Below the pieces are notes generated by a model, which had not been told where the DNA came from, did no database searches, and saw only the letters and a program-made list of their open reading frames with translations. Of a DNA stretch of 64,000 nucleotides, positions 1 to 64,000 are shown piece by piece (position 1 is the first letter of the stretch; each line of letters opens with the position of its first letter). The DNA lies in contig NZ_CP019789.1 in NCBI RefSeq assembly GCF_002022685.1, positions 744,001 to 808,000 of the forward strand, read 5' to 3'. The translations under genes and the position numbers were made by a program. This stretch comes from Bartonella schoenbuchensis R1 (lineage in GTDB: Bacteria; Pseudomonadota; Alphaproteobacteria; Rhizobiales; Rhizobiaceae).

Positions 1-290
1 TGCCACCAAAGATCAAGAAGCTTTTTCTTTTCTTCCTGAAACCCTTCAATTCTAGGGTAGGGCTTAATCCCATCACTTACTGCTGCTGAAACCCATTCTT
101 CCGTTGCAGATCCGTAAAGGGGTTCATTATCGTAAAGCCATCTTGAACGAGCAACAATTGTATCGCCACATTCTTCAATAGCTTTATTGATGTGTTTTTT
201 TGCAGGGTCAAATCCATTTAATCGACGGCTACGGCTTGCGGCTTCAAAATGTGGGTTATGATTGATTTGATTTACAAGAGAAGACATCAT
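1..290 (-). CDS. Phage portal protein (lambda gpB-like), N-terminal part only
   Basis: The visible 96 residues begin MMSSLVNQINHNP and carry the lambda-family portal N-terminal pattern: SRSRRLNGFDP, then an Asn/Ile-rich helix, ARSRWLYDNEP, and an AAVSDGIKPYP segment. The portal forms the dodecameric ring at the capsid vertex through which DNA is packaged. The start is supported by GAGG six bases upstream. Its ATG shares one base with the TAA of the upstream gpW gene (TAATG), so translation is probably coupled. The gene is cut by the left window edge, so nothing can be said about its integrity. Confidence 0.85.
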   Translation of the reverse strand, partial: MMSSLVNQINHNPHFEAASRSRRLNGFDPAKKHINKAIEECGDTIVARSRWLYDNEPLYGSATEEWVSAAVSDGIKPYPRIEGFQEEKKKLLDLWW

Positions 291-547
291 TAATAACCTC
301 GTGATGTGTTAAGATAAAAAGAGTAGAAAGGGTATAAAGGCTTGTACCCTTCAAGAATTGCTATTTCCTCAGCCAGCATTGTAAGGGCTTTGCGTATATC
401 TTCAGTAGAACGATGATTGACTTGCTTATCACCGTGACGGACAGATTGTGCTCCTGAATAAAGTGCGTTTTCCAATTGCTCGCGTCGTTTTTTAAGCTGT
501 GCAAGTCTTTCGTATTTCCAGTTCACTTGGTTTGATTTTTCGTACAT
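290..547 (-). CDS. Phage head-tail joining protein, gpW-like
   Basis: This 85-residue protein has the gpW family layout. A helical N-terminal half (ERLAQLKKRREQLENAL) is followed by a short basic beta hairpin (SGAQSVRHGDKQVNHRS) and a C-terminal helix (DIRKALTMLAEEIAILEG). gpW docks on the portal ring and is needed for tail attachment in lambda. It lies exactly where lambda W lies, between the large terminase and the portal. GGGAG sits seven bases before the ATG and overlaps the terminase stop codon, so packaging and connector genes form one tightly spaced minus-strand unit. The family is assigned by pattern and position. Confidence 0.75.
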   Translation of the reverse strand: MYEKSNQVNWKYERLAQLKKRREQLENALYSGAQSVRHGDKQVNHRSTEDIRKALTMLAEEIAILEGYKPLYPFYSFYLNTSRGY

Positions 548-550
548 AAA

Positions 551-2448
551 TTACTCCCTATTCCCTTGCATGTAAGCACTGATCGATGTTCTGATAAATT
601 GCTTTTCAGGTTCTGGTTTTAGTCTTTTTGGGTAGTATGAATCTGTTGAAGGGCTTTCAATGTTTTTCAAGCGCTCTTCTAAGATGTCGACTTCTTTATT
701 GAGATTAAGTCCCGCTAAAATCAGACCCTGTAAGGCAGCATAAGCATAAACCCTACAGTCGAGAGCCTCGTTTCTTGCTGTGTCACTTTTATGCCATTCC
801 ATTCGCTGATGGCCTTTAAAATATTTGACCACCTTTTTTCAGCAGTCAGCTGCTCAAAATATTCTCGATCAAGGTTTTTATGAAAGTGCGTTGCACCAGC
901 TCCTGACGCTTCAGGACCTGAATTTTTAAAGCGACTTGTGATGGTATTTTTTGCTGAATCAACACCAACGATATATAAATTAATTTGTCCTTTGTTATTT
1001 TTACTGGGGCGACGTGGCCATACAGGGCGTGGTCCTGCTTGTCCTTTAATGCCCCAGATACGCTTTCCTTCACGAGGACGCACATAATTGTAAACGTCTT
1101 GTGTATGGTTGCCTCCTGTATCAATACAAGCTGCTGCTATTTGTATCCCGTCTTTGAAACCAGGATGTGGCCATCGTTTTTGAAGATACTCATCCAACTG
1201 ATCCCAAACGTCTAGAGAAGAGGGATTACCCGGTAGAACTTGATAATCAATATTCCAACTTTCTTCATCACGCCCCCAGCCCACAACTTCAAGCTCTAAG
1301 CGATCATTTTGTACATCAATACCCGCTGTAAGGAGGACTACTTGAGCAGGGGCAAGAGGATAGTCTTCACGTTGTGCATACAAGCTATCCGGATCAATGA
1401 CTTCTCCTGATTTATCTTCCCATGGTTCACCTAGAACAGTATTGACAAAAGCCTGTAAACGCGCAGGATCATTTTTCACCTTTAAAAATTTGCGTACACA
1501 CTCTTTCCATGTTCTCCAAGGTGAATACAGTGCTGAAATATGGTAAGAGCGCAAACCAGGCTCGCTTGGCTCTTGTGTTGGTATCCAACAAGCCCCCCTT
1601 TCTTCAGACAATAAATCTTCTTTACGATGTTCAGCATGTTCATGACCACAATGCGCACAAACAAACACAGCTTTTTCAGGAGCCCCTTTTGGCCATTTAA
1701 TTTGCGACCAAACAATGGGCTGAAGCGTACCACATCCATCACAAGGCACATTGTAATATCTCTGATCTCCTAAGACAAAATCTTGAGCTATACGACTTAT
1801 GTCACGATGAGTTGGTGTTGATAATTTAAAAATCTTGCGTTTGACAAAAGACGAGGTGCGTTCTTCAGCAAGAGTTAATGGGTCACCATCTCTATCAACA
1901 CTCAGCGGATAGGCGTCAACTTCATCAAGGACCAAATAACGAACAGGCATCGATCGCAAACTAGCAGCACTGTTTGCTCCTGTAAGCATCAATGTTCCAC
2001 CATCAAATTCTTTCGAGAACATTGTATTCCCCTTGTCTCTAGCGCGGGCAGGGGAGATACGTTCGCTTAATGCAGGGCTAGCTTCAATCATAGGGTCAAG
2101 ACGGTTCTTAGACACTCTCTTAGCCAGATCAACTGTAGGCATCACATAAAGAGCAGGGCCAGGACTATGATGAATAGCATAACCACAAAAGTTTAACGCA
2201 GCCTCTGACATACCAATCTGCGCACCTTTCATTACTACCGTTGTTTCAACTGGTACGTAAGAGGAAAGATTGTCCATGATTTCCCGTAAATAAGGGGTGC
2301 GTTTAGTTCTCCATAATCCAGGTTCAGCACTGGCTACTGTATTCAAATAACGGTTTTTATCTGCCCATTGTGAAACTGTATAGGGAGGATCTGGTTTACG
2401 TGCTTCATTGGCAATTAAAAAAACTTCCTTAATTACTGTATCAATCAC
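551..2448 (-). pseudogene. Phage terminase large subunit (lambda gpA/TerL), single -1 frameshift near the C-terminus
   Basis: The packaging ATPase/nuclease starts at a GTG (2448) with AGGAGG just upstream, overlapping the small-subunit stop by 8 bases. Seen: a Walker-A-like segment TTVVMKGAQIGMSEA (about residues 69-83), Walker B RYLVLDEVDAYP (170-181), and a CxxC pair (CDGCG, then CAHCGHEH). The reading frame continues to about 840 and ends in non-homologous sequence. The true C-terminus (MEWHKSDTARNEALDCRVYAYAAL) is in the other frame at 551-832. One extra A in the A6 run at 834-839 would restore a ~632-residue protein, close to lambda gpA (641). Options are a decayed gene, an assembly error, or programmed -1 slippage on the A-run. 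Confidence 0.85.
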
Positions 2449-3010
2449 TTTTCTCCTCCTTATGATCGGGATGGTTTTGATCATGAAAAGGAAGAGGAAT
2501 ATCAACTGCCTCCTGTAAAGCTTCTCGTATATAGTAATCAATGGTACCAATGAGGCTTGCAGTATCACAATCGACCTGAGCTGCAATACGCGCACCGTAA
2601 CGATGAGGAAAATGCAACATGGCATCACGGTGGGTTCTTGCAAAACAACTTACCGCCTTCTTCATTTCTTCACGATCAACAGTTGTCTCTCGTAACTGCT
2701 CAAGAGCAATTTTTTCTCTTTCAAGAGCAACTTGCATTCTCTTGAGTTTTATCTCGTATTCGTTAGCTCCTTCTATAGAATCCTGCTTTGTTTTTGTGCG
2801 AGGTTTTCCATCATCGCCTACAATATAGGCTTGCTTGGTGGGATTCTCATTCCATAGAACAGTGGCTAATTCTTCATTGATAGAACCGTCATCATAAATG
2901 GCTTCATCAAACTTTCCCGTTTTAAAACGAGCAACAACTGCATTAGGATAAACACCCATCTTCTTCGCAAAAGCACGAATCGACAGTCCTTGTCTGTTCT
3001 TTTTATTCAT
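2441..3010 (-). CDS. Phage terminase small subunit (Nu1-like DNA-packaging protein)
   Basis: The 189-residue protein opens with a basic helix-turn-helix-like stretch (GLSIRAFAKKMGVYPNAVVARFKTG), as expected for recognition of the packaging site. A long charged helix follows (YEIKLKRMQVALEREKIALEQLRE), typical of Nu1-type subunits, and then a conserved C-terminal domain. It lies directly upstream of, and overlaps, the large subunit, the usual pairing. Upstream, at 3043-3069, a 7-bp stem (GCTATCT/AGATAGC) lies in the 124-bp gap before gpZ. I see no defect in the frame. Confidence 0.8.
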   Translation of the reverse strand: MNKKNRQGLSIRAFAKKMGVYPNAVVARFKTGKFDEAIYDDGSINEELATVLWNENPTKQAYIVGDDGKPRTKTKQDSIEGANEYEIKLKRMQVALEREKIALEQLRETTVDREEMKKAVSCFARTHRDAMLHFPHRYGARIAAQVDCDTASLIGTIDYYIREALQEAVDIPLPFHDQNHPDHKEEKSD

Positions 3011-3134
3011 AATCTTCCGTGATTGAACGTTATGGTTTAAAAGCTATCTCACCATGGAAGGAAGATAGCGTATGATAATTGTTATTTTCCAATAATTTAT
3101 GTGTACAATGTACAGTCATTTAAAAATTCTGTCG

Positions 3135-3854
3135 CTAGCGATATGTTGCGCTTGATTGCCCCGCAACACACGTACCCCACTGGAAAGTACCTTTTAAAAA
3201 CTTTTCTTCCGATAATTTGGTTTGAAACATTAAAATCATCATATTGTTTGTATATAATTGGTATAGTTTAAGAGCGTGGGCCTTTTGATTGACCATATAT
3301 TCTTGCCGAGCAATTTGGCTCTGTATATTTTTGGTTAGCCTCTCACGTGCATGGTGTTCAATAGAACTTGAGATCTTTGGTTTAGACATGACATAAGCAA
3401 TCGAGGTGCCTTCTTGTTTTGCAATTGGGAACCTATCTCCAGAGGTTCTTGTAAAGACGTGTCCTCCCATCTTTAGATTGACACGCTCTGGAAATTTTCC
3501 TCCCCGAATAAAACCATGGGGCATAATTTCTCTTTTGCCGAAGATTTTATAAATCACGCCACGTTTCGTTTCCCTTGCCTTAAAAATCTTAAGAGGCAAT
3601 AGCGAAGCTGAACCAATGATATCCGTTTCAAGAAATTTTGCTGTGGCTTTGCCGCTAATATAAATACCTTTCTTAACGCGCTTTGGTGGAATTGAAGCAT
3701 CCTCTGCAACTTTCTTTTCAGCAAAACGTTCAACCTGCTTTGCTGTGCTATTAATGGCATTACGCAAAGCCCAATGAAGACGCGGTGCTTGAAGACTAGT
3801 AAAAGTATTTTCTGCTTGTTGCAGATACCACTTGGCATGGATCTTTAACCCCAA
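3135..3854 (-). CDS. Prophage minor tail protein Z (gpZ-like), unusual C-terminus
   Basis: Residues 1-190 follow the gpZ/tail-completion family: LRNAINSTAKQVERFAEKKV, an IPPKRVKKGIYI segment, ARETKRGVIYKIFGK, and MGGHVFTRTSGDRFPI followed by GTSIAYV. In lambda, gpZ helps to complete the tail tip and to allow DNA positioning. The last ~50 residues (NNMMILMFQTKLSEEK onward) do not look like the family and may be read-through of foreign sequence after a rearrangement. The gene sits upstream of the terminase genes, whereas in lambda Z lies well downstream of the portal, so the module order is disturbed here. Confidence 0.7.
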   Translation of the reverse strand: MGLKIHAKWYLQQAENTFTSLQAPRLHWALRNAINSTAKQVERFAEKKVAEDASIPPKRVKKGIYISGKATAKFLETDIIGSASLLPLKIFKARETKRGVIYKIFGKREIMPHGFIRGGKFPERVNLKMGGHVFTRTSGDRFPIAKQEGTSIAYVMSKPKISSSIEHHARERLTKNIQSQIARQEYMVNQKAHALKLYQLYTNNMMILMFQTKLSEEKFLKGTFQWGTCVAGQSSATYR

Positions 3855-3867
3855 AACCTAAGCCTTT

Positions 3868-4814
3868 TTAGTGTAGAGTTTTTTGAGTATTTTCGACTTC
3901 TCTCATTTCCAATTTTGGAAGATGACGAACAATTTTCATTGTTTCTAGACTTACAGTAATTACCCGTTGAAACAATTCTAAGGGGTAAGCAGGTCTTTTT
4001 CCTGCTGTCGCTCATAAAGCTGGAATGTATCGGTTAAACAAAGCCCCTCAAATGGCACATAATCTCCACCCATAATGCTATGATATGTGGCTTCAATATT
4101 AATGCCCGCGACATAGTATGCTAACGGTACTATTTCATTGGCATAAATCTCATGACGGAACTTATATTCCATCTCCTCTTTTTTAATCAGTCCAGATTGT
4201 AAAAGTCGTGTGATAAAAGTTCCCGTTCCCGTAAACGGGTCCATAATCTTAACACCAGGTGAACCAAGTGTTTTGCCAAATTCAGTTTGTAATACCTCAT
4301 TAACTGAATTAATAATAAAATCGACCACTTCAGTAGGAGTATAGACAATACCTAGTTTTTGAGCAGTGAGTGGAAAAGCATAACGAAAAAACTTCTCATA
4401 AATCTCTAAAATCAAGTTTTGCTTTTCTTGTGGATCAGTAATTCCACTGGCCCGTAATTTTACACCAGCGTAAAAGCTCTCAAGATCTTTGGATTCTTGC
4501 TCAAAGTTAGCTTTCTTAAGCGCATCAAGAACACACTGTATAGCACGTGATACAGGATTTTCACGAGTAAATTGATACCCTTCAAACAACACTTCAAATA
4601 CAGGAAGCATGATAATATGCTGTGCAAGCATTTCAATCGCATCGCCTTCTGTAGTCGTGTTATTTAAATCATCACGCAATTTTGCTAAGAAACTGTCAAA
4701 GGCTTGCCGTACTTCAGTATTTGGCTCTGCTAAAATGCTTGTTAAGCGCGTGATATAATTTTGAGCAGTCTCAGCAAAGCGTTCAACTTGCTTTGCATGG
4801 CTATTTGATTTCAC
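3868..4814 (-). pseudogene. Remnant of a type ISP restriction-modification DNA methylase, fused to a gpZ-like N-terminus
   Basis: The 278-residue open part (4814 to 3978) carries the methylase helical region and the AdoMet motif I DPFTGTGTF (about residue 190), then YANEIVPLAYYVAGINIEA. It stops before the catalytic NPPY motif. After the TAG, another frame from about 3980 to 3868 reads ELFQRVITVSLETMKIVRHLP, resembling the C-terminal end of such enzymes; one extra C in the C4 run at 3981-3984 would join them. The first residues (HAKQVERFAE) match gpZ (TAKQVERFAE), with near-identical DNA at 4774-4800 and 3719-3745. This is a deleted, non-catalytic relic joined at a short homology. Confidence 0.7.
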
Positions 4815-4817
4815 AGT

Positions 4818-5237
4818 TTAAGCTTTCTTTGTCGCACGCGTTGTGGATTTAGAAGTTTTTGCTTTTGGAGATTGTTCGTCGGATTCTATAGACGTTTGCT
4901 CAACATCTTGAGTGTCTACATTTACAGAGACTTCTTGCTCATTAGGCTCTTTTTGAGATTGTTTGTCAGATTCTATAGACGTTTGTGTAATCTGCTCAAC
5001 AACCTGTGTAACTTCTACAGAAACCTCTTGCTCATTAGGTTTAGGTTTTTCATTAACGTTTTGTGATAGCCATTCTTGATAAACTTTGGCAGCACCGGCG
5101 CGTTTAAGACGACAGTAAACCTGATAAGAAACCTCAACGAATGGCTCACTTTTTGTGGAAGGCTCAAAACGAACGGTTGTTTTGTTATCACCAAGAACAC
5201 ACATAGGTTTTGTGATAACTACTTGTACTTTTCCCAT
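4818..5237 (-). CDS. Phage protein of unknown function with Glu/Ser/Gln-rich internal repeats
   Basis: I chose the ATG at 5237 (MGKVQVVITKP) because AAAGGAAT lies just upstream; a longer frame to 5279 has no ribosome site and crosses a terminator stem. The N-terminal ~60 residues look like a small beta-rich domain ending CRLKRAGAAKVYQEW. Residues ~75-125 contain two near-copies of a ~28-residue unit (PNEQEVSVEVTQVVEQ and PNEQEVSVNVDTQDVEQ, each followed by TSIESD.QS.K). The tail is basic (KSTTRATKKA). Position before gpZ suggests a head or head-tail accessory protein, but this is inference only. Confidence 0.6.
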   Translation of the reverse strand: MGKVQVVITKPMCVLGDNKTTVRFEPSTKSEPFVEVSYQVYCRLKRAGAAKVYQEWLSQNVNEKPKPNEQEVSVEVTQVVEQITQTSIESDKQSQKEPNEQEVSVNVDTQDVEQTSIESDEQSPKAKTSKSTTRATKKA

Positions 5238-5265
5238 AATTATTCCTTTGGAGAGATTGAGACAT

Positions 5266-5305
5266 AAAAAAGACCTCACTCTCAGGAGGAAAGAAGAGTG
5301 AGGTC
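5266..5305 (-). terminator. Intrinsic terminator or attenuator just upstream of the 4818-5237 gene
   Basis: A perfect 11-bp stem (GACCTCACTCT at 5272-5282 and AGAGTGAGGTC at 5295-5305) is followed on the minus strand by six T. It lies only 29 bases before the start codon at 5237, so it ends read-through from the toxin-antitoxin side or could act as an attenuator. Confidence 0.7.
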
Positions 5306-5354
5306 AATAAGTGTATGTCAATAAATAGGAGTGACTAAATTTGAGTTGTTTAAT

Positions 5355-5380
5355 AAAAAACCCTGCATTTGCAGGGCTTT
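5355..5380 (-). terminator. Intrinsic terminator downstream of the RelE-type toxin
   Basis: CCCTGC (5361-5366) pairs with GCAGGG (5371-5376) around a 4-nt loop, followed on the minus strand by six T. On the plus strand the stem is followed by CTTTT, so it may work in both directions. It is the second of two terminators in tandem between the toxin gene and the phage structural genes. Confidence 0.75.
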
Positions 5381-5557
5381 TAACAACAAAACTCAAAAGA
5401 AAAATTTACATAAATCTGTAATTTTAGGCGCAATAAAACTAACGCCGCAGTGTCATTAAATACTATTTATATCCCCATGTCAACTAAAAAATCATAATCT
5501 GGTATTTTTTATTTCAATCAACCTAAATATGGTACTTTCTAAGCGCAAATGGTTATT

Positions 5558-5827
5558 TTAGTTTTTATATATATTTTTTCTATGTCCCACAGCCAAAACC
5601 AAGACCAAAAGCTCTTTATCGTGGAGATCACATAATATCCTATAATCTCCCACACGATATCTCCACAAGCCTGATAATGGACCTCTTAAAGGTTTACCCA
5701 CTACACGCACATCTTCAAGGACGGCAATGTGCTTATCTAAAAAATCAACAATCCGGCGCGCTTCTCTTTTATCACATTTTTTTAAAAAATTGAGAGCTTT
5801 TTTTTCATATTTAATCGTCCAAACCAA
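5558..5827 (-). CDS. RelE/ParE-family toxin
   Basis: The 89-residue protein has the RelE fold signature: WTIKYEKKALNFLKKCDK at the start, the middle PLRGPLSGLWRYRVGDYRILCD, and the end VLVLAVGHRKNIY. RelE toxins are ribosome-dependent mRNA endonucleases; the closing H-R-K..Y residues are typical. The start is a TTG at 5827, lying inside the antitoxin gene (17-base overlap), a common arrangement that keeps the toxin coupled to its antidote. It is followed by a terminator at 5355-5380, so the pair is its own unit within the prophage. Confidence 0.85.
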   Translation of the reverse strand: MVWTIKYEKKALNFLKKCDKREARRIVDFLDKHIAVLEDVRVVGKPLRGPLSGLWRYRVGDYRILCDLHDKELLVLVLAVGHRKNIYKN

Positions 5828-6038
5828 GCTCTTTCCTCACCTCTTCAGAGCTATAAAAAGTAGCATCTCCCTTTCGAACACGTTCTCTTACTTGTGAAGC
5901 TAAATAATAATCCTCAGCTTCCTCTATTCCCTGTTCAATAATCTCACGCAAATAAAAAGACTTTGTACGTCCTGTTTTAAGGGCTAAATTATTCAAACGC
6001 GTTTCAAGATCACTTGGCAATCGAATAGATATTGTCAT
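5811..6038 (-). CDS. RelB/DinJ-like ribbon-helix-helix antitoxin
   Basis: The 75-residue protein begins MTISIRLPSDLETRLNNLA, a ribbon-helix-helix strand and helix, then KTGRTKSFYLREIIEQGIEE, and a C-terminal toxin-binding tail (EEVRKELGLDD). The start at 6038 puts the beta strand at the N-terminus as the family requires, with GAGG about nine bases upstream; the longer frame to 6086 adds only unrelated residues. The dimer would bind its own promoter and neutralise the RelE-type toxin encoded immediately downstream. Confidence 0.85.
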   Translation of the reverse strand: MTISIRLPSDLETRLNNLALKTGRTKSFYLREIIEQGIEEAEDYYLASQVRERVRKGDATFYSSEEVRKELGLDD

Positions 6039-6143
6039 AGCATATTCCTCACCTCTTGTGTTCATTGTAATACAAGTATAACGCATTGTACAGAAAAACG
6101 TTTTACGTCATGTCTTTTTTTTCGAAAGTTTGTGTATCTTATT

Positions 6144-6680
6144 TTAACGCTTTTGCGAAAAATATTTCTGAAGAGCATTGAGAGCCATGCGTAGAGAACT
6201 GACAAGGTATGGCAGTTGTTGATCTTCAATAACGATATACTGTAACGCAGCGTGAAGGTTATACTGACGATATAACCCTTGTGCTTCTCTGATAACCTCT
6301 TGCATCGCTTTATAACGATCAGTTGCTATTTCAGCCCATCTCTCAAGACTGTCTTGATCGTGACTAGGATTTACATCGTCATAGACTACTCCCGGAAATC
6401 CTTTCGCACACCGATAATCGTTTAACACTCGAATATACTGTTGTGATGCATCGTACTGATCTTGATTAATCTTTTTTTCCAATAAATATAACCGCCCTAC
6501 ATAAGTGCCAATAAGCGGATTTTTCGCATCTTGAATACTCGCCCCATAACGCTTGGCACGCATTTCAAGTGTCTGTTGATATGAAGATTTATCAGGCTTT
6601 TTTGCACGTGAAATACGTCCATTGGGTTCTCTTATTTGACCTTCTATTCTAGGTCTTCCCCGTTTCTTACGTTTCTTCAT
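6144..6680 (-). CDS. Phage protein of unknown function with a basic RGRP N-terminus
   Basis: This 178-residue, mostly helical protein starts MKKRKKRGRPRIEG, an AT-hook-like basic tract that suggests DNA contact. AGGAGG lies seven bases before the ATG and overlaps the end of ssb, so both genes are co-transcribed. The rest (YLLEKKINQDQYDASQQYI, then YRQYNLHAALQYIVIEDQQ) shows no motif I recognise. Pairing with ssb suggests a role in phage replication or packaging-site handling, but no function is assigned. Confidence 0.6.
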   Translation of the reverse strand: MKKRKKRGRPRIEGQIREPNGRISRAKKPDKSSYQQTLEMRAKRYGASIQDAKNPLIGTYVGRLYLLEKKINQDQYDASQQYIRVLNDYRCAKGFPGVVYDDVNPSHDQDSLERWAEIATDRYKAMQEVIREAQGLYRQYNLHAALQYIVIEDQQLPYLVSSLRMALNALQKYFSQKR

Positions 6681-6695
6681 AAGAAAACCTCCTGA

Positions 6696-7115
6696 TTAAA
6701 ACGAGATGTTGTCATCCAAAGTCGTTTCTAAATATTCTCGATCACCGCTCTCCCATGCCATTATTTGCTTTTGAACACTATCAAGGATTTTCAGTTCACC
6801 TTTATATTGCGGTAAGACAATTTCTGTTGTGTAGTGTGTTTGTCCGCTTTTATCTTCCCATTTACGCGTCTGTAATTGACCTTCAACATAAACCTTGGAA
6901 CCTTTATTTAGATACTGAAGTGCAACCTTTGCAAAATGCGGATTAAAAACCACTATAGAATGCCATTCTGTTTTATTTATTCTTTGAGAAGTTGTTTTAT
7001 CTACATAGCTTTGAGAAGTGCCTATACGAAAGTTCACCACCTCTGCACCAGATGGCATTGTTCTGCTTTCGGGATCGGCACCGAGATTGCCAATTAAAGT
7101 TACTTTATTAAGCAT
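6696..7115 (-). CDS. ssb: Phage single-stranded DNA-binding protein
   Basis: The 139-residue protein shows the SSB OB-fold: MLNKVTLIGNLGADPESR, then NFRIGTSQSY, TEWHSIVVFN, and YLNKGSKVYVEGQLQTRKW. The linker is short and the C-terminal tip is LDDNISF, close to the acidic DDDIPF tail that binds partner proteins. I take the ATG at 7115; the longer frame to 7220 adds residues unlike SSB. It would coat single strands during phage replication and serve the RecT/exonuclease pair at 17312-18725. An inverted repeat at 7230-7255 lies in its upstream region. Confidence 0.9.
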   Translation of the reverse strand: MLNKVTLIGNLGADPESRTMPSGAEVVNFRIGTSQSYVDKTTSQRINKTEWHSIVVFNPHFAKVALQYLNKGSKVYVEGQLQTRKWEDKSGQTHYTTEIVLPQYKGELKILDSVQKQIMAWESGDREYLETTLDDNISF

Positions 7116-7229
7116 GTTTTTTATCTTTTCTAAGGAAAATAATTGAAATGAAATACGGATATGAAAAGCTGCTTTTACTATAGCATGACACAGTGCATTT
7201 TTCCAAAGAAAAAACAGCATAAATAACTG

Positions 7230-7255
7230 AAAATAAACATTTTATTGTTTATTTT
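7230..7255. promoter_or_regulatory. Perfect inverted repeat upstream of ssb (operator candidate)
   Basis: Two 10-bp arms, AAAATAAACA and TGTTTATTTT, are separated by 6 bases. The site lies in the divergent gap between ssb (minus) and the toxin-antitoxin pair starting at 7536 (plus). The AT content alone makes such repeats likelier, but a perfect 10-bp match is notable. Confidence 0.4.
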
Positions 7256-7535
7256 ATCCGTGCATAAATGCTTTTTTGTGCTATAATTTCATTTGTTTGC
7301 TTTTAAGCAAATCATAAACCAGCGCAATCAACTTTTTTTAAACAGAAAACGCATTGCAATTACTTGTTTTGAAGAAAATGTAGCCATGTGTCACAGAGAA
7401 CAAATTGCACTCACTCTCTCTAAACTACCTCAGTGGAAATTTAAAATAAAACATATTTGATAATTAAGAAAATTTCTCTGTCATCAAATAGAAATTATGT
7501 TTGACATTGTAACAACTGTATCCTATAAGTTACAT

Positions 7536-7838
7536 ATGTTTACAGTGTACAAGACAAAATATTTCATACAGTGGCTAGATTCTTTAAAAGATGAGATTGC
7601 ACAAGCGCATATTGTAACACGGATAGCAAGGATAGAAACGGGGCTTTTGGGCAATGTAAAATTCTTTCATGGCATTGGGGAATTAAAAATAAATCATGGC
7701 CCTGGCTATCGGGTTTATTTTATAAAACAAGGGCAAGAAATTATTCTACTTCTTAATGGTGGTGATAAATCTACCCAACAAAAGGATATCGAAAAAGCCC
7801 TGCGAATAGTAAAGGAACTCAAACATGGAAATCACTAA
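7536..7838 (+). CDS. HigB-like addiction-module toxin (RelE superfamily, HI1419 type)
   Basis: From the ATG at 7536 the 100-residue protein reads MFTVYKTKYFIQWLDSLKDE, then VTRIARIETGLLGNVK, the family hallmark LKINHGPGYRVYF, and LLNGGDKSTQQKDIEKA near the end. This is the short RelE-superfamily subgroup whose partner antitoxin is encoded downstream. An upstream in-frame start at 7497 would add 13 unrelated residues. The ORF overlaps the antitoxin by 14 bases. It is probably an mRNA-cleaving toxin kept silent by its partner. Confidence 0.85.
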   Translation: MFTVYKTKYFIQWLDSLKDEIAQAHIVTRIARIETGLLGNVKFFHGIGELKINHGPGYRVYFIKQGQEIILLLNGGDKSTQQKDIEKALRIVKELKHGNH

Positions 7839-8136
7839 ATTTGATACAAGTGAGTATTTTAAAACTCCTGAAGCTCAACAAATTCTTTTACAAGACGCTC
7901 TTGAAACTAAAAATAGTCAGTATCTTGCTCATGTTCTTGGGATAATAGCAAAAAACCAAGGAATGAGTAAAATTGCTAAAAACGCTGGATTGTCAAGAGA
8001 ATCTCTTTATCGCTCTTTAAGCGACAAAGGTGATCCTAAACTCTCAACCTTTCTTAATGTTTTGAGTGCTTTAAATTTGCAAATTAGCCTAACACCCATT
8101 CAAAATGAAGAACATACATCTTTAGAAAAAGCTTAA
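7825..8136 (+). CDS. HigA-like antitoxin (HI1420-type addiction-module antidote)
   Basis: The 103-residue protein starts MEITKFDTSEYFKTPEAQQ and contains a helix-turn-helix (GMSKIAKNAGLSRESLYRSL, followed by GDPKLSTFLNVLSALNL), typical of the antidotes paired with HI1419-type toxins. Toxin-first order with a 14-base overlap fits this subgroup. It probably binds the promoter upstream of 7536. A GC-rich stem follows at 8148-8178. Confidence 0.85.
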   Translation: MEITKFDTSEYFKTPEAQQILLQDALETKNSQYLAHVLGIIAKNQGMSKIAKNAGLSRESLYRSLSDKGDPKLSTFLNVLSALNLQISLTPIQNEEHTSLEKA

Positions 8137-8147
8137 AGAACCTCTCC

Positions 8148-8185
8148 CCACCTTTAGAAGATGGGAAGGGGAAGGTGGTTTATTT
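8148..8185 (+). terminator. Probable terminator after the HigBA-like pair
   Basis: CCACCTT (8148-8154) pairs with AAGGTGG (8172-8178), followed by TTTATTT. It lies between the plus-strand antitoxin and a convergent minus-strand gene. The long loop makes this a moderate call. Confidence 0.45.
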
Positions 8186-8460
8186 CACAGTTGATAAGAT
8201 ACTTCATCCGAACATGGGCTATAAGCTTTCAACAAAGGATCCAATGTTCGGGGAAGTTCTGAATTGCCAAAATCTGTAAGAATTGCCAAAATCTTGAGAG
8301 TATCTGGAGTCTCACTTTGAAGCTTTGCAATTAAAGCCTTTTCTACTACAATCATAATTTTAACCAGAGTCCTACAGTCATCTATTTCAATATTCTCACG
8401 ATCGGCAAACTGAAACAAAGTCATCCACAAATCACATAAAAAATCGACACTGTTACTCAT
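8185..8460 (-). CDS. Small phage protein of unknown function, coupled to the Rha gene
   Basis: I choose the ATG at 8460, which overlaps the stop of the Rha/KilAC gene (ATGA) and has GGAGG six bases upstream. The 91-residue product (MSNSVDFLCDLWMTLFQF onward) is helical and acidic with no recognised motif. Tight coupling suggests it is expressed with the antirepressor and may modulate it; no function can be named. Confidence 0.6.
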   Translation of the reverse strand: MSNSVDFLCDLWMTLFQFADRENIEIDDCRTLVKIMIVVEKALIAKLQSETPDTLKILAILTDFGNSELPRTLDPLLKAYSPCSDEVSYQL

Positions 8461-9197
8461 TGCACACCTCCATGGAATTGTTCTCTTAGGCATGCCAATC
8501 CTTTGACTGTGATTTTTGCACTGGAAACGCTCATTTTTGTTCCGTCTGATTTTTGAATGGTGTGGATTACACAATCCATCAGTCCTTTCCTAATTTTATC
8601 CTGATAAGGTAACATGGGTCCACCCGGAAAATTACGATAAGCCCACTTATGAAACTGTAAGTGCTTAGTAAAATCTGTGGGACGTACATCTAACATCTTT
8701 GCAGCTTCATATAAAGCAAACAGGCCGTCAGACCGTTTTAAATGTTCAAGTGCTTCTGCTTTTGGTTTAAGTGTTTTAACTTCAGTTCTTAAATCTTCCA
8801 ATTGTGTAATGCTCTCTAAAAGCAGTTGCCTAATTGTGAGAGGATTCTGTAAAGCATTTGCGAGGTCTAGTTGGGAATTTCCTCCTTGTTTTTCCAATTC
8901 TTGCCAGCGGTCTATAATTTTAGCTCGTAATGTTGTGCTGTAACCTGATACAAGAATTAAACATTCACGTTTTGGAAGATAATAGCAGGGGCGACTTTCC
9001 CCTTTTTTATCAAAGTAATTGCCCATCAAACTAACCGCCCCAAATTTGGGGGCGTTAAGTTCTTCAAGCATTTTCTTGATATCACGCATAACGTGGTCAT
9101 GCCTTTTACCACATAATTCAGCAATTTCATGGCTAGACATAGTTTGAACCGTCGCACTGTTAGCAGTGCTTTCTTTTATTTCTATGAGAGTGTTCAT
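8457..9197 (-). CDS. Phage regulatory protein: Rha-type N-terminus with KilAC antirepressor C-terminus
   Basis: Residues ~18-110 match the Rha family (SSHEIAELCGKRHDHVMRDI, then GAVSLMGNYFDKKGESRPCY and LPKRECLILVSGYS). Residues ~150-246 match the KilAC/ANT DNA-binding domain (LYEAAKMLDVRPTDFTKHL, then WAYRNFPGGPMLPYQDK and ITVKGLACL). The linker holds LANALQNPLTIRQLLL, also present in the next gene. Such proteins relieve phage repression or regulate host genes. A ~200-nt structured element with its own promoter (9233-9479) lies directly upstream. Confidence 0.85.
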   Translation of the reverse strand: MNTLIEIKESTANSATVQTMSSHEIAELCGKRHDHVMRDIKKMLEELNAPKFGAVSLMGNYFDKKGESRPCYYLPKRECLILVSGYSTTLRAKIIDRWQELEKQGGNSQLDLANALQNPLTIRQLLLESITQLEDLRTEVKTLKPKAEALEHLKRSDGLFALYEAAKMLDVRPTDFTKHLQFHKWAYRNFPGGPMLPYQDKIRKGLMDCVIHTIQKSDGTKMSVSSAKITVKGLACLREQFHGGVQ

Positions 9198-9232
9198 ATT
9201 TTTTCACCTAGTTGTAATAAACGTTTTTGATT

Positions 9233-9479
9233 GACACTCAAAAAGAGTGCCGGGTGCTCAAAAACACGGCAACTAGCCCGTCGTTATGCTTTCCCCATAA
9301 AGGGTATTGTATAGCATAACTACACCCGACAAGATCACTATACGTCATACGCATACAATGAGTCAAAGCCTTTAATATGTGCGGAAGACTGATTATTTCG
9401 GCAACCAATCCGCTAGTTGTTTTAAGGTGTTTTTGAAGCACCTGATTCGCATATAGACGTATTCCTGCTATGTTGTCAA
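9233..9479 (-). ncRNA. Candidate structured RNA upstream of the Rha/KilAC gene, copy 1 (Brt-like)
   Basis: On the minus strand, TTGACA (9479-9474) lies 18 bases before TATATG (9455-9450), giving a promoter for a ~200-nt transcript. Three stems follow: GGTG/CACC (9426-9442), GTTATGCT/AGCATAAC (9283-9290 with 9313-9320, inner CCC/GGG), and CACTC/GAGTG around five A (9235-9249). Copy 2 at 9889-10136 keeps the promoter and stems while loops change and reading frames break, which argues for RNA rather than protein. The arrangement, a genus-specific RNA directly before a DNA-binding gene, resembles the Bartonella regulatory transcripts (Brt) as I recall them. Confidence 0.55.
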
Positions 9480-9861
9480 TAGATAAAAGCAATTGTCTAA
9501 TTGTGAGAGGATTCTGTAAAGCATTTGCGAGATTTAAAGGCTGTTTTGCTTTCCGTTCGCATTCAATGAAGTACTGACGGGCTTGTTTACCTTTCTTGTT
9601 ATTCTCAACCATAGACAGCTCTTTTGCTACACTTAAGGTGAGATGATATTCTTTTAATACCACATTTTTACGTTTCCCAATTTTGGGAAGCGTTATAATA
9701 TAGTCTTTTCCTTCTTCAAATTCATACTGATTAATGCGGTTTGTAATCCAATCCGCAAACTTTTTGCCGACTTCCAAAAAAGCGTGTAAGTCACGTGCAT
9801 TGACTGTTTGAACAGTTTCCTGTCCAACAGTTTGTTCTGATATTGTTATGAGAGTGTTCAT
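9238..9861 (-). CDS. AntA/AntB-type phage antirepressor, C-terminally truncated
   Basis: Residues 1-110 are a good AntA/AntB domain: TVNARDLHAFLEVGKKFADW, INQYEFEEGKDYI, YHLTLSVAKELSMVENN, then KGKQARQYFIECERKAK. After LANALQNPLTIRQLLL the expected KilAC domain is missing. The remaining ~75 residues come from reading through the promoter and body of the structured element 9233-9479, so they are probably not a genuine domain. The start has AGGAGTTC upstream of ATG. A second copy of the element precedes this gene. It may act as a domain-only regulator or be a decayed gene. Confidence 0.65.
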   Translation of the reverse strand: MNTLITISEQTVGQETVQTVNARDLHAFLEVGKKFADWITNRINQYEFEEGKDYIITLPKIGKRKNVVLKEYHLTLSVAKELSMVENNKKGKQARQYFIECERKAKQPLNLANALQNPLTIRQLLLSIDNIAGIRLYANQVLQKHLKTTSGLVAEIISLPHILKALTHCMRMTYSDLVGCSYAIQYPLWGKHNDGLVAVFLSTRHSF

Positions 9862-9888
9862 AATGAACTCCTATGCAGTTAAATGTTT

Positions 9889-10136
9889 GTTAATGACACC
9901 CAGAAGGGCGCCGGGTGTTAACAAACACGGTGCATAGTCCGTCGTTATGCTTTTCCCATGAGGGTATTGTATAGCATAACCACACCCGACGAGGTCACTA
10001 TACGCTACACGCATACAATGAGTCAAAGCCTTTAATTTACGGAAAAAAGACTGTCTCGGCAATCTATCCGCTATGCACTTAAGGTGTTTGTTAAGCACCT
10101 GATTCGCATATATAAACGCTTCCGTGATTTTGTCAA
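9889..10136 (-). ncRNA. Candidate structured RNA upstream of the AntA/B gene, copy 2 (Brt-like)
   Basis: TTGACA (10136-10131), a 16-base spacer and TATATA (10114-10109) form a near-consensus minus-strand promoter. The body repeats copy 1: the GGTG/CACC stem, the GTTATGCT/AGCATAAC stem (9944-9951 with 9973-9980, inner CCC/GGG), and a terminal ACACCC/GGGTGT stem (9896-9901 with 9913-9918) that differs in sequence from copy 1 but keeps a hairpin. The antirepressor ATG follows at 9861 after a short leader. A 92-residue frame across it is not conserved with copy 1 in its middle. Confidence 0.55.
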
Positions 10137-10171
10137 ACAAAAAATTCACCGCACTTAGTTAAGTAAGGGGG

Positions 10172-10375
10172 TTTCGCTAAAATTTTAGCGAAAGTCATAT
10201 CCTTCCTTTGTTTAATAGACATACGGCCGCCTCTGCCTTTGCTCCCCAAAATGGGGGAGCAAACAAAGTCTTGATTTTCAACAAATTCAAATTGATTAAT
10301 ACGTTCAGTAATCTAATCTGCAAAATCACTCCCCTCAATTTTGAGTTCAGTACTTTAATTCTTCAAAGCCATTTA
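10172..10375 (-). pseudogene. Relic of a third AntA/AntB antirepressor
   Basis: Minus-strand translation gives SDFAD, an in-frame TAG where the family has Trp, then ITERINQFEFVENQDFV and GSKGRGGRMS, matching the AntA/B core of the 9861 and 16540 genes. Only ~60 codons survive. The fragment ends in a perfect 22-bp palindrome (10172-10193, half-site TTTCGCTAAAA) that could be an operator or a hairpin. It lies upstream of structured element copy 2, so the locus looks like a decaying array of element plus antirepressor units. Confidence 0.6.
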
Positions 10376-10377
10376 CT

Positions 10378-10871
10378 CTAAAGAAAGTGGACAGTATTTA
10401 ACCTAAGTAATCCTACAAAGATGTTTATGAAGATGTACATTTTAAGGTAAATAGTGCACACGAAAATCACAAAAAAGTACCACAACAAAACATCCCAATA
10501 AAAATGAAATTCCCATTTGGAATCCCAAGAGAAAAAAGGCAAAACAACTTCTTGTTTGAGATTGTTTGGAAAAATTAATAAAAGAAGTGCGATAACAGCT
10601 ATGTGCAAAAAATTATGCAAATATTTTTGCAAATAATCTGTTACAATGTTCAAATCTGTTGTTTTTTCATATTGATGTTTAGGGTTGTGATACAATTCTG
10701 AAGCAAGTTTGGAATTAAAGAAGGCTGCCATAAAAATCATGGTTATCAAAATAGCAAGCGATGAAAACATTAAAACAGCTTGAATAAATTCGGTGTTTTT
10801 TCTATTTGTAAAAACTGCAACACCGCAAATCCTATGCTGTATGTTACTACAGTTCTAATCTTTTTAAACAT
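10378..10871 (-). pseudogene. Frameshifted 4-TM membrane protein, paralogue of the 15394-15888 gene
   Basis: The ATG at 10871 opens MFKKIRTVVTYSIGF, but the frame stops after ~34 codons. The rest (MFSSLAILITMIFMAAFF onward, 130 residues) is in the next frame. The paralogue has A7 at the equivalent place, whereas this copy has A6 (10796-10801). Adding one A restores a ~164-residue protein with TM helices at both ends and the shared soluble loop ELYHNPKHQYEKTTDLNIV. The two genes are direct repeats of about 500 bp bracketing the replication and immunity block. Confidence 0.7.
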
Positions 10872-11064
10872 ATCCAATTGTCCCGATTTTTGCATCTGTT
10901 CTACTTTTCTCAAATTAGCCCCGTACAGAGCGTTTTATGTTCCCGATGTGGAATTCATTAAAAAACTTCCAAATCTTTCTCTAAGGTGCGTTTTTGTTGA
11001 TTTAAATGCATATCTAATCCAAAAATGATCAGCACTTTTCTCTATTTTGCTGTTCTAAAACTCA

Positions 11065-11637
11065 TCAAGCCGTTTTTGTCAGTGGAATGACGTTCTCTCG
11101 TCTCTCTTGTTGTTTCACTGTCTTTGCTTGTGTATTCAGAACAGCCTTGCGAACAAGATTTGCTGTTGTCAAAAGACCTTCTTCTAAATCACGGCACAAT
11201 CGCACAAATTCACAAGTGCTAGGGAAAAATGTCTCGGATATAGTTTTCACTTCACCACGCAAAATACGTTTAACTGTTTCTATAAGTGCCCACTCTGAAA
11301 CTGTCTCAAGAGCCATTCCATACGCAAGCGACATACCTTCATCATCTGAGTTTTGCGATATTTTCAAACCACACGAAAGTATACGCATAGCTGTTGCAAT
11401 GACCTCTCCATCAGCTTTCACAGCAAACAGTTCTTGAAGTCGCTCATAAGCTTTCAACGCTATCGTTTCTTGCTGTTTCGTCAATGAGCTCCCAGCTTTC
11501 AAGTGTAATGGGAATCCCGGCGCTATCATTTTGCAAATTTGCCTTAAAGAAACCTCTAGAGTTGAGATTACGGATGTTGTCTGCGATACGTTCGCCAATG
11601 CTTTTTTCCCGTTGGGGGTAATTTCCATAAACGCCAT
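11065..11637 (-). CDS. Phage replication-module protein of unknown function
   Basis: The C-terminal part (YGMALETVSEWALIETVKRI, then LRGEV and FFPSTCEFVRLCRDLEEGLL) resembles small phage proteins that follow DUF1376-type replication genes in alphaproteobacterial prophages. The start is uncertain: the longest frame begins at 11637 and overlaps the upstream gene by 194 bases, while a TTG at 11484, preceded by GGGAG, overlaps by only 41 and seems likelier. The end (NVIPLTKTA) is polar. Function unknown. Confidence 0.6.
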   Translation of the reverse strand: MAFMEITPNGKKALANVSQTTSVISTLEVSLRQICKMIAPGFPLHLKAGSSLTKQQETIALKAYERLQELFAVKADGEVIATAMRILSCGLKISQNSDDEGMSLAYGMALETVSEWALIETVKRILRGEVKTISETFFPSTCEFVRLCRDLEEGLLTTANLVRKAVLNTQAKTVKQQERRENVIPLTKTA

Positions 11638-12541
11638 TTCGTTTTTCCTTTTCCAGTTTTGCTTTTTTCTTAGCTAAAGTTCCATAGTCAGAAGTAACCC
11701 AGTTGTACCATGTCAGTTGCCAATCCGTTTTGGTTGCATCCTTTCCCGTCTTGGCTATCCAGAAGTTTTTAAATCTCTCAAACTCTGACAACGCCTCATC
11801 ATGCGTTAAGCCCTTGTCGATTGCGTATTTCAAGTTAGGTTCGAAATCCTCAGGAATGCGACATCCCCGTTTATCTCCAGACCGCTTGGTTTTCTTTTCA
11901 GTGCTTTTTTGCTGTGAAACGGGTGATTGGTTTTCTGATGAGGGTGCATCGTGATCCAACTGCTGCTCAACAGCATCATCGGTTGTTTCACTTTGAACCG
12001 AAACTTCAGTTGCTAAATCTTCCAAAGCATTTTCTTTTTTTGATAACACGATAGTGTTAGTTTTTTTATTATATATGTTATTGTTATTGTTAATGGCATC
12101 AACAAGCATATCGTTAGCATCATGCTTAATAATGCTAGATATATCACTAGCATTGTGCTTAACATTATTACTTGAATTATCTAACTTTTTTTGTTTGTCC
12201 CATCTCGCTTGTGCTGCTTTGGAAGCTCTTTCCGAAAACTTATTTAAGTTTTCTTTGCTGTCATTTAATTCTTCTTCAACCTGCTGACTCCACAAACGGC
12301 CATCTTCTAAACGAGTAACATGACCAATGCTCAGTAAAACATCTAATGCTTTTACAAATGTTTTGACTGTGCAACCGGTATACCGAGCTAAAACTTTCAT
12401 GTTATTTAAAAGTGGCTCACTAGTACGCAACATTTCTAGCTGTAATCTTATATAAACGTTGCTTTCAATAGGAGACAAATAAGTCAGATCAAGTATCCAC
12501 TTGTCTGCAAAAAGCCTTGTCCATGACATTTTAGTTGACAT
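11444..12541 (-). CDS. Phage replication protein with DUF1376-like winged-helix N-terminus
   Basis: Residues 1-110 look like a DUF1376/replication-initiator winged helix (WILDLTYLSPIESNVYIRLQ, YTGCTVKTFVKALDVLLSIG, ASKAAQARW). The middle is low-complexity and Asn/Ser/Gln-rich (120-210). The C-terminal domain (IPEDFEPNLKYAIDKGLTHD, then FKNFWIAKTGKDATKTDWQL) is the short module often seen at the end of phage replisome-organiser proteins. GGGGGAAAG precedes the ATG, which overlaps the stop of the upstream gene. Its N-terminus is paralogous to the 12531-12896 protein. It probably recruits the replication machinery to the phage origin. Confidence 0.7.
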   Translation of the reverse strand: MSTKMSWTRLFADKWILDLTYLSPIESNVYIRLQLEMLRTSEPLLNNMKVLARYTGCTVKTFVKALDVLLSIGHVTRLEDGRLWSQQVEEELNDSKENLNKFSERASKAAQARWDKQKKLDNSSNNVKHNASDISSIIKHDANDMLVDAINNNNNIYNKKTNTIVLSKKENALEDLATEVSVQSETTDDAVEQQLDHDAPSSENQSPVSQQKSTEKKTKRSGDKRGCRIPEDFEPNLKYAIDKGLTHDEALSEFERFKNFWIAKTGKDATKTDWQLTWYNWVTSDYGTLAKKKAKLEKEKRNGVYGNYPQREKSIGERIADNIRNLNSRGFFKANLQNDSAGIPITLESWELIDETARNDSVESL

Positions 12542-12896
12542 AACTTTCCCCCTCTCTTTTCTTATTCCATCTTGCAGTGGCTGCTTTGGAAGCTTTCTCT
12601 GAAGTTTTTCTACTCATATTGACATCAAATGCTAATGATGTGTGCCATAAGCTGTCATCTTCTAAATGAATAATATGACCATAGCTCATTAAAGCTTCTA
12701 ATATCTTGTTAAACGTCCGCACTGAACAGCCACACAAATTTGATAAATAAGAAGCATTATTCAAAATAGGTGTGCCCTTATCAATCATGAGAAACACCAA
12801 TATTGCGTAAACGGCGGTTTCTGCTGGCTTCAAACCCATAAGCTCTTTTAAAAATTGATTATGATAAAACTTTACCCAGTTTTTTTGAGTAGACAT
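12531..12896 (-). CDS. DUF1376-like phage protein, short paralogue of the downstream replication gene
   Basis: From the ATG at 12896 (GGAGG seven bases upstream) the 121-residue product reads MSTQKNWVKFYHNQFLKEL, then LKPAETAVYAILVFLMID, CGCSVRTFNKILEALMSYG, and ends KASKAATARWNKKREG. It aligns with the first third of the next gene (shared C-S/T-V-R/K-T-F, GHxxxLED, KASKAA.ARW), indicating tandem duplication with loss of the C-terminal part in this copy. The two genes overlap by 11 bases. Confidence 0.65.
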   Translation of the reverse strand: MSTQKNWVKFYHNQFLKELMGLKPAETAVYAILVFLMIDKGTPILNNASYLSNLCGCSVRTFNKILEALMSYGHIIHLEDDSLWHTSLAFDVNMSRKTSEKASKAATARWNKKREGESYVN

Positions 12897-13053
12897 TACA
12901 TACCTCCTTAGTTTAGGTAATATACGGCCATGCACGCTATGACAGAGCGTCTAGCGCGTAGCTCTATTGAAACAATATTTTTGAAAAAGTAGCCTTCTTA
13001 AGAACTCTGAACACTAAACTAATGAGATGGCCACGTTTAAATGGAATACGAGG

Positions 13054-13560
13054 TTAAGCCTGAGCACATTCCTTTTGTTCAAAAGGAATAACTTTTTTGG
13101 GCGATGAAAACTCTATTGATTTAGCTAGCTGTTTTACGTTGACTTCAGGATTGTTTTGTCCATTTAGTACATCAAACAACTTTACCTTTACATCCAGCTT
13201 TTTCTTTTGCTGCTGTAACGCCTTATTTTTTTGCTCAATTAGATTAGACAGATTTTCAAGTGCAATTTTCTCTTCTTCAATCAATTGACCTTCTTCTTCA
13301 AGAGCCTCTTCATAGCGTTTTAGACAACTTTCGACTTTTGACTTATGCAACATCTCTTTTAATGAAGGGACATTTTCTTTTAGTAAGCGAACATTTTCTT
13401 GAGTAGAAGATTGTATGACGAACTCATCTGTACTATCCTCAGGTGGTATTACCCCTGTGTATTCTTCTATTAATACACTTGCATTTTCTATTCTCTTATT
13501 ACGACTTACTAATCTGTAAAATCGTGTATAAATTTCTTTTAACATTTCCTTTGCTTTCAT
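13054..13560 (-). CDS. Phage coiled-coil protein of unknown function
   Basis: The 168-residue protein has a basic start (MKAKEMLKEIYTRFYRLVSR) and a long central coiled coil rich in Glu and Lys (EEALEEEGQLIEEEKIALEN, then LIEQKNKALQQQKKKLDVKV). No catalytic motif is visible. Its ATG overlaps the stop of the cro-like gene (ATGA), so it belongs to the early lytic operon. A role in early gene control or replication is guessed from position only. Confidence 0.6.
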   Translation of the reverse strand: MKAKEMLKEIYTRFYRLVSRNKRIENASVLIEEYTGVIPPEDSTDEFVIQSSTQENVRLLKENVPSLKEMLHKSKVESCLKRYEEALEEEGQLIEEEKIALENLSNLIEQKNKALQQQKKKLDVKVKLFDVLNGQNNPEVNVKQLAKSIEFSSPKKVIPFEQKECAQA

Positions 13561-13889
13561 AATCTTTCTTCTGTTTGACAGGATGAATTATCCTGGTGAT
13601 ATTCATTAACGGTGGAACTATCGGTACATGTAGACGTTGGAGATAATACGGAATCACGTAATGGTGAATTGTATGAAAATGACAAAAAATCTTCCGCTTT
13701 AATTGGCACACCAATTCTCTTGGCTTCACTCAAAAGGAGTGGAATATGCTTTATTGGAATCCTTCCACCAGTCCCACCTTTTGATACAGGACGAAGCCAA
13801 ACATATACACGTGTTCTATGAACCCCAAGTAATTGAGATACTCTACGAACACCACCCAATAAATCTATTATTTCGTAAAATTGTTTCAT
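13557..13889 (-). CDS. Cro/YdaS-like helix-turn-helix regulator
   Basis: The first 60 residues form a helix-turn-helix: FYEIIDLLGGVRRVSQLLGV, then HRTRVYVWLRP and IPIKHIPLLLSEAKRIGVPI. This pattern is seen in Cro/YdaS proteins that face the CI-type repressor. The C-terminal half is Ser/Thr-rich and probably disordered. It is transcribed divergently from the S24 repressor at 13937, forming the lysis-lysogeny switch, and heads the minus-strand early operon. Confidence 0.75.
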   Translation of the reverse strand: MKQFYEIIDLLGGVRRVSQLLGVHRTRVYVWLRPVSKGGTGGRIPIKHIPLLLSEAKRIGVPIKAEDFLSFSYNSPLRDSVLSPTSTCTDSSTVNEYHQDNSSCQTEERL

Positions 13890-13996
13890 AATTTATTATC
13901 GTAGCTTATTTCGGTACAAAATCAACAAAAAATGTAATGAAAATCACAAAAGATTTTTTTTCTAACAAAGATATAATGAAAACTATGAATAGCATT
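13890..13996. promoter_or_regulatory. Divergent control region of the lysogeny switch
   Basis: The gap between the cro-like gene and the repressor is 47 bp if the repressor starts at 13937, or about 107 bp if its ATG is at 13997 (MKIWLSEALQES), which would leave more room for two promoters and operators. I see no perfect palindrome here; the call rests on gene layout. Confidence 0.4.
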
Positions 13997-14572
13997 ATGA
14001 AAATTTGGTTAAGTGAGGCCTTGCAAGAATCTGGATTATCTCAATCATCACTTGCTAGACAACTGAGTGAGAAAATGCAGCGCCCTATCTATCGTTCTGC
14101 AGTCAATAAAATGCTAACAGGAGAACGGGGAATAAGTATGCAAGAGGGTATAGCAATTGAAGAAATTACAAAATATCCTCTTCCGCGCAAGAAAACTATA
14201 CCCTTAATGGGCTATGTGGGAGCAGGTTCAGAAGTTACTCCCTATGAAGATGGTTGGCTTGAGGAAGTGGAAATACCTCCATACATCACAAAAGATACAT
14301 ACGCAGTAAAAGTTGAGGGCGACTCAATGGAACCATTCATTGAAGATAAATCTATTTTGTTTTACTCACAAAACATGTCTCCAAATTTACTTCTTAACAA
14401 AAAAGCAATTGTCTACACGCAGGATGGACGTTGTTTTGTAAAGATCGTGAAGCAAGGCAGTAAACCCGATTTATTTAATTTAGAAAGTTTAAATAGGCTA
14501 TATCCAGAAATAAAAGATATCCAATTAGTATGGGCTGCACCTATAGACTGGATAAAACCACCAAGACTTTAA
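13937..14572 (+). CDS. Prophage repressor, LexA/CI-like with S24 autopeptidase domain
   Basis: Residues 21-80 hold a helix-turn-helix (EALQESGLSQSSLARQLSEK, then SAVNKMLTGERGIS). Residues 88-200 are an S24 self-cleaving domain with cleavage site Ala96-Gly97 (YVGAGSE), nucleophile Ser130 (EGDSMEP) and base Lys169 (CFVKIV). The family is inactivated by RecA-stimulated self-cleavage, so this prophage should be SOS-inducible. The start could be 13937, 13979 or 13997. The next gene begins nine bases downstream on the same strand, as rexA follows cI in lambda. Confidence 0.88.
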   Translation: MKITKDFFSNKDIMKTMNSIMKIWLSEALQESGLSQSSLARQLSEKMQRPIYRSAVNKMLTGERGISMQEGIAIEEITKYPLPRKKTIPLMGYVGAGSEVTPYEDGWLEEVEIPPYITKDTYAVKVEGDSMEPFIEDKSILFYSQNMSPNLLLNKKAIVYTQDGRCFVKIVKQGSKPDLFNLESLNRLYPEIKDIQLVWAAPIDWIKPPRL

Positions 14573-14581
14573 AGTAGTAAA

Positions 14582-15399
14582 ATGAGTATAGTTTTCCGTT
14601 CTTACGATATATCTGTTAATGCAAAAGCTGTTACAGTAGAAGATATAGGGGCTCTTTTTCAGGATGCCACAACTACTTATCAAATGGACGATAAATGCAT
14701 TACCTTAACGATAAAAGAATTCTATCGAGATGCTTATTGGGTTTCTGTTTTAGTAGGAAATAAGGATCCCTATAATAATCAAGTTATTGATACTAACACA
14801 GATAAACTTGAAAAAGTCACCAATCCGCGTACTAAAACACTAGTTGAGCAAAACAAATAGTTTTTTGGATTTTTTCTTCCTAAAATATCTACTTTTTATG
14901 CCTCAAATAAAAAGCTCAATAATCTTTTAGTTTCTTATTACAAAAAACACTTTTCTCAAAAAAGGTTATTTTTAAGCCTACTTTTCTTGATAGTGAAAAA
15001 TTTGCTGAAAAACTTAAAATAATAAACAAAATTGAAATGTGTATAAATCATGATCCACTTAAAAATCCAGATTTAGTATTTCCATCTAAAGAAGTATCCG
15101 ATATGTACGAAGCTATAAGCGAACCATTCCCTCGTGATGATATCATCAAAATAGATTTATCTGTTGACTTAAAAGTTCAAAATCACAATTGGATACAAAA
15201 TTTTTTTTATAACTTTCTTAAAAATAACAAAGTAGGAAAACTACGTTGCACAGGTAAAACACAAGATAATTTTGATGCAGTTTTTAATACTGAAGAATTT
15301 CAACAACAAGTGGCTGTTACTGCAGAAAAGGATGAGAATGGTCTCTATAAAGAAGATTCGATACAAAAACAAATAATATCGCAAATAGATAAGTTATGA
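14582..15399 (+). pseudogene. Broken ~272-residue phage protein downstream of the repressor (Rex-like position)
   Basis: Two open parts are visible, 14582-14860 (MSIVFRSYDISVNAKAV onward) and 15037-15399 (ends QIISQIDKL). Between them the first frame continues past a TAG at 14858 as FFGFFLPKISTFYASNKK, then a lost base in the A6 run 14958-14963 shifts to the frame KVIFKPTFLDSEKFAEKLK. Reading the TAG as Gln and adding one A gives a single soluble protein of ~272 residues. I do not recognise the family. Position, length and a neighbouring 4-TM protein recall lambda RexA, but no sequence similarity is claimed. Confidence 0.6.
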
Positions 15400-15888
15400 G
15401 AAGTGCACACTATTTAACCTAAGTAGTTTTATAAGATTATTTATGAAGCCGTACATTTGAAATATAATATTAAACACGAAAATTAGAAAAAAATACCACA
15501 ACAAGACATCCCAATAAAAATGGAACTCCCATTTTGAGTCCCAAGGAAAAAAAGGCAAAACAATCTCTTGTTTAAGATTGCGTGGAAAAAGTAACAACAA
15601 AGACGCTATAATAAACAGATGTAAAAAACTATACAAATTTTTGTGCAAATAATCTGTTACAATATTCAAATCCGTTGTTTTTTCATATTGATGTTTAGGG
15701 TTGTGATACAATTCTGAAGCAAGTCGGGAGTTAAAGAAAGCTGTCATGAAAGTCATTGTTACCCCAAAAGCAATAGATGAAAACATTAAAATAGCTTGAA
15801 TAAATTCAGCGTTTTTTTCTATTTTTAAAAACCGCAAAATTACAAATCCAGTAATATATACTGTTAAAACTTTAACTTTTTTAAACAT
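15394..15888 (-). CDS. Four-TM membrane protein of unknown function (possible lysogeny/exclusion factor)
   Basis: The 164-residue protein has predicted TM segments at about 8-22, 33-52 (ILMFSSIAFGVTMTFMTAFF), 88-103 (FLHLFIIASLLLLFP) and 125-150 (FYWDVLLWYFFLIFVFNIIF). A conserved cytosolic loop, ELYHNPKHQYEKTTDLNIV, joins TM2 and TM3. It converges on the broken gene 14582-15399, overlapping by 6 bases. A frameshifted paralogue lies at 10378-10871. A small polytopic protein beside a prophage repressor suggests superinfection exclusion (compare RexB, 4 TM), which is inference. Confidence 0.65.
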   Translation of the reverse strand: MFKKVKVLTVYITGFVILRFLKIEKNAEFIQAILMFSSIAFGVTMTFMTAFFNSRLASELYHNPKHQYEKTTDLNIVTDYLHKNLYSFLHLFIIASLLLLFPRNLKQEIVLPFFPWDSKWEFHFYWDVLLWYFFLIFVFNIIFQMYGFINNLIKLLRLNSVHFS

Positions 15889-15976
15889 ATCCCCTCCTTT
15901 TTTAGTAATTACAGCTTTAATTTTCTGAGCTATTTTGCATTTTTATGCAAAAAGTTTCTAAAATCACTACATTTTT

Positions 15977-16012
15977 ATTGACATTTGTTACTAAATTCAC
16001 TACATATTTAGT
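15977..16012 (+). promoter_or_regulatory. Sigma70-type promoter with embedded palindromic operator
   Basis: TTGACA (15977-15982) and TACATA (16000-16005) are 17 bases apart. A perfect inverted repeat TACTAAAT/ATTTAGTA (15988-15995 and 16005-16012, 9-base spacer) overlaps the -10 box, and ATCACTACAT/TTCACTACAT is directly repeated around the -35. This should drive the 16131-18725 transcript under control of a dimeric repressor. Confidence 0.6.
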
Positions 16013-16130
16013 ATATAAACCACGAAGAAGCGCAAATTAATTATATCATTAAAAGGTATAAGAAAGCTAGCTGATCTGGTTTGTCCGCAATATAAATTCA
16101 ACTACTAACGCGAATAAGAGGGGATGGAAG

Positions 16131-16487
16131 ATGAGTAAACAGGTTTCTATAGCTGATCATGAGATTCTGTTAGCTGTGTGTGATGATGGTCATCACCTTT
16201 CTTCATCAGGACCAATTGATGAAACTGAAATCATGAACATTATTAACGGTGTAGGTGATGTTGTAAGTATCCTCCGCATTGATCTTCATTCAAACCGTTA
16301 TGATGATATTTCTGAAGAAGTTGCTGAACTTTATGTTCAAAAATACTTAAACGATAATGACCATTATTATTTTGTAGAAGATGCCCCATATCCCTTTATA
16401 GCTGACAGCTGGGCATACAGTGATGTCTTAGACAAAATAAGAGAACGGGAAAATACAAGTCCATTCTACAGTAATTGTCAGCAATAA
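16131..16487 (+). CDS. Small acidic phage protein of unknown function
   Basis: The 118-residue protein (MSKQVSIADHEILLAVCDDG onward) is acidic, with SEEVAELYVQKYLNDNDHYY in the middle. GGGGATGGAAG precedes the ATG. It is the first gene after the operator-bearing promoter at 15977 and leads into the antirepressor and recombination genes. I recognise no family; an early modulator protein is plausible from position only. Confidence 0.6.
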   Translation: MSKQVSIADHEILLAVCDDGHHLSSSGPIDETEIMNIINGVGDVVSILRIDLHSNRYDDISEEVAELYVQKYLNDNDHYYFVEDAPYPFIADSWAYSDVLDKIRERENTSPFYSNCQQ

Positions 16488-16539
16488 CCCTTTTTTCCCA
16501 ACACATCTGAAAATTAATCCAAACACTATGAGGTTTGCA

Positions 16540-17298
16540 ATGGAAGCGCTTATCGCTATTCATAACAATACAATTAATCAAGAACCTGTTCAGACAGTCA
16601 ATGCACGTGAGTTACATACGTTTTTGGAAGTTGGTAAAGATTTTTCTACTTGGATTAAAGATCGTATTGGTCAATATGAATTTGAAGAAGGAAAAGACTT
16701 TATAAAAACACAAGATTTGCGGTCCCCAAAATTGGGGAGCGCAAAATCTAGAGCTGTCCTTGTAATAAACTACCATCTCACCTTAGACATGGCGAAAGAA
16801 CTTGCTATGGTTGAACGTAATGAGAAAGGTAAACAAGCTCGTCAATATTTCATTGAGTGTGAACGGAAAGCAAAACAAGTAACAACCCCTCAAATTGACT
16901 ACTCAAATCCCCAAGTCATGTTAGGTGTTTTTACGCACTTAAAAAATGAAAATGAACGCAAAGATCATGTCATTGCTCAGTTAATCCCAAAGGCAGAAGC
17001 ACTTAAACGTTTAGAACGATCTGATGGTCTGCATTGTGTAAGTGATACAGCAAAAATGTTAGGCTTACTCACAAAAGATTTGACGAACTATTTGCTTAAT
17101 CATCGTTGGGCTTATCGTCGTACTCAAAAAGGACCTTTGTTACCTTATCAGAGCAAAATCAATGAAGGACTGATGGATTGTGTATCTAGAACTATCCAAA
17201 TAGCCGGCGGAAGAGAAATGAGTGTTTCCAATGCAAAAATTACACCAAAAGGATTAACACGCCTAAGTGTGGAACTCCAAAAACAGACTCTGCATTAA
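16540..17298 (+). CDS. Full-length AntA/AntB + KilAC phage antirepressor
   Basis: From the ATG at 16540 (TGAGG six bases upstream) residues 15-115 form the AntA/AntB domain (TVNARELHTFLEVGKDFSTW, IGQYEFEEGKDFI, YHLTLDMAKELAMVERN, QARQYFIECERKAK). Residues 150-250 form the KilAC domain (VSDTAKMLGLLTKDLTNYLL, then HRWAYRRTQKGPLLPYQSK and KITPKGLTRL). It is the intact relative of the truncated 9861 gene and of the 10375 relic. Antirepressors bind or displace the phage repressor, promoting lytic genes. It overlaps no neighbour and precedes recT. Confidence 0.85.
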   Translation: MEALIAIHNNTINQEPVQTVNARELHTFLEVGKDFSTWIKDRIGQYEFEEGKDFIKTQDLRSPKLGSAKSRAVLVINYHLTLDMAKELAMVERNEKGKQARQYFIECERKAKQVTTPQIDYSNPQVMLGVFTHLKNENERKDHVIAQLIPKAEALKRLERSDGLHCVSDTAKMLGLLTKDLTNYLLNHRWAYRRTQKGPLLPYQSKINEGLMDCVSRTIQIAGGREMSVSNAKITPKGLTRLSVELQKQTLH

Positions 17299-17311
17299 GG
17301 ATATAAAGATA

Positions 17312-18103
17312 ATGACAACTTCTATCGTAGCAACAGTGGCGCAGAAATATGGTTTATCAGAACAAGAATTTTGCAAAAAGATCATAAAGAATTGTATCAA
17401 TTTCAATATTTCTAAGGAAGATTTTGAAGATTTTATCTACCTTGCCGATAGGTATAGGTTAAATCCTCTAGACAAAGAAATATACGTCATCCCTAAAAGA
17501 GGGGGCGGTATTAGTGTGATGACTTCTATTGAAGGATGGCTCAATATCATACGTTCACGTCCTAACTTTAATGGAATGAAATTAAAAAAAGAACGCGATA
17601 ATGAAGGCAAGGTAATTGCTTATGAATGCGCTATATATTTGAAGAACATTAAATATCCAATAGAAATCTCTGAAGAGATGGAAGAATGTAAACGCGACAC
17701 GGAACATTGGAGAAAATATCCTATTCGTATGTTACGTCATAAGGCTATTACACAGTGTGCACGTTATGCATTCGGTCTTCCTAATATCTATAACGAATAT
17801 GAAGCTGATTGTATTGATGAGGCTTTTATCAGTGAAGTTAATCACAATCCCCAAAACGAGAGGGTATCTGATGAAGTGCTTGCACAAATCAGAGAATTAA
17901 TGGAACAAACAAAAACAGAAGAAAAAAAGGTACTCTCTTTTGCAAAAGTCGCAAGCCTCACAGAAATGTCTCATGAGACGGGGCAAATTATTTTAGAAGG
18001 TTTAAAGGAAAGGCAACGCTTCCAAATGGAAGAAGAGCAACAAACTTTGCCTTCACCAAAACAACCACACACACCAACTCAACAAGATCTACCAGGGGTG
18101 TGA
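17312..18103 (+). CDS. recT: RecT/Bet-type single-strand annealing recombinase
   Basis: I use the ATG at 17312 (MTTSIVATVAQKYGLSEQEF), preceded by AAGGAT at a distance; the longer frame to 17267 reads into the previous gene. The 263-residue protein shows the RecT/Bet core: ADRYRLNPLDKEIYVIPKRG, VMTSIEGWLNIIRSRPNFNG, and HKAITQCARYAFGLPNIYNE. The C-terminal ~60 residues are charged and variable. With the exonuclease that follows by one base it forms a Red-type pair for phage recombination and concatemer formation. Confidence 0.88.
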   Translation: MTTSIVATVAQKYGLSEQEFCKKIIKNCINFNISKEDFEDFIYLADRYRLNPLDKEIYVIPKRGGGISVMTSIEGWLNIIRSRPNFNGMKLKKERDNEGKVIAYECAIYLKNIKYPIEISEEMEECKRDTEHWRKYPIRMLRHKAITQCARYAFGLPNIYNEYEADCIDEAFISEVNHNPQNERVSDEVLAQIRELMEQTKTEEKKVLSFAKVASLTEMSHETGQIILEGLKERQRFQMEEEQQTLPSPKQPHTPTQQDLPGV

Positions 18104-18104
18104 T

Positions 18105-18725
18105 ATGGAACAAAGAACACCAGAGTGGTTTCAAGCTCGTTTAGGTAAAGTCACAGCTTCAAATATTAACAGCATCGTTGATAAAACAGCTAAAGGCTCA
18201 CCGACAAGCAAATATGAAGAGTACAAACTCAAACTCATTGGAGAACGCTTAACGGGCATAACAAGTCTATCTTATGAAACACATGCTATGCGATGGGGAC
18301 GTAAATATGAAGACAGTGCAATTCAAAAATACAGCCTTAGACGTTTGGTTACTGTCACACGGTGCGGATTTATTCCTCATCCGACAATTGAAATGGCAGG
18401 GGCTAGTCCTGATGGTCTTATTGGTGATGAGGGGCTCATAGAGGTCAAATGCCCTCAACTAACAACGTATACACGTTTTTTGTTAGATAGTGAAATCAAG
18501 CCTGAATATATCTTACAAATGCAATTCCAAATGGCTTGCACAGGGCGAAAATGGTGTGATTTTGTTAGCTACAACCCCTTGTTTGTAGATAAATCACCTC
18601 ACTTATGTATCAAAGTTCAACGCGTTCAACGCGATGATGAGCAGATTGAACGTATCAATAAGGCTGTCGAAACTTTTTTAGAAGAAATAGAACAAGAAAC
18701 GCGTGTCTTTACGCAAGCTGCTTAA
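18105..18725 (+). CDS. YqaJ/lambda-type 5'-3' exonuclease
   Basis: The 206-residue protein has all family motifs: QRTPEWFQARLGKVTASN, an MRWGRKYEDSAIQKY segment, the metal-binding pair GASPDGLI and LIEVKCP (catalytic Asp, Glu and Lys), and YILQMQFQMACTGRKWCDFV. It resects duplex ends to give the strand bound by the RecT partner encoded one base upstream. An acidic tail ends the protein. No defects are seen. Confidence 0.9.
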   Translation: MEQRTPEWFQARLGKVTASNINSIVDKTAKGSPTSKYEEYKLKLIGERLTGITSLSYETHAMRWGRKYEDSAIQKYSLRRLVTVTRCGFIPHPTIEMAGASPDGLIGDEGLIEVKCPQLTTYTRFLLDSEIKPEYILQMQFQMACTGRKWCDFVSYNPLFVDKSPHLCIKVQRVQRDDEQIERINKAVETFLEEIEQETRVFTQAA

Positions 18726-18810
18726 CCCCATAGGGGGTGCTTTTTTCCTCACGTCTCCTTCTAAAGCGCCCCCACCCAATTTATGTAATATAAAAAAGAA
18801 AGGTAATGAG

Positions 18811-18996
18811 ATGATATTTGATGATGGCGATAGATATGTCACAACACGTGAATGTGCTCAACTTTTTAGCGTATCAACAACAACGATTCGCAATTGGGTG
18901 ACACGAGGATTATTTCCCAAACCATATAAGCTGGGTAAATCAGTAAGATGGAGAAAAAAAGAAATCTTGGCATTTACTCCAAAGGAAATAAGCTGA
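18811..18996 (+). CDS. AlpA-like excisionase / MerR-type HTH protein
   Basis: From the ATG at 18811 the 61-residue protein reads YVTTRECAQLFSVSTTTIRN, then WVTRGLFPKPYKLGKSVRWR and KKEILAF, the AlpA/excisionase winged-helix pattern. It is the last prophage gene before the tandem 12-mers at 19033-19056 and tRNA-Thr, where an excisionase is expected. A longer frame from 18703 overlaps the exonuclease gene and lacks similarity. No integrase gene accompanies it in this window. Confidence 0.75.
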   Translation: MIFDDGDRYVTTRECAQLFSVSTTTIRNWVTRGLFPKPYKLGKSVRWRKKEILAFTPKEIS

Positions 18997-19032
18997 AAAT
19001 AACAACAATTTAGATAAAATTATATAAACTCC

Positions 19033-19056
19033 AAAGGGTGGACTAAAGGGTGGACT
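19033..19056. repeat. Two perfect 12-bp tandem repeats beside tRNA-Thr (arm-type or Xis sites)
   Basis: AAAGGGTGGACT occurs twice in direct succession, followed by AAAA. It lies between the excisionase-like gene and the tRNA 3' end. A perfect 14-bp palindrome TTTAACATGTTAAA follows at 19089-19102. Such repeats are what integrase arm-binding or excisionase sites look like. Confidence 0.45.
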
Positions 19057-19111
19057 AAAAATTATAAAATTAAAAAAAATCTATATATTTTAACATGTTA
19101 AATATAAATAA

Positions 19112-19187
<76 letters not shown>

Positions 19188-19394
19188 ATTACTGTATCGG
19201 AAGTAACACAAACTTACAAAAAGGCAAATAGAAAATTATAGATTTCAATACATATTTTTAAAAAAGTATATTTTAAAGTTGAAATAGTTGGATTTGTATT
19301 ATGTTTTTATCTCTTACAATTTTAATGTTTATTATAAGAGATAACTAAAGCGCTATTCAAACCTGATCACTTTTGCTACTGTTTATAAATTTGG

Positions 19395-20741
19395 TCAAGC
19401 TGATTTATCAGCAAGATATTTTTCTAACCAGTGGATGTTATAGTTTCCATCAATAATATCTTGGTTACCAATAAGATCACGAAATAAAGGTAACGTAGTT
19501 TTAATTCCATCAACCACAAATTCATCTAAAGCACGTCGTAAACGCATCATACACTCTAAGCGTGTACGCCCATGAACAATTAATTTGCCAATTAAGCTGT
19601 CATAATAAGGTGGAATATAATAACCTGAATAAGCACCTGAATCGACACGAACCCCTAAACCTCCAGGTGTGTGAAAATGTGTGATAAGTCCTGGTGATGG
19701 CGTAAAGTTAATTGGATTTTCAGCATTAATACGGCATTCAATAGCATGGCCAGAAAAACGAATATCATCTTGTGCAACTGAAAGCCCTTGACCAGATGCA
19801 ATATGAATTTGTTCATGGACCAAATCTATACCTGTAATTGCCTCAGTTACAGGATGTTCAACCTGTAAACGGGTATTCATTTCAATAAAATAGAATTCTC
19901 CATTTTCATAAAGAAATTCAATAGTTCCTGCTCCACGATAACCAAGTTTTGCGCAAGCATTTGCAACAATGGAACCAATCTTTTTTCGTTCAAGTTCATT
20001 AAGGGCAGGTGAGTAGGCTTCTTCCCATACTTTTTGATGGCGCCGTTGAAGTGAACAATCACGTTCTCCTAAATGAATGGCATTGCCAGCTCCATCACCT
20101 ATAACTTGAATTTCAATGTGGCGTGGTTTTTCTAAATATTTTTCGATATAAACTGCATCATCATTAAATGCAGCACGAGCTTCTGAACGTGCTGTATTGA
20201 AAGCAGTGGAAAGTTCTTTTTCAGAACGAACGACTTTCATACCGCGTCCGCCGCCACCTGCAGAAGCTTTAATAATAACAGGGTAACCGATTTCATCAAT
20301 AATACGCAGAGCTTCTTTTTCATCAGTTACAGCTCCATCTGAACCCGGCACAATAGGAATTCCAAGATTTTTAGCGGTTTTTTTTGCTTCAATTTTATCA
20401 CCCATGATGCGAATATGCGCAGATGTTGGGCCAATAAATGTAATTTCATGGGCTTCTAAAATGTCTGCAAATTTTGCATTTTCAGAAAGAAATCCATATC
20501 CTGGATGAATAGCATCAGCTCCTGTAATCTCGCACGCAGAAATAATTTGGTGAATATTTAAATAAGAATCACGAGATGGAGGAGGGCCAATACAAACACT
20601 TTCATCAGAAAGACGAACATGCATAGCATCAGCATCAGCAGTTGAATGAATAGCTACAGTTTTGATTCCAAGCTCTTTACAAGCCCGTAGGATGCGAAGA
20701 GCAATTTCTCCTCGGTTAGCAATGAGGATTTTCTGAATCAT
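19395..20741 (-). CDS. accC: Acetyl-CoA carboxylase, biotin carboxylase subunit
   Basis: The 448-residue protein matches the usual AccC length. It has the N-terminal Rossmann part ([20 protein letters not shown]), the ATP-grasp glycine loop [12 protein letters not shown] (158-169), [20 protein letters not shown] (about 227), and the catalytic [14 protein letters not shown] (about 290). It carboxylates the biotin carried by AccB in the first step of fatty acid synthesis. It lies 14 bases downstream of accB, the standard operon. The start is the first Met of the conserved sequence. Confidence 0.97.
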
Positions 20742-20755
20742 ATCTACCTCTCGCT

Positions 20756-21241
20756 TTATTCAACAATAATAAGTGGTTCATCAAACTCAACTGGTTGAGC
20801 ATCTTTAACAAGAACAGCAGTTACGGTGCCTGAACGTGGTGACGGAATATGATTCATTGTTTTCATTGCTTCAATAATGAGCAATGTTTGACCTTCAGAA
20901 ACATTTTGTCCTATTTCTACAAAAGGTTGTGCACCGGGTGCAGGTGCAAGATATGCAGTACCAACCATTGGAGATGTTATTGCGTTATTTGATTGCTCTT
21001 CTTTTGTCGGTGTTGGAGCCGTTAGGTTTGAAGAAGAGGTTACAGTAGGAGCCGGAATAGACGCATAAATTGTTTGTTCAGGAGCCGCTAAAGTGTTTTG
21101 GCGTGATACACAAATACGAAGCCCGCCTTGTTCAAGCTCAATATTAGTTAAATTTGTATCATTCAAAATTTTAGCAAGGTCGCGGATAAGTTCCATATTA
21201 ATTTCGGTATGTTTAGTCGCATCCGTTTTTTTTATTGCCAT
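20756..21241 (-). CDS. accB: Acetyl-CoA carboxylase biotin carboxyl carrier protein
   Basis: From the ATG at 21241 (AAGGAG upstream) the protein has 161 residues: an N-terminal helical region ([20 protein letters not shown]), a Ser/Thr/Pro-rich linker (residues ~62-85), and a C-terminal biotinyl domain with the modified lysine in EAMKTMNHI. The usual motif is EAMKMMN; Thr replaces the second Met after Lys, a tolerated change. It swings carboxybiotin between AccC and the carboxyltransferase. Operon with accC. Confidence 0.95.
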
Positions 21242-21466
21242 TTTATTTATAACTCCTTGATCAATAAAGATCATCGCTATTTACATTTTTATGCTTAAAT
21301 GTTTCTAGGCGGTTCATTACCTTTTTGTCTGGTGTTTTCATTACACTTTGCAGTTTTAGTTTATTCTGCTCGACAAAGTCACACTTATAAGCTTGTTAAC
21401 AAAAAGAGAAAGTTAGAAAATATATTTTGATATCTCTCAATAGTTTTAGTGGGGTAAAAAAGGGTT

Positions 21467-22323
21467 TCATTGTATGCTCTCTATTGCTTCTTTTAAAATA
21501 TCTTCACTTACAGCTCCAATGAATACTTTATCGCCAATAATATGAGAGGGAGTACCGTTAATATTTAATGTGGAAGCAATTTGAATATTTCTTTTAAAGG
21601 ACTTTCGCAGGTTCGGGTTTTCTATTGCGTTATACAGATCTTTTTCATTTGCTCCTAATGAAACTGCTATTTTTATAGCCTTGGCCTTGTTTGCACGATT
21701 CTGGCTCGTTAAAAGTTCCTTATAAAATTGGAAATATTTCTCTGGAAATTGTTGTCGAAAAGCATAAGCAATTGTATGTGCTTCTATCGAATCAGGACCT
21801 AAAATGGGTAAATCTTTGATAATTATTCGCAGGTCTGGGTATTCTTTTATTAAGTTTACCATACTAGGGTAAAAACGTTTACAAAAATTACAATTGTAAT
21901 CAAAAAATTCAACAAGTGTTACTTTACCATTTGGATTGCCAAAAACAGCATCGTGAGGAGATTGAAAAATTTCCTTTTCTAATGATTTAACAACAAAAGC
22001 TTGTTGTTCCTCTATCCCCCCAGCTTTTTTTGGAGGACAAGCTGCATTTCAATCATAATTTCTGGATTTTGGAGAAGGTAGTCTTTTACAATTTCTCGGA
22101 TATAATCATCGTTTGTACGTGTTGTGAGTTTTTCACTAAGTTTGGATAAAAAAGTGGAATCTTCCAGAAGCTGTATTTTAAGGCTTTCTGTGATTGAATT
22201 ATTTAATGTTGTCTCTTTTGCTTTTAAGCTTGATAGAGGTAAGCAGATTAAAATACTTAACGTAACTATCACTGAAAATTTTGCAATAAATGTTGTTGTT
22301 AAGTGTTGAAGCTGATGTGTCAT
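21467..22323 (-). pseudogene. DsbA-family thiol:disulfide oxidoreductase, one-base frameshift
   Basis: The N-terminal part (22323-22012) has a TM/signal segment (FSVIVTLSILICLPLSSLKA) and the helical DDYIREIVKDYLLQNPEIMI region. The frame then hits TAG. The next frame gives GNPNGKVTLVEFFDYNCNFC, which carries the CxxC active site, followed by FPEKYFQFYKELLTS and the cis-Pro loop NGTPSHIIG. Adding one G to the G6 run (22016-22021, minus strand) gives an intact ~285-residue periplasmic enzyme of the Com1/DsbA group. The second part alone can only start at Met after the active site, so as read the gene is dead. Confidence 0.85.
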
Positions 22324-22997
22324 CTATATATCTTTATATTTTAATAGAGTATCTATAAAACTATAGGGGAAGTATTATGTATACGCAACAAAACATTGAA
22401 TCATGGCATAAACTTAGTGGGTAATAGAAATAACATCAATTGCTTTTTTTACTACTATGAAAAATTATTCTATGATGCACGATTTGCAGTAGCTATATTT
22501 TCTACTCAGGTTGTTTTTTGTATTGAAAAACCTGAAATAAACGCACAAAAATAAATATTCTTCTAATCTTAATGCCATAGGTCATTTTAATAAAAACTTT
22601 TTTTAAAGCTGCTATATTGTGTGTTATATAATGCCTTTCTATTATAGTTATCTCAAAGTATGGCAAAACAATGCAAATTTTACAAAATGTTTGAAGAACC
22701 ATAAATATTTTCTCAATGCCTTAAATATTGACCACTAAAATGTTTATTAGACAGTTTATTTTTTGCTCTAATATATCTATTCTTTTGAAGCTATATTTTT
22801 TTAGTTTTTACAATAGCTTGACGGTGATATTTTCTTTTTTTATTTAATGCCATTTTAATTTATTCTGGTATCAATATTGTTTATATTAAATAAACAAACA
22901 GTAGACCCATATTGGAGTGAGAATAATTCATACCGATTTAATTATCTTTTATATTGAGCACAGTGAAGCAAAATGCATTTAATATGAAAGTGAAATT
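22324..22997. other. AT-rich intergenic region upstream of glpD
   Basis: 674 bp with no supported gene. A 66-codon minus-strand frame at 22502-22702 is hydrophobic and low-complexity, without a ribosome site. TATTGGAGTGAG near 22912 and the run before 22998 probably include the glpD promoter, but no clear boxes stand out. Confidence 0.5.
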
Positions 22998-24503
22998 ATG
23001 AAAGCCACAACGCATTATGATTTGTTTATTATTGGGGGTGGGATAAACGGATGTGGAGTGGCAAGAGATGCAGCAGGTCGTGGGTTTAGTGTTGGATTAG
23101 CTGAAATGAACGATCTTGCATCGGGTACGTCAAGTGCATCAACAAAGCTTATTCATGGTGGTCTTCGTTATCTTGAACATTATGAATTTGGACTTGTTCG
23201 TGAAGCATTGAAGGAACGAGAAATTATTTGGCGTATGGCTCCACATATTGTGCGTCCTTTACGTTTTATTCTTCCCTATCATAAAAGAATGCGTTCTGCT
23301 TGGATGTTACGTTTTGGGTTTTTCCTTTATGACTATCTTGGTGGTTGGAATCAAAAACTATGGCGTAGCAAAAAGGTTGATTTTTCAAAAGAATTTAGCA
23401 CTCCACTTCAGAAAATTTATAATAAAGGTTTTGAGTATTCCGATGCAACAGTAGATGATACCCGTTTAGTTATTGCCAATGCACGCGATGCAAAAAAAAG
23501 AGGGGCTGATATAAAAGTACGCACAGAAGTTTTATCTTTAAAAATAGAAGAACAAAAATGGCTTATAACGCTTCATGATAAGTTAAATAATCAAGAATAT
23601 TTTGTTTCTGCCTCCTATATTGCAAATATGGCAGGACCTTGGGTCAATCATATTTTAAGCAATGTTTTAGATTATAAAGAATATTCACCAGTGCGGCTTG
23701 TCAAAGGGTCTCATATCGTAGTCCCAAGCCTTTATACTCATGATCGTGCTTATATTTTTCAAAATAATGATGGCCGTATTATTTTTGCTATTCCGTATCA
23801 GGAAAAATTTACATTGATTGGAACAACAGATTGTGACTATCAAGGTGATTTTACTGATATTCGTATTAGCAATGCAGAGATTGACTATATTTGCGCAGCA
23901 GCAAATGAATATTTCGCTCAACCAATATTACGTGAAAACATTGTGTGGAGCTATTCTGGCGTTCGCCCGCTTTATGATAATGGTGCTACAAAAGCACAAG
24001 AAACTACACGTAATTATGTTTTAAAAGAAGTGGGCATAGGAAGTGCTCCACGAATTCTTAATCTTTATGGTGGCAAGATTACAACTTATCGTAAATTAGC
24101 TGAAGATGTAATGAAGTTTGTTGAAAAGGCGCTTGGTTCTAAGGGGGTGGCGTGGACAATAAATTCAGTGCTACCTGGTGGTGATTTTCCGTGTGATCAA
24201 CTGGGTATGATTGAAAAAAAGATTGCTCTTTTGCTTCCAGATTTAGATGCATTTACATGGCGCAGGCTTGCTCGCTCCTATGGTACAGAAGCGCTCATAA
24301 TATTTGCCAATGGTAAGGCAGATAGAGGAAAAGATTTTGGGCATGGACTTTATGAAGTAGAAGTCAAATGGTTAATGGAAAAGGAATGGGCTAAGACGTG
24401 TGAAGATGTATTATGGCGTCGTTCAAAACTTGGACTTTTATTGAATAAACAAGAAACTGATGTTCTTGCTACTTATATAAAGGATAAAAGAAAGATCGAC
24501 TAA
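22998..24503 (+). CDS. glpD: Aerobic glycerol-3-phosphate dehydrogenase (FAD)
   Basis: The 501-residue flavoprotein begins with the FAD dinucleotide fold DLFIIGGGINGCGVARDAAG (about 8-27), followed by ASGTSSASTKLIHGGLRYLE, and later SHIVVPSLYTHDRAYIFQNN and GGKITTYRKLAED. It oxidises glycerol-3-phosphate to dihydroxyacetone phosphate at the inner membrane and passes electrons to quinone. The gene stands alone with long AT-rich flanks and its length is normal for the family. Confidence 0.95.
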   Translation: MKATTHYDLFIIGGGINGCGVARDAAGRGFSVGLAEMNDLASGTSSASTKLIHGGLRYLEHYEFGLVREALKEREIIWRMAPHIVRPLRFILPYHKRMRSAWMLRFGFFLYDYLGGWNQKLWRSKKVDFSKEFSTPLQKIYNKGFEYSDATVDDTRLVIANARDAKKRGADIKVRTEVLSLKIEEQKWLITLHDKLNNQEYFVSASYIANMAGPWVNHILSNVLDYKEYSPVRLVKGSHIVVPSLYTHDRAYIFQNNDGRIIFAIPYQEKFTLIGTTDCDYQGDFTDIRISNAEIDYICAAANEYFAQPILRENIVWSYSGVRPLYDNGATKAQETTRNYVLKEVGIGSAPRILNLYGGKITTYRKLAEDVMKFVEKALGSKGVAWTINSVLPGGDFPCDQLGMIEKKIALLLPDLDAFTWRRLARSYGTEALIIFANGKADRGKDFGHGLYEVEVKWLMEKEWAKTCEDVLWRRSKLGLLLNKQETDVLATYIKDKRKID

Positions 24504-24939
24504 AATTATAGATCTTATTGATTAATTAGCACTACGGTATTTTTAGTATATTTGTACCGAGACAATTTCTAAGATATCACAATATTAGTCTTGTTATTAC
24601 CTTATTTTAAAATGATCAAAATCCTTTAGATGTTAAAATAGTAAAATGTGTTGTGAAAAAATAGCAAAGATGAATTTGAGGTACGAGTGTTCCGTAGTTA
24701 AAATATGGAATAGTAAAGCAAATTTAGCTGTATCTAATGAAGGAGAACAATGCCTTTTGTATTTGCTATTTAATTTTAACAAAATTTAGGTAATTTAGAA
24801 AAGGCAATAAGTATAAAGCGCGTTTTTATATCCTCAACCGATAGTAGAAAGTGATAAAAACTATTGTGGGTAGGAAAAAAGACATTTCTCGTATACATGA
24901 ATAAAATGCTATGAATGAAAATGTATAAGTAATGCTTTT
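24504..24939. other. Intergenic region glpD-dusA
   Basis: 436 bp, AT-rich. No tRNA-like fold, long inverted repeat or coding frame with family similarity was seen. A decoy start with GGAGAACAATG near 24742 opens only a seven-codon frame. Confidence 0.5.
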
Positions 24940-25920
24940 ATGACGTTGTATAATTCTCCATCATTAGTAAAATTTGCAGTAGCACCAATGCTAGATTGGA
25001 CGGATCGGCATTGCCGTTTTTTTTATCGTCTTTTAACAAAAAAGGCGCTGCTTTATACTGAAATGGTTGTAGCAGATGCTGCAATCCATGGCATTCGTGA
25101 ACGACTATTGGGTTTTAGTGATGAAGAACACCCAATTGCATTGCAATTAGGTGGATCGGATTCGCAAAAATTAGCAGAAGCGGCGCGAATTGCAGAAGAC
25201 TTTGGATATGATGAAATAAACCTCAATGTTGGTTGTCCATCAAATCGTGTTCAAGCAGGCATGTTTGGTGCTTGTTTGATGCTTCATCCTGATATTGTGG
25301 CAAGAGCTGTAGAAGCAATGAAACAGGCTGTGACCATATCTGTGACTGTTAAATGTCGTATTGGTGTAGACAAACAAGATGAAGAATTAGCCTTAGATAT
25401 TTTAGCTGACCAAGTGTGGAACGCCGGCTGTGATGCGCTCTGGGTGCATGCACGCAAAGCGTGGTTAAAAGGATTAAGCCCGAAAGAAAATCGTGGTATT
25501 CCAGAACTTAATTATGAAAGAGTTTATAGATTAAAACGTAAATATCCCCATAAATTTATTGGGATAAATGGTGGAATTCAATCAATTGATGAAGTCAAAG
25601 AACATTTAAAATTATGTGATGCCACCATGGTGGGACGACAAGTTTATCATAATCCAGCTTTACTCATGTCCATTGATTCTAAAATATATGGTCAACCACA
25701 CAGCGATCTTAGTGATTGTGATCTCATTGATGCTATGTGTGATTATGCTGCTAAACATATAGCTTCAGGTGGACGTCTTTCTCATGTGACACGCCATATG
25801 ATTAATTTATTTCATGGTCGAAATGGTGCACGTCGGTGGCGGCAAATATTATCAAATGACGCAACAAGAAGAGATGCAGATGTGTCTGTTTTAAAAGAAG
25901 CTTTTGCTGCTTTTGTTTAA
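24940..25920 (+). CDS. dusA: tRNA-dihydrouridine synthase A
   Basis: The 326-residue FMN enzyme shows the Dus signature: VAPMLDWTDRHCRFFYRLLT (about 14-33), the catalytic cysteine Cys99 in LNVGCPSNRVQAGMFGACLM, the VHARKAWLKGLSPKENR loop that marks the DusA subgroup, and GINGGIQS. It reduces uridines in the D-loop (U20/U20a). Length and motifs are normal. It is an isolated gene. Confidence 0.95.
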   Translation: MTLYNSPSLVKFAVAPMLDWTDRHCRFFYRLLTKKALLYTEMVVADAAIHGIRERLLGFSDEEHPIALQLGGSDSQKLAEAARIAEDFGYDEINLNVGCPSNRVQAGMFGACLMLHPDIVARAVEAMKQAVTISVTVKCRIGVDKQDEELALDILADQVWNAGCDALWVHARKAWLKGLSPKENRGIPELNYERVYRLKRKYPHKFIGINGGIQSIDEVKEHLKLCDATMVGRQVYHNPALLMSIDSKIYGQPHSDLSDCDLIDAMCDYAAKHIASGGRLSHVTRHMINLFHGRNGARRWRQILSNDATRRDADVSVLKEAFAAFV

Positions 25921-26445
25921 GATAAATTTCGTTGAAATTCTAAATTATATTCTAATATTTTACATTAATTTATTCATATTATATGTTGTAATTTATATAT
26001 AATTTTATGAATATATTAAACAATCAAAAGGGGAGGTACTAAATACGATCATCTATTGATAATGAAACCCTGTTAAAATTTGAAAAAGAAGATGTGAAGG
26101 ACTTTTTATAAATGCATATGTAATAAATACTGAAACATTACGATTTTTGGAATGTTTTCGCGGTAAAGAATCCATAAATTCGGTAAGCTTACCTTTGTTA
26201 AAGCATGCTAGTTATATATAGATGTTATGAGTAGGGTACAGATAAGCATTTCTATAATAAAAATAAGTCGCATTATTAGCAATATTATCAGCATTTAGAA
26301 ATAAATGATTTTAAAAAATTAAAGATAAATCATTACTTCAATTACAACGTAGTATATTTATACTGTAAAAAAACAACGAATTATTTATACTCTGTTTATA
26401 AGATAAAATTTTATTGATACGCTATAGAGTTAAAAAGATATTTTT
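25921..26445. other. Intergenic region dusA-cobT
   Basis: 525 bp of AT-rich DNA. Short open pieces around 26040-26170 break within 30 codons. I looked for a cobalamin riboswitch ahead of cobT and found neither the B12 box nor a GC-rich multi-stem region. Confidence 0.5.
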
Positions 26446-27444
26446 ATGAACAGCAGTCCATTTGATGATTTTCGTGCATTATTAACAAATTTACCAAGTT
26501 CTGATGAGTTTTCTATAATTTTGGCTAGAAAACGGCAAGCACAATTAGTAAAGCCACAAGGAGCTCTAGGAAAGTTGGGAGATATCGCGGTTTGGTATGC
26601 AGGGTGGAGAGGTGAGGAAAAGCCAATTATAACACAGCCTTTAGTGGCTATTTTTTCTGGTAATCACGGTGTTCTTGAGGAAAATGTTACACCGTTTCCG
26701 CAATCTATGACACAAGAGGTGGTAAAAAAGATTACTGCTGGTGGTGCGGCCATCAATCAAATCTGCATGGCTTATAATCTTAGACTAAAGGTATTTGACT
26801 TAGCTCTAGAATGTCCAACAATGAATATTACTAAAGATGCAGCAATGGGTGAGCGTAATACAGCTGCAACGATGGCATTTGGTATGGAATCAATTGCTGG
26901 AGGAACAGATCTTTTGTGTATAGGTGAAATGGGAATTGGTAACTCGACAGTAGCATCAGCCTTATGTCTGGCTTTATTTGGTGGGGAGGCTGAAGAATGG
27001 GCTGAATCTGGTAGGGGGGCTGTAGGAGAATTTTATGAACGCAAAGTGAGGGCAATAAAAACAGCTATTTCTTTGCATGAGGGTTATTTAAATGATCCTT
27101 TTGAAATTATGCGTCGCTTAGGAGGGCGTGAAATTGCAGCGATGGTGGGTGCTATCTTAGCAGCAAGAATGGAAAAAATTCCAGTTATCTTGGATGGTTT
27201 TGTAGCAACAGTAGCAGCAGCAGTATTATATAAAATAAATCCAAGGATACTTGATCATATTATTATTGGTCATATTTCTTCTGAACCAGCTCATCGTAAG
27301 CTTTTGGAAAAAATTGAAAAAGAACCGCTTTTAGATTTAAAGATGTGTTTTGGAGAAGGAACAGGTGCGGCTATGGCTGCGGGTGTGGTCAAGGCTGCTC
27401 TTTTAACCCATGCACAAATGACAGCTTGTGAACAAGAAGATTAG
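26446..27444 (+). CDS. cobT: Nicotinate-nucleotide--dimethylbenzimidazole phosphoribosyltransferase
   Basis: The 332-residue protein follows CobT: KPQGALGKLGDIAVWYAGW, the IFSGNHGVLEENVTPFPQSM segment, the IGEMGIGNSTVASAL loop, ILDGFVATVAAAVL, and the catalytic Glu304 in FGEGTGAAMAAGV. It makes alpha-ribazole phosphate for the lower ligand of cobalamin. No other cobalamin gene is in the window, so here it may serve lower-ligand attachment or salvage. All key residues are present. Confidence 0.93.
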   Translation: MNSSPFDDFRALLTNLPSSDEFSIILARKRQAQLVKPQGALGKLGDIAVWYAGWRGEEKPIITQPLVAIFSGNHGVLEENVTPFPQSMTQEVVKKITAGGAAINQICMAYNLRLKVFDLALECPTMNITKDAAMGERNTAATMAFGMESIAGGTDLLCIGEMGIGNSTVASALCLALFGGEAEEWAESGRGAVGEFYERKVRAIKTAISLHEGYLNDPFEIMRRLGGREIAAMVGAILAARMEKIPVILDGFVATVAAAVLYKINPRILDHIIIGHISSEPAHRKLLEKIEKEPLLDLKMCFGEGTGAAMAAGVVKAALLTHAQMTACEQED

Positions 27445-27969
27445 AAAAAATAATAATGTGATCAATAAATATCGAGAAGAGTTTTAAGAGTTCTACTCAT
27501 TTTTTTGCTGTTTTATATAATCAAGGGGTATATTGCCATCAGTTAATTCTATTATGAAAGAAGATGGGAAGCTGCAGAACGTTAATTTAACAATTAACAT
27601 TTTTTATAAAAGCCATTATGCTTTCAATATTGGAACTACAAAACGCAATAAGTAGTAGGTATTTCAAACTTTATTTGATAAAATTTAATCATTTCGTGAA
27701 ATTTTTTATAATTTTTGAAAATATTAGAGGTGTTCACGGTGTTACTTGAGTCAAATAGGAAGAACTGTGATGTACGCAGCTGTTTTAAAAAGAAAAAGTA
27801 ACAACACAACATTAAATAGTACTATTTTTTAGAGTTTTTAAATTTTGTGCCAGAAAAGAGGATCAAAATCATTTTTTTAAGGCAAATCGATGACAGAAAA
27901 TGATGATATTTTCTTGTGAAAGATAAATTTAAGATCAAGATAATTTATCCTTTTTTCTGCAATACTAAA
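27445..27969. other. Intergenic region cobT-UDG (convergent)
   Basis: 525 bp between two convergent genes. I see no coding frame, RNA fold or strong terminator; the sequence is AT-rich with short poly-T and poly-A runs. Confidence 0.45.
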
Positions 27970-28605
27970 TTATAAAAATTTACGCACCAAATGACGAAGA
28001 TATACGATCAATTCATCATTAAACCATGGATGTTGTTGTAGCCAAAAAGTGTTTCGCCATGATGGATGGGGTAAGGGCATAACATTGTATCCTCGGGGTT
28101 GACGGATAGAAAGAATGTTTTTCCAATCATTAACGGTTTCTGAAACGGTTTTATGTTTAAGTTCTGCAATGTGCCATTTTTGTGCATAATTTCCAATAGC
28201 AAGAACAAGCTTTATTTGTGGCATAGCTTGAAATACTTTTTCATGCCATATTTCTTGACATTCGCGTCTTGGTGGTAAATCAGATTTATTTTGATCATAA
28301 CCAGGAAAACAAAATCCCATGGGAACAATAGCAAATAACGATCTATCATAAAATTCGTTGCTTGTTACACCTAGCCAATCGCGTAATCTATCTCCAGAAC
28401 GATCATTGAAAGGAATAGAGGTTTCATGAACACGTAATCCCGGGGCTTGACCTGCAATTGCAATAGAAGCTGTTTTGGATAAATAAACAACAGGTTTTGG
28501 TTCATGGGGAAGAGGAGGAAAATAATGTGGACGTTCAACACAAACACGACAAGAACGAATTTGTTCTCCCAATTTAACAATTTGATCACATTTTTGCTGC
28601 GTCAT
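27970..28605 (-). CDS. Uracil-DNA glycosylase family protein
   Basis: The 211-residue protein has the UDG-fold motifs GQAPGLRVHETSIPFNDRSG (motif 1, about 52-71) and LPHPSWRN (motif 2, about 176-183). The N-terminal CRVCVER and a later Cys suggest the family-4-like branch, but only part of a four-Cys iron-sulfur set is evident. It would remove uracil from DNA. It is followed 43 bases upstream by the nuclease gene on the same strand. The exact family is uncertain. Confidence 0.85.
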   Translation of the reverse strand: MTQQKCDQIVKLGEQIRSCRVCVERPHYFPPLPHEPKPVVYLSKTASIAIAGQAPGLRVHETSIPFNDRSGDRLRDWLGVTSNEFYDRSLFAIVPMGFCFPGYDQNKSDLPPRRECQEIWHEKVFQAMPQIKLVLAIGNYAQKWHIAELKHKTVSETVNDWKNILSIRQPRGYNVMPLPHPSWRNTFWLQQHPWFNDELIVYLRHLVRKFL

Positions 28606-28648
28606 GATAGATAAAAACTAATGACAGCATTACGAAAAAGCAATAATT

Positions 28649-29221
28649 TTATCTTTTTATATAAGGGTGAACTTTTCGCCACTCTTGCGGTTGTTGAAAA
28701 TACGATTGCCATATACCTTTTTTTTGCGCTTTGGCTTTTTGCTCTTCCTTCTGGTAGGTATAACCATAGTAACTTATAGCCCAGCCATCACGCACCATTT
28801 TTGCATTAATATTTTTGACTTTTTCTGTCCTACATGTTCCAAGAACACGCTGATATTTATCTTTTTTATCCCAATAACAGGTAACAAATTGGTTTGCTAT
28901 AAGCTTTTGTAAATGCTCTTTGGCTTTAATGCCGCATGGGTAACGCTCTGCCTCGATACCACAAAATTGACGCAGTTCAGGAGCATCAATTCCTACAAGT
29001 CGGATCATAACATCGCCAATTCTGATTGAATCACCATCAATAACAATCGCATTCCCCGTAATGGATTCTGTTGAAGCAGAAACTACTTCTTGAGGTCGCG
29101 ACCAAGCGCACCTCACATTAATCGTTACATTAATGAAAACGTTGACGGCTATAAAAGCCCCTAAAACTGTAACTTTCCGATAAAAGTCACTTAAATCAAA
29201 ATAAAAAGCATTATTTTTCAT
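28649..29221 (-). CDS. Secreted or membrane-anchored thermonuclease (SNase family)
   Basis: An N-terminal hydrophobic stretch (VTVLGAFIAVNVFINVTINV, about 17-36) leads to an SNase OB-fold: VIDGDSIRIGDVMIRLVGID, then APELRQFCG, a GIKAKEHLQKLI helix and KDKYQRVLGTC, with Asp, Arg and Glu in the expected catalytic places. Four Cys in the mature part suggest a periplasmic, disulfide-bonded enzyme. Length is 190 residues, normal for this type. The short spacing to the UDG gene suggests co-transcription. Confidence 0.88.
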   Translation of the reverse strand: MKNNAFYFDLSDFYRKVTVLGAFIAVNVFINVTINVRCAWSRPQEVVSASTESITGNAIVIDGDSIRIGDVMIRLVGIDAPELRQFCGIEAERYPCGIKAKEHLQKLIANQFVTCYWDKKDKYQRVLGTCRTEKVKNINAKMVRDGWAISYYGYTYQKEEQKAKAQKKGIWQSYFQQPQEWRKVHPYIKR

Positions 29222-29763
29222 GAAAGAGTTAATATCATAATGTGTTCCATTAAGTCAAGATACAATTTATATTGTGGAATTATCTTATTTTTTTAATGTA
29301 GATTACATCATTATGATAATAAACATCTAGGGAGCAATACCCATTAGTATTAATATTATACGGCTAAAAGCCCTTTTGAATACTCAAATATTCAAATTTA
29401 TAATGTTGTTCGTTAACTAACTGAGTTTATTTTCTTATAATTTTACGTATACAGTAAAAAAAATCCATTTGTCTGAGCTATTTTAACTGCCTTAGTTGAA
29501 CAACCTTTGTTTGCTACCTTCAATATAAAAAGCCCTTTACCATAATAAAGCAGCAAAATATCCGACAATTAATGGAATTTTTGGCAAGATAAATCGCCAT
29601 TATTTAGAGCAAAATACAAACCAATTATTTAACCAATTTTGCTTTAAATAGTAGCTATAAGATAAAGCTTTTAAAAAACGCTCAACACTTATTAGTGTTT
29701 TTTAAGTGTGTTTATATAATTAGCAGAAATAAACAGCGCTACAATTTAAATAGATGAAATCAA
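29222..29763. other. Intergenic region holding the rpmG terminator
   Basis: 542 bp without a supported gene. AACACT/AGTGTT (29684-29689 with 29694-29699) forms a small hairpin flanked by T-runs on both strands. On the minus strand it ends in GAGCG plus six T and probably terminates rpmG. Confidence 0.5.
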
Positions 29764-29931
29764 TTACTTGATTTTTGTTTCTTTAAACTCAACGTGTTTT
29801 CTAGCAATTGGGTCATATTTACGTTTGCTCATTTTGTCTGTCATTGTGCGGCTATTTTTCTTTGTTACATAGAAAAAACCAGTATCTGCAGTTGACAAAA
29901 GCTTAATTTTAATAGTTGCTGCTTTAGCCAT
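29764..29931 (-). CDS. rpmG: Ribosomal protein L33
   Basis: The 55-residue protein reads [20 protein letters not shown], then [20 protein letters not shown] and ends [10 protein letters not shown]. This matches the Cys-free alphaproteobacterial L33. AAGGAT lies upstream of the ATG. It is a small basic component of the 50S subunit. Its position downstream of rnr and topA is typical of Rhizobiales, although ~600 bp of AT-rich DNA separates it from rnr here. Confidence 0.95.
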
Positions 29932-30537
29932 AATAAGGATCCTATTAAACTGAAAATGATACTATTTTGCTCTCAAAACTCATTTTTGATGCAATTATAT
30001 TTCATTGCCAACACTACGGATGTTATAAAAAAAGTCAAGACTTGATTAGCTTTCTTATCAGGTAAGTGTAAGTACTAGATTAATATATCAGCCAAGGAAG
30101 CAAATCATCACAGAGGAAAAATAAAAAAGTTTTTAAATATTTGTTGCTTGACCAATAACAATTACTTCAATGAGTATGCTAATTCTAGATCGAAAATGAT
30201 CCATGGTAACTGTTGTGATTTCACTATAATTAATGATGTTTTTAAAAATCTGTTTAGTCATTAGCAGTAAAGCAAATTGTGTTTTCTGCTTTTAATGTTA
30301 ACACTTAATCTAAGCAGGGTAGGGTTTTAAAAAATTAATCTTATTTTTTTATATGCTTCTTGAACAATGATAAGTGTGATCGTTTGTATAGTCTAATTAT
30401 AAATAATGAACTGCAACTTTTTCAAATACGGACAGAATCAATTGAAGTGAGAATAAATATTCTTATAGCGTAGTGATAATTTAAATTCTTTCTTAGAAAA
30501 AGGTAATATCTAAGGACAAAGATATAGCTTTATTTTT
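29932..30537. other. Intergenic region rpmG-rnr
   Basis: 606 bp, AT-rich. A weak 6-bp stem (CTTAGA/TCTAAG at 30492-30514) lies just after rnr without a T-run. The rpmG promoter must lie here, but no strong boxes stand out. No gene was found. Confidence 0.45.
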
Positions 30538-32814
30538 TCAATATCGTCTTTGTTTATAGGAATTACGTTCCCGTTTTTTTGCTGTAAATTTGTTTTTACG
30601 ATAGGGAATGGATGAAAAAGTAAACGAATGAGGTTGCGTTAATATTTCAAAACATAAAGCACCAGCAAGAGGCTGTACTTCTATAAGCTTTACCTCTACC
30701 TCGTCGCCAAGTTGATAGCCTTTGCAACTCCATTTTCCTATAAGGGTATGTTGTGTTTCATCAAAATGATAGTAATCGCGTTTAAGTGTGGAAATGGGCA
30801 CAAAGCCGTCTGCATTTAGTTTATCAAGTGAAATAAAAAGACCTGCTTTTGTAACTCCAGAAATGCGACCTTTAAATGAATGGCCTATTTTATTAGCCAA
30901 ATAATGTGCAACAAGCCGATCAACAGTTTCTCTTTCAGCCATCATTGCACGGCGTTCATATGCAGAGATTTGTATGGCAATTGCTGTTAAATTTTGTTCT
31001 TGTGAATCTGTTAGTTTGTCGTCACCTAATTGCAGGGCTTTAATAAGCGCTCGATGAACAATTAAATCAGCATAACGACGGATTGGTGATGTAAAATGTG
31101 TATAGTTATGCAGATTTAAGCCAAAGTGACCTATATTTTCAGGATTATATTCAGCTTGAGATTGTGAGCGTAAAATAACCTGATTAACCAATTCCTGTTG
31201 TTGTGTATTAATGACTTGCGTAAGAATATTATTGAATCGTTCTGATGTAAGTTCTGCTTTTCGAGAAAATGATATCCCTAAACTCTGAAGAAAGTTCTGT
31301 AGTATTTCTTGTTTTGCGAGAGATGGTTTGTCATGAACGCGATAAATAAAGGGCTGATGATGTTCTTTTAATGTTTCCGCGGCTGCAACATTAGCTTGTA
31401 TCATAAATTCTTCAATTAAACGATGTGCTTCTAGATGAGGTGGAACCACGACATCTTTAATGCGCCCATTTTGATCAAGAATGATCTTTTTTTCTGGTAC
31501 CTCTAATTCAAGTGGTTTTCGACGATTGCGTGCAATTTTGAGTTTGGTATAAGCTCTCCACAATGGTTGCAAGATATTCTCAAGAAGAGGGGCTGTTTTT
31601 TCATTTGTATTTCCTTCAATTGCACATTGTACTTCTTGATAGGATAGTTTAGCTACCGTACGCATAATAATACGGTGGAAACTATGTTTGCGTTTGTTGC
31701 CATTTGCATCAAAAATCATACGAACAGCTAAAGCAGGCCTGTCTTTTCCTTCAAGAAGAGAGCATAAATTATTAGAGATGTATTCAGGAAGCATTGGTAC
31801 AACGCAATCAGGAAAATAAACAGAATTGCCTCGTTTCAATGCTTCTTGGTCTAAAGCACTTCCTGTTTTCACATAATAAGAGACATCTGCGATTGCTACA
31901 GTGACAATCCAACCATCGTTATTTGCAGGATCTTCATCTTTTACGGCATAAACGGCATCGTCATGGTCTTTTGCATCTGGTGGATCAATTGTAATAAACG
32001 GTAACTGTCGCCAATCTTCACGATTTGTTGTGCTGACAATAGGTTTTGCATCTTTAGCTTGCTTCAAGACCTCTTCAGGAAAAACATAAGGAATTCCTTT
32101 TGAAATAAGCGCAATCATTGAAAGTGCTTTTTCACTATCGATAGATCCCAAAACATTTTTTACTTTTGCGTTTTTTGATCTGTAAGCTGTATTTTTTCTA
32201 ATTTCAGCTTCAACGAGATCACCCGATTTTATATCAACATCTAAGGGTGTTTCAATAATTAGGTCATTAGTTTTACGGTCTATAGAACAAAGCTGCCATT
32301 GGTTATTTTCTAATTTTTTTACTATGCCAAGCATAGTCCTTTCTTGCTTATTAATTTTGCGTATAATACGCCCTGTATAGGAAAAACTTTGAGGGGTCTT
32401 ATTTCGAAAAATTTTTACAAGACAGTGATCTCCAAGACTAATACTGACTCCTTTTATATAGCGAGGAGGTATTTCAATATTTGGCGTTAAATCACCCTTC
32501 CATTCAAGAGGGTGTGCAATAAAACCGCCATTATTATCTGATGCACTTATTTTAACTAAAGTAACAGGCGGCAGTCTTTCTTGAGTCGTTATTTTCTTAT
32601 GTTTTTTTGATATAGAGCTAGGATCCTTCAACTGATCGAGCATATCTTTCAACCAACGGCGAGAATCGCCTTTTAAATTAAAAGCCTTAGCGATTTCGCG
32701 TTTATTTAATAGGTTAGGATTATCAGTAATAAAGGACAAAATTTCTGCTTTATTAGGTAGTCGTTCAGTATAAGAAGACTGAAGATATTTTGTTTTTTTC
32801 TGACCTTTAACCAA
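30538..32814 (-). CDS. rnr: Ribonuclease R
   Basis: The 758-residue RNase II/R-family exonuclease has an N-terminal HTH region (LLNKREIAKAFNLKGDSRRW), cold-shock-like domains, the RNB catalytic centre ITIDPPDAKDHDDAVYAVKD with its Asp cluster, NNLCSLLEGKDRPALAVRM, YTHFTSPIRRYADLIVHRAL, and a C-terminal S1 domain (FKGRISGVTKAGLFISLDKL). A basic tail ends the protein. It degrades structured RNA 3' to 5' and aids rRNA and tmRNA turnover. It follows topA at 59 bases. Confidence 0.96.
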   Translation of the reverse strand: MVKGQKKTKYLQSSYTERLPNKAEILSFITDNPNLLNKREIAKAFNLKGDSRRWLKDMLDQLKDPSSISKKHKKITTQERLPPVTLVKISASDNNGGFIAHPLEWKGDLTPNIEIPPRYIKGVSISLGDHCLVKIFRNKTPQSFSYTGRIIRKINKQERTMLGIVKKLENNQWQLCSIDRKTNDLIIETPLDVDIKSGDLVEAEIRKNTAYRSKNAKVKNVLGSIDSEKALSMIALISKGIPYVFPEEVLKQAKDAKPIVSTTNREDWRQLPFITIDPPDAKDHDDAVYAVKDEDPANNDGWIVTVAIADVSYYVKTGSALDQEALKRGNSVYFPDCVVPMLPEYISNNLCSLLEGKDRPALAVRMIFDANGNKRKHSFHRIIMRTVAKLSYQEVQCAIEGNTNEKTAPLLENILQPLWRAYTKLKIARNRRKPLELEVPEKKIILDQNGRIKDVVVPPHLEAHRLIEEFMIQANVAAAETLKEHHQPFIYRVHDKPSLAKQEILQNFLQSLGISFSRKAELTSERFNNILTQVINTQQQELVNQVILRSQSQAEYNPENIGHFGLNLHNYTHFTSPIRRYADLIVHRALIKALQLGDDKLTDSQEQNLTAIAIQISAYERRAMMAERETVDRLVAHYLANKIGHSFKGRISGVTKAGLFISLDKLNADGFVPISTLKRDYYHFDETQHTLIGKWSCKGYQLGDEVEVKLIEVQPLAGALCFEILTQPHSFTFSSIPYRKNKFTAKKRERNSYKQRRY

Positions 32815-32873
32815 AATTTATGCCTCTTTTATTTTAGAAGGGATTCTTTCGATGTTGTCTTTTTCTTGTGTAA

Positions 32874-35423
32874 CTATTTTTTCCTATTCACTCTTTGCCC
32901 TTTTTTAGGGGTGGATGCTTTGGCTAAGAGAAGGTCTAATGCTTCTGAAAGTGTTACATCAGCGGGGTCTTTATCTTTTGGTAATGTGGCATTAATTTTT
33001 CCCCAATTTACATACAAACCATAACGTCCATCGCGCACAGTGACAGTTCCACCTTCTGGGTGCTCACCTAATGTGATCAGTGCTTCAGGTGTTATCCGGC
33101 CCCGTTTTGTTTTATTTTCTTGTTTTTCAGCTAACACTGTAACAGCACGGTTGATACCAATTTCAAAAACTTCATTGATATCAGAAAGATTTGCAGATTT
33201 TCCGTCATGAGAAAGATAGGGGCCATATCGCCCAATTGTGGCTGTGATTATTTTTCCTGTTTCAGGGTGAACTCCAATTTCACGGGGAAGAGATAGCAAA
33301 GATAGGGCTTGATTAAGATCAATATTTTTTCTTGCCCACTCTTTTGGTAGCCCTACACGTTTTGCTCCTTTATCTTGACCAAGTTGAATATATGAACCAA
33401 AGCGACCAGTGCAAAGAAAGATATCTTTTCCCGTTTCATGATCAACGCCAAGTACAAGAGGCTCGTCACTGCGGACAGCTTCACTTTCTTCTTCTGTATC
33501 TATACCAAGTTGGCGTGTATATTTGCATTCAGGATAATTGGAACAGCCAACAAATGCACCATAACGCCCTAATTTTAGCGATAACTGGCCATTTGTACAA
33601 AGAGGACAAGATCGGGGATCACTTCCATCTTCACGCGTAGGAAAAGCAAGAGGTGCTAATATTACGTTTAAGGCATCAAGGACATGCGTTATACGCAATT
33701 TCTGGATATCGGTAACGGATGCATTAAATTCATTCCAAAAGTCATGTAAAACATCTTTCCAAGCTAGTTTTCCATCCGATATAAGATCGAGTTTTTCTTC
33801 AAGATTTGCTGTAAAGTCGTACTCTACATAACGGTTAAAGAAACTTTCAAGAAAAGCTGTGACAATACGTCCTTTAGCATCAGGAACAAGCTTTCGTTTA
33901 TCAGTTACAGTATAGCCACGTTCAGAAAGTATCGCTAATATAGAGGCATAAGTTGAAGGGCGACCAATACCCAATTCTTCAAGTTTTTTGATTAATGAAG
34001 CTTCAGAATAACGGGGAGGGGGCTCTGTAGTGTGTTGAGTTACCTCAACTTTTTCTTTTGTTAGTGCTTCATTAGCGTTGATGTGGGGTAGGCGCGCTGA
34101 TTCATCATCTTCACTATTTTCTTCATCTCGTTGATCGGTATAGGCAGAAATAAAACCATCAAAGCGAATAACAGACCCTGTTGCACGCAAATTTGCATTA
34201 TTTTTTCCTTGAATCGCTTGAATTTCGACTGTTGTACGTTCAATTTCAGCAGAACACATTTGGCTTGCAATAGCGCGTTTCCATATCAATTCATATAATT
34301 TTGCTTGATCACTATCAAGAAAATTGCGTATTTGATTGGGGTTGCGTTGAAAATCTGTTGGGCGAATAGCTTCATGCGCTTCTTGTGCATTTTTTGCTTT
34401 TGTTGAATAAAAACGTGGTTTTTCAGGAACATAGTTATTACCAAAGGATTCTTTAATCACTTTTCGTGCTGAATCAATGGCTTCTGTTGCCATTTGTACA
34501 CCATCTGTACGCATATAAGTGATAAGACCTGATGTTTCACCATTAATTTCAACACCTTCATAAAGTTTTTGTGCAATTCGCATAGTACGAGAAGGAGAGA
34601 AACCTAATTTTGAAGAGGCAGCTTGCTGTAACGTGGATGTTGTAAATGGTGGGGAAGGATTTCTTTTTATAGGTTTTGCTTCAACATTTAAAGTACGATA
34701 TTCTGCCTCCTCCAGCATGGAGCGGATTTTTTCTGCTTGTTCTAAGGATTTAATATCAAGCTTTCCAAGTTTTTCTTGGTTAAATGCTACCAGTCGCGCG
34801 TAAAAATTATCATCTCGAATCGTTTTTAAGGATGTTGTAATCGACCAGTAATCTTCTTTAATGAAATGTTCTATTTCTGATTCGCGATCGCAAATAATAC
34901 GTAAAGCAACCGATTGAACACGACCAGCTGAACGGGAACCTGGTAGTTTACGCCATAAAACAGGTGAAAGTGTAAAACCAACCAGATAATCAAGAGCGCG
35001 GCGCGCAAGGTAAGCATCAACGAGCGATATATCAATATCACGCGGATTATTCATAGCATCAAGTACAGATTTTTTAGTGATTGCGTTGAAAACAACCCGT
35101 TTAACAGGTTTATCCTTTAAAACTTTTTTTTGATTAAGAACATCAAGAATGTGCCATGAAATGGCTTCCCCTTCACGGTCGGGGTCTGTTGCCAAAATAA
35201 GACTATCAGCTTCTTTAACTGCTTTTGCTATTTCATTTAAACGTTTTGCAGAAGCAGTATCGACATCCCATTTCATGGCAAAATCTTGATCAGGTAGAAC
35301 CGAGCCATCTTTTGCAGACAAATCACGCACATGCCCAAATGATGCTACTACTTTATATTGAGGTCCAAGATATTTATTAATTGTCTTTGCTTTAGCTGGA
35401 GATTCGACGATAACGATATCCAT
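32874..35423 (-). CDS. topA: DNA topoisomerase I
   Basis: The 849-residue type IA enzyme has the Toprim domain (VESPAKAKTINKYLG at 6-20, metal-binding ATDPDREGEA at 78-87), the active tyrosine Tyr303 in SGLITYMRTDG, and LGIGRPSTYASIL. One zinc ribbon (CPLCTNGQLSLKLGRYGAF, then CSNYPECKYTR) and three C-terminal TopA repeats follow (FGSYIQLG, YGPYLSHD, YGLYVNWG). It relaxes negative supercoils. It is followed by rnr and preceded by dprA in the usual rhizobial order. Confidence 0.97.
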   Translation of the reverse strand: MDIVIVESPAKAKTINKYLGPQYKVVASFGHVRDLSAKDGSVLPDQDFAMKWDVDTASAKRLNEIAKAVKEADSLILATDPDREGEAISWHILDVLNQKKVLKDKPVKRVVFNAITKKSVLDAMNNPRDIDISLVDAYLARRALDYLVGFTLSPVLWRKLPGSRSAGRVQSVALRIICDRESEIEHFIKEDYWSITTSLKTIRDDNFYARLVAFNQEKLGKLDIKSLEQAEKIRSMLEEAEYRTLNVEAKPIKRNPSPPFTTSTLQQAASSKLGFSPSRTMRIAQKLYEGVEINGETSGLITYMRTDGVQMATEAIDSARKVIKESFGNNYVPEKPRFYSTKAKNAQEAHEAIRPTDFQRNPNQIRNFLDSDQAKLYELIWKRAIASQMCSAEIERTTVEIQAIQGKNNANLRATGSVIRFDGFISAYTDQRDEENSEDDESARLPHINANEALTKEKVEVTQHTTEPPPRYSEASLIKKLEELGIGRPSTYASILAILSERGYTVTDKRKLVPDAKGRIVTAFLESFFNRYVEYDFTANLEEKLDLISDGKLAWKDVLHDFWNEFNASVTDIQKLRITHVLDALNVILAPLAFPTREDGSDPRSCPLCTNGQLSLKLGRYGAFVGCSNYPECKYTRQLGIDTEEESEAVRSDEPLVLGVDHETGKDIFLCTGRFGSYIQLGQDKGAKRVGLPKEWARKNIDLNQALSLLSLPREIGVHPETGKIITATIGRYGPYLSHDGKSANLSDINEVFEIGINRAVTVLAEKQENKTKRGRITPEALITLGEHPEGGTVTVRDGRYGLYVNWGKINATLPKDKDPADVTLSEALDLLLAKASTPKKGQRVNRKK

Positions 35424-35639
35424 GATTTTATCCGAATGTTAAAATAAAAAATTCTCTCTATAAACTCCTTTCAAATGAATAGCTAATGGCAATTAGTCAA
35501 GAACACATAAAAAAACTATATTATACAACTTTTGATTGTTATTATTTAAAATACACTTTATAAGAGACTGCATAACTTATTTTCCGTGGCTCATATAAAA
35601 AAGTATGCGGTAAAATATTAAGATAACATCTATTGAGAG

Positions 35640-35876
35640 ATGGGGAGAATGCTCAAGGATAAAAAAAATATGCTTATAAATCGTTTAAAAATTATCCATT
35701 ATATCACGGATATGTCAAAACAAATGAGTCAAATGGCGCGTCAAGCTCATAGTCCACTTTTAGCATTACTCTTGGATATGGTAGCCAAAGAGGGGCAAAG
35801 TATTATTAATAACTCTGAGGGGCTTGGGGAGGATTCAACGCCGACAATGACACACAACCGTCAGAGTGTCGAATAA
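35640..35876 (+). CDS. Small helical protein of unknown function
   Basis: A 78-residue plus-strand frame whose core (INRLKIIHYITDMSKQMSQM, then ARQAHSPLLALLLDMVAKEG) recalls small conserved rhizobial proteins near dprA/topA with the pattern ITDM..Q...MA......LA.LL.MA. The 3' end overlaps the convergent dprA gene by 71 bases. Start is uncertain (35640, 35649 or 35670). Probably a real small gene; function unknown. Confidence 0.5.
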   Translation: MGRMLKDKKNMLINRLKIIHYITDMSKQMSQMARQAHSPLLALLLDMVAKEGQSIINNSEGLGEDSTPTMTHNRQSVE

Positions 35877-37038
35877 GCTTCCCAGCAAGTTCAAGTTCAA
35901 CTAATAAGAGGTAAAGGTTTTGTAAGGGAATATTTGAATGACTACTTAATGTATCTAGATCAATTGGAGTTGTTGAAAGAGCTGAAAGGACAGCTAGGCG
36001 TTCTGAATCATTTCTAGTAGAAGCAGATTTATCAGTTTCTGTATTAGGTAAACTAAAACCTTCCTGTTGAAATTGAATTGGATATTCTTTTTCAAAAAGA
36101 TTGAGCTGAGAACTTACAGTATTTGAGACTAATGGTGTAAGTGTTTCTATAATATCAGAAGGGTGTGTAACCAATAAAGCACCTTCTTTAATAAGATTAT
36201 TTGTACCAACTGATCTTGGATCAAGTGGAGAACCGGGAATGGCAAAAATTAATCGTCCTATTTCAACAGCTTGACGGGCTGTAATTAAGGATCCTGACCG
36301 CATAGCTGCTTCTGTTACTAAGAGGCCAAGCGATAAACCTGCAATAATACGATTTCTTCTTGGAAAATCGATAGCACGTGGTTTCCAACCAACAGGCATT
36401 TCACTAATAATTGCTCCACCATTCGTGATAATATCATCATAAAGTTTTTTATTTTCAGGAGGATAGATATGATCAATTCCGCCAGCCATAACTGCAACGG
36501 TACCTGTTTTTAAACTTGTTTGGTGAGCAATACTATCAATTCCACGTGCAAGTCCAGAAATGGTTATAAAACCAGCGTTACCAAGAAAATGAGAAAATTG
36601 AGCAGTTAGCTTCTTACCTGCTGCCGAAGCGTTTCGAGAGCCAATAATCCCAACGGAGGATTTATGAAAAACTGAAACATTGCCTTTGATAGTAATGAGT
36701 GGTGGGGAGGCTTCTGTTACCTTAAGATATGCTGGATAATCTGGTTCTCCTACGCCGACAAAACGAATACCCAATTTTTCAGCTTTTTGCATCTCTTTTT
36801 CAGCATCTTCTAACGTTGCTATTCGAATAGGTGCACAACGACCACCTTTTCTACTAAGCTCAGGAAGTACAGCCAAAGCATTTTCTGCTGTTTTATAATG
36901 ATCAATTAAATTACGAAAAGTAACAGGCCCAACATTCTCACTACGTAATAACCGCAACCAGTTTAAACGTTGATGATCAGTAAGTGGAATCCCTTTATTT
37001 ATTTCTGTTTTTAGTGCCAATCTTACTTTCTTTCCCAA
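35806..37038 (-). CDS. dprA: DNA-processing protein DprA/Smf
   Basis: The 410-residue protein has an N-terminal SAM-like region ([20 protein letters not shown]), the Rossmann core ([20 protein letters not shown], then [32 protein letters not shown] and [20 protein letters not shown]), and a C-terminal winged helix ([20 protein letters not shown]). It loads RecA on single-stranded DNA during uptake. The longest frame overlaps plsY by 44 bases, so a slightly later start is possible. Confidence 0.94.
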
Positions 37039-37660
37039 CTAATAATCTACTGATATTCGTGTGATGTTTTATAATTACAAGTATGCTCATTATTACTATT
37101 ATGCAATGAGCATAGAAGTAAGGAGAAAAAAAATAAATAAAAATTGGAACAATAATAACAGCAATAAGCCCGGATAATGAAGAATAATGCGTAAATAGAA
37201 AAATTCCTATCCAGATGATGACAAAAACAACTGCTGATGGCCAGTAAAACCCTAAGCATACACCTAGATAAGTAGCAACACCTTTGCCACCTTTAAATTT
37301 AAGCCATATGGGGAAAATGTGTCCTAAGAAAGCAAAAAAGCCAGCTAGAATAACAATAATACTGTGTTCTACTGGAATACTGCTTCCTGCTGGATAGATT
37401 AGAAGTTTTGCAATTAGGATAACAATAGTTCCTTTTAGCATATCGCAAAGAAAAGTAAGAGCTGCAATTGTCTTATTTCCTGTACGTAAAACATTTGTCG
37501 TTCCAATATTTCCAGAGCCAATTGTCCTTATATCGCCAAGTTTAGCAAAGCGTGTGAAAAGCAGTCCAAATGGGATAGAACCGATGAGATAAGATATCAG
37601 AAAAATAAATCCTATATGAACTTGAAAGAGCACTTCTATTTCATTCATCAAAAATCTCAT
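36995..37660 (-). CDS. plsY: Acyl-phosphate glycerol-3-phosphate acyltransferase PlsY
   Basis: The polytopic protein of 221 residues has the three PlsY motifs on its cytosolic loops: [11 protein letters not shown], then [16 protein letters not shown], and [13 protein letters not shown], with at least five hydrophobic helices. It makes lysophosphatidic acid from acyl-phosphate. Its ATG overlaps the pyrC stop (ATGA), so they are translationally coupled; a second Met five codons in is also possible. Confidence 0.94.
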
Positions 37661-38961
37661 TTAATTTGTTGATCAAGCTTAAACACTGACTGGCCTTTAA
37701 CAAGTGTTTGGATAACACGTCCTTGAAAGTGTGTGTTCTCAAATGGTGTGTTTTTTGAACGTGAATGAAGCATATCTGAAGATAGTATCCATGGTTCATC
37801 AAGATCAACTAAAATGAGATCTGCATTAGCACCTTTTATGAGTGTTCCAGCATTAAGACCAAAGAGTTTTGCAGGTGCTGTTGATAAGAGTTCAGTCAAC
37901 CTCAAAAGAGATATCATTTCATTGTGATAGAGGAGTAAAGCCACACTTAAGAGAGTTTCCATGCCAATAGCACCTGCTTGAGCGTCTTGGAATGGTAAGC
38001 GTTTTGTATCAACATCTTGAGGGTCATGAGAAGAAACAATAATATCAACTGTTCCATCTTTTATTGCTTCAATCATTGCTATACGATCTTCTTCTGCACG
38101 CAGTGGAGGCATTAAACGGAAAAAGGTACGATATTCACCGACATCATTTTCATTAAGGGATAAATGATTAATGGATACGCCGGCTGAAATTTTTGTATTG
38201 TTCTGTTTTGCTAAACGAATAGCATCGGCAGACATAGCTGTTGATATTTGTGCAGCGTGATAGCGTGCTTGTGTTAATGCAGCCAGTCGTAAATCTCTTT
38301 CCAATGGAATGATTTCCGCTTCACGCGGAATTCCACAAAGGCCAAGCCAACTTGCCAATAAACCTTCGTTCATAACACCTTGACCTGTAAGATCTTTGTC
38401 TTGTGTTTCATGAATCAAAGTGACATCAAAATCACGCGCATAAGTCATTGCGCGTCGCATAACAGATGAATTTTGAAGAGTTTTTTTCCCTTCACTAAAA
38501 GCGATAGCACCTGCATTTTTTAATAAACCGAATTCGGCAATTTCTTGTCCACCTAAACCTTGGGTGATAGCAGCAACAGGATAAATATTGACCAATGACG
38601 TTTCATGTGCTGTGCGCGTAATAAATTCAACAAGCGCCACATTATCAATAACTGGTTGTGTATCTGGCATCATGAGGAAGGAAGTAATACCTCCTGCTGC
38701 CGCAGATTGGCTAGCTGAAGCGATTGTTTCACGGTGCTCAGCTCCTGGCTCACCAACAAAAACTCGTGCATCAACAAGTCCAGGTAGAATCGCTTTATTT
38801 TGCGCATCAATAATTTCTGCACCTTCGGGTGTTCCTTGATTTAAAGCTTCTTTGCCAGCTGCTATAATCAGTCCATTTTCAATAATAACTGTACCAATTT
38901 CGTCAATTGCACGCGAAGGATCAACAATACGAGCGTTTTGAAAAACCATTGGTTTTGTCAT
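37657..38961 (-). CDS. pyrC: Dihydroorotase-like protein (PyrC/PyrC' type) lacking the HxH metal motif
   Basis: From the ATG at 38961 (overlapping the pyrB stop, ATGA) the protein has 434 residues with the amidohydrolase layout: [20 protein letters not shown], a [14 protein letters not shown] loop, [14 protein letters not shown], and [14 protein letters not shown]. Catalytic dihydroorotases have DxHxHxREPG at the first site; here it is [10 protein letters not shown], so both His ligands are missing. In other bacteria such paralogues (PyrC') are structural partners of aspartate carbamoyltransferase. An active PyrC may be encoded elsewhere. Confidence 0.88.
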
Positions 38962-39922
38962 TTCTTTTCTCCACTCCAATTATGACGCGAATCGAGTAAG
39001 GCTTCCATTACAGCCATGCGCACAGCGATTCCCATTTTTACTTGTGTGTGGATCACGCTTTGTACTCCATCTGCTATGTCAGAAGCAATTTCTACACCAC
39101 GGTTTATTGGGCCAGGATGCATGACGATGCAATCACTTTTTGCATAAGCTAAATTCTCTTTATGTAAACCGAAATGATGAAAATATTCACGAACGGAAGG
39201 AATAAAGGCACCTACCATACGTTCGCGTTGTAAGCGTAACATCATGATAACATCAGCACCTTTAAGACCTTCTTTCATTGTGTTAAAAACTTCAACGCTC
39301 ATGTCTGCTATTCCAGTTGGCAGAAGTGTTGAAGGAGCAATAACACGAACACGTGCTCCTAAAGCATTAAGGCTAATAATATTGGAACGTGCGACACGTG
39401 AATGCAAGATATCTCCACAAATTGCAACAGTTAATCCTTCAATACGTCCTTTTATTCTTCGAATAGTCAGGGCATCTAATAAAGCTTGTGTTGGGTGCTC
39501 ATGTGCACCATCGCCTGCATTAATGACACAACAATCAACTTTTTGTGCTAAAAGAGCAGCTGCTCCGGCGCAGTTATGGCGAATGATGAGTATGTCCGGA
39601 TTCATTGCATTGAGAGTTATTGCTGTATCAATCAATGTTTCTCCTTTTTTGACGGATGAATTACTGATAGCCATATTCATCACGTTGGCTCCTAACCGCT
39701 TACCAGCTAGTTCGAATGAGGATTGTGTTCGCGTGGAGGCTTCAAAGAAAAGATTAATTTGAGTACGTCCGTGCAGTGTGGTTTTTTGTTGTCAATTGTC
39801 TTGGAAAAAGTAATATTTGCATCTGCACGGTCAAGCAGTGTGGTAAGGTCTTGTACATTTAAACCTTTAATACCTAAAAGATGACGGTAGGGGAAAATCG
39901 GAAAAAGAGTATTTTGAGTCAT
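38958..39922 (-). pseudogene. pyrB: Aspartate carbamoyltransferase catalytic chain, one-base frameshift
   Basis: The N-terminal 50 residues (HLLGIKGLNVQDLTTLLDRA) are at 39922-39770. The frame then goes wrong. The true continuation, [20 protein letters not shown], contains the carbamoyl-phosphate site STRT and is in the next frame, running into [24 protein letters not shown]-like [14 protein letters not shown] and PGPINRGVE. One A added to the A6 run at 39782-39787 (minus strand) restores a ~321-residue enzyme. As written, the largest piece starts after the STRT motif and would be inactive. Confidence 0.93.
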
Positions 39923-40034
39923 AACATTCTTTTCTAGAGATTTCTAAAGAATTTAAACAAGTATTTGTTTGAATGTAATAAATGTAAAAAGATAAATAGT
40001 CTATGATATCAATGATTCGAATAAGGAATATACT

Positions 40035-41660
40035 ATGAGTGCTCTGTTTATGCAGAATGGCCACCGAAAAAATGCGTTTCTTAGTGATACACTTATGTTT
40101 CGTATTGCATCTAATTTGCCTGCATCTTTATTAGCAAGTTTTGAAGAAATAGGGGCATTTGTAGCTAGCCATGAAGCACGAGATCTCTCCCGTTTAGCAA
40201 ATCACCATCGCCCCATATTACGCTATAATACCGAATGGAGCCAATTAACAGAACAGTTAGAAATTCACCCTGCCTATGATACTCTTCAAAGATATTCTAG
40301 ACAAGTGGGGTTAAGTACTTCACTGTGGGAAAATATAGCTTCGGAAAGTGGAATACGTTATCAGGCACGTGCTATTCGTTTAGCTTTATCTGCCGGTCTG
40401 GAAACCGGTCATTTGAATGAGGTTATTATAACAAGTGCAGCTATTGCAGTATTAATTGGTGACATTAAGTTATTTAAAAGATGGCGAAACGTTCTTTTGT
40501 CACGTCAATATGATTCATCCCTCAAGCCTATTGATGATAAAAAAGGTGCTTCTCTTACTTGCGCTTTTGATAATGTTGCAAAAAGTGAAAAATATCCTTC
40601 TAGTTTTCCAATTGCTCAGAAAGTTTCTTTTGATGAAAAGATGGGGCGTGATCTGTATCATTTAAATAGTGTGAAAACCAATGTTATTAATCCGGTCGCT
40701 GATGGATATCTTGTCAGTGCGGAAATAGATGGTCATTTAAGCTGCTTTTTAGTTCCACGTGTGCAAGAAAATGGTGCAATAAATAATATCTCAATTCATT
40801 ATTTATTGCAGCGTTCTGGAGAATATTCAGTGCCAGAGGGGGTTGTCCATTTCCAAGGCAGTTATGGTTGGCTTTTGGGAAATATTGGGGAGGGGGCTAA
40901 AATAATTAAAGATATCGAGACTATGACACGCTTTGATCAGTCTGTGATATCAACAGGTGTTTTGCGCGCAGCACTTCAATTTGGCATAGACTTTTTTCGA
41001 CAAAAAATGCCAAATCAGCCTTTACCACCACTAACAGAGCGTATTTTTGCTGATATTGCACTTGATATTGCTGCTTCACAAGCATTGGTTTTACGTTTAG
41101 CACGGGCATTTGATAATGCTACAAATAGTCGCGCTGAAGCAGCTTTTGCACGTATTATGACGCCTATTATTGCTTGTCATGTAAATCAATTAGTTGTTCC
41201 TATTGTTAGTGAAATTATTGCACAGCTTGGTTTAGAAAGTTTTGTGGAAGGCAATCCATTATCGCAAATGTTACATGATGGATCTGCACGGATAGTTAGA
41301 AATAATGATTCTAATCAATTGGTGAGGGACGCGATTCTTATAGCTAATAAAGCACCTGGATTATTTCAGCAACTGTTAGAAAAAATTGCAACTAATATTG
41401 GGTCAGCAGGTCCGCGAGCAGTTGAAATTATCAAATCTGCTATCCATATGGCTTCAACAAATGAAGGAGCAGGTCGTTTTTTTGTTGAGCAAGTGGCATA
41501 TGCTGCTGCAACTGCATCATTACGTTATAAGGAAATGGAATATATTGTAAATGCTTACATGGAAAGCCGCCTTGGAGGACAATGGAGACTATCCTATGGT
41601 ATGATGATTGCACGATATAATCCCGGACAATTATTGGAGATTCTTTATCCTTCTGTGTGA
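40035..41660 (+). CDS. Acyl-CoA dehydrogenase family protein, AidB-like, with eroded central motifs
   Basis: The 541-residue protein matches AidB in length and order: an N-terminal AidB-type region ([20 protein letters not shown], then [19 protein letters not shown]), [40 protein letters not shown], and C-terminal helices ([20 protein letters not shown]). The expected MTEK.GGSDV and TGHKWF segments, which contact FAD and substrate in the family, are not recognisable at about 180-235. It may lack dehydrogenase activity. It overlaps the convergent ruvX end by 16 bases. Confidence 0.75.
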
Positions 41661-42124
41661 TTTAGGTTCTGAATTCTATCAAGAACGCCTTGTAATATAA
41701 AAGCAGCAGCTGCAGAATCAATACGGGCTGCTCTTTTAGCGCGCGATACATCCATTTCTAAAAGGGAGCGTTGTGCAGCAATTGTTGACAATCGTTCATC
41801 CCAAAAAACAAATGGAATTTTTGTATATGCTCCCATATTGCTAACAAAAGTTCGGGTTGCTTGAACACGAGGGCCGTTACTTCCATCCATGTTAACAGGC
41901 AAGCCAATAACGGCAACCCCTACATTTTCATTATTAAAGATTTGAACAAGTGTAAGGGCATCTAATGTAAATTTTTTTCGCTGAATGACGGGACGTGGAT
42001 TTGAAAAGGTTAAACTGATATCAGAAATAGCAATTCCGATAGTTTTTGTGCCCAAATCCAAACCTGCTATCGTTTGTTTGGGTAAAAGATGTGTAGTAAT
42101 TTCATGTATGTTAATGACAGCCAT
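41645..42124 (-). CDS. ruvX: Putative pre-16S rRNA nuclease RuvX/YqgF
   Basis: The 159-residue RNase H-fold protein has the family motifs [15 protein letters not shown] (about 20-34), [20 protein letters not shown] (about 90), and [19 protein letters not shown] (about 115), which supply the acidic residues. A final Asp lies in [16 protein letters not shown]. It is implicated in 16S rRNA 5' end maturation. It stands divergent from gatC. Confidence 0.93.
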
Positions 42125-42279
42125 GTGTTTATACTTAGAGTTTCTTAATATTTTAGGTTAATATTTATAGTGAAGTTTTGATACAGATATCAATATTCTT
42201 GCGCTTATAGAAGTGAGCTTGTATAGCCAAAACATGAAGAGAGTAATGTCGCAATCAAATTTGAGCAGAAAGGCATAAT

Positions 42280-42567
42280 ATGTCTGTTGATAATAAAACA
42301 GTCAAAAGAGTGGCACATTTAGCGCGTATTGCTATTCATGATGATGAAACAGAACGCATGACAAAGGAATTTAATGCCATTTTAGAGTTTGTAGAACAAC
42401 TTAATGAAGTTGATATCAATGGAGTTGAACCATTAACATCGGTAATGCCTATGGCTTTGCGAATGCGTGAAGATAATATTACAGATGGTAATAAAGCTGC
42501 AGAAATTGTAGCAAATGCACCTATAACAGAAGAAAATTTCTTTCTTGTTTCAAAGGTCGTCGAGTAA
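42280..42567 (+). CDS. gatC: Aspartyl/glutamyl-tRNA amidotransferase subunit C
   Basis: The 95-residue protein reads [20 protein letters not shown], then [20 protein letters not shown] and ends in the belt region [11 protein letters not shown]. It stabilises the GatA-GatB interface of the enzyme that converts misacylated Glu-tRNA(Gln) and Asp-tRNA(Asn). GatA follows 29 bases downstream; gatB is not in the window. Confidence 0.96.
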
Positions 42568-42596
42568 TTTTTAATATTTAAAATTCGAGAATCAAT

Positions 42597-44081
42597 ATGA
42601 CTGATTTAACAACCCTAACGATTGCACAAGCTCGTGATGCTTTAACAAAGAGAGATCTAAAAGCAACTGAATTAACAGAAGCTTATTTAAAAGCAATTGA
42701 GTTAGCTAATCCAACTTTAAATGTCTATGTGGCGTTAACAGCAGAACAAGCAACAAAAATGGCTGCTGAATCAGATAAGCGTTTTGCGAAAGGGCAAGCT
42801 GGTATTTTAGAGGGGATTCCACTAGGAATTAAGGATCTTTTTGCAACACAAGATGTCCATACTCAAGCTTGTTCATATATTCTCGATGGTTTTAAACCTA
42901 AATACGAATCAACAGTAACGGCTAATTTGTGGAAAGATGGGGCGGTTATGTTAGGCAAACTTAATATGGATGAGTTTGCGATGGGATCGTCTAATGAAAC
43001 ATCACATTATGGGCCAGCTATTAATCCATGGCGGAAAAAAGGATCAGATGAAAAACTTGTCCCAGGTGGTTCTTCAGGTGGCTCTGCATCTGCTGTTGCA
43101 GCACGACTTTGTGCAGGAGCAACAGCAACTGACACTGGTGGGTCAATACGCCAGCCAGCAGCATTTACTGGTACTGTGGGAATAAAGCCGACTTATGGGC
43201 GGTGTTCACGGTGGGGGACCATAGCGTATGCTTCATCGCTTGATCAAGCTGGGCCTATCGGACGAGATGTGCGTGATTGCGCGATTATGCTTAAATCAAT
43301 GGCTTCCTTTGATGATAAAGATTCAACTTCGGTTAATGTACCTGTGCCTGATTATGAAAATTATATAGGTCAATCAATTAAGGGAATGAAAATTGGTATT
43401 CCAAAAGAATACTATATTGAAGGAATGTCTGCTGAAATTGTTGATCTTTGGCAAAAAGGGATGGATTGGCTAAAGGAAGCAGGGGCTCAGATTATTGATA
43501 TTTCATTACCTCATACAAAATATGCTTTGCCCGCTTATTATGTTGTAGCTCCTGCAGAAGCGTCTTCTAATTTAGCACGCTATGATGGTGTCCGTTTTGG
43601 GCTTCGTATGCCAGGGAAAGATGTCATTGAAATGTATGAGAATACGCGCTCATCTGGCTTTGGTGATGAGGTTAAACGGCGTATTTTAATTGGTACCTAT
43701 GTTCTTTCTGCAGGTTATTATGATGCTTATTATCTTAGAGCTCAAAAGGTGCGAACATTAATTAAACGTGATTTTGATCAATGTTTTACTGCTGGTGTTG
43801 ACGCTATTTTAACGCCTACAACACCGGTATCAGCTTTTGGTATTGCTGATGAAAAAATAAAGAATGACACAATAGCAATGTATTTAAACGATATCTGTAC
43901 TGTGTCAGTTAATATGGCGGGATTACCAGGTATTTCTGTTCCTGCAGGTTTATCATTAAATGGTTTACCACTAGGATTGCAATTGATTGGTAAGCCTTTT
44001 GCTGAGGAAACAATTTTTCAGATAGCTTACATTATAGAGCAGGCAGCGGGAACGTTAAATGCTGAAAAATGGTGGCCATAA
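42597..44081 (+). CDS. gatA: Aspartyl/glutamyl-tRNA amidotransferase subunit A
   Basis: The 494-residue amidase-signature enzyme has the Ser-cisSer-Lys triad: Lys in [15 protein letters not shown] (about 78), the Gly/Ser-rich [20 protein letters not shown] (about 155), and nucleophile Ser in [18 protein letters not shown] (about 180). The C-terminal half ([30 protein letters not shown]) is normal. It releases ammonia from glutamine for tRNA amidation. Operon with gatC. Confidence 0.97.
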
Positions 44082-44184
44082 AAAATCACAAGCTTACATT
44101 TTTTATGAAGAAATAAAAATACTCTCTCCTTAAGAGACAGGGAAAGATCTTTGGGAGTGGACTGTAGTTTCGTATTATAATTTT

Positions 44185-44895
44185 TTAGCCGCCAAGATAT
44201 GCTTCTTTTACTCGTGGATCAGAAAGCATAGCTTGGCTTTTACCATGAAATGAAATTTTACCCGCTTCTAAAATATAAGCATAATCGGCAACAGAAAGAG
44301 CTGCAAATGCGTTTTGTTCAATAAGAAGAACAGTTTTTCCCATTTCATTAATTTTGCGGATGATCGAAAAAATTTCTTGTACAAGAAGTGGTGCTAAACC
44401 AAGAGACGGTTCATCCAATATCACCATGTCAGGATTGCTTATAAGTGCACGTCCTACAGCCAGCATTTGTTGTTCACCGCCTGACATCGTACCACCCAAT
44501 TGTTTGGATCTTTCACGTAACCGTGGAAATAAGTCAAATATCCATTCAATATCATGAGCAATACCGACTTTGTCATTACGAATATAAGCGCCTAGCTGGA
44601 GATTTTCTAAAACAGTCAAATGAGGCATAATACGCCGCCCTTCAGGACTTAATGCAATGCCCAATTGTAAAATTTCTTCGGGCTGCTTTTCTGTAATAGA
44701 TTCACCTTTATATATAATATCTCCGTAAATAGGCCGGTTAAGTCCTGCAATAGAACGTACAGTACTGCTTTTTCCTGCTCCATTGGCACCAATTAAAGTT
44801 ACTATATTCCCTTTTTTTATGAACATAGAAATATCTTGAACAGCTTTAATAGCGCCGTAATGAACGTGAAGATTTTTTATTTCAAGAATGTTCAT
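44185..44895 (-). CDS. livF: Branched-chain amino acid ABC transporter, ATPase LivF
   Basis: From the ATG at 44895 (GGGGGAGAT upstream) the 236-residue ATPase has Walker A IGANGAGKSSTVRSI, signature MSGGEQQMLAVGRAL, Walker B MVILDEPSLGLAPLLV, and ends AYLGG, the LivF hallmark. A longer frame to 44979 lies inside livG. It is the last gene of a five-gene transporter operon and overlaps livG by 14 bases. It powers uptake with LivG. Confidence 0.95.
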   Translation of the reverse strand: MNILEIKNLHVHYGAIKAVQDISMFIKKGNIVTLIGANGAGKSSTVRSIAGLNRPIYGDIIYKGESITEKQPEEILQLGIALSPEGRRIMPHLTVLENLQLGAYIRNDKVGIAHDIEWIFDLFPRLRERSKQLGGTMSGGEQQMLAVGRALISNPDMVILDEPSLGLAPLLVQEIFSIIRKINEMGKTVLLIEQNAFAALSVADYAYILEAGKISFHGKSQAMLSDPRVKEAYLGG

Positions 44896-45664
44896 ACATA
44901 TCTCCCCCAAGATAAGCTTTAATAACTTTAGGATTATGGCGAATTTCATCTGGTGTGCCATTGGCGATGCAACGGCCATATTCTAACACCCAAATGTCTT
45001 GGCAAAGCCCCATGACAACTTTCATATCATGTTCAATGAGTAGAATTGTAAGATCAAATTCTGTTCTTACTTTTTCTATGAATTTTCTAAGTTCTTCGCT
45101 TTCTTGAGGATTCATTCCAGCAGCAGGTTCATCAAGAAGAAGTAATTTAGGTTTTGTCGCTAAAGCTCGAGCTATTTCTAAACGCCGTTGTGCACCATAA
45201 GCCAAGGTAGTTGCTGGCTGGTTGGCGAGATAAGCAAGCTGAAGTCGTTCAAGAATCTCCATCGATTCTTTATAAAGTTTGTTTTTTTCTTTAATTGCAC
45301 TTGGTAATAAAAGAGCGGAAGCAAACCATGGGTATTTTTGCCGAACGTGGGCACCAACCATGACATTTTGCAATACTGTTAATCCTGAAAAAAGGCGAAT
45401 ATTTTGAAATGTTCGTGCAATATGGCGTTTACAAATAATATGAGGTGAAAGACCACAAATATTTTCTCCATCTAGAAGAATTTTTCCATTTGTAGGTGTA
45501 TAAAAACCAGAAATTATATTAAAAACAGTAGTTTTTCCAGCACCATTGGGACCAATTAATCCAGTAATTGTTCCCCGTTTAATAGCCATATTGATATTGT
45601 TAACAGCGATTAATCCGCCAAAACGCATTATAACATCATTAAGTGAAAGAATAATGTCATTCAT
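44882..45664 (-). CDS. livG: Branched-chain amino acid ABC transporter, ATPase LivG
   Basis: The 260-residue ATPase has Walker A IGPNGAGKTTVFNIISGF, the LivG insertion with PHIICKRHIARTFQNIRLFS, signature LAYGAQRRLEIARAL, and Walker B LLLLDEPAAGMNPQES. Its ATG overlaps the livM stop. It pairs with LivF beneath the LivHM permease. Confidence 0.95.
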   Translation of the reverse strand: MNDIILSLNDVIMRFGGLIAVNNINMAIKRGTITGLIGPNGAGKTTVFNIISGFYTPTNGKILLDGENICGLSPHIICKRHIARTFQNIRLFSGLTVLQNVMVGAHVRQKYPWFASALLLPSAIKEKNKLYKESMEILERLQLAYLANQPATTLAYGAQRRLEIARALATKPKLLLLDEPAAGMNPQESEELRKFIEKVRTEFDLTILLIEHDMKVVMGLCQDIWVLEYGRCIANGTPDEIRHNPKVIKAYLGGDMYEHS

Positions 45665-46719
45665 GACTTTTCCTCACTACTAGAGAGTGTCCTCCTTGTT
45701 AAAAGGGAATAAATCCAATTCCATGAAAATTCACGTTGACCTAATAATCCTTTTCTCCAGAATAAGATAATTATCAGCAATAGAAGTGAAAAAACAACCA
45801 TACGTAGTCCTGGTATTCCTGGAATATATATAAAACTTAAATTTAATGGAGATTCAATAATACGAAGTGATTCAAGCATCACTGTAATAATAATGCTGCC
45901 TACAATACTTCCTGTAATAGAACCAAGACCACCGGCAACAACAATCATCAAAATATTAAAGGTTAGAAGGAAGTTGAACATTTTAGGATCGATGGTTGAA
46001 ATAAGAGCAGCTGTTAATGCACCTCCAATACCTGCAAAAAATGCACCAACAGTGAAAGAAAGGCTACGATAGAAGAAAGTGTTGACGCCCATTGTTTTTG
46101 AGGCGATTTCATCATCACGAATAGCGCGCAATACATTACCAATATTACTTTGTAATAGAAGAGTTATAAAAATAATTGTAAATGCTAACCAACCATAATT
46201 CCACCACAATGTAGCATTTTGGGGTATTCCTTTAATTCCCAATGAACCGTTTGTTAAAGATGTAGCATTGGTAATAATGACGCGAATAATTTCTGCAAAA
46301 CCTAATGTTGCAATTCCAAGATAGTCACCACCAAGGCGTAATATAGGCAAAGCGACCAATAAGCCTATAGCTGCAGCACATAAACCACTTATAATGACAG
46401 CAATAAAAAAAGGTAATTGCAAATTTTGCAATGGTTCAGCTATCGGTTCTAGAATCCACATCATTTCTTTTTGTTCAGGAGAGAGAAGTAAAATTGCACA
46501 TATATAAGCACCAATAGCCATAAAACCAGCATGTCCAAGAGAGAACATACCTGTAAATCCGTAAATCAAATTAAGAGAGATTGCCAATATGGCGTTTATA
46601 GCAATAAGATTGATAATACGCAGTGTATAGTTATTAAAATGAGTATCGGCATAAAATAAAAAACCGATGAGAGCCACAATACTGATAAATGATAGAAAAA
46701 GCGTAGTTGATTTTGCCAT
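45661..46719 (-). CDS. livM: Branched-chain amino acid ABC transporter, permease LivM
   Basis: The 352-residue polytopic protein carries the LivM signatures NLIYGFTGMFSLGHAGFMAI (about 51-70) and the coupling loop NVLRAIRDDEIASKTMGVNT (about 215), with about nine hydrophobic helices. It forms the inner-membrane channel with LivH. It abuts livH (one-base overlap). Confidence 0.94.
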   Translation of the reverse strand: MAKSTTLFLSFISIVALIGFLFYADTHFNNYTLRIINLIAINAILAISLNLIYGFTGMFSLGHAGFMAIGAYICAILLLSPEQKEMMWILEPIAEPLQNLQLPFFIAVIISGLCAAAIGLLVALPILRLGGDYLGIATLGFAEIIRVIITNATSLTNGSLGIKGIPQNATLWWNYGWLAFTIIFITLLLQSNIGNVLRAIRDDEIASKTMGVNTFFYRSLSFTVGAFFAGIGGALTAALISTIDPKMFNFLLTFNILMIVVAGGLGSITGSIVGSIIITVMLESLRIIESPLNLSFIYIPGIPGLRMVVFSLLLLIIILFWRKGLLGQREFSWNWIYSLLTRRTLSSSEEKS

Positions 46720-47795
46720 TAGATTTTCTCTTGACTTTTTTTGCCCATTAAACCAGTTGGCATTACCAGCAGGATAACAATTAATAAAATAAAAGCGAAA
46801 GCATCTCGATATCCAGATAAAGCTGGGAAAAAGGCGATAATCATAATTTCAAGAAAACCTAATAATAATCCTCCGAGCATTGCTCCTAGAATTGATCCAA
46901 TACCTCCAATAACAGTAGCGATAAATGCTTTTAGTCCAGGAAGTATACCCATATAAGGCTGGATTTGAGGATAACGTAAAGCCCACATGATTCCTGCTAT
47001 GGCACCTAATGCCGAACCTATAGCAAATGTGAATGCGATAATCTTGTTAACAGAAACACCCATTAAACGAGCAGTTTCAATATCATGCGAAATTGCACGC
47101 ATAGCAAGACCAGGTTTTGTTCTATGAATAATCCATAACAAGAGAACAACAAGAATAAAGGAAACAACAGGAACAATAAAGGACATAGGGCTAATTCGAA
47201 TAATTGCATCTGATCCTTGTCCGAAATGCCATTGGATTGGTGTGACAAGAAAATCTGGCTGTTTCACACCCTTGGGAACACCACTAAAAAGTACAGTTGC
47301 AAGATTTTCAATGAAAAAGGAAATACCAATTGCACTGATGAGCACCGAAATTCGTGGAGCATTACGCAAAGGCTTATAGGCACATTGATCAACAGCAATA
47401 CCTAGTGCACTTGTGATAAAAATTGAGAAACAAATGGCCAAAATCCAAATCGGTGTGAAATTTTGTGGAGCAATTTTTGAATAATAAATAAGCCCTAAAA
47501 TAAGGATAAAAAGAATTGCAATCCAATAAATTTCAGGGCGTTTTTTAAACCCTATAAACACTGAATAATAAATGAGGAGAGCTAACAATATAAGCAGGAC
47601 AGCAACCCACGCAGGCATAAAGCTAATTGTAGAAAAGAAAACGAAATATGCCCCTAACATAAAGATATCGCCGTGAGCAAAATTAATTAATCTTAAAATA
47701 CCATAAACCATGGTATAACCAATCGCGATAAGCCCATAAAGCGATCCCAATGCTAGCGCGTTAAAAAAATGCTGAATGAACATTTCAGTATTCAT
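46719..47795 (-). CDS. livH: Branched-chain amino acid ABC transporter, permease LivH
   Basis: The 358-residue permease opens with the LivH motif ALGSLYGLIAIGYTMVYGIL and RLINFAHGDIFMLGAYF, and has the coupling loop TKPGLAMRAISHDIETARLM. It is longer than the common ~300 residues because of an extra hydrophobic segment at about 83-130 (WIAILFILILGLIYYS and WILAICFSIFITSALGIAVD), seen also in some rhizobial LivH. An AT-rich gap of 123 bp separates it from livK. Confidence 0.93.
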   Translation of the reverse strand: MNTEMFIQHFFNALALGSLYGLIAIGYTMVYGILRLINFAHGDIFMLGAYFVFFSTISFMPAWVAVLLILLALLIYYSVFIGFKKRPEIYWIAILFILILGLIYYSKIAPQNFTPIWILAICFSIFITSALGIAVDQCAYKPLRNAPRISVLISAIGISFFIENLATVLFSGVPKGVKQPDFLVTPIQWHFGQGSDAIIRISPMSFIVPVVSFILVVLLLWIIHRTKPGLAMRAISHDIETARLMGVSVNKIIAFTFAIGSALGAIAGIMWALRYPQIQPYMGILPGLKAFIATVIGGIGSILGAMLGGLLLGFLEIMIIAFFPALSGYRDAFAFILLIVILLVMPTGLMGKKSQEKI

Positions 47796-47918
47796 CTTTT
47801 GTCCTTCTGCATTTGTTAGTTCATATAGGGTAGAATATAAGATTTTTGAATAATTTAATTGAAAGAATAATTTTCAATCAGATCTTATATTTTTGATTTA
47901 ATGATCAATGTTCTAAAA

Positions 47919-49052
47919 TTAAATGGCAGGCTTGATTTCATTTAAATAGATACGTTTGCCACCTTTTATTTCAATAACACCGATAGGGATTTGAGGATTG
48001 TGATTTTCATCCATAGACATACTACCAAAAGGTGTTTGTACATCTTTCAATTTACTCAATTCTATAGTGATTGCTTCACGATCAGCACTTGCAGCATTTT
48101 CAATAGCTTTCATAAACATTATGTAAGCTGTGTACCCTAAAACTGAATTGATATTTGGCTCTTTATGAGGGTAAGCTGTCTTCCATTCGTTTGTAAATTC
48201 TTGTGCAGCTCTTGACATATTTGGCATATTTTTATCGTAGGGGAGTGTTGTATGTAAAAAGTTTTCTGCAGCTTGTCCTGCAATTGCAATAGTTTCTGGG
48301 TTGTCCATAGCATCACCCCCCATGATGCGGAATTGTGCACCTAATTCACGTGCTTGTTTCATGATAATGGAACCTTCAGAAAAATAAGATGGGATAAATA
48401 AAACATCAGGTTTTTGTGCTATAATTTGTGTGAGAGCAGCTGAAAAATCTTGATCTCCAGAATTATAGTTTAAATTTAAGATAACTTCACCACCTAATTT
48501 TTTGAATGAACGATTAAAATAATTTGCAAGTCCAATTGCGTAATCGCTTGATATATCTTTTAATATAGCTGCTTTTTTTGCATGTAAATTTTGAATTGCG
48601 TAAGTTGCAGCACCTGCACCTTGATAAGGATCAATGAAGCATGTGCGAAAAGAGTATTTTTTGCCATGCGTAATAAGCGGATTTGTTGCTGAAGTCACGA
48701 TAACAGGAGTTTTTGCTTTTTCAGATACTTCTCCACCAGCTAATGCTAATGAAGAACCATAAGTTCCAATAATACCGTTAACATTGTCATTTGCAGTTAA
48801 ACGCATGACAGCATTAGCTGCTTCTACCTTATCGGATTTATTGTCAATAATAATAAGCTCGACTTTACGTCCTAGTATCTCGGGTATTTTTTTATGTGCC
48901 AACTGTATACCTTCCAGTTCAAGTTGGCCTCCAAATGCATTTTGGCCTGTTAATGGAAGGTAAACACCAATTTTAATAGGAGCATTAGCATAAGCATTTG
49001 CTATAAGCATCACCATTGTAGCGATTATAGTGAGGAATTTCTTCAATTGCAT
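47919..49052 (-). CDS. livK: Branched-chain amino acid ABC transporter, periplasmic binding protein
   Basis: The 377-residue protein starts with a signal peptide (FLTIIATMVMLIANAYA, cleavage near residue 23) and follows the Leu/Ile/Val-binding fold: IKIGVYLPLTGQNAFGGQLE, GIIGTYGSSLALAGGEVSEK, and VTSATNPLITH. GGGGAG precedes the ATG. It captures amino acids in the periplasm for LivHMGF; amino-acid uptake is important for a host-adapted organism. Ligand specificity cannot be read from sequence. Confidence 0.92.
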   Translation of the reverse strand: MQLKKFLTIIATMVMLIANAYANAPIKIGVYLPLTGQNAFGGQLELEGIQLAHKKIPEILGRKVELIIIDNKSDKVEAANAVMRLTANDNVNGIIGTYGSSLALAGGEVSEKAKTPVIVTSATNPLITHGKKYSFRTCFIDPYQGAGAATYAIQNLHAKKAAILKDISSDYAIGLANYFNRSFKKLGGEVILNLNYNSGDQDFSAALTQIIAQKPDVLFIPSYFSEGSIIMKQARELGAQFRIMGGDAMDNPETIAIAGQAAENFLHTTLPYDKNMPNMSRAAQEFTNEWKTAYPHKEPNINSVLGYTAYIMFMKAIENAASADREAITIELSKLKDVQTPFGSMSMDENHNPQIPIGVIEIKGGKRIYLNEIKPAI

Positions 49053-49356
49053 TGTATACTCCCCTTATTTATAATTGTAATTTTACACTTTATATTGAAC
49101 TCTATTATCATGCAAGTTACACAATTAATAAAAATTAATCATTGTGTATGAAGGTTCTTTATTAACTGTGTGAAGTATACGATTAAGCGTTTCAGAGAAG
49201 TATTTATATTGTGGATTAATTTGCCAAATTTTAGGTGTTACTACAATGTAGGGGAAATCTTATCTTGGGGCTTGCTTGTTGATACAATAGCAATGTTTAC
49301 TGAACGTGATAAGAATCAATTTGTAGAATTTAACCCTACAGGAATCATGTTTGATT

Positions 49357-49932
49357 ATGACGAGTAAGGATACCTTAAAAAATTATTCCCTGTCTGAAGA
49401 TAATTTCGATATTTGTGGTGAAATTACTGAAATTAGTGGTGTTATTAAATGGTTTGATGGCAGTAAGGGGTATGGGTTTATAGTACCTGATTTATGTGGT
49501 CTTCCTGATATATTATTACATGTTACTGTAATGCGACGAGATGGATTTCAAACAGCTTTGGAAGGCGCTAAAATTATTTGCGTTGTAAAGAAAACTGAAC
49601 GGGGATTAAAATGTGTCCAGGTCAAGTCTGTTGATTTATCATCTGCTGTTCATCCATCAGAAATTCCGGTACGTACACATATTATAGTTACTCCTGAAAG
49701 TGGTTTAGAGCGTGCAATTGTTAAATGGTTTGATCGTGATAAAGGCTTTGGTTTTCTTAGCCGAGGGCAGGGAACAGAAGATATCTTTATTCACATGGAA
49801 ACATTGCGTCGTTTTGGTTTAGCAGAGCTCCGTTCTGGTCAAGTTGTTATTGTGCGTTTTGGTAAAGGAGAAAAAGGCCTGATGACAGCAGAAATTTACC
49901 CTGATATAGCACTTCCATTTGCTACGCATTAA
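49357..49932 (+). CDS. Double cold-shock-domain protein
   Basis: The ~191-residue protein has two cold-shock domains: residues ~25-90 (GVIKWFDGSKGYGFIVPD, then DILLHVTVMRRDGF) and ~125-190 (AIVKWFDRDKGFGFLSRG, then DIFIHMETLRRFGL). RNP1 (KGYGFI, KGFGFL) is intact in both; RNP2 is ILLHV in the first and IFIHM in the second. This duplicated layout is typical of alphaproteobacterial Csp proteins. It probably binds RNA as a chaperone. The ATG at 49357 is likelier than a TTG two codons earlier. Confidence 0.9.
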   Translation: MTSKDTLKNYSLSEDNFDICGEITEISGVIKWFDGSKGYGFIVPDLCGLPDILLHVTVMRRDGFQTALEGAKIICVVKKTERGLKCVQVKSVDLSSAVHPSEIPVRTHIIVTPESGLERAIVKWFDRDKGFGFLSRGQGTEDIFIHMETLRRFGLAELRSGQVVIVRFGKGEKGLMTAEIYPDIALPFATH

Positions 49933-50032
49933 ATTTCAATATTATAATTTATTTTATTTCTTTTGTTTTAAATTTTAATGTTTTTTATCTTCTGATAAAG
50001 ATGAAATTAATCATTAAAAAGGAGTAAGATAT

Positions 50033-50563
50033 TTGAAGTTTTCTAAAAGAAAACAAATCATTCAATTGATCTTTTTTTGTATAGGGGTATTTTTTTGTGT
50101 AGGTATAAAGGTGACTATGGCAAAAAAGCCTATACAAATTCCAGTTGATTCAACCCCTTTAATAATTCATACAAAACAAGGTGTACTTTCTTACAATGTT
50201 GAAATTGCTTTTTCACAAGCTCAGTCAAGTGCTGGCTTGATGTACCGCACTAATTTTCCTCAAAATCATGCAATGTTATTTAAAAATTCAGTAAATAATA
50301 CATCTGAGAATACACAGGAAATGTTTATGTGGATGGCAAATACTCCTTTACCCTTGGATATGATTTTTTTAAACTCTGAGGGAATTATTGTTTCAATTGT
50401 TGAAAATACCCGTATATTTTCGGAAGATATTATTTCATCAATAGTGCCGGCAGCTTTCGCTATTGAACTCAATGCTGGTGAAGTTGCTGATAAAAACATA
50501 CAAAAAGGGCAGCGTGTTATTCATCCTGCTATTTGTGGGAAATGTAAAGGTAATAGAGAATGA
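50033..50563 (+). CDS. DUF192 family exported protein
   Basis: A TTG start with GGAG eight bases upstream gives 176 residues. A hydrophobic N-terminus (IIQLIFFCIGVFFCVGIKVT) precedes a DUF192 domain: EIAFSQAQSSAGLMYRT, MFMWMANTPLPLDMIFLNSE, and AIELNAGEVADK. The domain is common after csp genes in Rhizobiales. Its biochemical role is not known. The stop overlaps the ATG of the hydrolase (ATGA), so the two genes are coupled. Confidence 0.88.
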   Translation: MKFSKRKQIIQLIFFCIGVFFCVGIKVTMAKKPIQIPVDSTPLIIHTKQGVLSYNVEIAFSQAQSSAGLMYRTNFPQNHAMLFKNSVNNTSENTQEMFMWMANTPLPLDMIFLNSEGIIVSIVENTRIFSEDIISSIVPAAFAIELNAGEVADKNIQKGQRVIHPAICGKCKGNRE

Positions 50564-51333
50564 CAGCAAAAGATGTTTATTTTTTTGAACACGATGGTTT
50601 ACGATTTGCTTATCGCGAAGAAGGTCAAGGTATTCCTATTTTGTTGATTCATGGCTTTGGATCTTCTGCACGGATTAATTGGTATGCAACAGGGTGGTTT
50701 CGTAGCCTTGTTGAAGCAGGTTATCGAGTTATAGCTCTCGATAATCGTGGCCATGGTGATTCAGTTAAAAGTTATGATCCTTTATTTTACACTCCTCAAG
50801 CTATGGCTGGCGATGCGGTTAAATTGCTTCAACACCTAGGATTATCTAAAGTTCATGTTATGGGATATTCCATGGGTGCTCGGATCAGTGCATTTATGGC
50901 GCTTTTGTATCCAACATATGTGCATAGTGTTATTTTTGGAGGTTTAGGGATTGGTATGGTAACAGGGGGAGGTGACTGGAAACCCGTTTCAGAAGCTCTT
51001 TTAGCAGAGGATGTTTCAACTATTACTAATGCACGTGGTCTAATGTTCCGTAAGTTTGTAGATCAAACTAAAAGTGACAGACGCGCTCTTGCTACTTGTA
51101 TCATGACATCAGCACAAAAATTAACAGAGTCTGATGTTCATAAAATCAAGCAACCTGCACTTGTTGCTGTTGGTTCGTTGGATGATATCAGTGGTGAGGC
51201 AGAACCATTAGTAGCTTTGTTGCCACATGGTGAAGTGTTAGAAATTCCTGGAAGAGATCATATGCTTGCTGTGGGAGATCAGGTCTATAAAAAAGGTGTT
51301 ATCGACTTTCTTTCTCGTTATCCGATTGCATGA
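50560..51333 (+). CDS. Alpha/beta-fold hydrolase
   Basis: The 257-residue enzyme has the fold signatures LLIHGFGSSARINWY (oxyanion region), LDNRGHGDSVK, nucleophile elbow VMGYSMGARISAFMAL (Ser about 106), acid ALVAVGSLDDISG, and a late catalytic His in IPGRDHMLAVGD. The substrate is unknown. It is coupled to the DUF192 gene upstream and followed by an 858-bp gene-free stretch. Confidence 0.9.
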   Translation: MTAKDVYFFEHDGLRFAYREEGQGIPILLIHGFGSSARINWYATGWFRSLVEAGYRVIALDNRGHGDSVKSYDPLFYTPQAMAGDAVKLLQHLGLSKVHVMGYSMGARISAFMALLYPTYVHSVIFGGLGIGMVTGGGDWKPVSEALLAEDVSTITNARGLMFRKFVDQTKSDRRALATCIMTSAQKLTESDVHKIKQPALVAVGSLDDISGEAEPLVALLPHGEVLEIPGRDHMLAVGDQVYKKGVIDFLSRYPIA

Positions 51334-52191
51334 AATTCATTTATATTTATAGAAAGCTAAAATAAAATTTAACATTTTGTTGTTTTGAAAATATAAACAG
51401 CTTATTCGGAATTTCTGTTTTATTGTACAGCTTATGTTTAAAAACAGAAAGATATTGGTAAAAGCTTACATTAAGCGATTATATTATAATTTAATTTTTA
51501 TATATAAAAATATTGAAATAAATAATATAATTCAATTAAATATTTCAGTTTTTTAATTTGCAAAATAAATGGAATAATTTTTATATCATAGATTTTTATA
51601 GACAAATCGTAACTTCTATAAATTTAATACAACTTATGCTAGAATAAAAATCTTCTTCACGATAAATTAATTGAACTTATTTTCTTTTTAGTTCAAAGTT
51701 ATTGTTTATAGAAATAAAAACAAAAGAGTAAATTTATTTTTCAAAAATATTTTCTGTTGGTATTTATTTACTTAGTAAATAATTATTGGAAAAAGATTAC
51801 TGTAGATTATGCAAAAAGTTTCATGGTAAGTAAAACATTGTTTGTAGGAAATAATGTTTTTATTTATAATGACTTTACTTGAAATAAAATAACTAAGCAT
51901 TGTGGCGATTGATATTTAAGGTATGTTTCGAATATCTTTATAGAAGAGGGGGCTAAATAAAAAAATAAAACGAAGATTGTTGTTTATTTTTTTATTTTAG
52001 AATTTAATAATAATTATAGGCTTTTTATTGAAAGTTATTCAATAAAGTTTGTAAAAATGATCTTGTTTTAAACATAAATAACAGGATTAAAGATTGGGAA
52101 TAAAAAATTTTTACCATCTTTGCAGAATCATAGAAGTATTTTATCTGCAAAAAAGGAATTAATTGATAATCTTAAAATGTAGGAGAGTGCA
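51334..52191. other. Long AT-rich gene-free region
   Basis: 858 bp with many T/A runs. No coding frame above 60 codons carries family features, and I see no tRNA fold or strong terminator. It may be an eroded gene space. The promoter of the DUF3126 gene must lie near its right end. Confidence 0.5.
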
Positions 52192-52404
52192 GTGAATGCT
52201 GATGAAATAAGAAAACTTGATAGTTATTTTAAAAAGACGTTCCAAAATTCAGCATTGCAAGTAAAAGCACGGCCGAAAAAAGATGATTCTTGTGAAGTTT
52301 ATATCGGGGATGAATTTTTGGGTATTATTTACCGGGATGAGGATGAAGATGAATTATCCTATAACTTTTCAATGGCTATATTAGATATTGATCTAGGAAA
52401 GTGA
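52192..52404 (+). CDS. DUF3126 family protein
   Basis: A GTG start with AGGAGAG just upstream gives 70 residues: EIRKLDSYFKKTFQNSALQV, KARPKKDDSCEVYIGDEFLG, then DEDEDELSYNFSMAILDIDL. This matches DUF3126, a small acidic family conserved in alphaproteobacteria whose role is unknown. It is convergent with radC. Confidence 0.88.
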   Translation: MNADEIRKLDSYFKKTFQNSALQVKARPKKDDSCEVYIGDEFLGIIYRDEDEDELSYNFSMAILDIDLGK

Positions 52405-52453
52405 CGCAATTAATTGTAATTGGAACACGATTTTCTTCTGCATTCAATTGGTT

Positions 52454-53248
52454 TTATATAAGTTTTAGTGCTTTAAAGCTTGTGTAATCGTTACGCGCGA
52501 TAATAAGGTGGTCGTGAAGAATAATTCCGAGTGCATTGGCAATGTCTTTTAATCTGTACGTCATTGATATATCTGCATCAGAAGGTGTAGCATCGCCGGA
52601 AGGGTGGTTGTGAACTAAGATAAGCCCTGATGCAGATAATTCTAAAGCTCGAGAGACAACTTCACGAGGGTAGACAGGAGTATGGTCGATAGTGCCAGTT
52701 TGTTGCACCTCATCAGAAAGTAGGCCGTTTTTCTTATCAAGAAATAGAACACGAAATTGTTCCCGTGTTTCATGTGCCATAACAGCTTTGCAATAAGCTA
52801 ATACTTTATCCCACGTAGAAAAAATATCACGTTTAGACAGTTGTGCGCGAGCAAGGCGTCCTGCGACACCTGAAATAATTTTTAAGTCTATTGCAGTAGC
52901 TGGGCCACATCCAGGAACTTCTTGAAGAAGGTTAATATCAGCGTTTAACACATCAGTTAATGAGCCAAAACGTTCTATTAAATTTTTGGCTATTATTTTT
53001 GTGTTTACTCGAGGAAGAGTACGGAAAAGCAATAGCTCAAGATATTCATAATCCTCAATTGCATTGCCCTTCGTTTTTAAGTAGCGTTTACGCAGACGTT
53101 CACGATGTCCTTCATAATGTTTAGTTATTTTTGAATTTGTTTTAAGCTTTTCATTTTTTGTTTGTGCTGTCGGATTAAGCGAAGCACTTGATGTTAGCTC
53201 AAAGGAATTGCTTTGCATGACTCCATTTTTATTTGATTTTTTAGCCAT
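52454..53248 (-). CDS. radC: DNA repair protein RadC (JAMM/MPN domain)
   Basis: The 264-residue protein has a basic N-terminus, a helix-hairpin-helix ([19 protein letters not shown], about 120), and the JAMM metal motif [17 protein letters not shown] (about 218) with [17 protein letters not shown] before it. Despite its name, the role in repair is unproven. It lies 17 bases from map on the same strand. Confidence 0.93.
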
Positions 53249-53265
53249 AATATTACTACATTTAT

Positions 53266-54096
53266 TTAAGCATATGAATTTGGAACATAAAAAATATCTT
53301 TAGGAGATTCAGTAAATATTTCGCATCCTTGATTTGTTACGCCAATTGTATGTTCATACTGTGCAGTAAGTGAACGATCACGTGTCACAGCGGTCCAGCC
53401 ATCAGATAAAATCTTAACTTGTGGCTTGCCAAGGTTAATCATGGGTTCAATTGTGAATATCATACCTTGTTTTAATTCTTCACCTTCCCCTGAATTTCCG
53501 TAATGTAAAATATTTGGTGCATCATGAAAAAGTTGACCAATTCCATGGCCACAAAAATCTCTCACAATTGAACACCGTTCAGATTCCGCATAACGCTGAA
53601 TGGCTGCACCAATATCACCTGTAGTTGCACCAGGTTTAACTGCTGCAATTCCCCTCATAAGGCTTTCATGGGTTATTTTTAGCAAGCGTTCTGCAGCACG
53701 CTTGATTTTTCCAACAGGATACATACGACTTGAATCTCCATGCCAACCATTGAGAATGAATGTTACATCAATATTAACAATATCACCTTCTTGCAAAGGC
53801 CTTTTATTGGGTATGCCATGGCAAACAACGTGATTGATAGATGTGCAGCATGAGTGGCTGTATCCATGATAATTTAAGTCAGCAGGTAAAGCACCGCGTT
53901 CAGCTCCATAAATAAAGACAAAATCATCAATTTCTTGTGTAGTGATACCAGGTTTAATGATATCTGTGAGTGCATCAAGGCATTCTGCTGCAATGCGACC
54001 AACTTTACGCATTTCAGAAAAAGCATAGTCGTCAAAGATACGAATTTGTCCATTAAATTTTAAGGGTACTTTATTATATTCAATATAACTGGTCAT
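53266..54096 (-). CDS. map: Methionine aminopeptidase, type I
   Basis: The 276-residue enzyme has all metal ligands: Asp in [20 protein letters not shown] (two Asp), His in [12 protein letters not shown], Glu in [11 protein letters not shown], and Glu in QYEHTIGVT, plus the substrate His in [10 protein letters not shown]. It removes initiator methionine. Its start overlaps sfsA by 17 bases, the common rhizobial sfsA-map-radC order. Confidence 0.97.
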
Positions 54097-54805
54097 TTTT
54101 CTTGCTATTTTCTATTTTTACTTGGTGAATCGGAAAAATACCTTTTATACTTACGTGACATTTTATAGCATAAAATTCTACCCCTGATTTTAAAGCTAAA
54201 TCAAATTTACATCCATAAGTGGGATCAAGATCACGGCAAACTGTAAAAGCTGAGCAATCTTCTCGTTGAATGATATAAAGCATAGCTGCTCGCTTTCCTT
54301 GTTGCACAATTTTTATGAGCTCATCAAGATGGCGTGCACCACGTTTTGTTACGGTATCGGGAAATTCTGCTAATCCCTTTTGACGTATGAAATGAACGTT
54401 TTTTACTTCCAGATAACATTCTGGAAGGGTGTCATCTTGTAGAAGAAAATCAATACGTGAGTGTGTACCATAACGTTGTTCACTTAAAATGGTTTTATAT
54501 CCGCTTAATTCGGGCAATAAGCCATTTTGAATTGCTTCTAATGCAAGTTTGTTAGGCAAAGTTGTATTAATGCCAACCAAAATATTATCTGCTTCGACAA
54601 TTTCTAATCGATATGGATATTTTCGCTTAGGATCATTACTGTATGAAAGCCAAACATTAGAGTCGGGAGTTGTTAACCCAAGCATCGAGCCTGTGTTGGG
54701 AACTGAAACGGTAAAGATATGCTGATCATTCTTTCTAACATCAGCAAGAAAGCGTTTATAACGGCGGACAAGCTTTGCAGGATAGAGTTCAGGAACAAAG
54801 AACAT
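54080..54805 (-). CDS. sfsA: SfsA family protein (sugar fermentation stimulation)
   Basis: The 241-residue protein shows VRRYKRFLADVRKNDQHIFT, PNTGSMLGLTTPDSNVWLSY, DNILVGINTTLPNKLALEAI, and the nuclease-like YLEVKNVHFI with KRGARHLDELIKIV. SfsA proteins have an OB-fold plus a restriction-endonuclease-like core; the true activity is unsettled. It starts the sfsA-map-radC unit. Confidence 0.93.
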   Translation of the reverse strand: MFFVPELYPAKLVRRYKRFLADVRKNDQHIFTVSVPNTGSMLGLTTPDSNVWLSYSNDPKRKYPYRLEIVEADNILVGINTTLPNKLALEAIQNGLLPELSGYKTILSEQRYGTHSRIDFLLQDDTLPECYLEVKNVHFIRQKGLAEFPDTVTKRGARHLDELIKIVQQGKRAAMLYIIQREDCSAFTVCRDLDPTYGCKFDLALKSGVEFYAIKCHVSIKGIFPIHQVKIENSKKNDQLY

Positions 54806-54854
54806 ATTCCCTTATTAAAGGGCATAATCTTATAATTCAACTCAAGAATTATAT

Positions 54855-54965
54855 TTAGATGAGTTGAAGCACATCAGATATAGTTACATTGGCATAAAAA
54901 ATAATAGTTGTAACAATCAATAACATTGTTATGAGTGCGAGAGTCATTTTTCTTTCGGAATTCAT
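54855..54965 (-). CDS. Putative 36-residue single-TM protein
   Basis: A short frame with AGGA about seven bases before its ATG encodes MNSERKMTLALITM, then a hydrophobic helix (LLIVTTIIFYA) and a short polar tail ending VLQLI. One TM helix with a positively charged N-terminus is credible for a small membrane protein. It is on the same strand as sfsA and upstream of it, with 49 bp between. No family recognised. Confidence 0.45.
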   Translation of the reverse strand: MNSERKMTLALITMLLIVTTIIFYANVTISDVLQLI

Positions 54966-55127
54966 ACTTAATCCTTTTTTAGATAAATCAATGAATTTCT
55001 ATTGAGAAGATAAAATTGACTACAATTTGTCACTAAAAAGGTTATTTCATGGAGTATTGATTTGAGAGGTTGAGTTGCAGAAAAAAATAGCTATAGAGAT
55101 ATGATTTATGAAGATCGGTGAGATGAA

Positions 55128-55967
55128 ATGGCTGGGACAAATAGGAGTCGTCAAAATATAATGAATGGTCCAATTATTGTCTTAGTTGAGCCGCAATTGC
55201 CAGAAAATATTGGTATGGTGGCAAGAGCGATGGCAAATTTTGGACTATCTAATCTTCGGCTGGTTAAACCACGGGAAGTATTTCCAAATGAAAAAGCTAG
55301 AGCTGCAGCCAGTAAAGCTGATCATATAATTGATAATGCGTTAGTTTTTAATACATTATATGACGCAATCGCAGATTTAAATTATGTTTTGGGCACAACA
55401 GCACGTAAAAGATGTGGTTTTAAGACGGTTAGAAGTGCTGTAGAAGCAGCAGGTATTTTACGTTATCATGAAGGTATTGGGCATAAAATAGGTATTTTAT
55501 TTGGTAGAGAAAGGTGGGGGCTTAAAAATGACGAAATTAGCTTTGCTGATGAAATTGTTACTTTTCCGGTTAATCCTGCTTTTGCTTCATTGAATATTGC
55601 CCAAGCAGTTTTGTTGATGTCTTATGAGTGGATGAAATCTGGTTTAGATGATTTAAACGATACGGCTTTTCGTGTAGCAGAAATGAAATCAGCGGATAAA
55701 GCCACGCTGCACGGTTTTTTATCGCAATTAGAAAATGCTTTGGATTCTCGTGGATATTTTAGACCGCAAGAACGCAAAGAAGTGATGGTCCTCAATATAC
55801 GCTCTGTTTTTACACGTGCTAAATTGAGTGAATCTGAAATTCGACTGCTACGGGGAGTTATATCTTCACTAGATCATTTTTCACCTGAATTTCCACGGGG
55901 TAGCGGTGCACCTGTGGGGCGTAATCGCAAAAAGAAAATCACAACAGGTGTAAACATTAATGAGTGA
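55128..55967 (+). CDS. trmJ: tRNA/rRNA methyltransferase, SPOUT class (TrmJ-like)
   Basis: The 279-residue protein has the SPOUT knot motifs: VEPQLPENIGMVARAMANFG (about 19-38), IGILFGRERWGLKNDEISF (about 122), and ASLNIAQAVLLMSYEW (about 157). TrmJ 2'-O-methylates position 32 of tRNAs. The first ATG has GGTGAG upstream; a second Met at residue 12 also fits. Its stop overlaps murI by 8 bases. Confidence 0.9.
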   Translation: MAGTNRSRQNIMNGPIIVLVEPQLPENIGMVARAMANFGLSNLRLVKPREVFPNEKARAAASKADHIIDNALVFNTLYDAIADLNYVLGTTARKRCGFKTVRSAVEAAGILRYHEGIGHKIGILFGRERWGLKNDEISFADEIVTFPVNPAFASLNIAQAVLLMSYEWMKSGLDDLNDTAFRVAEMKSADKATLHGFLSQLENALDSRGYFRPQERKEVMVLNIRSVFTRAKLSESEIRLLRGVISSLDHFSPEFPRGSGAPVGRNRKKKITTGVNINE

Positions 55968-56772
55968 GCGACCACTTCTTTTTTTTGATAGCGGTATTGG
56001 TGGGTTAACAGTGGTGGAGGAAGTACGCGCTCTTATTTCTGAATTCCAATTTATTTATGTTGCTGATGATGCAGGATTTCCCTATGGTATTTGGAGTGAA
56101 GATGCTTTGAAACAACGCATTTTAAAGATTTTTACAAATCTATTAAAACTTTATAATCCTATTTTATGTGTTATTGCCTGCAATACGGCTTCTACATTGG
56201 TGATAACAGATTTACGACGAAAATTTCCTAATATTCTTTTTGTTGGAACTGTACCTGCAATTAAATTAGCAGCTAAAAAGACAAAGTCAGGTCTTATTTC
56301 AGTGTTAGCAACTCCTGGGACGATTCAACGTGCATATACACATAAATTAATAGATTCTTTTGCCAATCAGTGCCATGTTCAGCTTGTAGGGAGTACAAAA
56401 CTTGCAGGATTTGCTGAAAATTATTTACGTGGGAATCCTATCGATGACAAAGAATTGCGTCATGAAATCTTACCGTGCTTTGTTGAGAAAAATGGCAAAT
56501 ATACAGATGTTATTGTCTTGGCTTGCACACACTATCCTTTTTTAATTAATTTATTTCACAAGCAGGCTTTATGGCCGGTAAGTTGGATTGATCCAGCAAA
56601 AGCTATAGCCAGGCGCACCAGATCGTTATTATTAGAGGAAATACAAAATAAAAACATAAAGAAACATGAAGACTGTGCTTTATTTACATCGCAAACTATA
56701 GGAGTTGCAACTGAGCATTTATTACAAAAGTTTGGTTTTAGTATAGTAAAGGGAGTTGACTTTAAAGTATAA
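55960..56772 (+). CDS. murI: Glutamate racemase
   Basis: The 270-residue enzyme has both catalytic cysteines, Cys74 in ACNTAST and Cys189 in ACTHYPFL, plus the N-terminal FDSGIGGLTVVEEVR and the PYGIWSED loop (PYG.k.). It supplies D-glutamate for peptidoglycan. It overlaps trmJ by 8 bases, so they are likely one transcript. Confidence 0.95.
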   Translation: MSERPLLFFDSGIGGLTVVEEVRALISEFQFIYVADDAGFPYGIWSEDALKQRILKIFTNLLKLYNPILCVIACNTASTLVITDLRRKFPNILFVGTVPAIKLAAKKTKSGLISVLATPGTIQRAYTHKLIDSFANQCHVQLVGSTKLAGFAENYLRGNPIDDKELRHEILPCFVEKNGKYTDVIVLACTHYPFLINLFHKQALWPVSWIDPAKAIARRTRSLLLEEIQNKNIKKHEDCALFTSQTIGVATEHLLQKFGFSIVKGVDFKV

Positions 56773-56908
56773 TTGAATAAAGTTATTTTAAATTTTTCTT
56801 TTAAGAAAATAATATTAATTGACGTGTCCCGTGGATAGCTTTCAAATTTGTGTGTGAGATATCCTGTCAGTCTTCACTTTAGAAGGCAGAGGAGGGTGCG
56901 TTTCCTTG

Positions 56909-56934
56909 AGGTCTATATTTTGACCTTGTTTTTT
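56909..56934 (+). promoter_or_regulatory. Hairpin in the rpsD leader
   Basis: AGGTC (56909-56913) pairs with GACCT (56922-56926) and is followed by TTGTTTTTT, only 16 bases before the rpsD ATG. This terminator-like shape could attenuate rpsD or mask its ribosome site (AAAGGAAAT). The short stem makes it tentative. Confidence 0.35.
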
Positions 56935-56950
56935 ATGTAAAGGAAATGCG

Positions 56951-57568
56951 ATGAGTAAGCGCGAATCAACAAAGTATAAAATTGACCGCCGTATGGGGGA
57001 AAATATCTGGGGGCGTCCCAAGTCTCCTGTAAATCGTCGTGAATATGGTCCTGGTCAACACGGACAGCGCCGTAAAGGTAAACTTTCTGATTATGGTATC
57101 CAGTTGCGTGCTAAGCAGAAATTAAAAGGATTTTACGGTGATATTTCAGAAAAGCAATTTCGTAAAATTTATGAAGAAGCTGTTCGTCGTCGCGGTGATA
57201 CAAGTGAAAATCTTATCGGTCTTCTAGAGTCACGTTTAGATGCTATTGTTTATCGCGCAAAATTTGTACCTACTATTTTTGCTTCTCGTCAATTTATCAA
57301 TCATGGTCACGTCAATGTAAATGGTCGACGTACCAACATTCAGTCATACCGTTGTAAGCCAGGTGATGTTATTGAAGTTCGTGAAAAATCAAAGCAGCTT
57401 GTTTTGGTCTTAGAATCTATACAGTTAGCTGAACGTGATGTACCTGAATATATTGAAGCAGACCATAGCAAAATGAAAGCGACTTTTACTCGTATTCCTG
57501 CTTTTTCAGATGTTCCTTATGCTGTTCACATGGAACCTAATTTAGTTGTTGAATTTTATTCACGCTAA
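56951..57568 (+). CDS. rpsD: Ribosomal protein S4
   Basis: The 205-residue protein is full length: [20 protein letters not shown] at the start, [40 protein letters not shown], the S4 domain [20 protein letters not shown], and ends VEFYSR. It binds 16S rRNA early in 30S assembly. It stands alone here and is followed by a strong terminator. Confidence 0.98.
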
Positions 57569-57642
57569 ATTTTTTAGTAGGTTTATCACTCTCTAATTTG
57601 ATTATGTATTTTAAAAGAGCTACGTTGTTTCGCAATCGTTGG

Positions 57643-57683
57643 AACTGATAACATCATTAATTTGCTGAGGTTATCAGTTTTTT
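57643..57683 (+). terminator. Intrinsic terminator of rpsD
   Basis: AACTGATAAC (57643-57652) pairs perfectly over 10 bp with GTTATCAGTT (57670-57679), followed by a T6 run at 57678-57683. It lies 75 bases after the rpsD stop. The rest of 57569-57880 holds nothing recognisable. Confidence 0.85.
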
Positions 57684-57880
57684 CTGCGATAGAGTACGTA
57701 CGTTTTTATCTTTTTGATTATGGGTATCCAATTTACAGACAGGATTTAGCATAAATTTAAATCCTGTTATATTTGTTGCTGTTTGTATTATGATTGAAAG
57801 TGAGCCATTGTATTATTATACAGGGTATAGTATTATCAATTAAACTTTCTAAGTAATATCGAACAATAGAAAATGTAGGT

Positions 57881-58711
57881 ATGGGTGGTCTTTTGGAGGA
57901 GAGTGTTGATGATTGCCATCCAATGTTTCGAGTTGCCCCTTCAACTGTAGAATTTAATAAATTACGTAAACGACTTTTACGTCATATACGGCAAGCGTTC
58001 GATGATTTCTCTATGTTATCTTCAGGGAAAAAATGGCTTGTTGCTTTATCCGGTGGGAAAGATTCTTATGGTTTACTGGCTCTTCTCTTAGATTTAAAAT
58101 GGCGTGGTCTTTTACAAATTGAAATTTTAGCTTGTAATCTTGATCAAGGTCAACCAGGCTTTCCAAAGCATATTCTTCCTGATTATTTGAATAATTATCA
58201 AATTCCTTATCGCATTGAATATCAGGATACTTATTCAGTTGTTACAGATAAGCTGACACCAACGCAAACATATTGTTCGCTTTGTTCCAGGTTGCGGCGC
58301 GGGCATTTGTATCGTATCGCACGTGAGGAGGGGTGCTCTGCATTAGTACTGGGACATCATCGTGATGATGTTTTAGAAACGTTTTTTATGAATTTATTTC
58401 ATGGTGGCCGCTTAGCAGCTATGCCTGGAAAGCTTATAAATGATGAGGGGGATCTTTTTGTTTTGCGCCCTCTTGTTTATGCAGCTGAAGAAGATATGAA
58501 AAAGTTTTCTCAAGCAATGCAATTTCCTATTATTCCTTGTAATCTTTGTGGTAGCCAAAGTGGTTTACAACGCAATGTAATAAAAGAAATGCTAAATGAT
58601 ATCGAAAAAAGAATGCCAGGGCGGAAAGATACTATGATTCGTGCTTTAACAAATGTACGCCCAAGTCATTTGCTTGATAAAAAACTTTTCGCTTTTAATG
58701 CTTTACTATAA
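57881..58711 (+). CDS. ttcA: tRNA 2-thiocytidine synthetase TtcA
   Basis: The 276-residue PP-loop ATPase has SGGKDS at 57-62 and the iron-sulfur cysteines Cys132 and Cys135 (YCSLC) and Cys220/Cys223 (CNLC). [20 protein letters not shown] is the conserved core. It thiolates C32 in certain tRNAs. The first ATG gives ~14 extra N-terminal residues compared with a start at the conserved MFRVAP; both remain possible. Confidence 0.93.
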
Positions 58712-58712
58712 T

Positions 58713-60026
58713 TTAAACAGCAATACCATAAAGATCGTAGGCATCGGATTGTTCGATTTTAACAGTAACAAATTCACCGCTACGAAGTGGTCGCCGTGAT
58801 GATATATGAACAACGCCATCTATTTCTGGAGCATCATACTTACTGCGGCCTTTAGCCACTTTACCTTGACTTTCATCAATAAGGATTTGAAGCCTTTGTC
58901 CAATCTTTTTCTTTAAAAGACGGGCAGAAATTTGTTGTTGTTTTGCCATAAAGCGATGCCAACGACTTTCTTTCACTTCTTCCGCGACGTTTCCTAATTC
59001 AAGATCGTTTGCAGCAGCACCTTTTACTGCCTCATATTTAAAGCAACCAGCACGCTCAATTTTTGTTTCTTCTAACCATTCAAGAAGCATCTCAAAATCT
59101 TCATTGGTTTCTCCTGGAAAACCAACAATGAATGTTGATCGCAAAGTGAGATCTGGACAAATTTTTCGCCACTCTTCAATTCTACGATTCGTTTTTTCCA
59201 TATGAGCAGGGCGTTTCATATTGCGTAAAACAGTTGGTGATGCGTGCTGAAAAGGGATATCTAAATAAGGGAGGATTTTTCCTGCAGCCATCAGTTCAAT
59301 AACTGCATCAACATGAGGGTAAGGATAAACATAGTGCATACGCACCCAAACACCCATATCTCCTAGTTCGCGACAAAGATCTAAAAATTTAGTTTTTATT
59401 GTGCGGTCTTTCCAAGAGCTTTCAGCATATTTAATATCAATACCATAAGCACTAGTGTCTTGTGAAATAATCAAGAGTTCTTTTACGCCTGCTTGTACAA
59501 GCTTTTCTGCTTCACGGAGAATATCGCCTATAGGGCGAGAGACCAAATTACCGCGCAGAGCAGGGATAATACAAAAACTACATCGATTAGAACATCCTTC
59601 AGAAATTTTTAAATAAGCATAATGGCGAGGTGTAAGGCGGATACCTTGCGGAGGAACTAAATCAACGAAGGGGTCATGGACTGGAGGAACGACTGTATGA
59701 ACTGCTTGTATGACGTTTTCATATGCTTGTGGTCCAGTAATAGCTAATACACTAGGGTGTGCTTGACGGATAACCTCAGGTTCAGCACCAAGACATCCAG
59801 TTACAATAACTTTTCCGTTTTCTTTGATAGCTTTTTCAATATTAGCAAGTGATTCAGTTCGTGCAGAATCAAGAAAACCACAGGTATTAACAATAACGAG
59901 ATCCGCTCCTTGGTGCTTATGTGAGATTTCGTAACCTTCAGAACGAAGACTTGTAATAATACGCTCAGAATCTACAAGTGCTTTTGGACAACCGAGAGAA
60001 ACAAAACTAATGCGAGGTGCTGCCAT
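58713..60026 (-). CDS. rimO: Ribosomal protein S12 methylthiotransferase RimO
   Basis: The 437-residue radical-SAM enzyme has N-terminal cluster cysteines Cys13 ([12 protein letters not shown]), Cys49 ([10 protein letters not shown]) and Cys78 (TGCLGAEP); the radical-SAM CxxxCxxC at 145-152 ([10 protein letters not shown]); and a C-terminal TRAM domain ([20 protein letters not shown]). It adds a methylthio group to S12 Asp88. It is convergent with ttcA, with one base between stops. Confidence 0.96.
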
Positions 60027-60299
60027 AATTAATCCTTGTAATTCTTTAACGAAAATCTAACTGATTCATTATTCCTATTTTTTAGGAATAATGTCTGCAT
60101 ACTCTTTAACCTTTAGACGCATTTGATACATTTTGCTACAAAGTTATGTAAACTTATTTATAATCACGAGCACACAGAATACAAAAAACAAAAACGCTAA
60201 TAAATAGCGTTATCTATAATCATCACGGTGACGACTTTGTATATAGACATTTCCAAAACGTACACAGCTGTTTATTTATATTTTCAACTATTTTGTCTT
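60027..60299. other. Intergenic region lexA-rimO
   Basis: 273 bp between two minus-strand genes. It must hold the rimO promoter and a lexA terminator. The stretch near 60200 (AACGCTAATAAATAGCGTT) has a 6-bp arm AACGCT/AGCGTT around 7 bases. No gene. Confidence 0.45.
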
Positions 60300-61013
60300 T
60301 TAATAATGACGAATAAGCCCAACGAGTCTGCCTTGTATATGAACACGTTCAGGCTTATATATGCGCGTTTCATAATGAGGATTTGCAGCTTCTAATGCAA
60401 TCGAAGCCCCTTTACGTCGGTAACGTTTTAAAGTTGCTTCTTGTTTATCAATTAATGCAACAATAATTTCACCTTGTGTTGCTGTATTTTGACGTTTAAC
60501 AATTATAGTATCTCTATCAATAATACCTGCCTCAACCATAGAATCACCTTTAACTTCCAGGGCATAATACTCACCTAAACCAATCATATCTGGTGGAAGA
60601 GAAAGTGTATTTGTTTGCTGCTGTATTGCCGAAATAGGTACGCCAGCAGCAATACGGCCCATAATAGGGATAGTAATATTTTGTTTGTTTTTCGTGTCAG
60701 AATGATCAAGATTATCAAGGTCTTGAAATGTTTTCTTTTTGTTTTTTTCTACCATACTTGGAAAAATTTTACGTGCAGAGGAAAGATCGAATGTTATTTT
60801 ATCAGGAAGTCGGATAACTTCTACTGCACGAGCACGGTTTGGCAAACGACGTATAAAACCACGCTCTTCTAAAGCTGTAATAAGCCTATGAATGCTGGAT
60901 TTTGAAGCAAGCTCTAATGCATTTCTCATCTCATCAAAGGAGGGGGGAACACCAGTTTCTTTCATATGATTGTGAATGAATAAAAGTAGCTCATATTGTT
61001 TACATGTCAGCAT
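60300..61013 (-). CDS. lexA: SOS repressor LexA
   Basis: The 237-residue protein has the winged helix ([20 protein letters not shown], about 25-44), self-cleavage site Ala123-Gly124 (RIAAGVP), nucleophile Ser158 (KGDSMVEAG) and Lys196 (ATLKRYRR). The linker between domains is long and Lys/Asp-rich. It represses the SOS regulon until RecA triggers cleavage. I do not see the alphaproteobacterial GTTC-N7-GTTC box in the ~100 bp upstream. Its length is typical of rhizobia. Confidence 0.96.
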
Positions 61014-61932
61014 TCAACATTCCAATCAAAAAATCGAAAAAGAAAAAATAGAAGACAAAGCATAAGTATTTTATGATTATTCTACAATTTTTTTAAAATA
61101 ACGCAAAACTCTTCATTTTATTTGCGTCTAGAAATTTAAGCCTAGAAATAAAGGATGTGGGGTCGTTTGTTTTTTATCTGTCAATATTCGTATATATCAC
61201 CGGTCAAATTTTATATTTTTTAGTTATCAGCTATATGGAATATCATTTTTTAGGTAAGAATATAAATTGATTATTGATGGATAGAAAATTTCTTAAATTT
61301 TAATTTATATTAGGCTGTATTTTTAACAGACATAATTATAGTTTTTAGTGTGATTTTGTGGATATCAACTAAGACTTTTCTCAGGTTGAATAAATAATTG
61401 TCGTATGATTTTATGATCAGCTTTTGAAAAGCGTTATCTCTACCTTATAGAGATAGACTCAAATATTTTGCCTACTTTATTATTATAATAATAGATCAAT
61501 TAAAGAACAACTTTTCAATTGAATGTAGCCAGTTACGAATTGCATAGCTAGAATCATTTTATCAAATGATTAATTCACAACAATGTTAGCTACTGTTTGA
61601 AAAATTAAGCCACACTAAAATTGTGTAAAAAAGAAGCAAAGAATTCTTCAAAATTTGAATCATTAATATTCTGTTTTCATTTGAATGATGTCGTTTGCAT
61701 TTACTGAAAAGCATATCTTCTACCTATATTAATGGGTGTAAAGAGTACAATATGCTGTTGTGTATTATTTTGTATCCTAAAAGAGTGCATGAAATAATAA
61801 GAAGGTTGGGTGCAATAAACAGTATTTTGATAAACAAAGTAAAAAATAATATTTTTTCATAAAAGGTGTTGACCAAATGAAAAGTCGACCGTATGTTCCC
61901 ATTCATTTTCCACAAGCAAAATAATTGTGTGG
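61014..61932. other. Large AT-rich intergenic region upstream of lexA and tRNA-Lys
   Basis: 919 bp without a supported gene. A perfect 8-bp hairpin TATCTCTA/TAGAGATA (61435-61442 with 61448-61455) stands out but has no T-run. The 63-codon minus-strand frame at 61724-61915 is hydrophobic low-complexity sequence without a ribosome site, and I do not accept it. Confidence 0.5.
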
Positions 61933-62008
61933 GAGCGCGTAGCTCAGTTGGTAGAGCAACTGACTTTTAATCAGTAGGTCCAGGGTTCGAATCCCTGCGC
62001 GCTCACCA
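61933..62008 (+). tRNA. tRNA-Lys (anticodon TTT)
   Basis: 76 nt with encoded CCA. The acceptor GAGCGCG pairs with CGCGCTC; D-arm AGCTCAGTTGGTAGAGC; anticodon stem CTGAC... with loop CTTTTAA and anticodon TTT; T-arm CCAGG/CCTG with GTTCGAATC. No mobile element is seen beside it. Confidence 0.97.
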
Positions 62009-62380
62009 TAAATAATGTTTCCAAATTCCTTGTAAATTGATAAAAATTATTTATGCTATTTGTAAATTATACCTACCTTCTATTATTCATATAAAGTAAG
62101 CTCGGCTTAATTCACAGTTTATATTATGATGTTTTGTTTCTGATTTTATGCTTATAACTTATTTATTTTGTTTAATTTTTATCAACCTTAGGCACACATC
62201 ACCTTTCATAAATTATAACAAATATTCTTTTATATTATGTTAATAGCTTGATGAAAGATTATTTTTTAGAATACCATAAATCTAACGAATATAGTCATTC
62301 ATGGGTATAAAATTCTACCATACACAAAGAATGTAATTTTCATTACAATAAAAGCTGAAAAAGGGTAAGCGGGCTGATAA
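62009..62380. other. Intergenic region tRNA-Lys to rlpA
   Basis: 372 bp. A perfect inverted repeat TGTAAT/ATTACA (62332-62337 with 62342-62347) lies 34 bases before the rlpA start and might be an operator. Otherwise AT-rich and gene-free. Confidence 0.45.
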
Positions 62381-63259
62381 ATGCTTTTAAATAGTAAAAG
62401 AAAGTTAACCTCCGTTGTTAAAATGATATTTCAATTTGTGCCTATGATTGCTGCTGTTGGTTTATTAACAGCTTGTGCAAACCAAACAACACAATTTGCA
62501 GGGAAAAGTTCCACCAATACAACACCTAAGGTAAAGGCTGGAAAGGCTGTTACTGTACCTGAAAAGGCTTTAAATACACAGCATAAATCAAAAAATAAAG
62601 GCAGTAGAGCTGTTGTTGGTAAACCTTATCAAATAAAAGGAAAATGGTATTATCCAGAAGATGATCCAACTTATAAACGTGTTGGTCAAGCATCATGGTA
62701 TGGTTCAGATTTCCATGGGCGTTTAACTGCAAATGGTGAAATCTATGATATGAATCTCTTAACTGCTGCCCACCCTACGATGCCTTTGCCTAGTTATGCT
62801 CGCGTTACAAACCTAGAAAATGGCTCTTCTATTATTGTTAGGGTAAATGACCGTGGTCCTTTTATAAAAGATAGAATTATTGACTTATCCAAACAAGCTG
62901 CAACAATTCTTGGTTATGTCAATAAAGGGGTGACGAATATTAAAGTAGAGTATGTCAGCAAAGCGCCTGTAAATGATTATGATAGTGCTTATTTAATGGC
63001 CTCTTATACATCTAGAGATTATAATTCATCTATGATGCTAGCATTAGCAAATACTCTAGAAGACAAAGAAGATAATGTATTTTTTGCGTTTAATACAAGT
63101 CACCAAAAACAGCTGATGAAGGCTGCAGTAAATCCAAAACAATCAATTGGAACTTTTCCGATAAAATTACCAGATATTGGCCCTATTTTGATTAATAAAC
63201 CTACATCACTTAATCAACTAGCTTTTGCTCATAAACTCAATAAAGAAAACTCAAGATAA
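62381..63259 (+). CDS. rlpA: RlpA-family septal lipoprotein
   Basis: The 292-residue protein has a lipoprotein signal with lipobox LTAC (Cys32), then a Lys-rich linker and a double-psi beta-barrel domain (about 95-200): GQASWYGSDFHGRLTANGEI, AAHPTMPLPSYARVTNLENG, and VRVNDRGPFIKDRIIDLSKQ. Catalytic-type Asp and His residues are kept. No C-terminal SPOR domain is recognisable; the last ~80 residues are variable. It probably acts as an outer-membrane-anchored lytic transglycosylase at the septum. Confidence 0.9.
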   Translation: MLLNSKRKLTSVVKMIFQFVPMIAAVGLLTACANQTTQFAGKSSTNTTPKVKAGKAVTVPEKALNTQHKSKNKGSRAVVGKPYQIKGKWYYPEDDPTYKRVGQASWYGSDFHGRLTANGEIYDMNLLTAAHPTMPLPSYARVTNLENGSSIIVRVNDRGPFIKDRIIDLSKQAATILGYVNKGVTNIKVEYVSKAPVNDYDSAYLMASYTSRDYNSSMMLALANTLEDKEDNVFFAFNTSHQKQLMKAAVNPKQSIGTFPIKLPDIGPILINKPTSLNQLAFAHKLNKENSR

Positions 63260-63799
63260 GCCTATTGTAATTATCTTAAGAAAAAACGCAAAAAGTAGCA
63301 AATGATCCAAGGAAATATAAATATTTTCATTAAAAAACAAAGCTGAATTAAATATATTTACAGCAAGCCAATAACTGAATGAAATGTTATAAGCAAATCC
63401 TATATAACAAAAAATGTATAATTTATAAATATATTCTTTGTGAAGAATAAATAACCTCTTTTTTGTACAATCTGCTTTTTATATTGATTTTCTAAGCAAA
63501 GAGGAAACAACTGCATAATAGCAATAACATTAAAGTTTTTTTCTTATTTTGGAATTAATGTGGAATTAATGTTTAATAGATAAAAGCGCAAAATCTCTAC
63601 ACCATGATCGCTATTATTGATGGTGCATGATAATATTAAAAAACAGAATAATATTATCTTTTTCCTATTTTCATTAGCAAAATTAATGACAATTGAAGTA
63701 ATATTTTATTTATTTTTAAAATGCGCTTTATAAAATAACAATTGGATGCTTAAAAAAATACTTATAATATAAGCCAAAGTAAGGAATTAAGGTTTATAC
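63260..63799. other. Gene-free gap between rlpA and tmk
   Basis: 540 bp of AT-rich DNA. TGTGGAATTAATGTTTAATAG near 63558 shows a short direct repeat (GGAATTAATGT twice, around 63551 and 63562). I see no coding frame. In many Rhizobiales a D-Ala-D-Ala carboxypeptidase gene lies here; it is absent. Confidence 0.45.
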
Positions 63800-64000
63800 G
63801 TGTCAGGTTATTTTATTACATTTGAAGGAGGGGAAGGAGCGGGTAAAACGACTCAAATTTCTTTGCTTGCGCAGTATCTTCGTAGCAAAAACTATGATGT
63901 TGTTATAACCCGAGAGCCTGGAGGAACAGCGGGTGCTGAAGCAATGCGCTATGTTTTATTATCAGGTAATACGGAACAATATGGTGCATTCATTGAAGCA
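63800..64000 (+). CDS. tmk: Thymidylate kinase, N-terminal part
   Basis: The GTG at 63800 opens [20 protein letters not shown] with the P-loop GGEGAGKT, then the DR(E)P-type motif [20 protein letters not shown]. It phosphorylates dTMP to dTDP. AAGG lies upstream of the start (63781-63791). The gene continues beyond the right edge; 67 codons are visible. Confidence 0.95.

Follow-up and report, generated by a model that had tools for sequence, protein, structure and literature searches.

We analysed a 64,000-nucleotide stretch of the Bartonella schoenbuchensis R1 genome (NZ_CP019789.1, positions 744,001 to 808,000), hereafter the window, in which positions are counted from the first letter. Two copies of a structured element lie on its minus strand, as the original prediction had claimed, and are 81% identical across 238 nt. 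Each belongs to a unit of ~280 nt on that strand that is followed by an antirepressor gene, and the proposed gene order was borne out, with copy 1 standing 5' of a Rha+KilAC gene and copy 2 standing 5' of an AntA gene, in which Pfam found no KilAC domain. A CI-like S24 repressor is encoded at 13937-14572 of the window, which fits a prophage early region, and the elements presumably sit in a prophage. The features of the two units are as follows.

10107 to 10136, minus strand: putative upstream (leader) promoter of copy 2, TTGACA at 10131-10136 with TATATA (spacer 16) or TATATG (spacer 18), the -10 placed by arithmetic
10071 to 10099, minus strand: leader boxes of copy 2, a1 at 10085-10094 inside the hairpin 10083-10099 and b1 at 10071-10077, exact complements of a' and b'
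9997 to 10026, minus strand: putative internal promoter of copy 2, TTGACT at 10021-10026 and TATAGT at 9997-10002, the -10 ending 6 nt 5' of the RNA
9902 to 9990, minus strand: predicted C4-type antisense RNA of copy 2, RF02221 match of 55.4 bits, b' loop at 9931-9937 and a' strand at 9918-9927
9871 to 9893, minus strand: predicted target boxes of copy 2, a2 at 9884-9893 and b2 at 9871-9877, 9 nt 5' of the AntA start codon and into the Shine-Dalgarno sequence
9238 to 9861, minus strand: predicted target gene of copy 2, AntA N-terminal domain (PF08346, E 8.9e-24)
9450 to 9479, minus strand: putative upstream (leader) promoter of copy 1, TTGACA at 9474-9479 with TATATG (spacer 18), the -10 placed by arithmetic
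9413 to 9442, minus strand: leader boxes of copy 1, a1 at 9429-9436 inside the hairpin 9426-9442 and b1 at 9413-9419
9337 to 9366, minus strand: putative internal promoter of copy 1, TTGACT at 9361-9366 and TATAGT at 9337-9342, the -10 ending 5 nt 5' of the RNA
9240 to 9331, minus strand: predicted C4-type antisense RNA of copy 1, RF02221 match of 51.7 bits, b' loop at 9270-9276 and a' strand at 9258-9265
9208 to 9230, minus strand: predicted target boxes of copy 1, a2 at 9223-9230 and b2 at 9208-9214, 10 nt 5' of the Rha start codon and into the Shine-Dalgarno sequence
8457 to 9197, minus strand: predicted target gene of copy 1, Rha (PF09669) and KilAC (PF03374), phrog_63 (anti-repressor Ant)

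The GGTG/CACC hairpin reported at the outset was found in both copies (9426-9442 and 10083-10099), as was the GTTATGCT/AGCATAAC stem with its inner CCC/GGG pair, which is the middle hairpin of Rfam family RF02221 (sRNA-Xcc1). A closing stem and a third hairpin, which had gone unmentioned, are also present; the last hairpin has different bases in the two copies, as judged by eye. What had been described as one element of ~200 nt is better read as a leader with boxes a1/b1 plus a separate RNA of ~90 nt. The decisive feature had been overlooked: the a and b boxes are repeated three-fold per element. Box b' forms the loop of the third hairpin and a' the strand that follows; both are exactly complementary to their counterparts a1/b1 in the leader and a2/b2 before the start codon. 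In copy 1, CTAGTTG goes with CAACTAG and GTTTTTGA with TCAAAAAC; in copy 2, CTATGCA goes with TGCATAG and TGTTTGTTAA with TTAACAAACA. The letters of the boxes thus differ between the copies, and within each copy the three places agree. The pair of modules recurs with identical RNAs elsewhere in the same genome (G000:C1:1310133-1310883, plus strand).

Scanning with cmscan placed copy 2 over the RF02221 cut-off of 53 bits and copy 1, matched over its full length, just under it; because the E-values were 7e-9 and 5.2e-8 within 1.3 kb, these matches exceed chance. The whole genome holds 11 RF02221 matches at E 1, three of them over the cut-off. The family was found in 15 of 25 Bartonella genomes and, at E 0.001, in 58 of the 398 genomes of a phylum sample (40 above the cut-off), which reaches 37 of 212 genera, so that the family is not genus-specific.

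We analysed all 138 genus hits and the best 70 of 102 phylum hits from other genomes (the 32 weakest omitted). These 208 loci yielded 196 distinct RNAs with flanks, 128 from the genus and 68 from outside it. Compensatory changes had been named beforehand as the test of a structured RNA, and the differences between the two window copies indeed track RNA pairing. Folding was then evaluated in an alignment of 73 genus units, which had been selected for exact b1 and b2, so that the b pairs are selected and only the a pairs are unselected. The core stems and the leader hairpin were 97.2% paired, with both-sided changes in 10 of 29 pairs and 112 both-sided cells versus 36.9 in shuffles, and sliding by 1 to 3 columns dropped pairing to 35-52%. 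For a'/a2 plus b'/b2 the score was 0.470 (slid, at most 0.092), with 239 both-sided cells versus 72.7 in shuffles; for a'/a1 plus b'/b1 it was 0.500 (slid, at most 0.082), with 244 versus 70.7. The number of pairs with both-sided changes was not clearly above shuffles for either set (a2/b2, 8 versus 8.0; a1/b1, 9 versus 8.6), and the pair-type counts for the a'/b' boxes in this alignment were below shuffles. For copy 1 the minimum-energy fold matches the family structure, and for copy 2 it takes up part of the a'/b' region in internal pairs.

The box agreement seen in the window extends through the genus. We applied an exact-box test to 122 of the 128 genus RNAs, chosen by RNA pattern alone. 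The RNA's own b2 heptamer was found within 70 nt downstream for 106 of the 122, versus 2 of 14,316 code swaps, and the corresponding counts were 108 of 122 versus 107 of 14,316 for exact b1, 99 of 122 versus 648 of 13,098 for exact a2, and 109 of 122 versus 842 of 13,098 for exact a1. Exact b2 was absent in 16 of the 122; by eye, the target gene is gone in ~10 of these and the box is changed in ~6.

A broader measure, the sum of two colinear exact runs, was applied to all 196 distinct RNAs with 5,000 permutations. Downstream, the native mean was 14.27 nt for the 128 genus RNAs (permutations at most 9.73) and, more weakly, 10.40 nt for the 68 outside RNAs from the best 70 of 102 hits (permutations at most 9.01). 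Upstream, it was 16.53 versus 10.72 in the genus and 14.68 versus 10.15 outside it (again the best 70 of 102 hits). At least 12 nt downstream were reached by 115 of the 128 genus RNAs and by 33 of the 68 outside RNAs (best 70 of 102 hits). This measure is poorly specific, as 12 nt was also reached in 20.5% of genus swaps and 9.8% of outside swaps, and by shuffled antisense sequences downstream in 7.1% (genus) and 12.0% (outside). Among the outside RNAs from the best 70 of 102 hits, the downstream boxes are less regular than in the genus. As a positive control, the same script run on C4 of phage P1 returned TTGACAG and GTTAGTG(A), 14 nt up and 15 nt down, and this pairing coincides with the a1, b1, a2 and b2 annotations of the P1 record.

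A core-motif search gave 80 named loci among the matches listed, with 78 of 83 matches examinable; 32 of the 80 were read by eye and all were run through the box script. Where the closing stem was recognisable, 47 of 56 of these matches reached 12 nt on both sides, and where it was not, 9 of 22 did so as well, which makes the count alone a weak test. Among the named loci, clear cases in which one b box occurs both in the leader and upstream of the gene came from Chromobacterium (L210, L283), Pasteurella (L225), Geobacter (L254), Endobugula (L262) and Cysteiniphilum (L265). Although copy 1 itself had no blastn match in phages, blastn plus the core motif, used without covariance-model scoring, placed an element directly 5' of a Bro-N, P22_AR or AntA gene in all four phage records examined of the 11 found (Aaphi23, vB_MhS_1152AP2, Mcat15 and Rac-SA53). 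These four loci have 13-15 paired nt on each side, and three of their genes carry an antirepressor annotation.

The downstream box lies where ribosomes bind. Where at least 12 nt were paired and a gene was identified, the last box is a median of 9 nt from the start codon and falls at 0-15 nt in 122 of 147 loci (outside loci from the best 70 of 102 hits). In the window copies this distance is 9 and 10 nt, and the AG of the box opens AGGAG or AGGTG; judged by this arrangement, pairing would cover the ribosome site. RNAduplex gave -21.0 kcal/mol for copy 2 and -17.2 kcal/mol for copy 1 with their own targets, versus -9.0 and -14.3 kcal/mol for the copy 2 and copy 1 RNAs paired crosswise in the window. 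With another target of the same genome, the copy 1 RNA gave -18.6 kcal/mol against -17.2 for its own, so these calculated energies make cross-talk between modules possible.

The TTGACA promoters of the original prediction are present at 9474-9479 and 10131-10136, and its spacers needed adjustment, to 18 for copy 1 and to 16 or 18 for copy 2. In DNA this rich in A+T, where 35% of shuffled leaders have such a promoter, the upstream sites of the two copies by themselves are weak evidence, but a TTGACA promoter was found in 117 of 128 genus leaders. Outside the genus, it occurred in 11 of 67 leaders versus 6.9% of shuffles (best 70 of 102 hits). The prediction had not included the internal promoter, TTGACT-N18-TATAGT in the window. 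Such a site was found in 76 of 128 genus copies versus 7.3% of shuffles, and in 1 of 68 outside copies versus 1.2% of shuffles (best 70 of 102 hits). Since this site lies just before the RNA, the RNA is probably transcribed on its own in the genus. A terminator-like motif (a G/C run plus T5) preceded the RNA in 34 of 68 outside copies versus 4 of 65 control stretches (best 70 of 102 hits), and in 3 of 128 genus leaders versus 5 of 126 controls. By eye, the outside leader after b1 resembles the leader terminator of P1.

Taken together, the family match, the complementarity of the boxes, the covariation, the position at the Shine-Dalgarno sequence and the antirepressor domains of the genes argue for a C4-type antisense block of antirepressor translation, to which we assign a probability of about 0.85. 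The idea of prophage sRNA or leader switches acting on antirepressors thus stands at its core and is sharpened to C4-type pairing at the ribosome-binding site, and its link to Brt RNAs falls away. The elements would produce a structured RNA of ~90 nt, with the third-hairpin loop exposing b' and the strand from there to the closing stem exposing a'; these would base-pair with the a2 and b2 sites of the next antirepressor's mRNA. Because b2 extends into the Shine-Dalgarno sequence, this pairing would shut the ribosome out, block translation of the antirepressor and keep the prophage quiet. The leader, transcribed from the upstream promoter, would carry a1 and b1 as copies of the target sites; when that promoter is strongly on, the leader would soak up the RNA and free the antirepressor. 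By analogy with IsrK and P1, we put this release by a1/b1 at slightly under even odds.

The genes that follow the RNAs were classified in two samples, 59 of 118 genus targets (every second one) and 59 of 67 outside targets, eight short or doubtful frames having been omitted by hand. In the genus sample, antirepressor PHROGs accounted for 32 of 59 targets and the YdcK beta-solenoid family for 15 of 59. Pfam matches among the 59 outside targets (best 70 of 102 hits) were Bro-N in 5, Rha in 4, KilA-N in 1, P22_AR_N in 1 and SymE in 4. No antirepressor-family match was obtained for 27 of the 59 sampled genus targets and for most of the 59 outside targets. These results suggest that one RNA design governs antirepressors, SymE toxins and beta-solenoid proteins across many Pseudomonadota.

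SymE genes behind RF02221 RNAs were identified by Pfam at L040, three further loci and L334, and from reading the sequences at L060, L177 and L185. Most SymE loci have boxes 5' of the start codon, and a C4-type RNA in place of SymR, within a SymE toxin-antitoxin pair, is a possible arrangement on this pattern. In one genome (G323), five copies (L171, L176, L180, L181, L183) have no paired boxes just 5' of the gene, and behind each lies a small protein with the pattern YxLxxxxxxxLxxLRxQL.

Tandem arrays of up to four modules, ~825-860 nt apart, were observed at G005:C2 6278-8902 (plus) and 32715-34483 (minus), with further arrays at G002:C65 38227-39390 (plus) and G013:C1 716173-717850 (minus); some RNAs are only ~270 nt from the next. 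In these arrays the upstream antirepressor tends to end at the promoter of the next module (junctions judged by eye), either past an NPLTIRQLLL linker or within the first part of the KilAC domain. Such junctions were noted in the window (9238-9861, minus) and at L008, L023, L031, L036, L087, L089, L128 and L130. The 13 genes that are followed by a module have a median of 196 aa and the 49 that are not have a median of 241 aa (p 0.04). The pattern looks like cassette-like recombination at recurrent points.

A more ambitious extension, which we regard as unlikely but worth stating, is that the a/b boxes form a two-part immunity code. Differently coded modules, in tandem or dispersed over Bartonella-type genomes, would each silence the antirepressor next to them, and modules that have lost their gene and consist of the RNA only would be kept to silence the same-code antirepressors of incoming phages. 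We found 90 different codes among the 122 genus RNAs. After identical RNAs had been dropped, no code was shared in 582 within-genome pairs (~3.5 expected) versus 41 of 6,799 pairs between genomes; the own genome holds four identical RNA pairs. About 10 of the 122 modules are, by eye, RNA-only, which is offered in support of such a code. If true, Bartonella would carry an inherited RNA-based superinfection-immunity repertoire, like P1/P7 heteroimmunity, many-fold.

We considered three other explanations of the elements. The first, a cis-acting leader switch (a riboswitch or attenuator, as for Brt) whose fold senses a ligand or stress and so governs transcription or translation of the gene that follows, and whose boxes are alternative hairpins in one molecule, would be compatible with the presence of a1/b1, a'/b' and a2/b2 on one possible transcript, in which a'/b' can take either partner. 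We nevertheless judge it improbable: both copies have an internal promoter 5-6 nt 5' of the RNA, the namesake sRNA-Xcc1 is 88 nt long by its mapped ends and runs as one Northern band of ~100 nt (PMC2996969), and the boxes vary as a code, which is what antisense pairing would be expected to give.

Less probable still is a trans-acting regulator of host (virulence) genes, for which the neighbouring gene is not the target. sRNA-Xcc1 and its relatives in Xylella have been described in this way (PMC12444791, PMC12189769), and the Xanthomonas copies mostly have leader boxes without start-codon boxes; against it, 106 of 122 genus copies have their own downstream site as opposed to 2 of 14,316 swaps. 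Xanthomonas locus L334 (92 bits) lies 5' of a SymE gene and has leader boxes; by eye it has a b2 heptamer 9 nt before the start and a shortened a2, which the automatic test missed. That test found a match ending at the start codon in none of the 10 Xanthomonas copies examined. Of the other nine, seven reach 14-16 nt in the leader, none has a start-codon match, and two attain 13 nt downstream by matching within the gene itself; of the 28 loci put through this test, four had no recognisable core. Given these copies without start-codon boxes, the family may work differently in Xanthomonas.

Finally, a decayed protein-coding repeat, with RNA-like features left over from an ORF (a 92-aa ORF, 9871-10149, and the end of the AntA frame), is hardly credible: minus-strand reading frames do span both copies, and the AntA frame continues through copy 1, but the 92-aa ORF has no Pfam or PHROG match, the changes follow base pairing, and insertions and deletions distinguish the leader of copy 1 from that of copy 2.

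The C4-type antisense reading gives RF02221 a named target and a mechanism that can be tested base by base, and a swappable pairing code could account for the coexistence of related prophages in a single cell. In open full texts, we found no paper in which sRNA-Xcc1 and antirepressor occur together, and the link may be known beyond these; nor do the portions of the sRNA-Xcc1 literature covered here give an antisense target at the next gene.

The original prediction had also likened the elements to the Brt RNAs of Bartonella. Brt RNAs are 194-203 nt long, precede XRE-type genes and are reported to be genus-specific, and one plasmid copy was counted in B. grahamii pBGR3 (PMC5387305). On that plasmid we found, immediately 5' of a gene for a helix-turn-helix protein, a stretch of ~200 nt (L328:3480-3690, plus strand), which by its length, neighbouring gene and copy number we infer to be Brt. 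Neither window copy aligned with this putative Brt at E 1, and RF02221 did not match it. Its relatives, at least 2 to 21 in number, occur in 12 of 25 genus genomes, with 5 (one weak) in the own genome and none in the window. The likeness therefore did not hold up, as the window copies and the putative Brt have no sequence in common and occupy other places in the genome. What they share is the genus, a length of ~200 nt if the leader is counted, and a position upstream of genes for DNA-binding proteins. They differ in that an XRE gene lies downstream of Brt whereas AntA and Rha/KilAC genes follow the window elements, and in that Brt is genus-specific according to its authors (PMC5387305) whereas RF02221 is spread over 37 of 212 genera. 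The two kinds of element can be neighbours: pBGR3 has an RF02221 copy at 2881-2968 on the opposite strand, ~500 nt from the putative Brt, and the second contig of the own genome has the two kinds back to back as well, ~500 nt apart, at G000:C2 11985-12789 and 19333-20137. The notion that Brt-rich species are without RF02221 was dropped, as many genomes hold both.

sRNA-Xcc1 is linked to the window copies by its covariance model, which scores copy 2 above and copy 1 just under the cut-off, and by Xanthomonas locus L334, which has leader boxes and, by eye, a b2 lying 9 nt from the start codon. In the nine remaining Xanthomonas copies examined, start-codon boxes are lacking. In print, sRNA-Xcc1 is an integron-borne, trans-acting RNA under virulence regulators (PMC2996969, PMC12444791, PMC12189769), and the parts of these papers available to us do not describe it as controlling a phage antirepressor. 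A family hitherto treated there as a virulence-related or trans-acting sRNA is now linked to the classical C4 immunity of P1.

Like the RNA proposed here, sar of phage P22 is an antisense RNA that blocks antirepressor translation; the description consulted mentions no C4-type two-box design for it (PMC12197685). IsrK of the Salmonella prophage Gifsy-1 (RF01394) is likewise a short leader RNA before an antirepressor operon, and IsrK supplied in trans raised anrP translation 114 to 171 fold (PMC4825925), making it the nearest tested precedent for the suggested role of a1/b1. The isrK model overlaps c4-a1b1 in the P1 leader, below the isrK cut-off. The window elements differ from IsrK in giving no isrK model match (E 10, in the region), and the genus leaders differ in being without a terminator-like motif, which 3 of 128 have.

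As family identities, the C4, c4-2, c4-a1b1 and isrK models were rejected, none being listed at E 10 in the region. The C4 model (RF01695) gave no match at E 10 in 9000-10300 or at E 1 genome-wide, and the isrK (E 0.5) and C4 models gave none in 20 outside loci; c4-2 was not found genome-wide, which carries little weight as this model was also silent in control genomes. In Rfam 15, RF02221 has no clan, and C4 and c4-a1b1 are both in CL00128.

The closest counterpart in design is C4 of P1 and P7 (RF01695, with c4-a1b1 as RF03163). In P1, synthesis of Ant is repressed by C4, whose b' loop masks the ribosome site while a' contributes specificity (PMC5320573, PMC12197685, PMC8546580). The window elements have the same order of promoter, a1, b1, structured RNA, a2, b2 and a nearby start codon, and likewise place b' in the loop of a hairpin and a' ahead of the closing stem. 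In both systems the boxes are complementary to a1/b1 upstream and to a2/b2 at the ribosome-binding site of the target; C4 governs antirepressor synthesis according to the P1 annotation, and the apparent targets here are antirepressors as well (AntA and Rha+KilAC). The central hairpin and the sequence are different from those of C4. In P1 the sites precede icd, whereas here they lie 9-10 nt before the antirepressor start itself, with no intervening icd frame. In contrast to C4, 76 of 128 genus copies have an internal promoter site directly 5' of the RNA, which may make RNase P-type processing from a longer transcript unnecessary.
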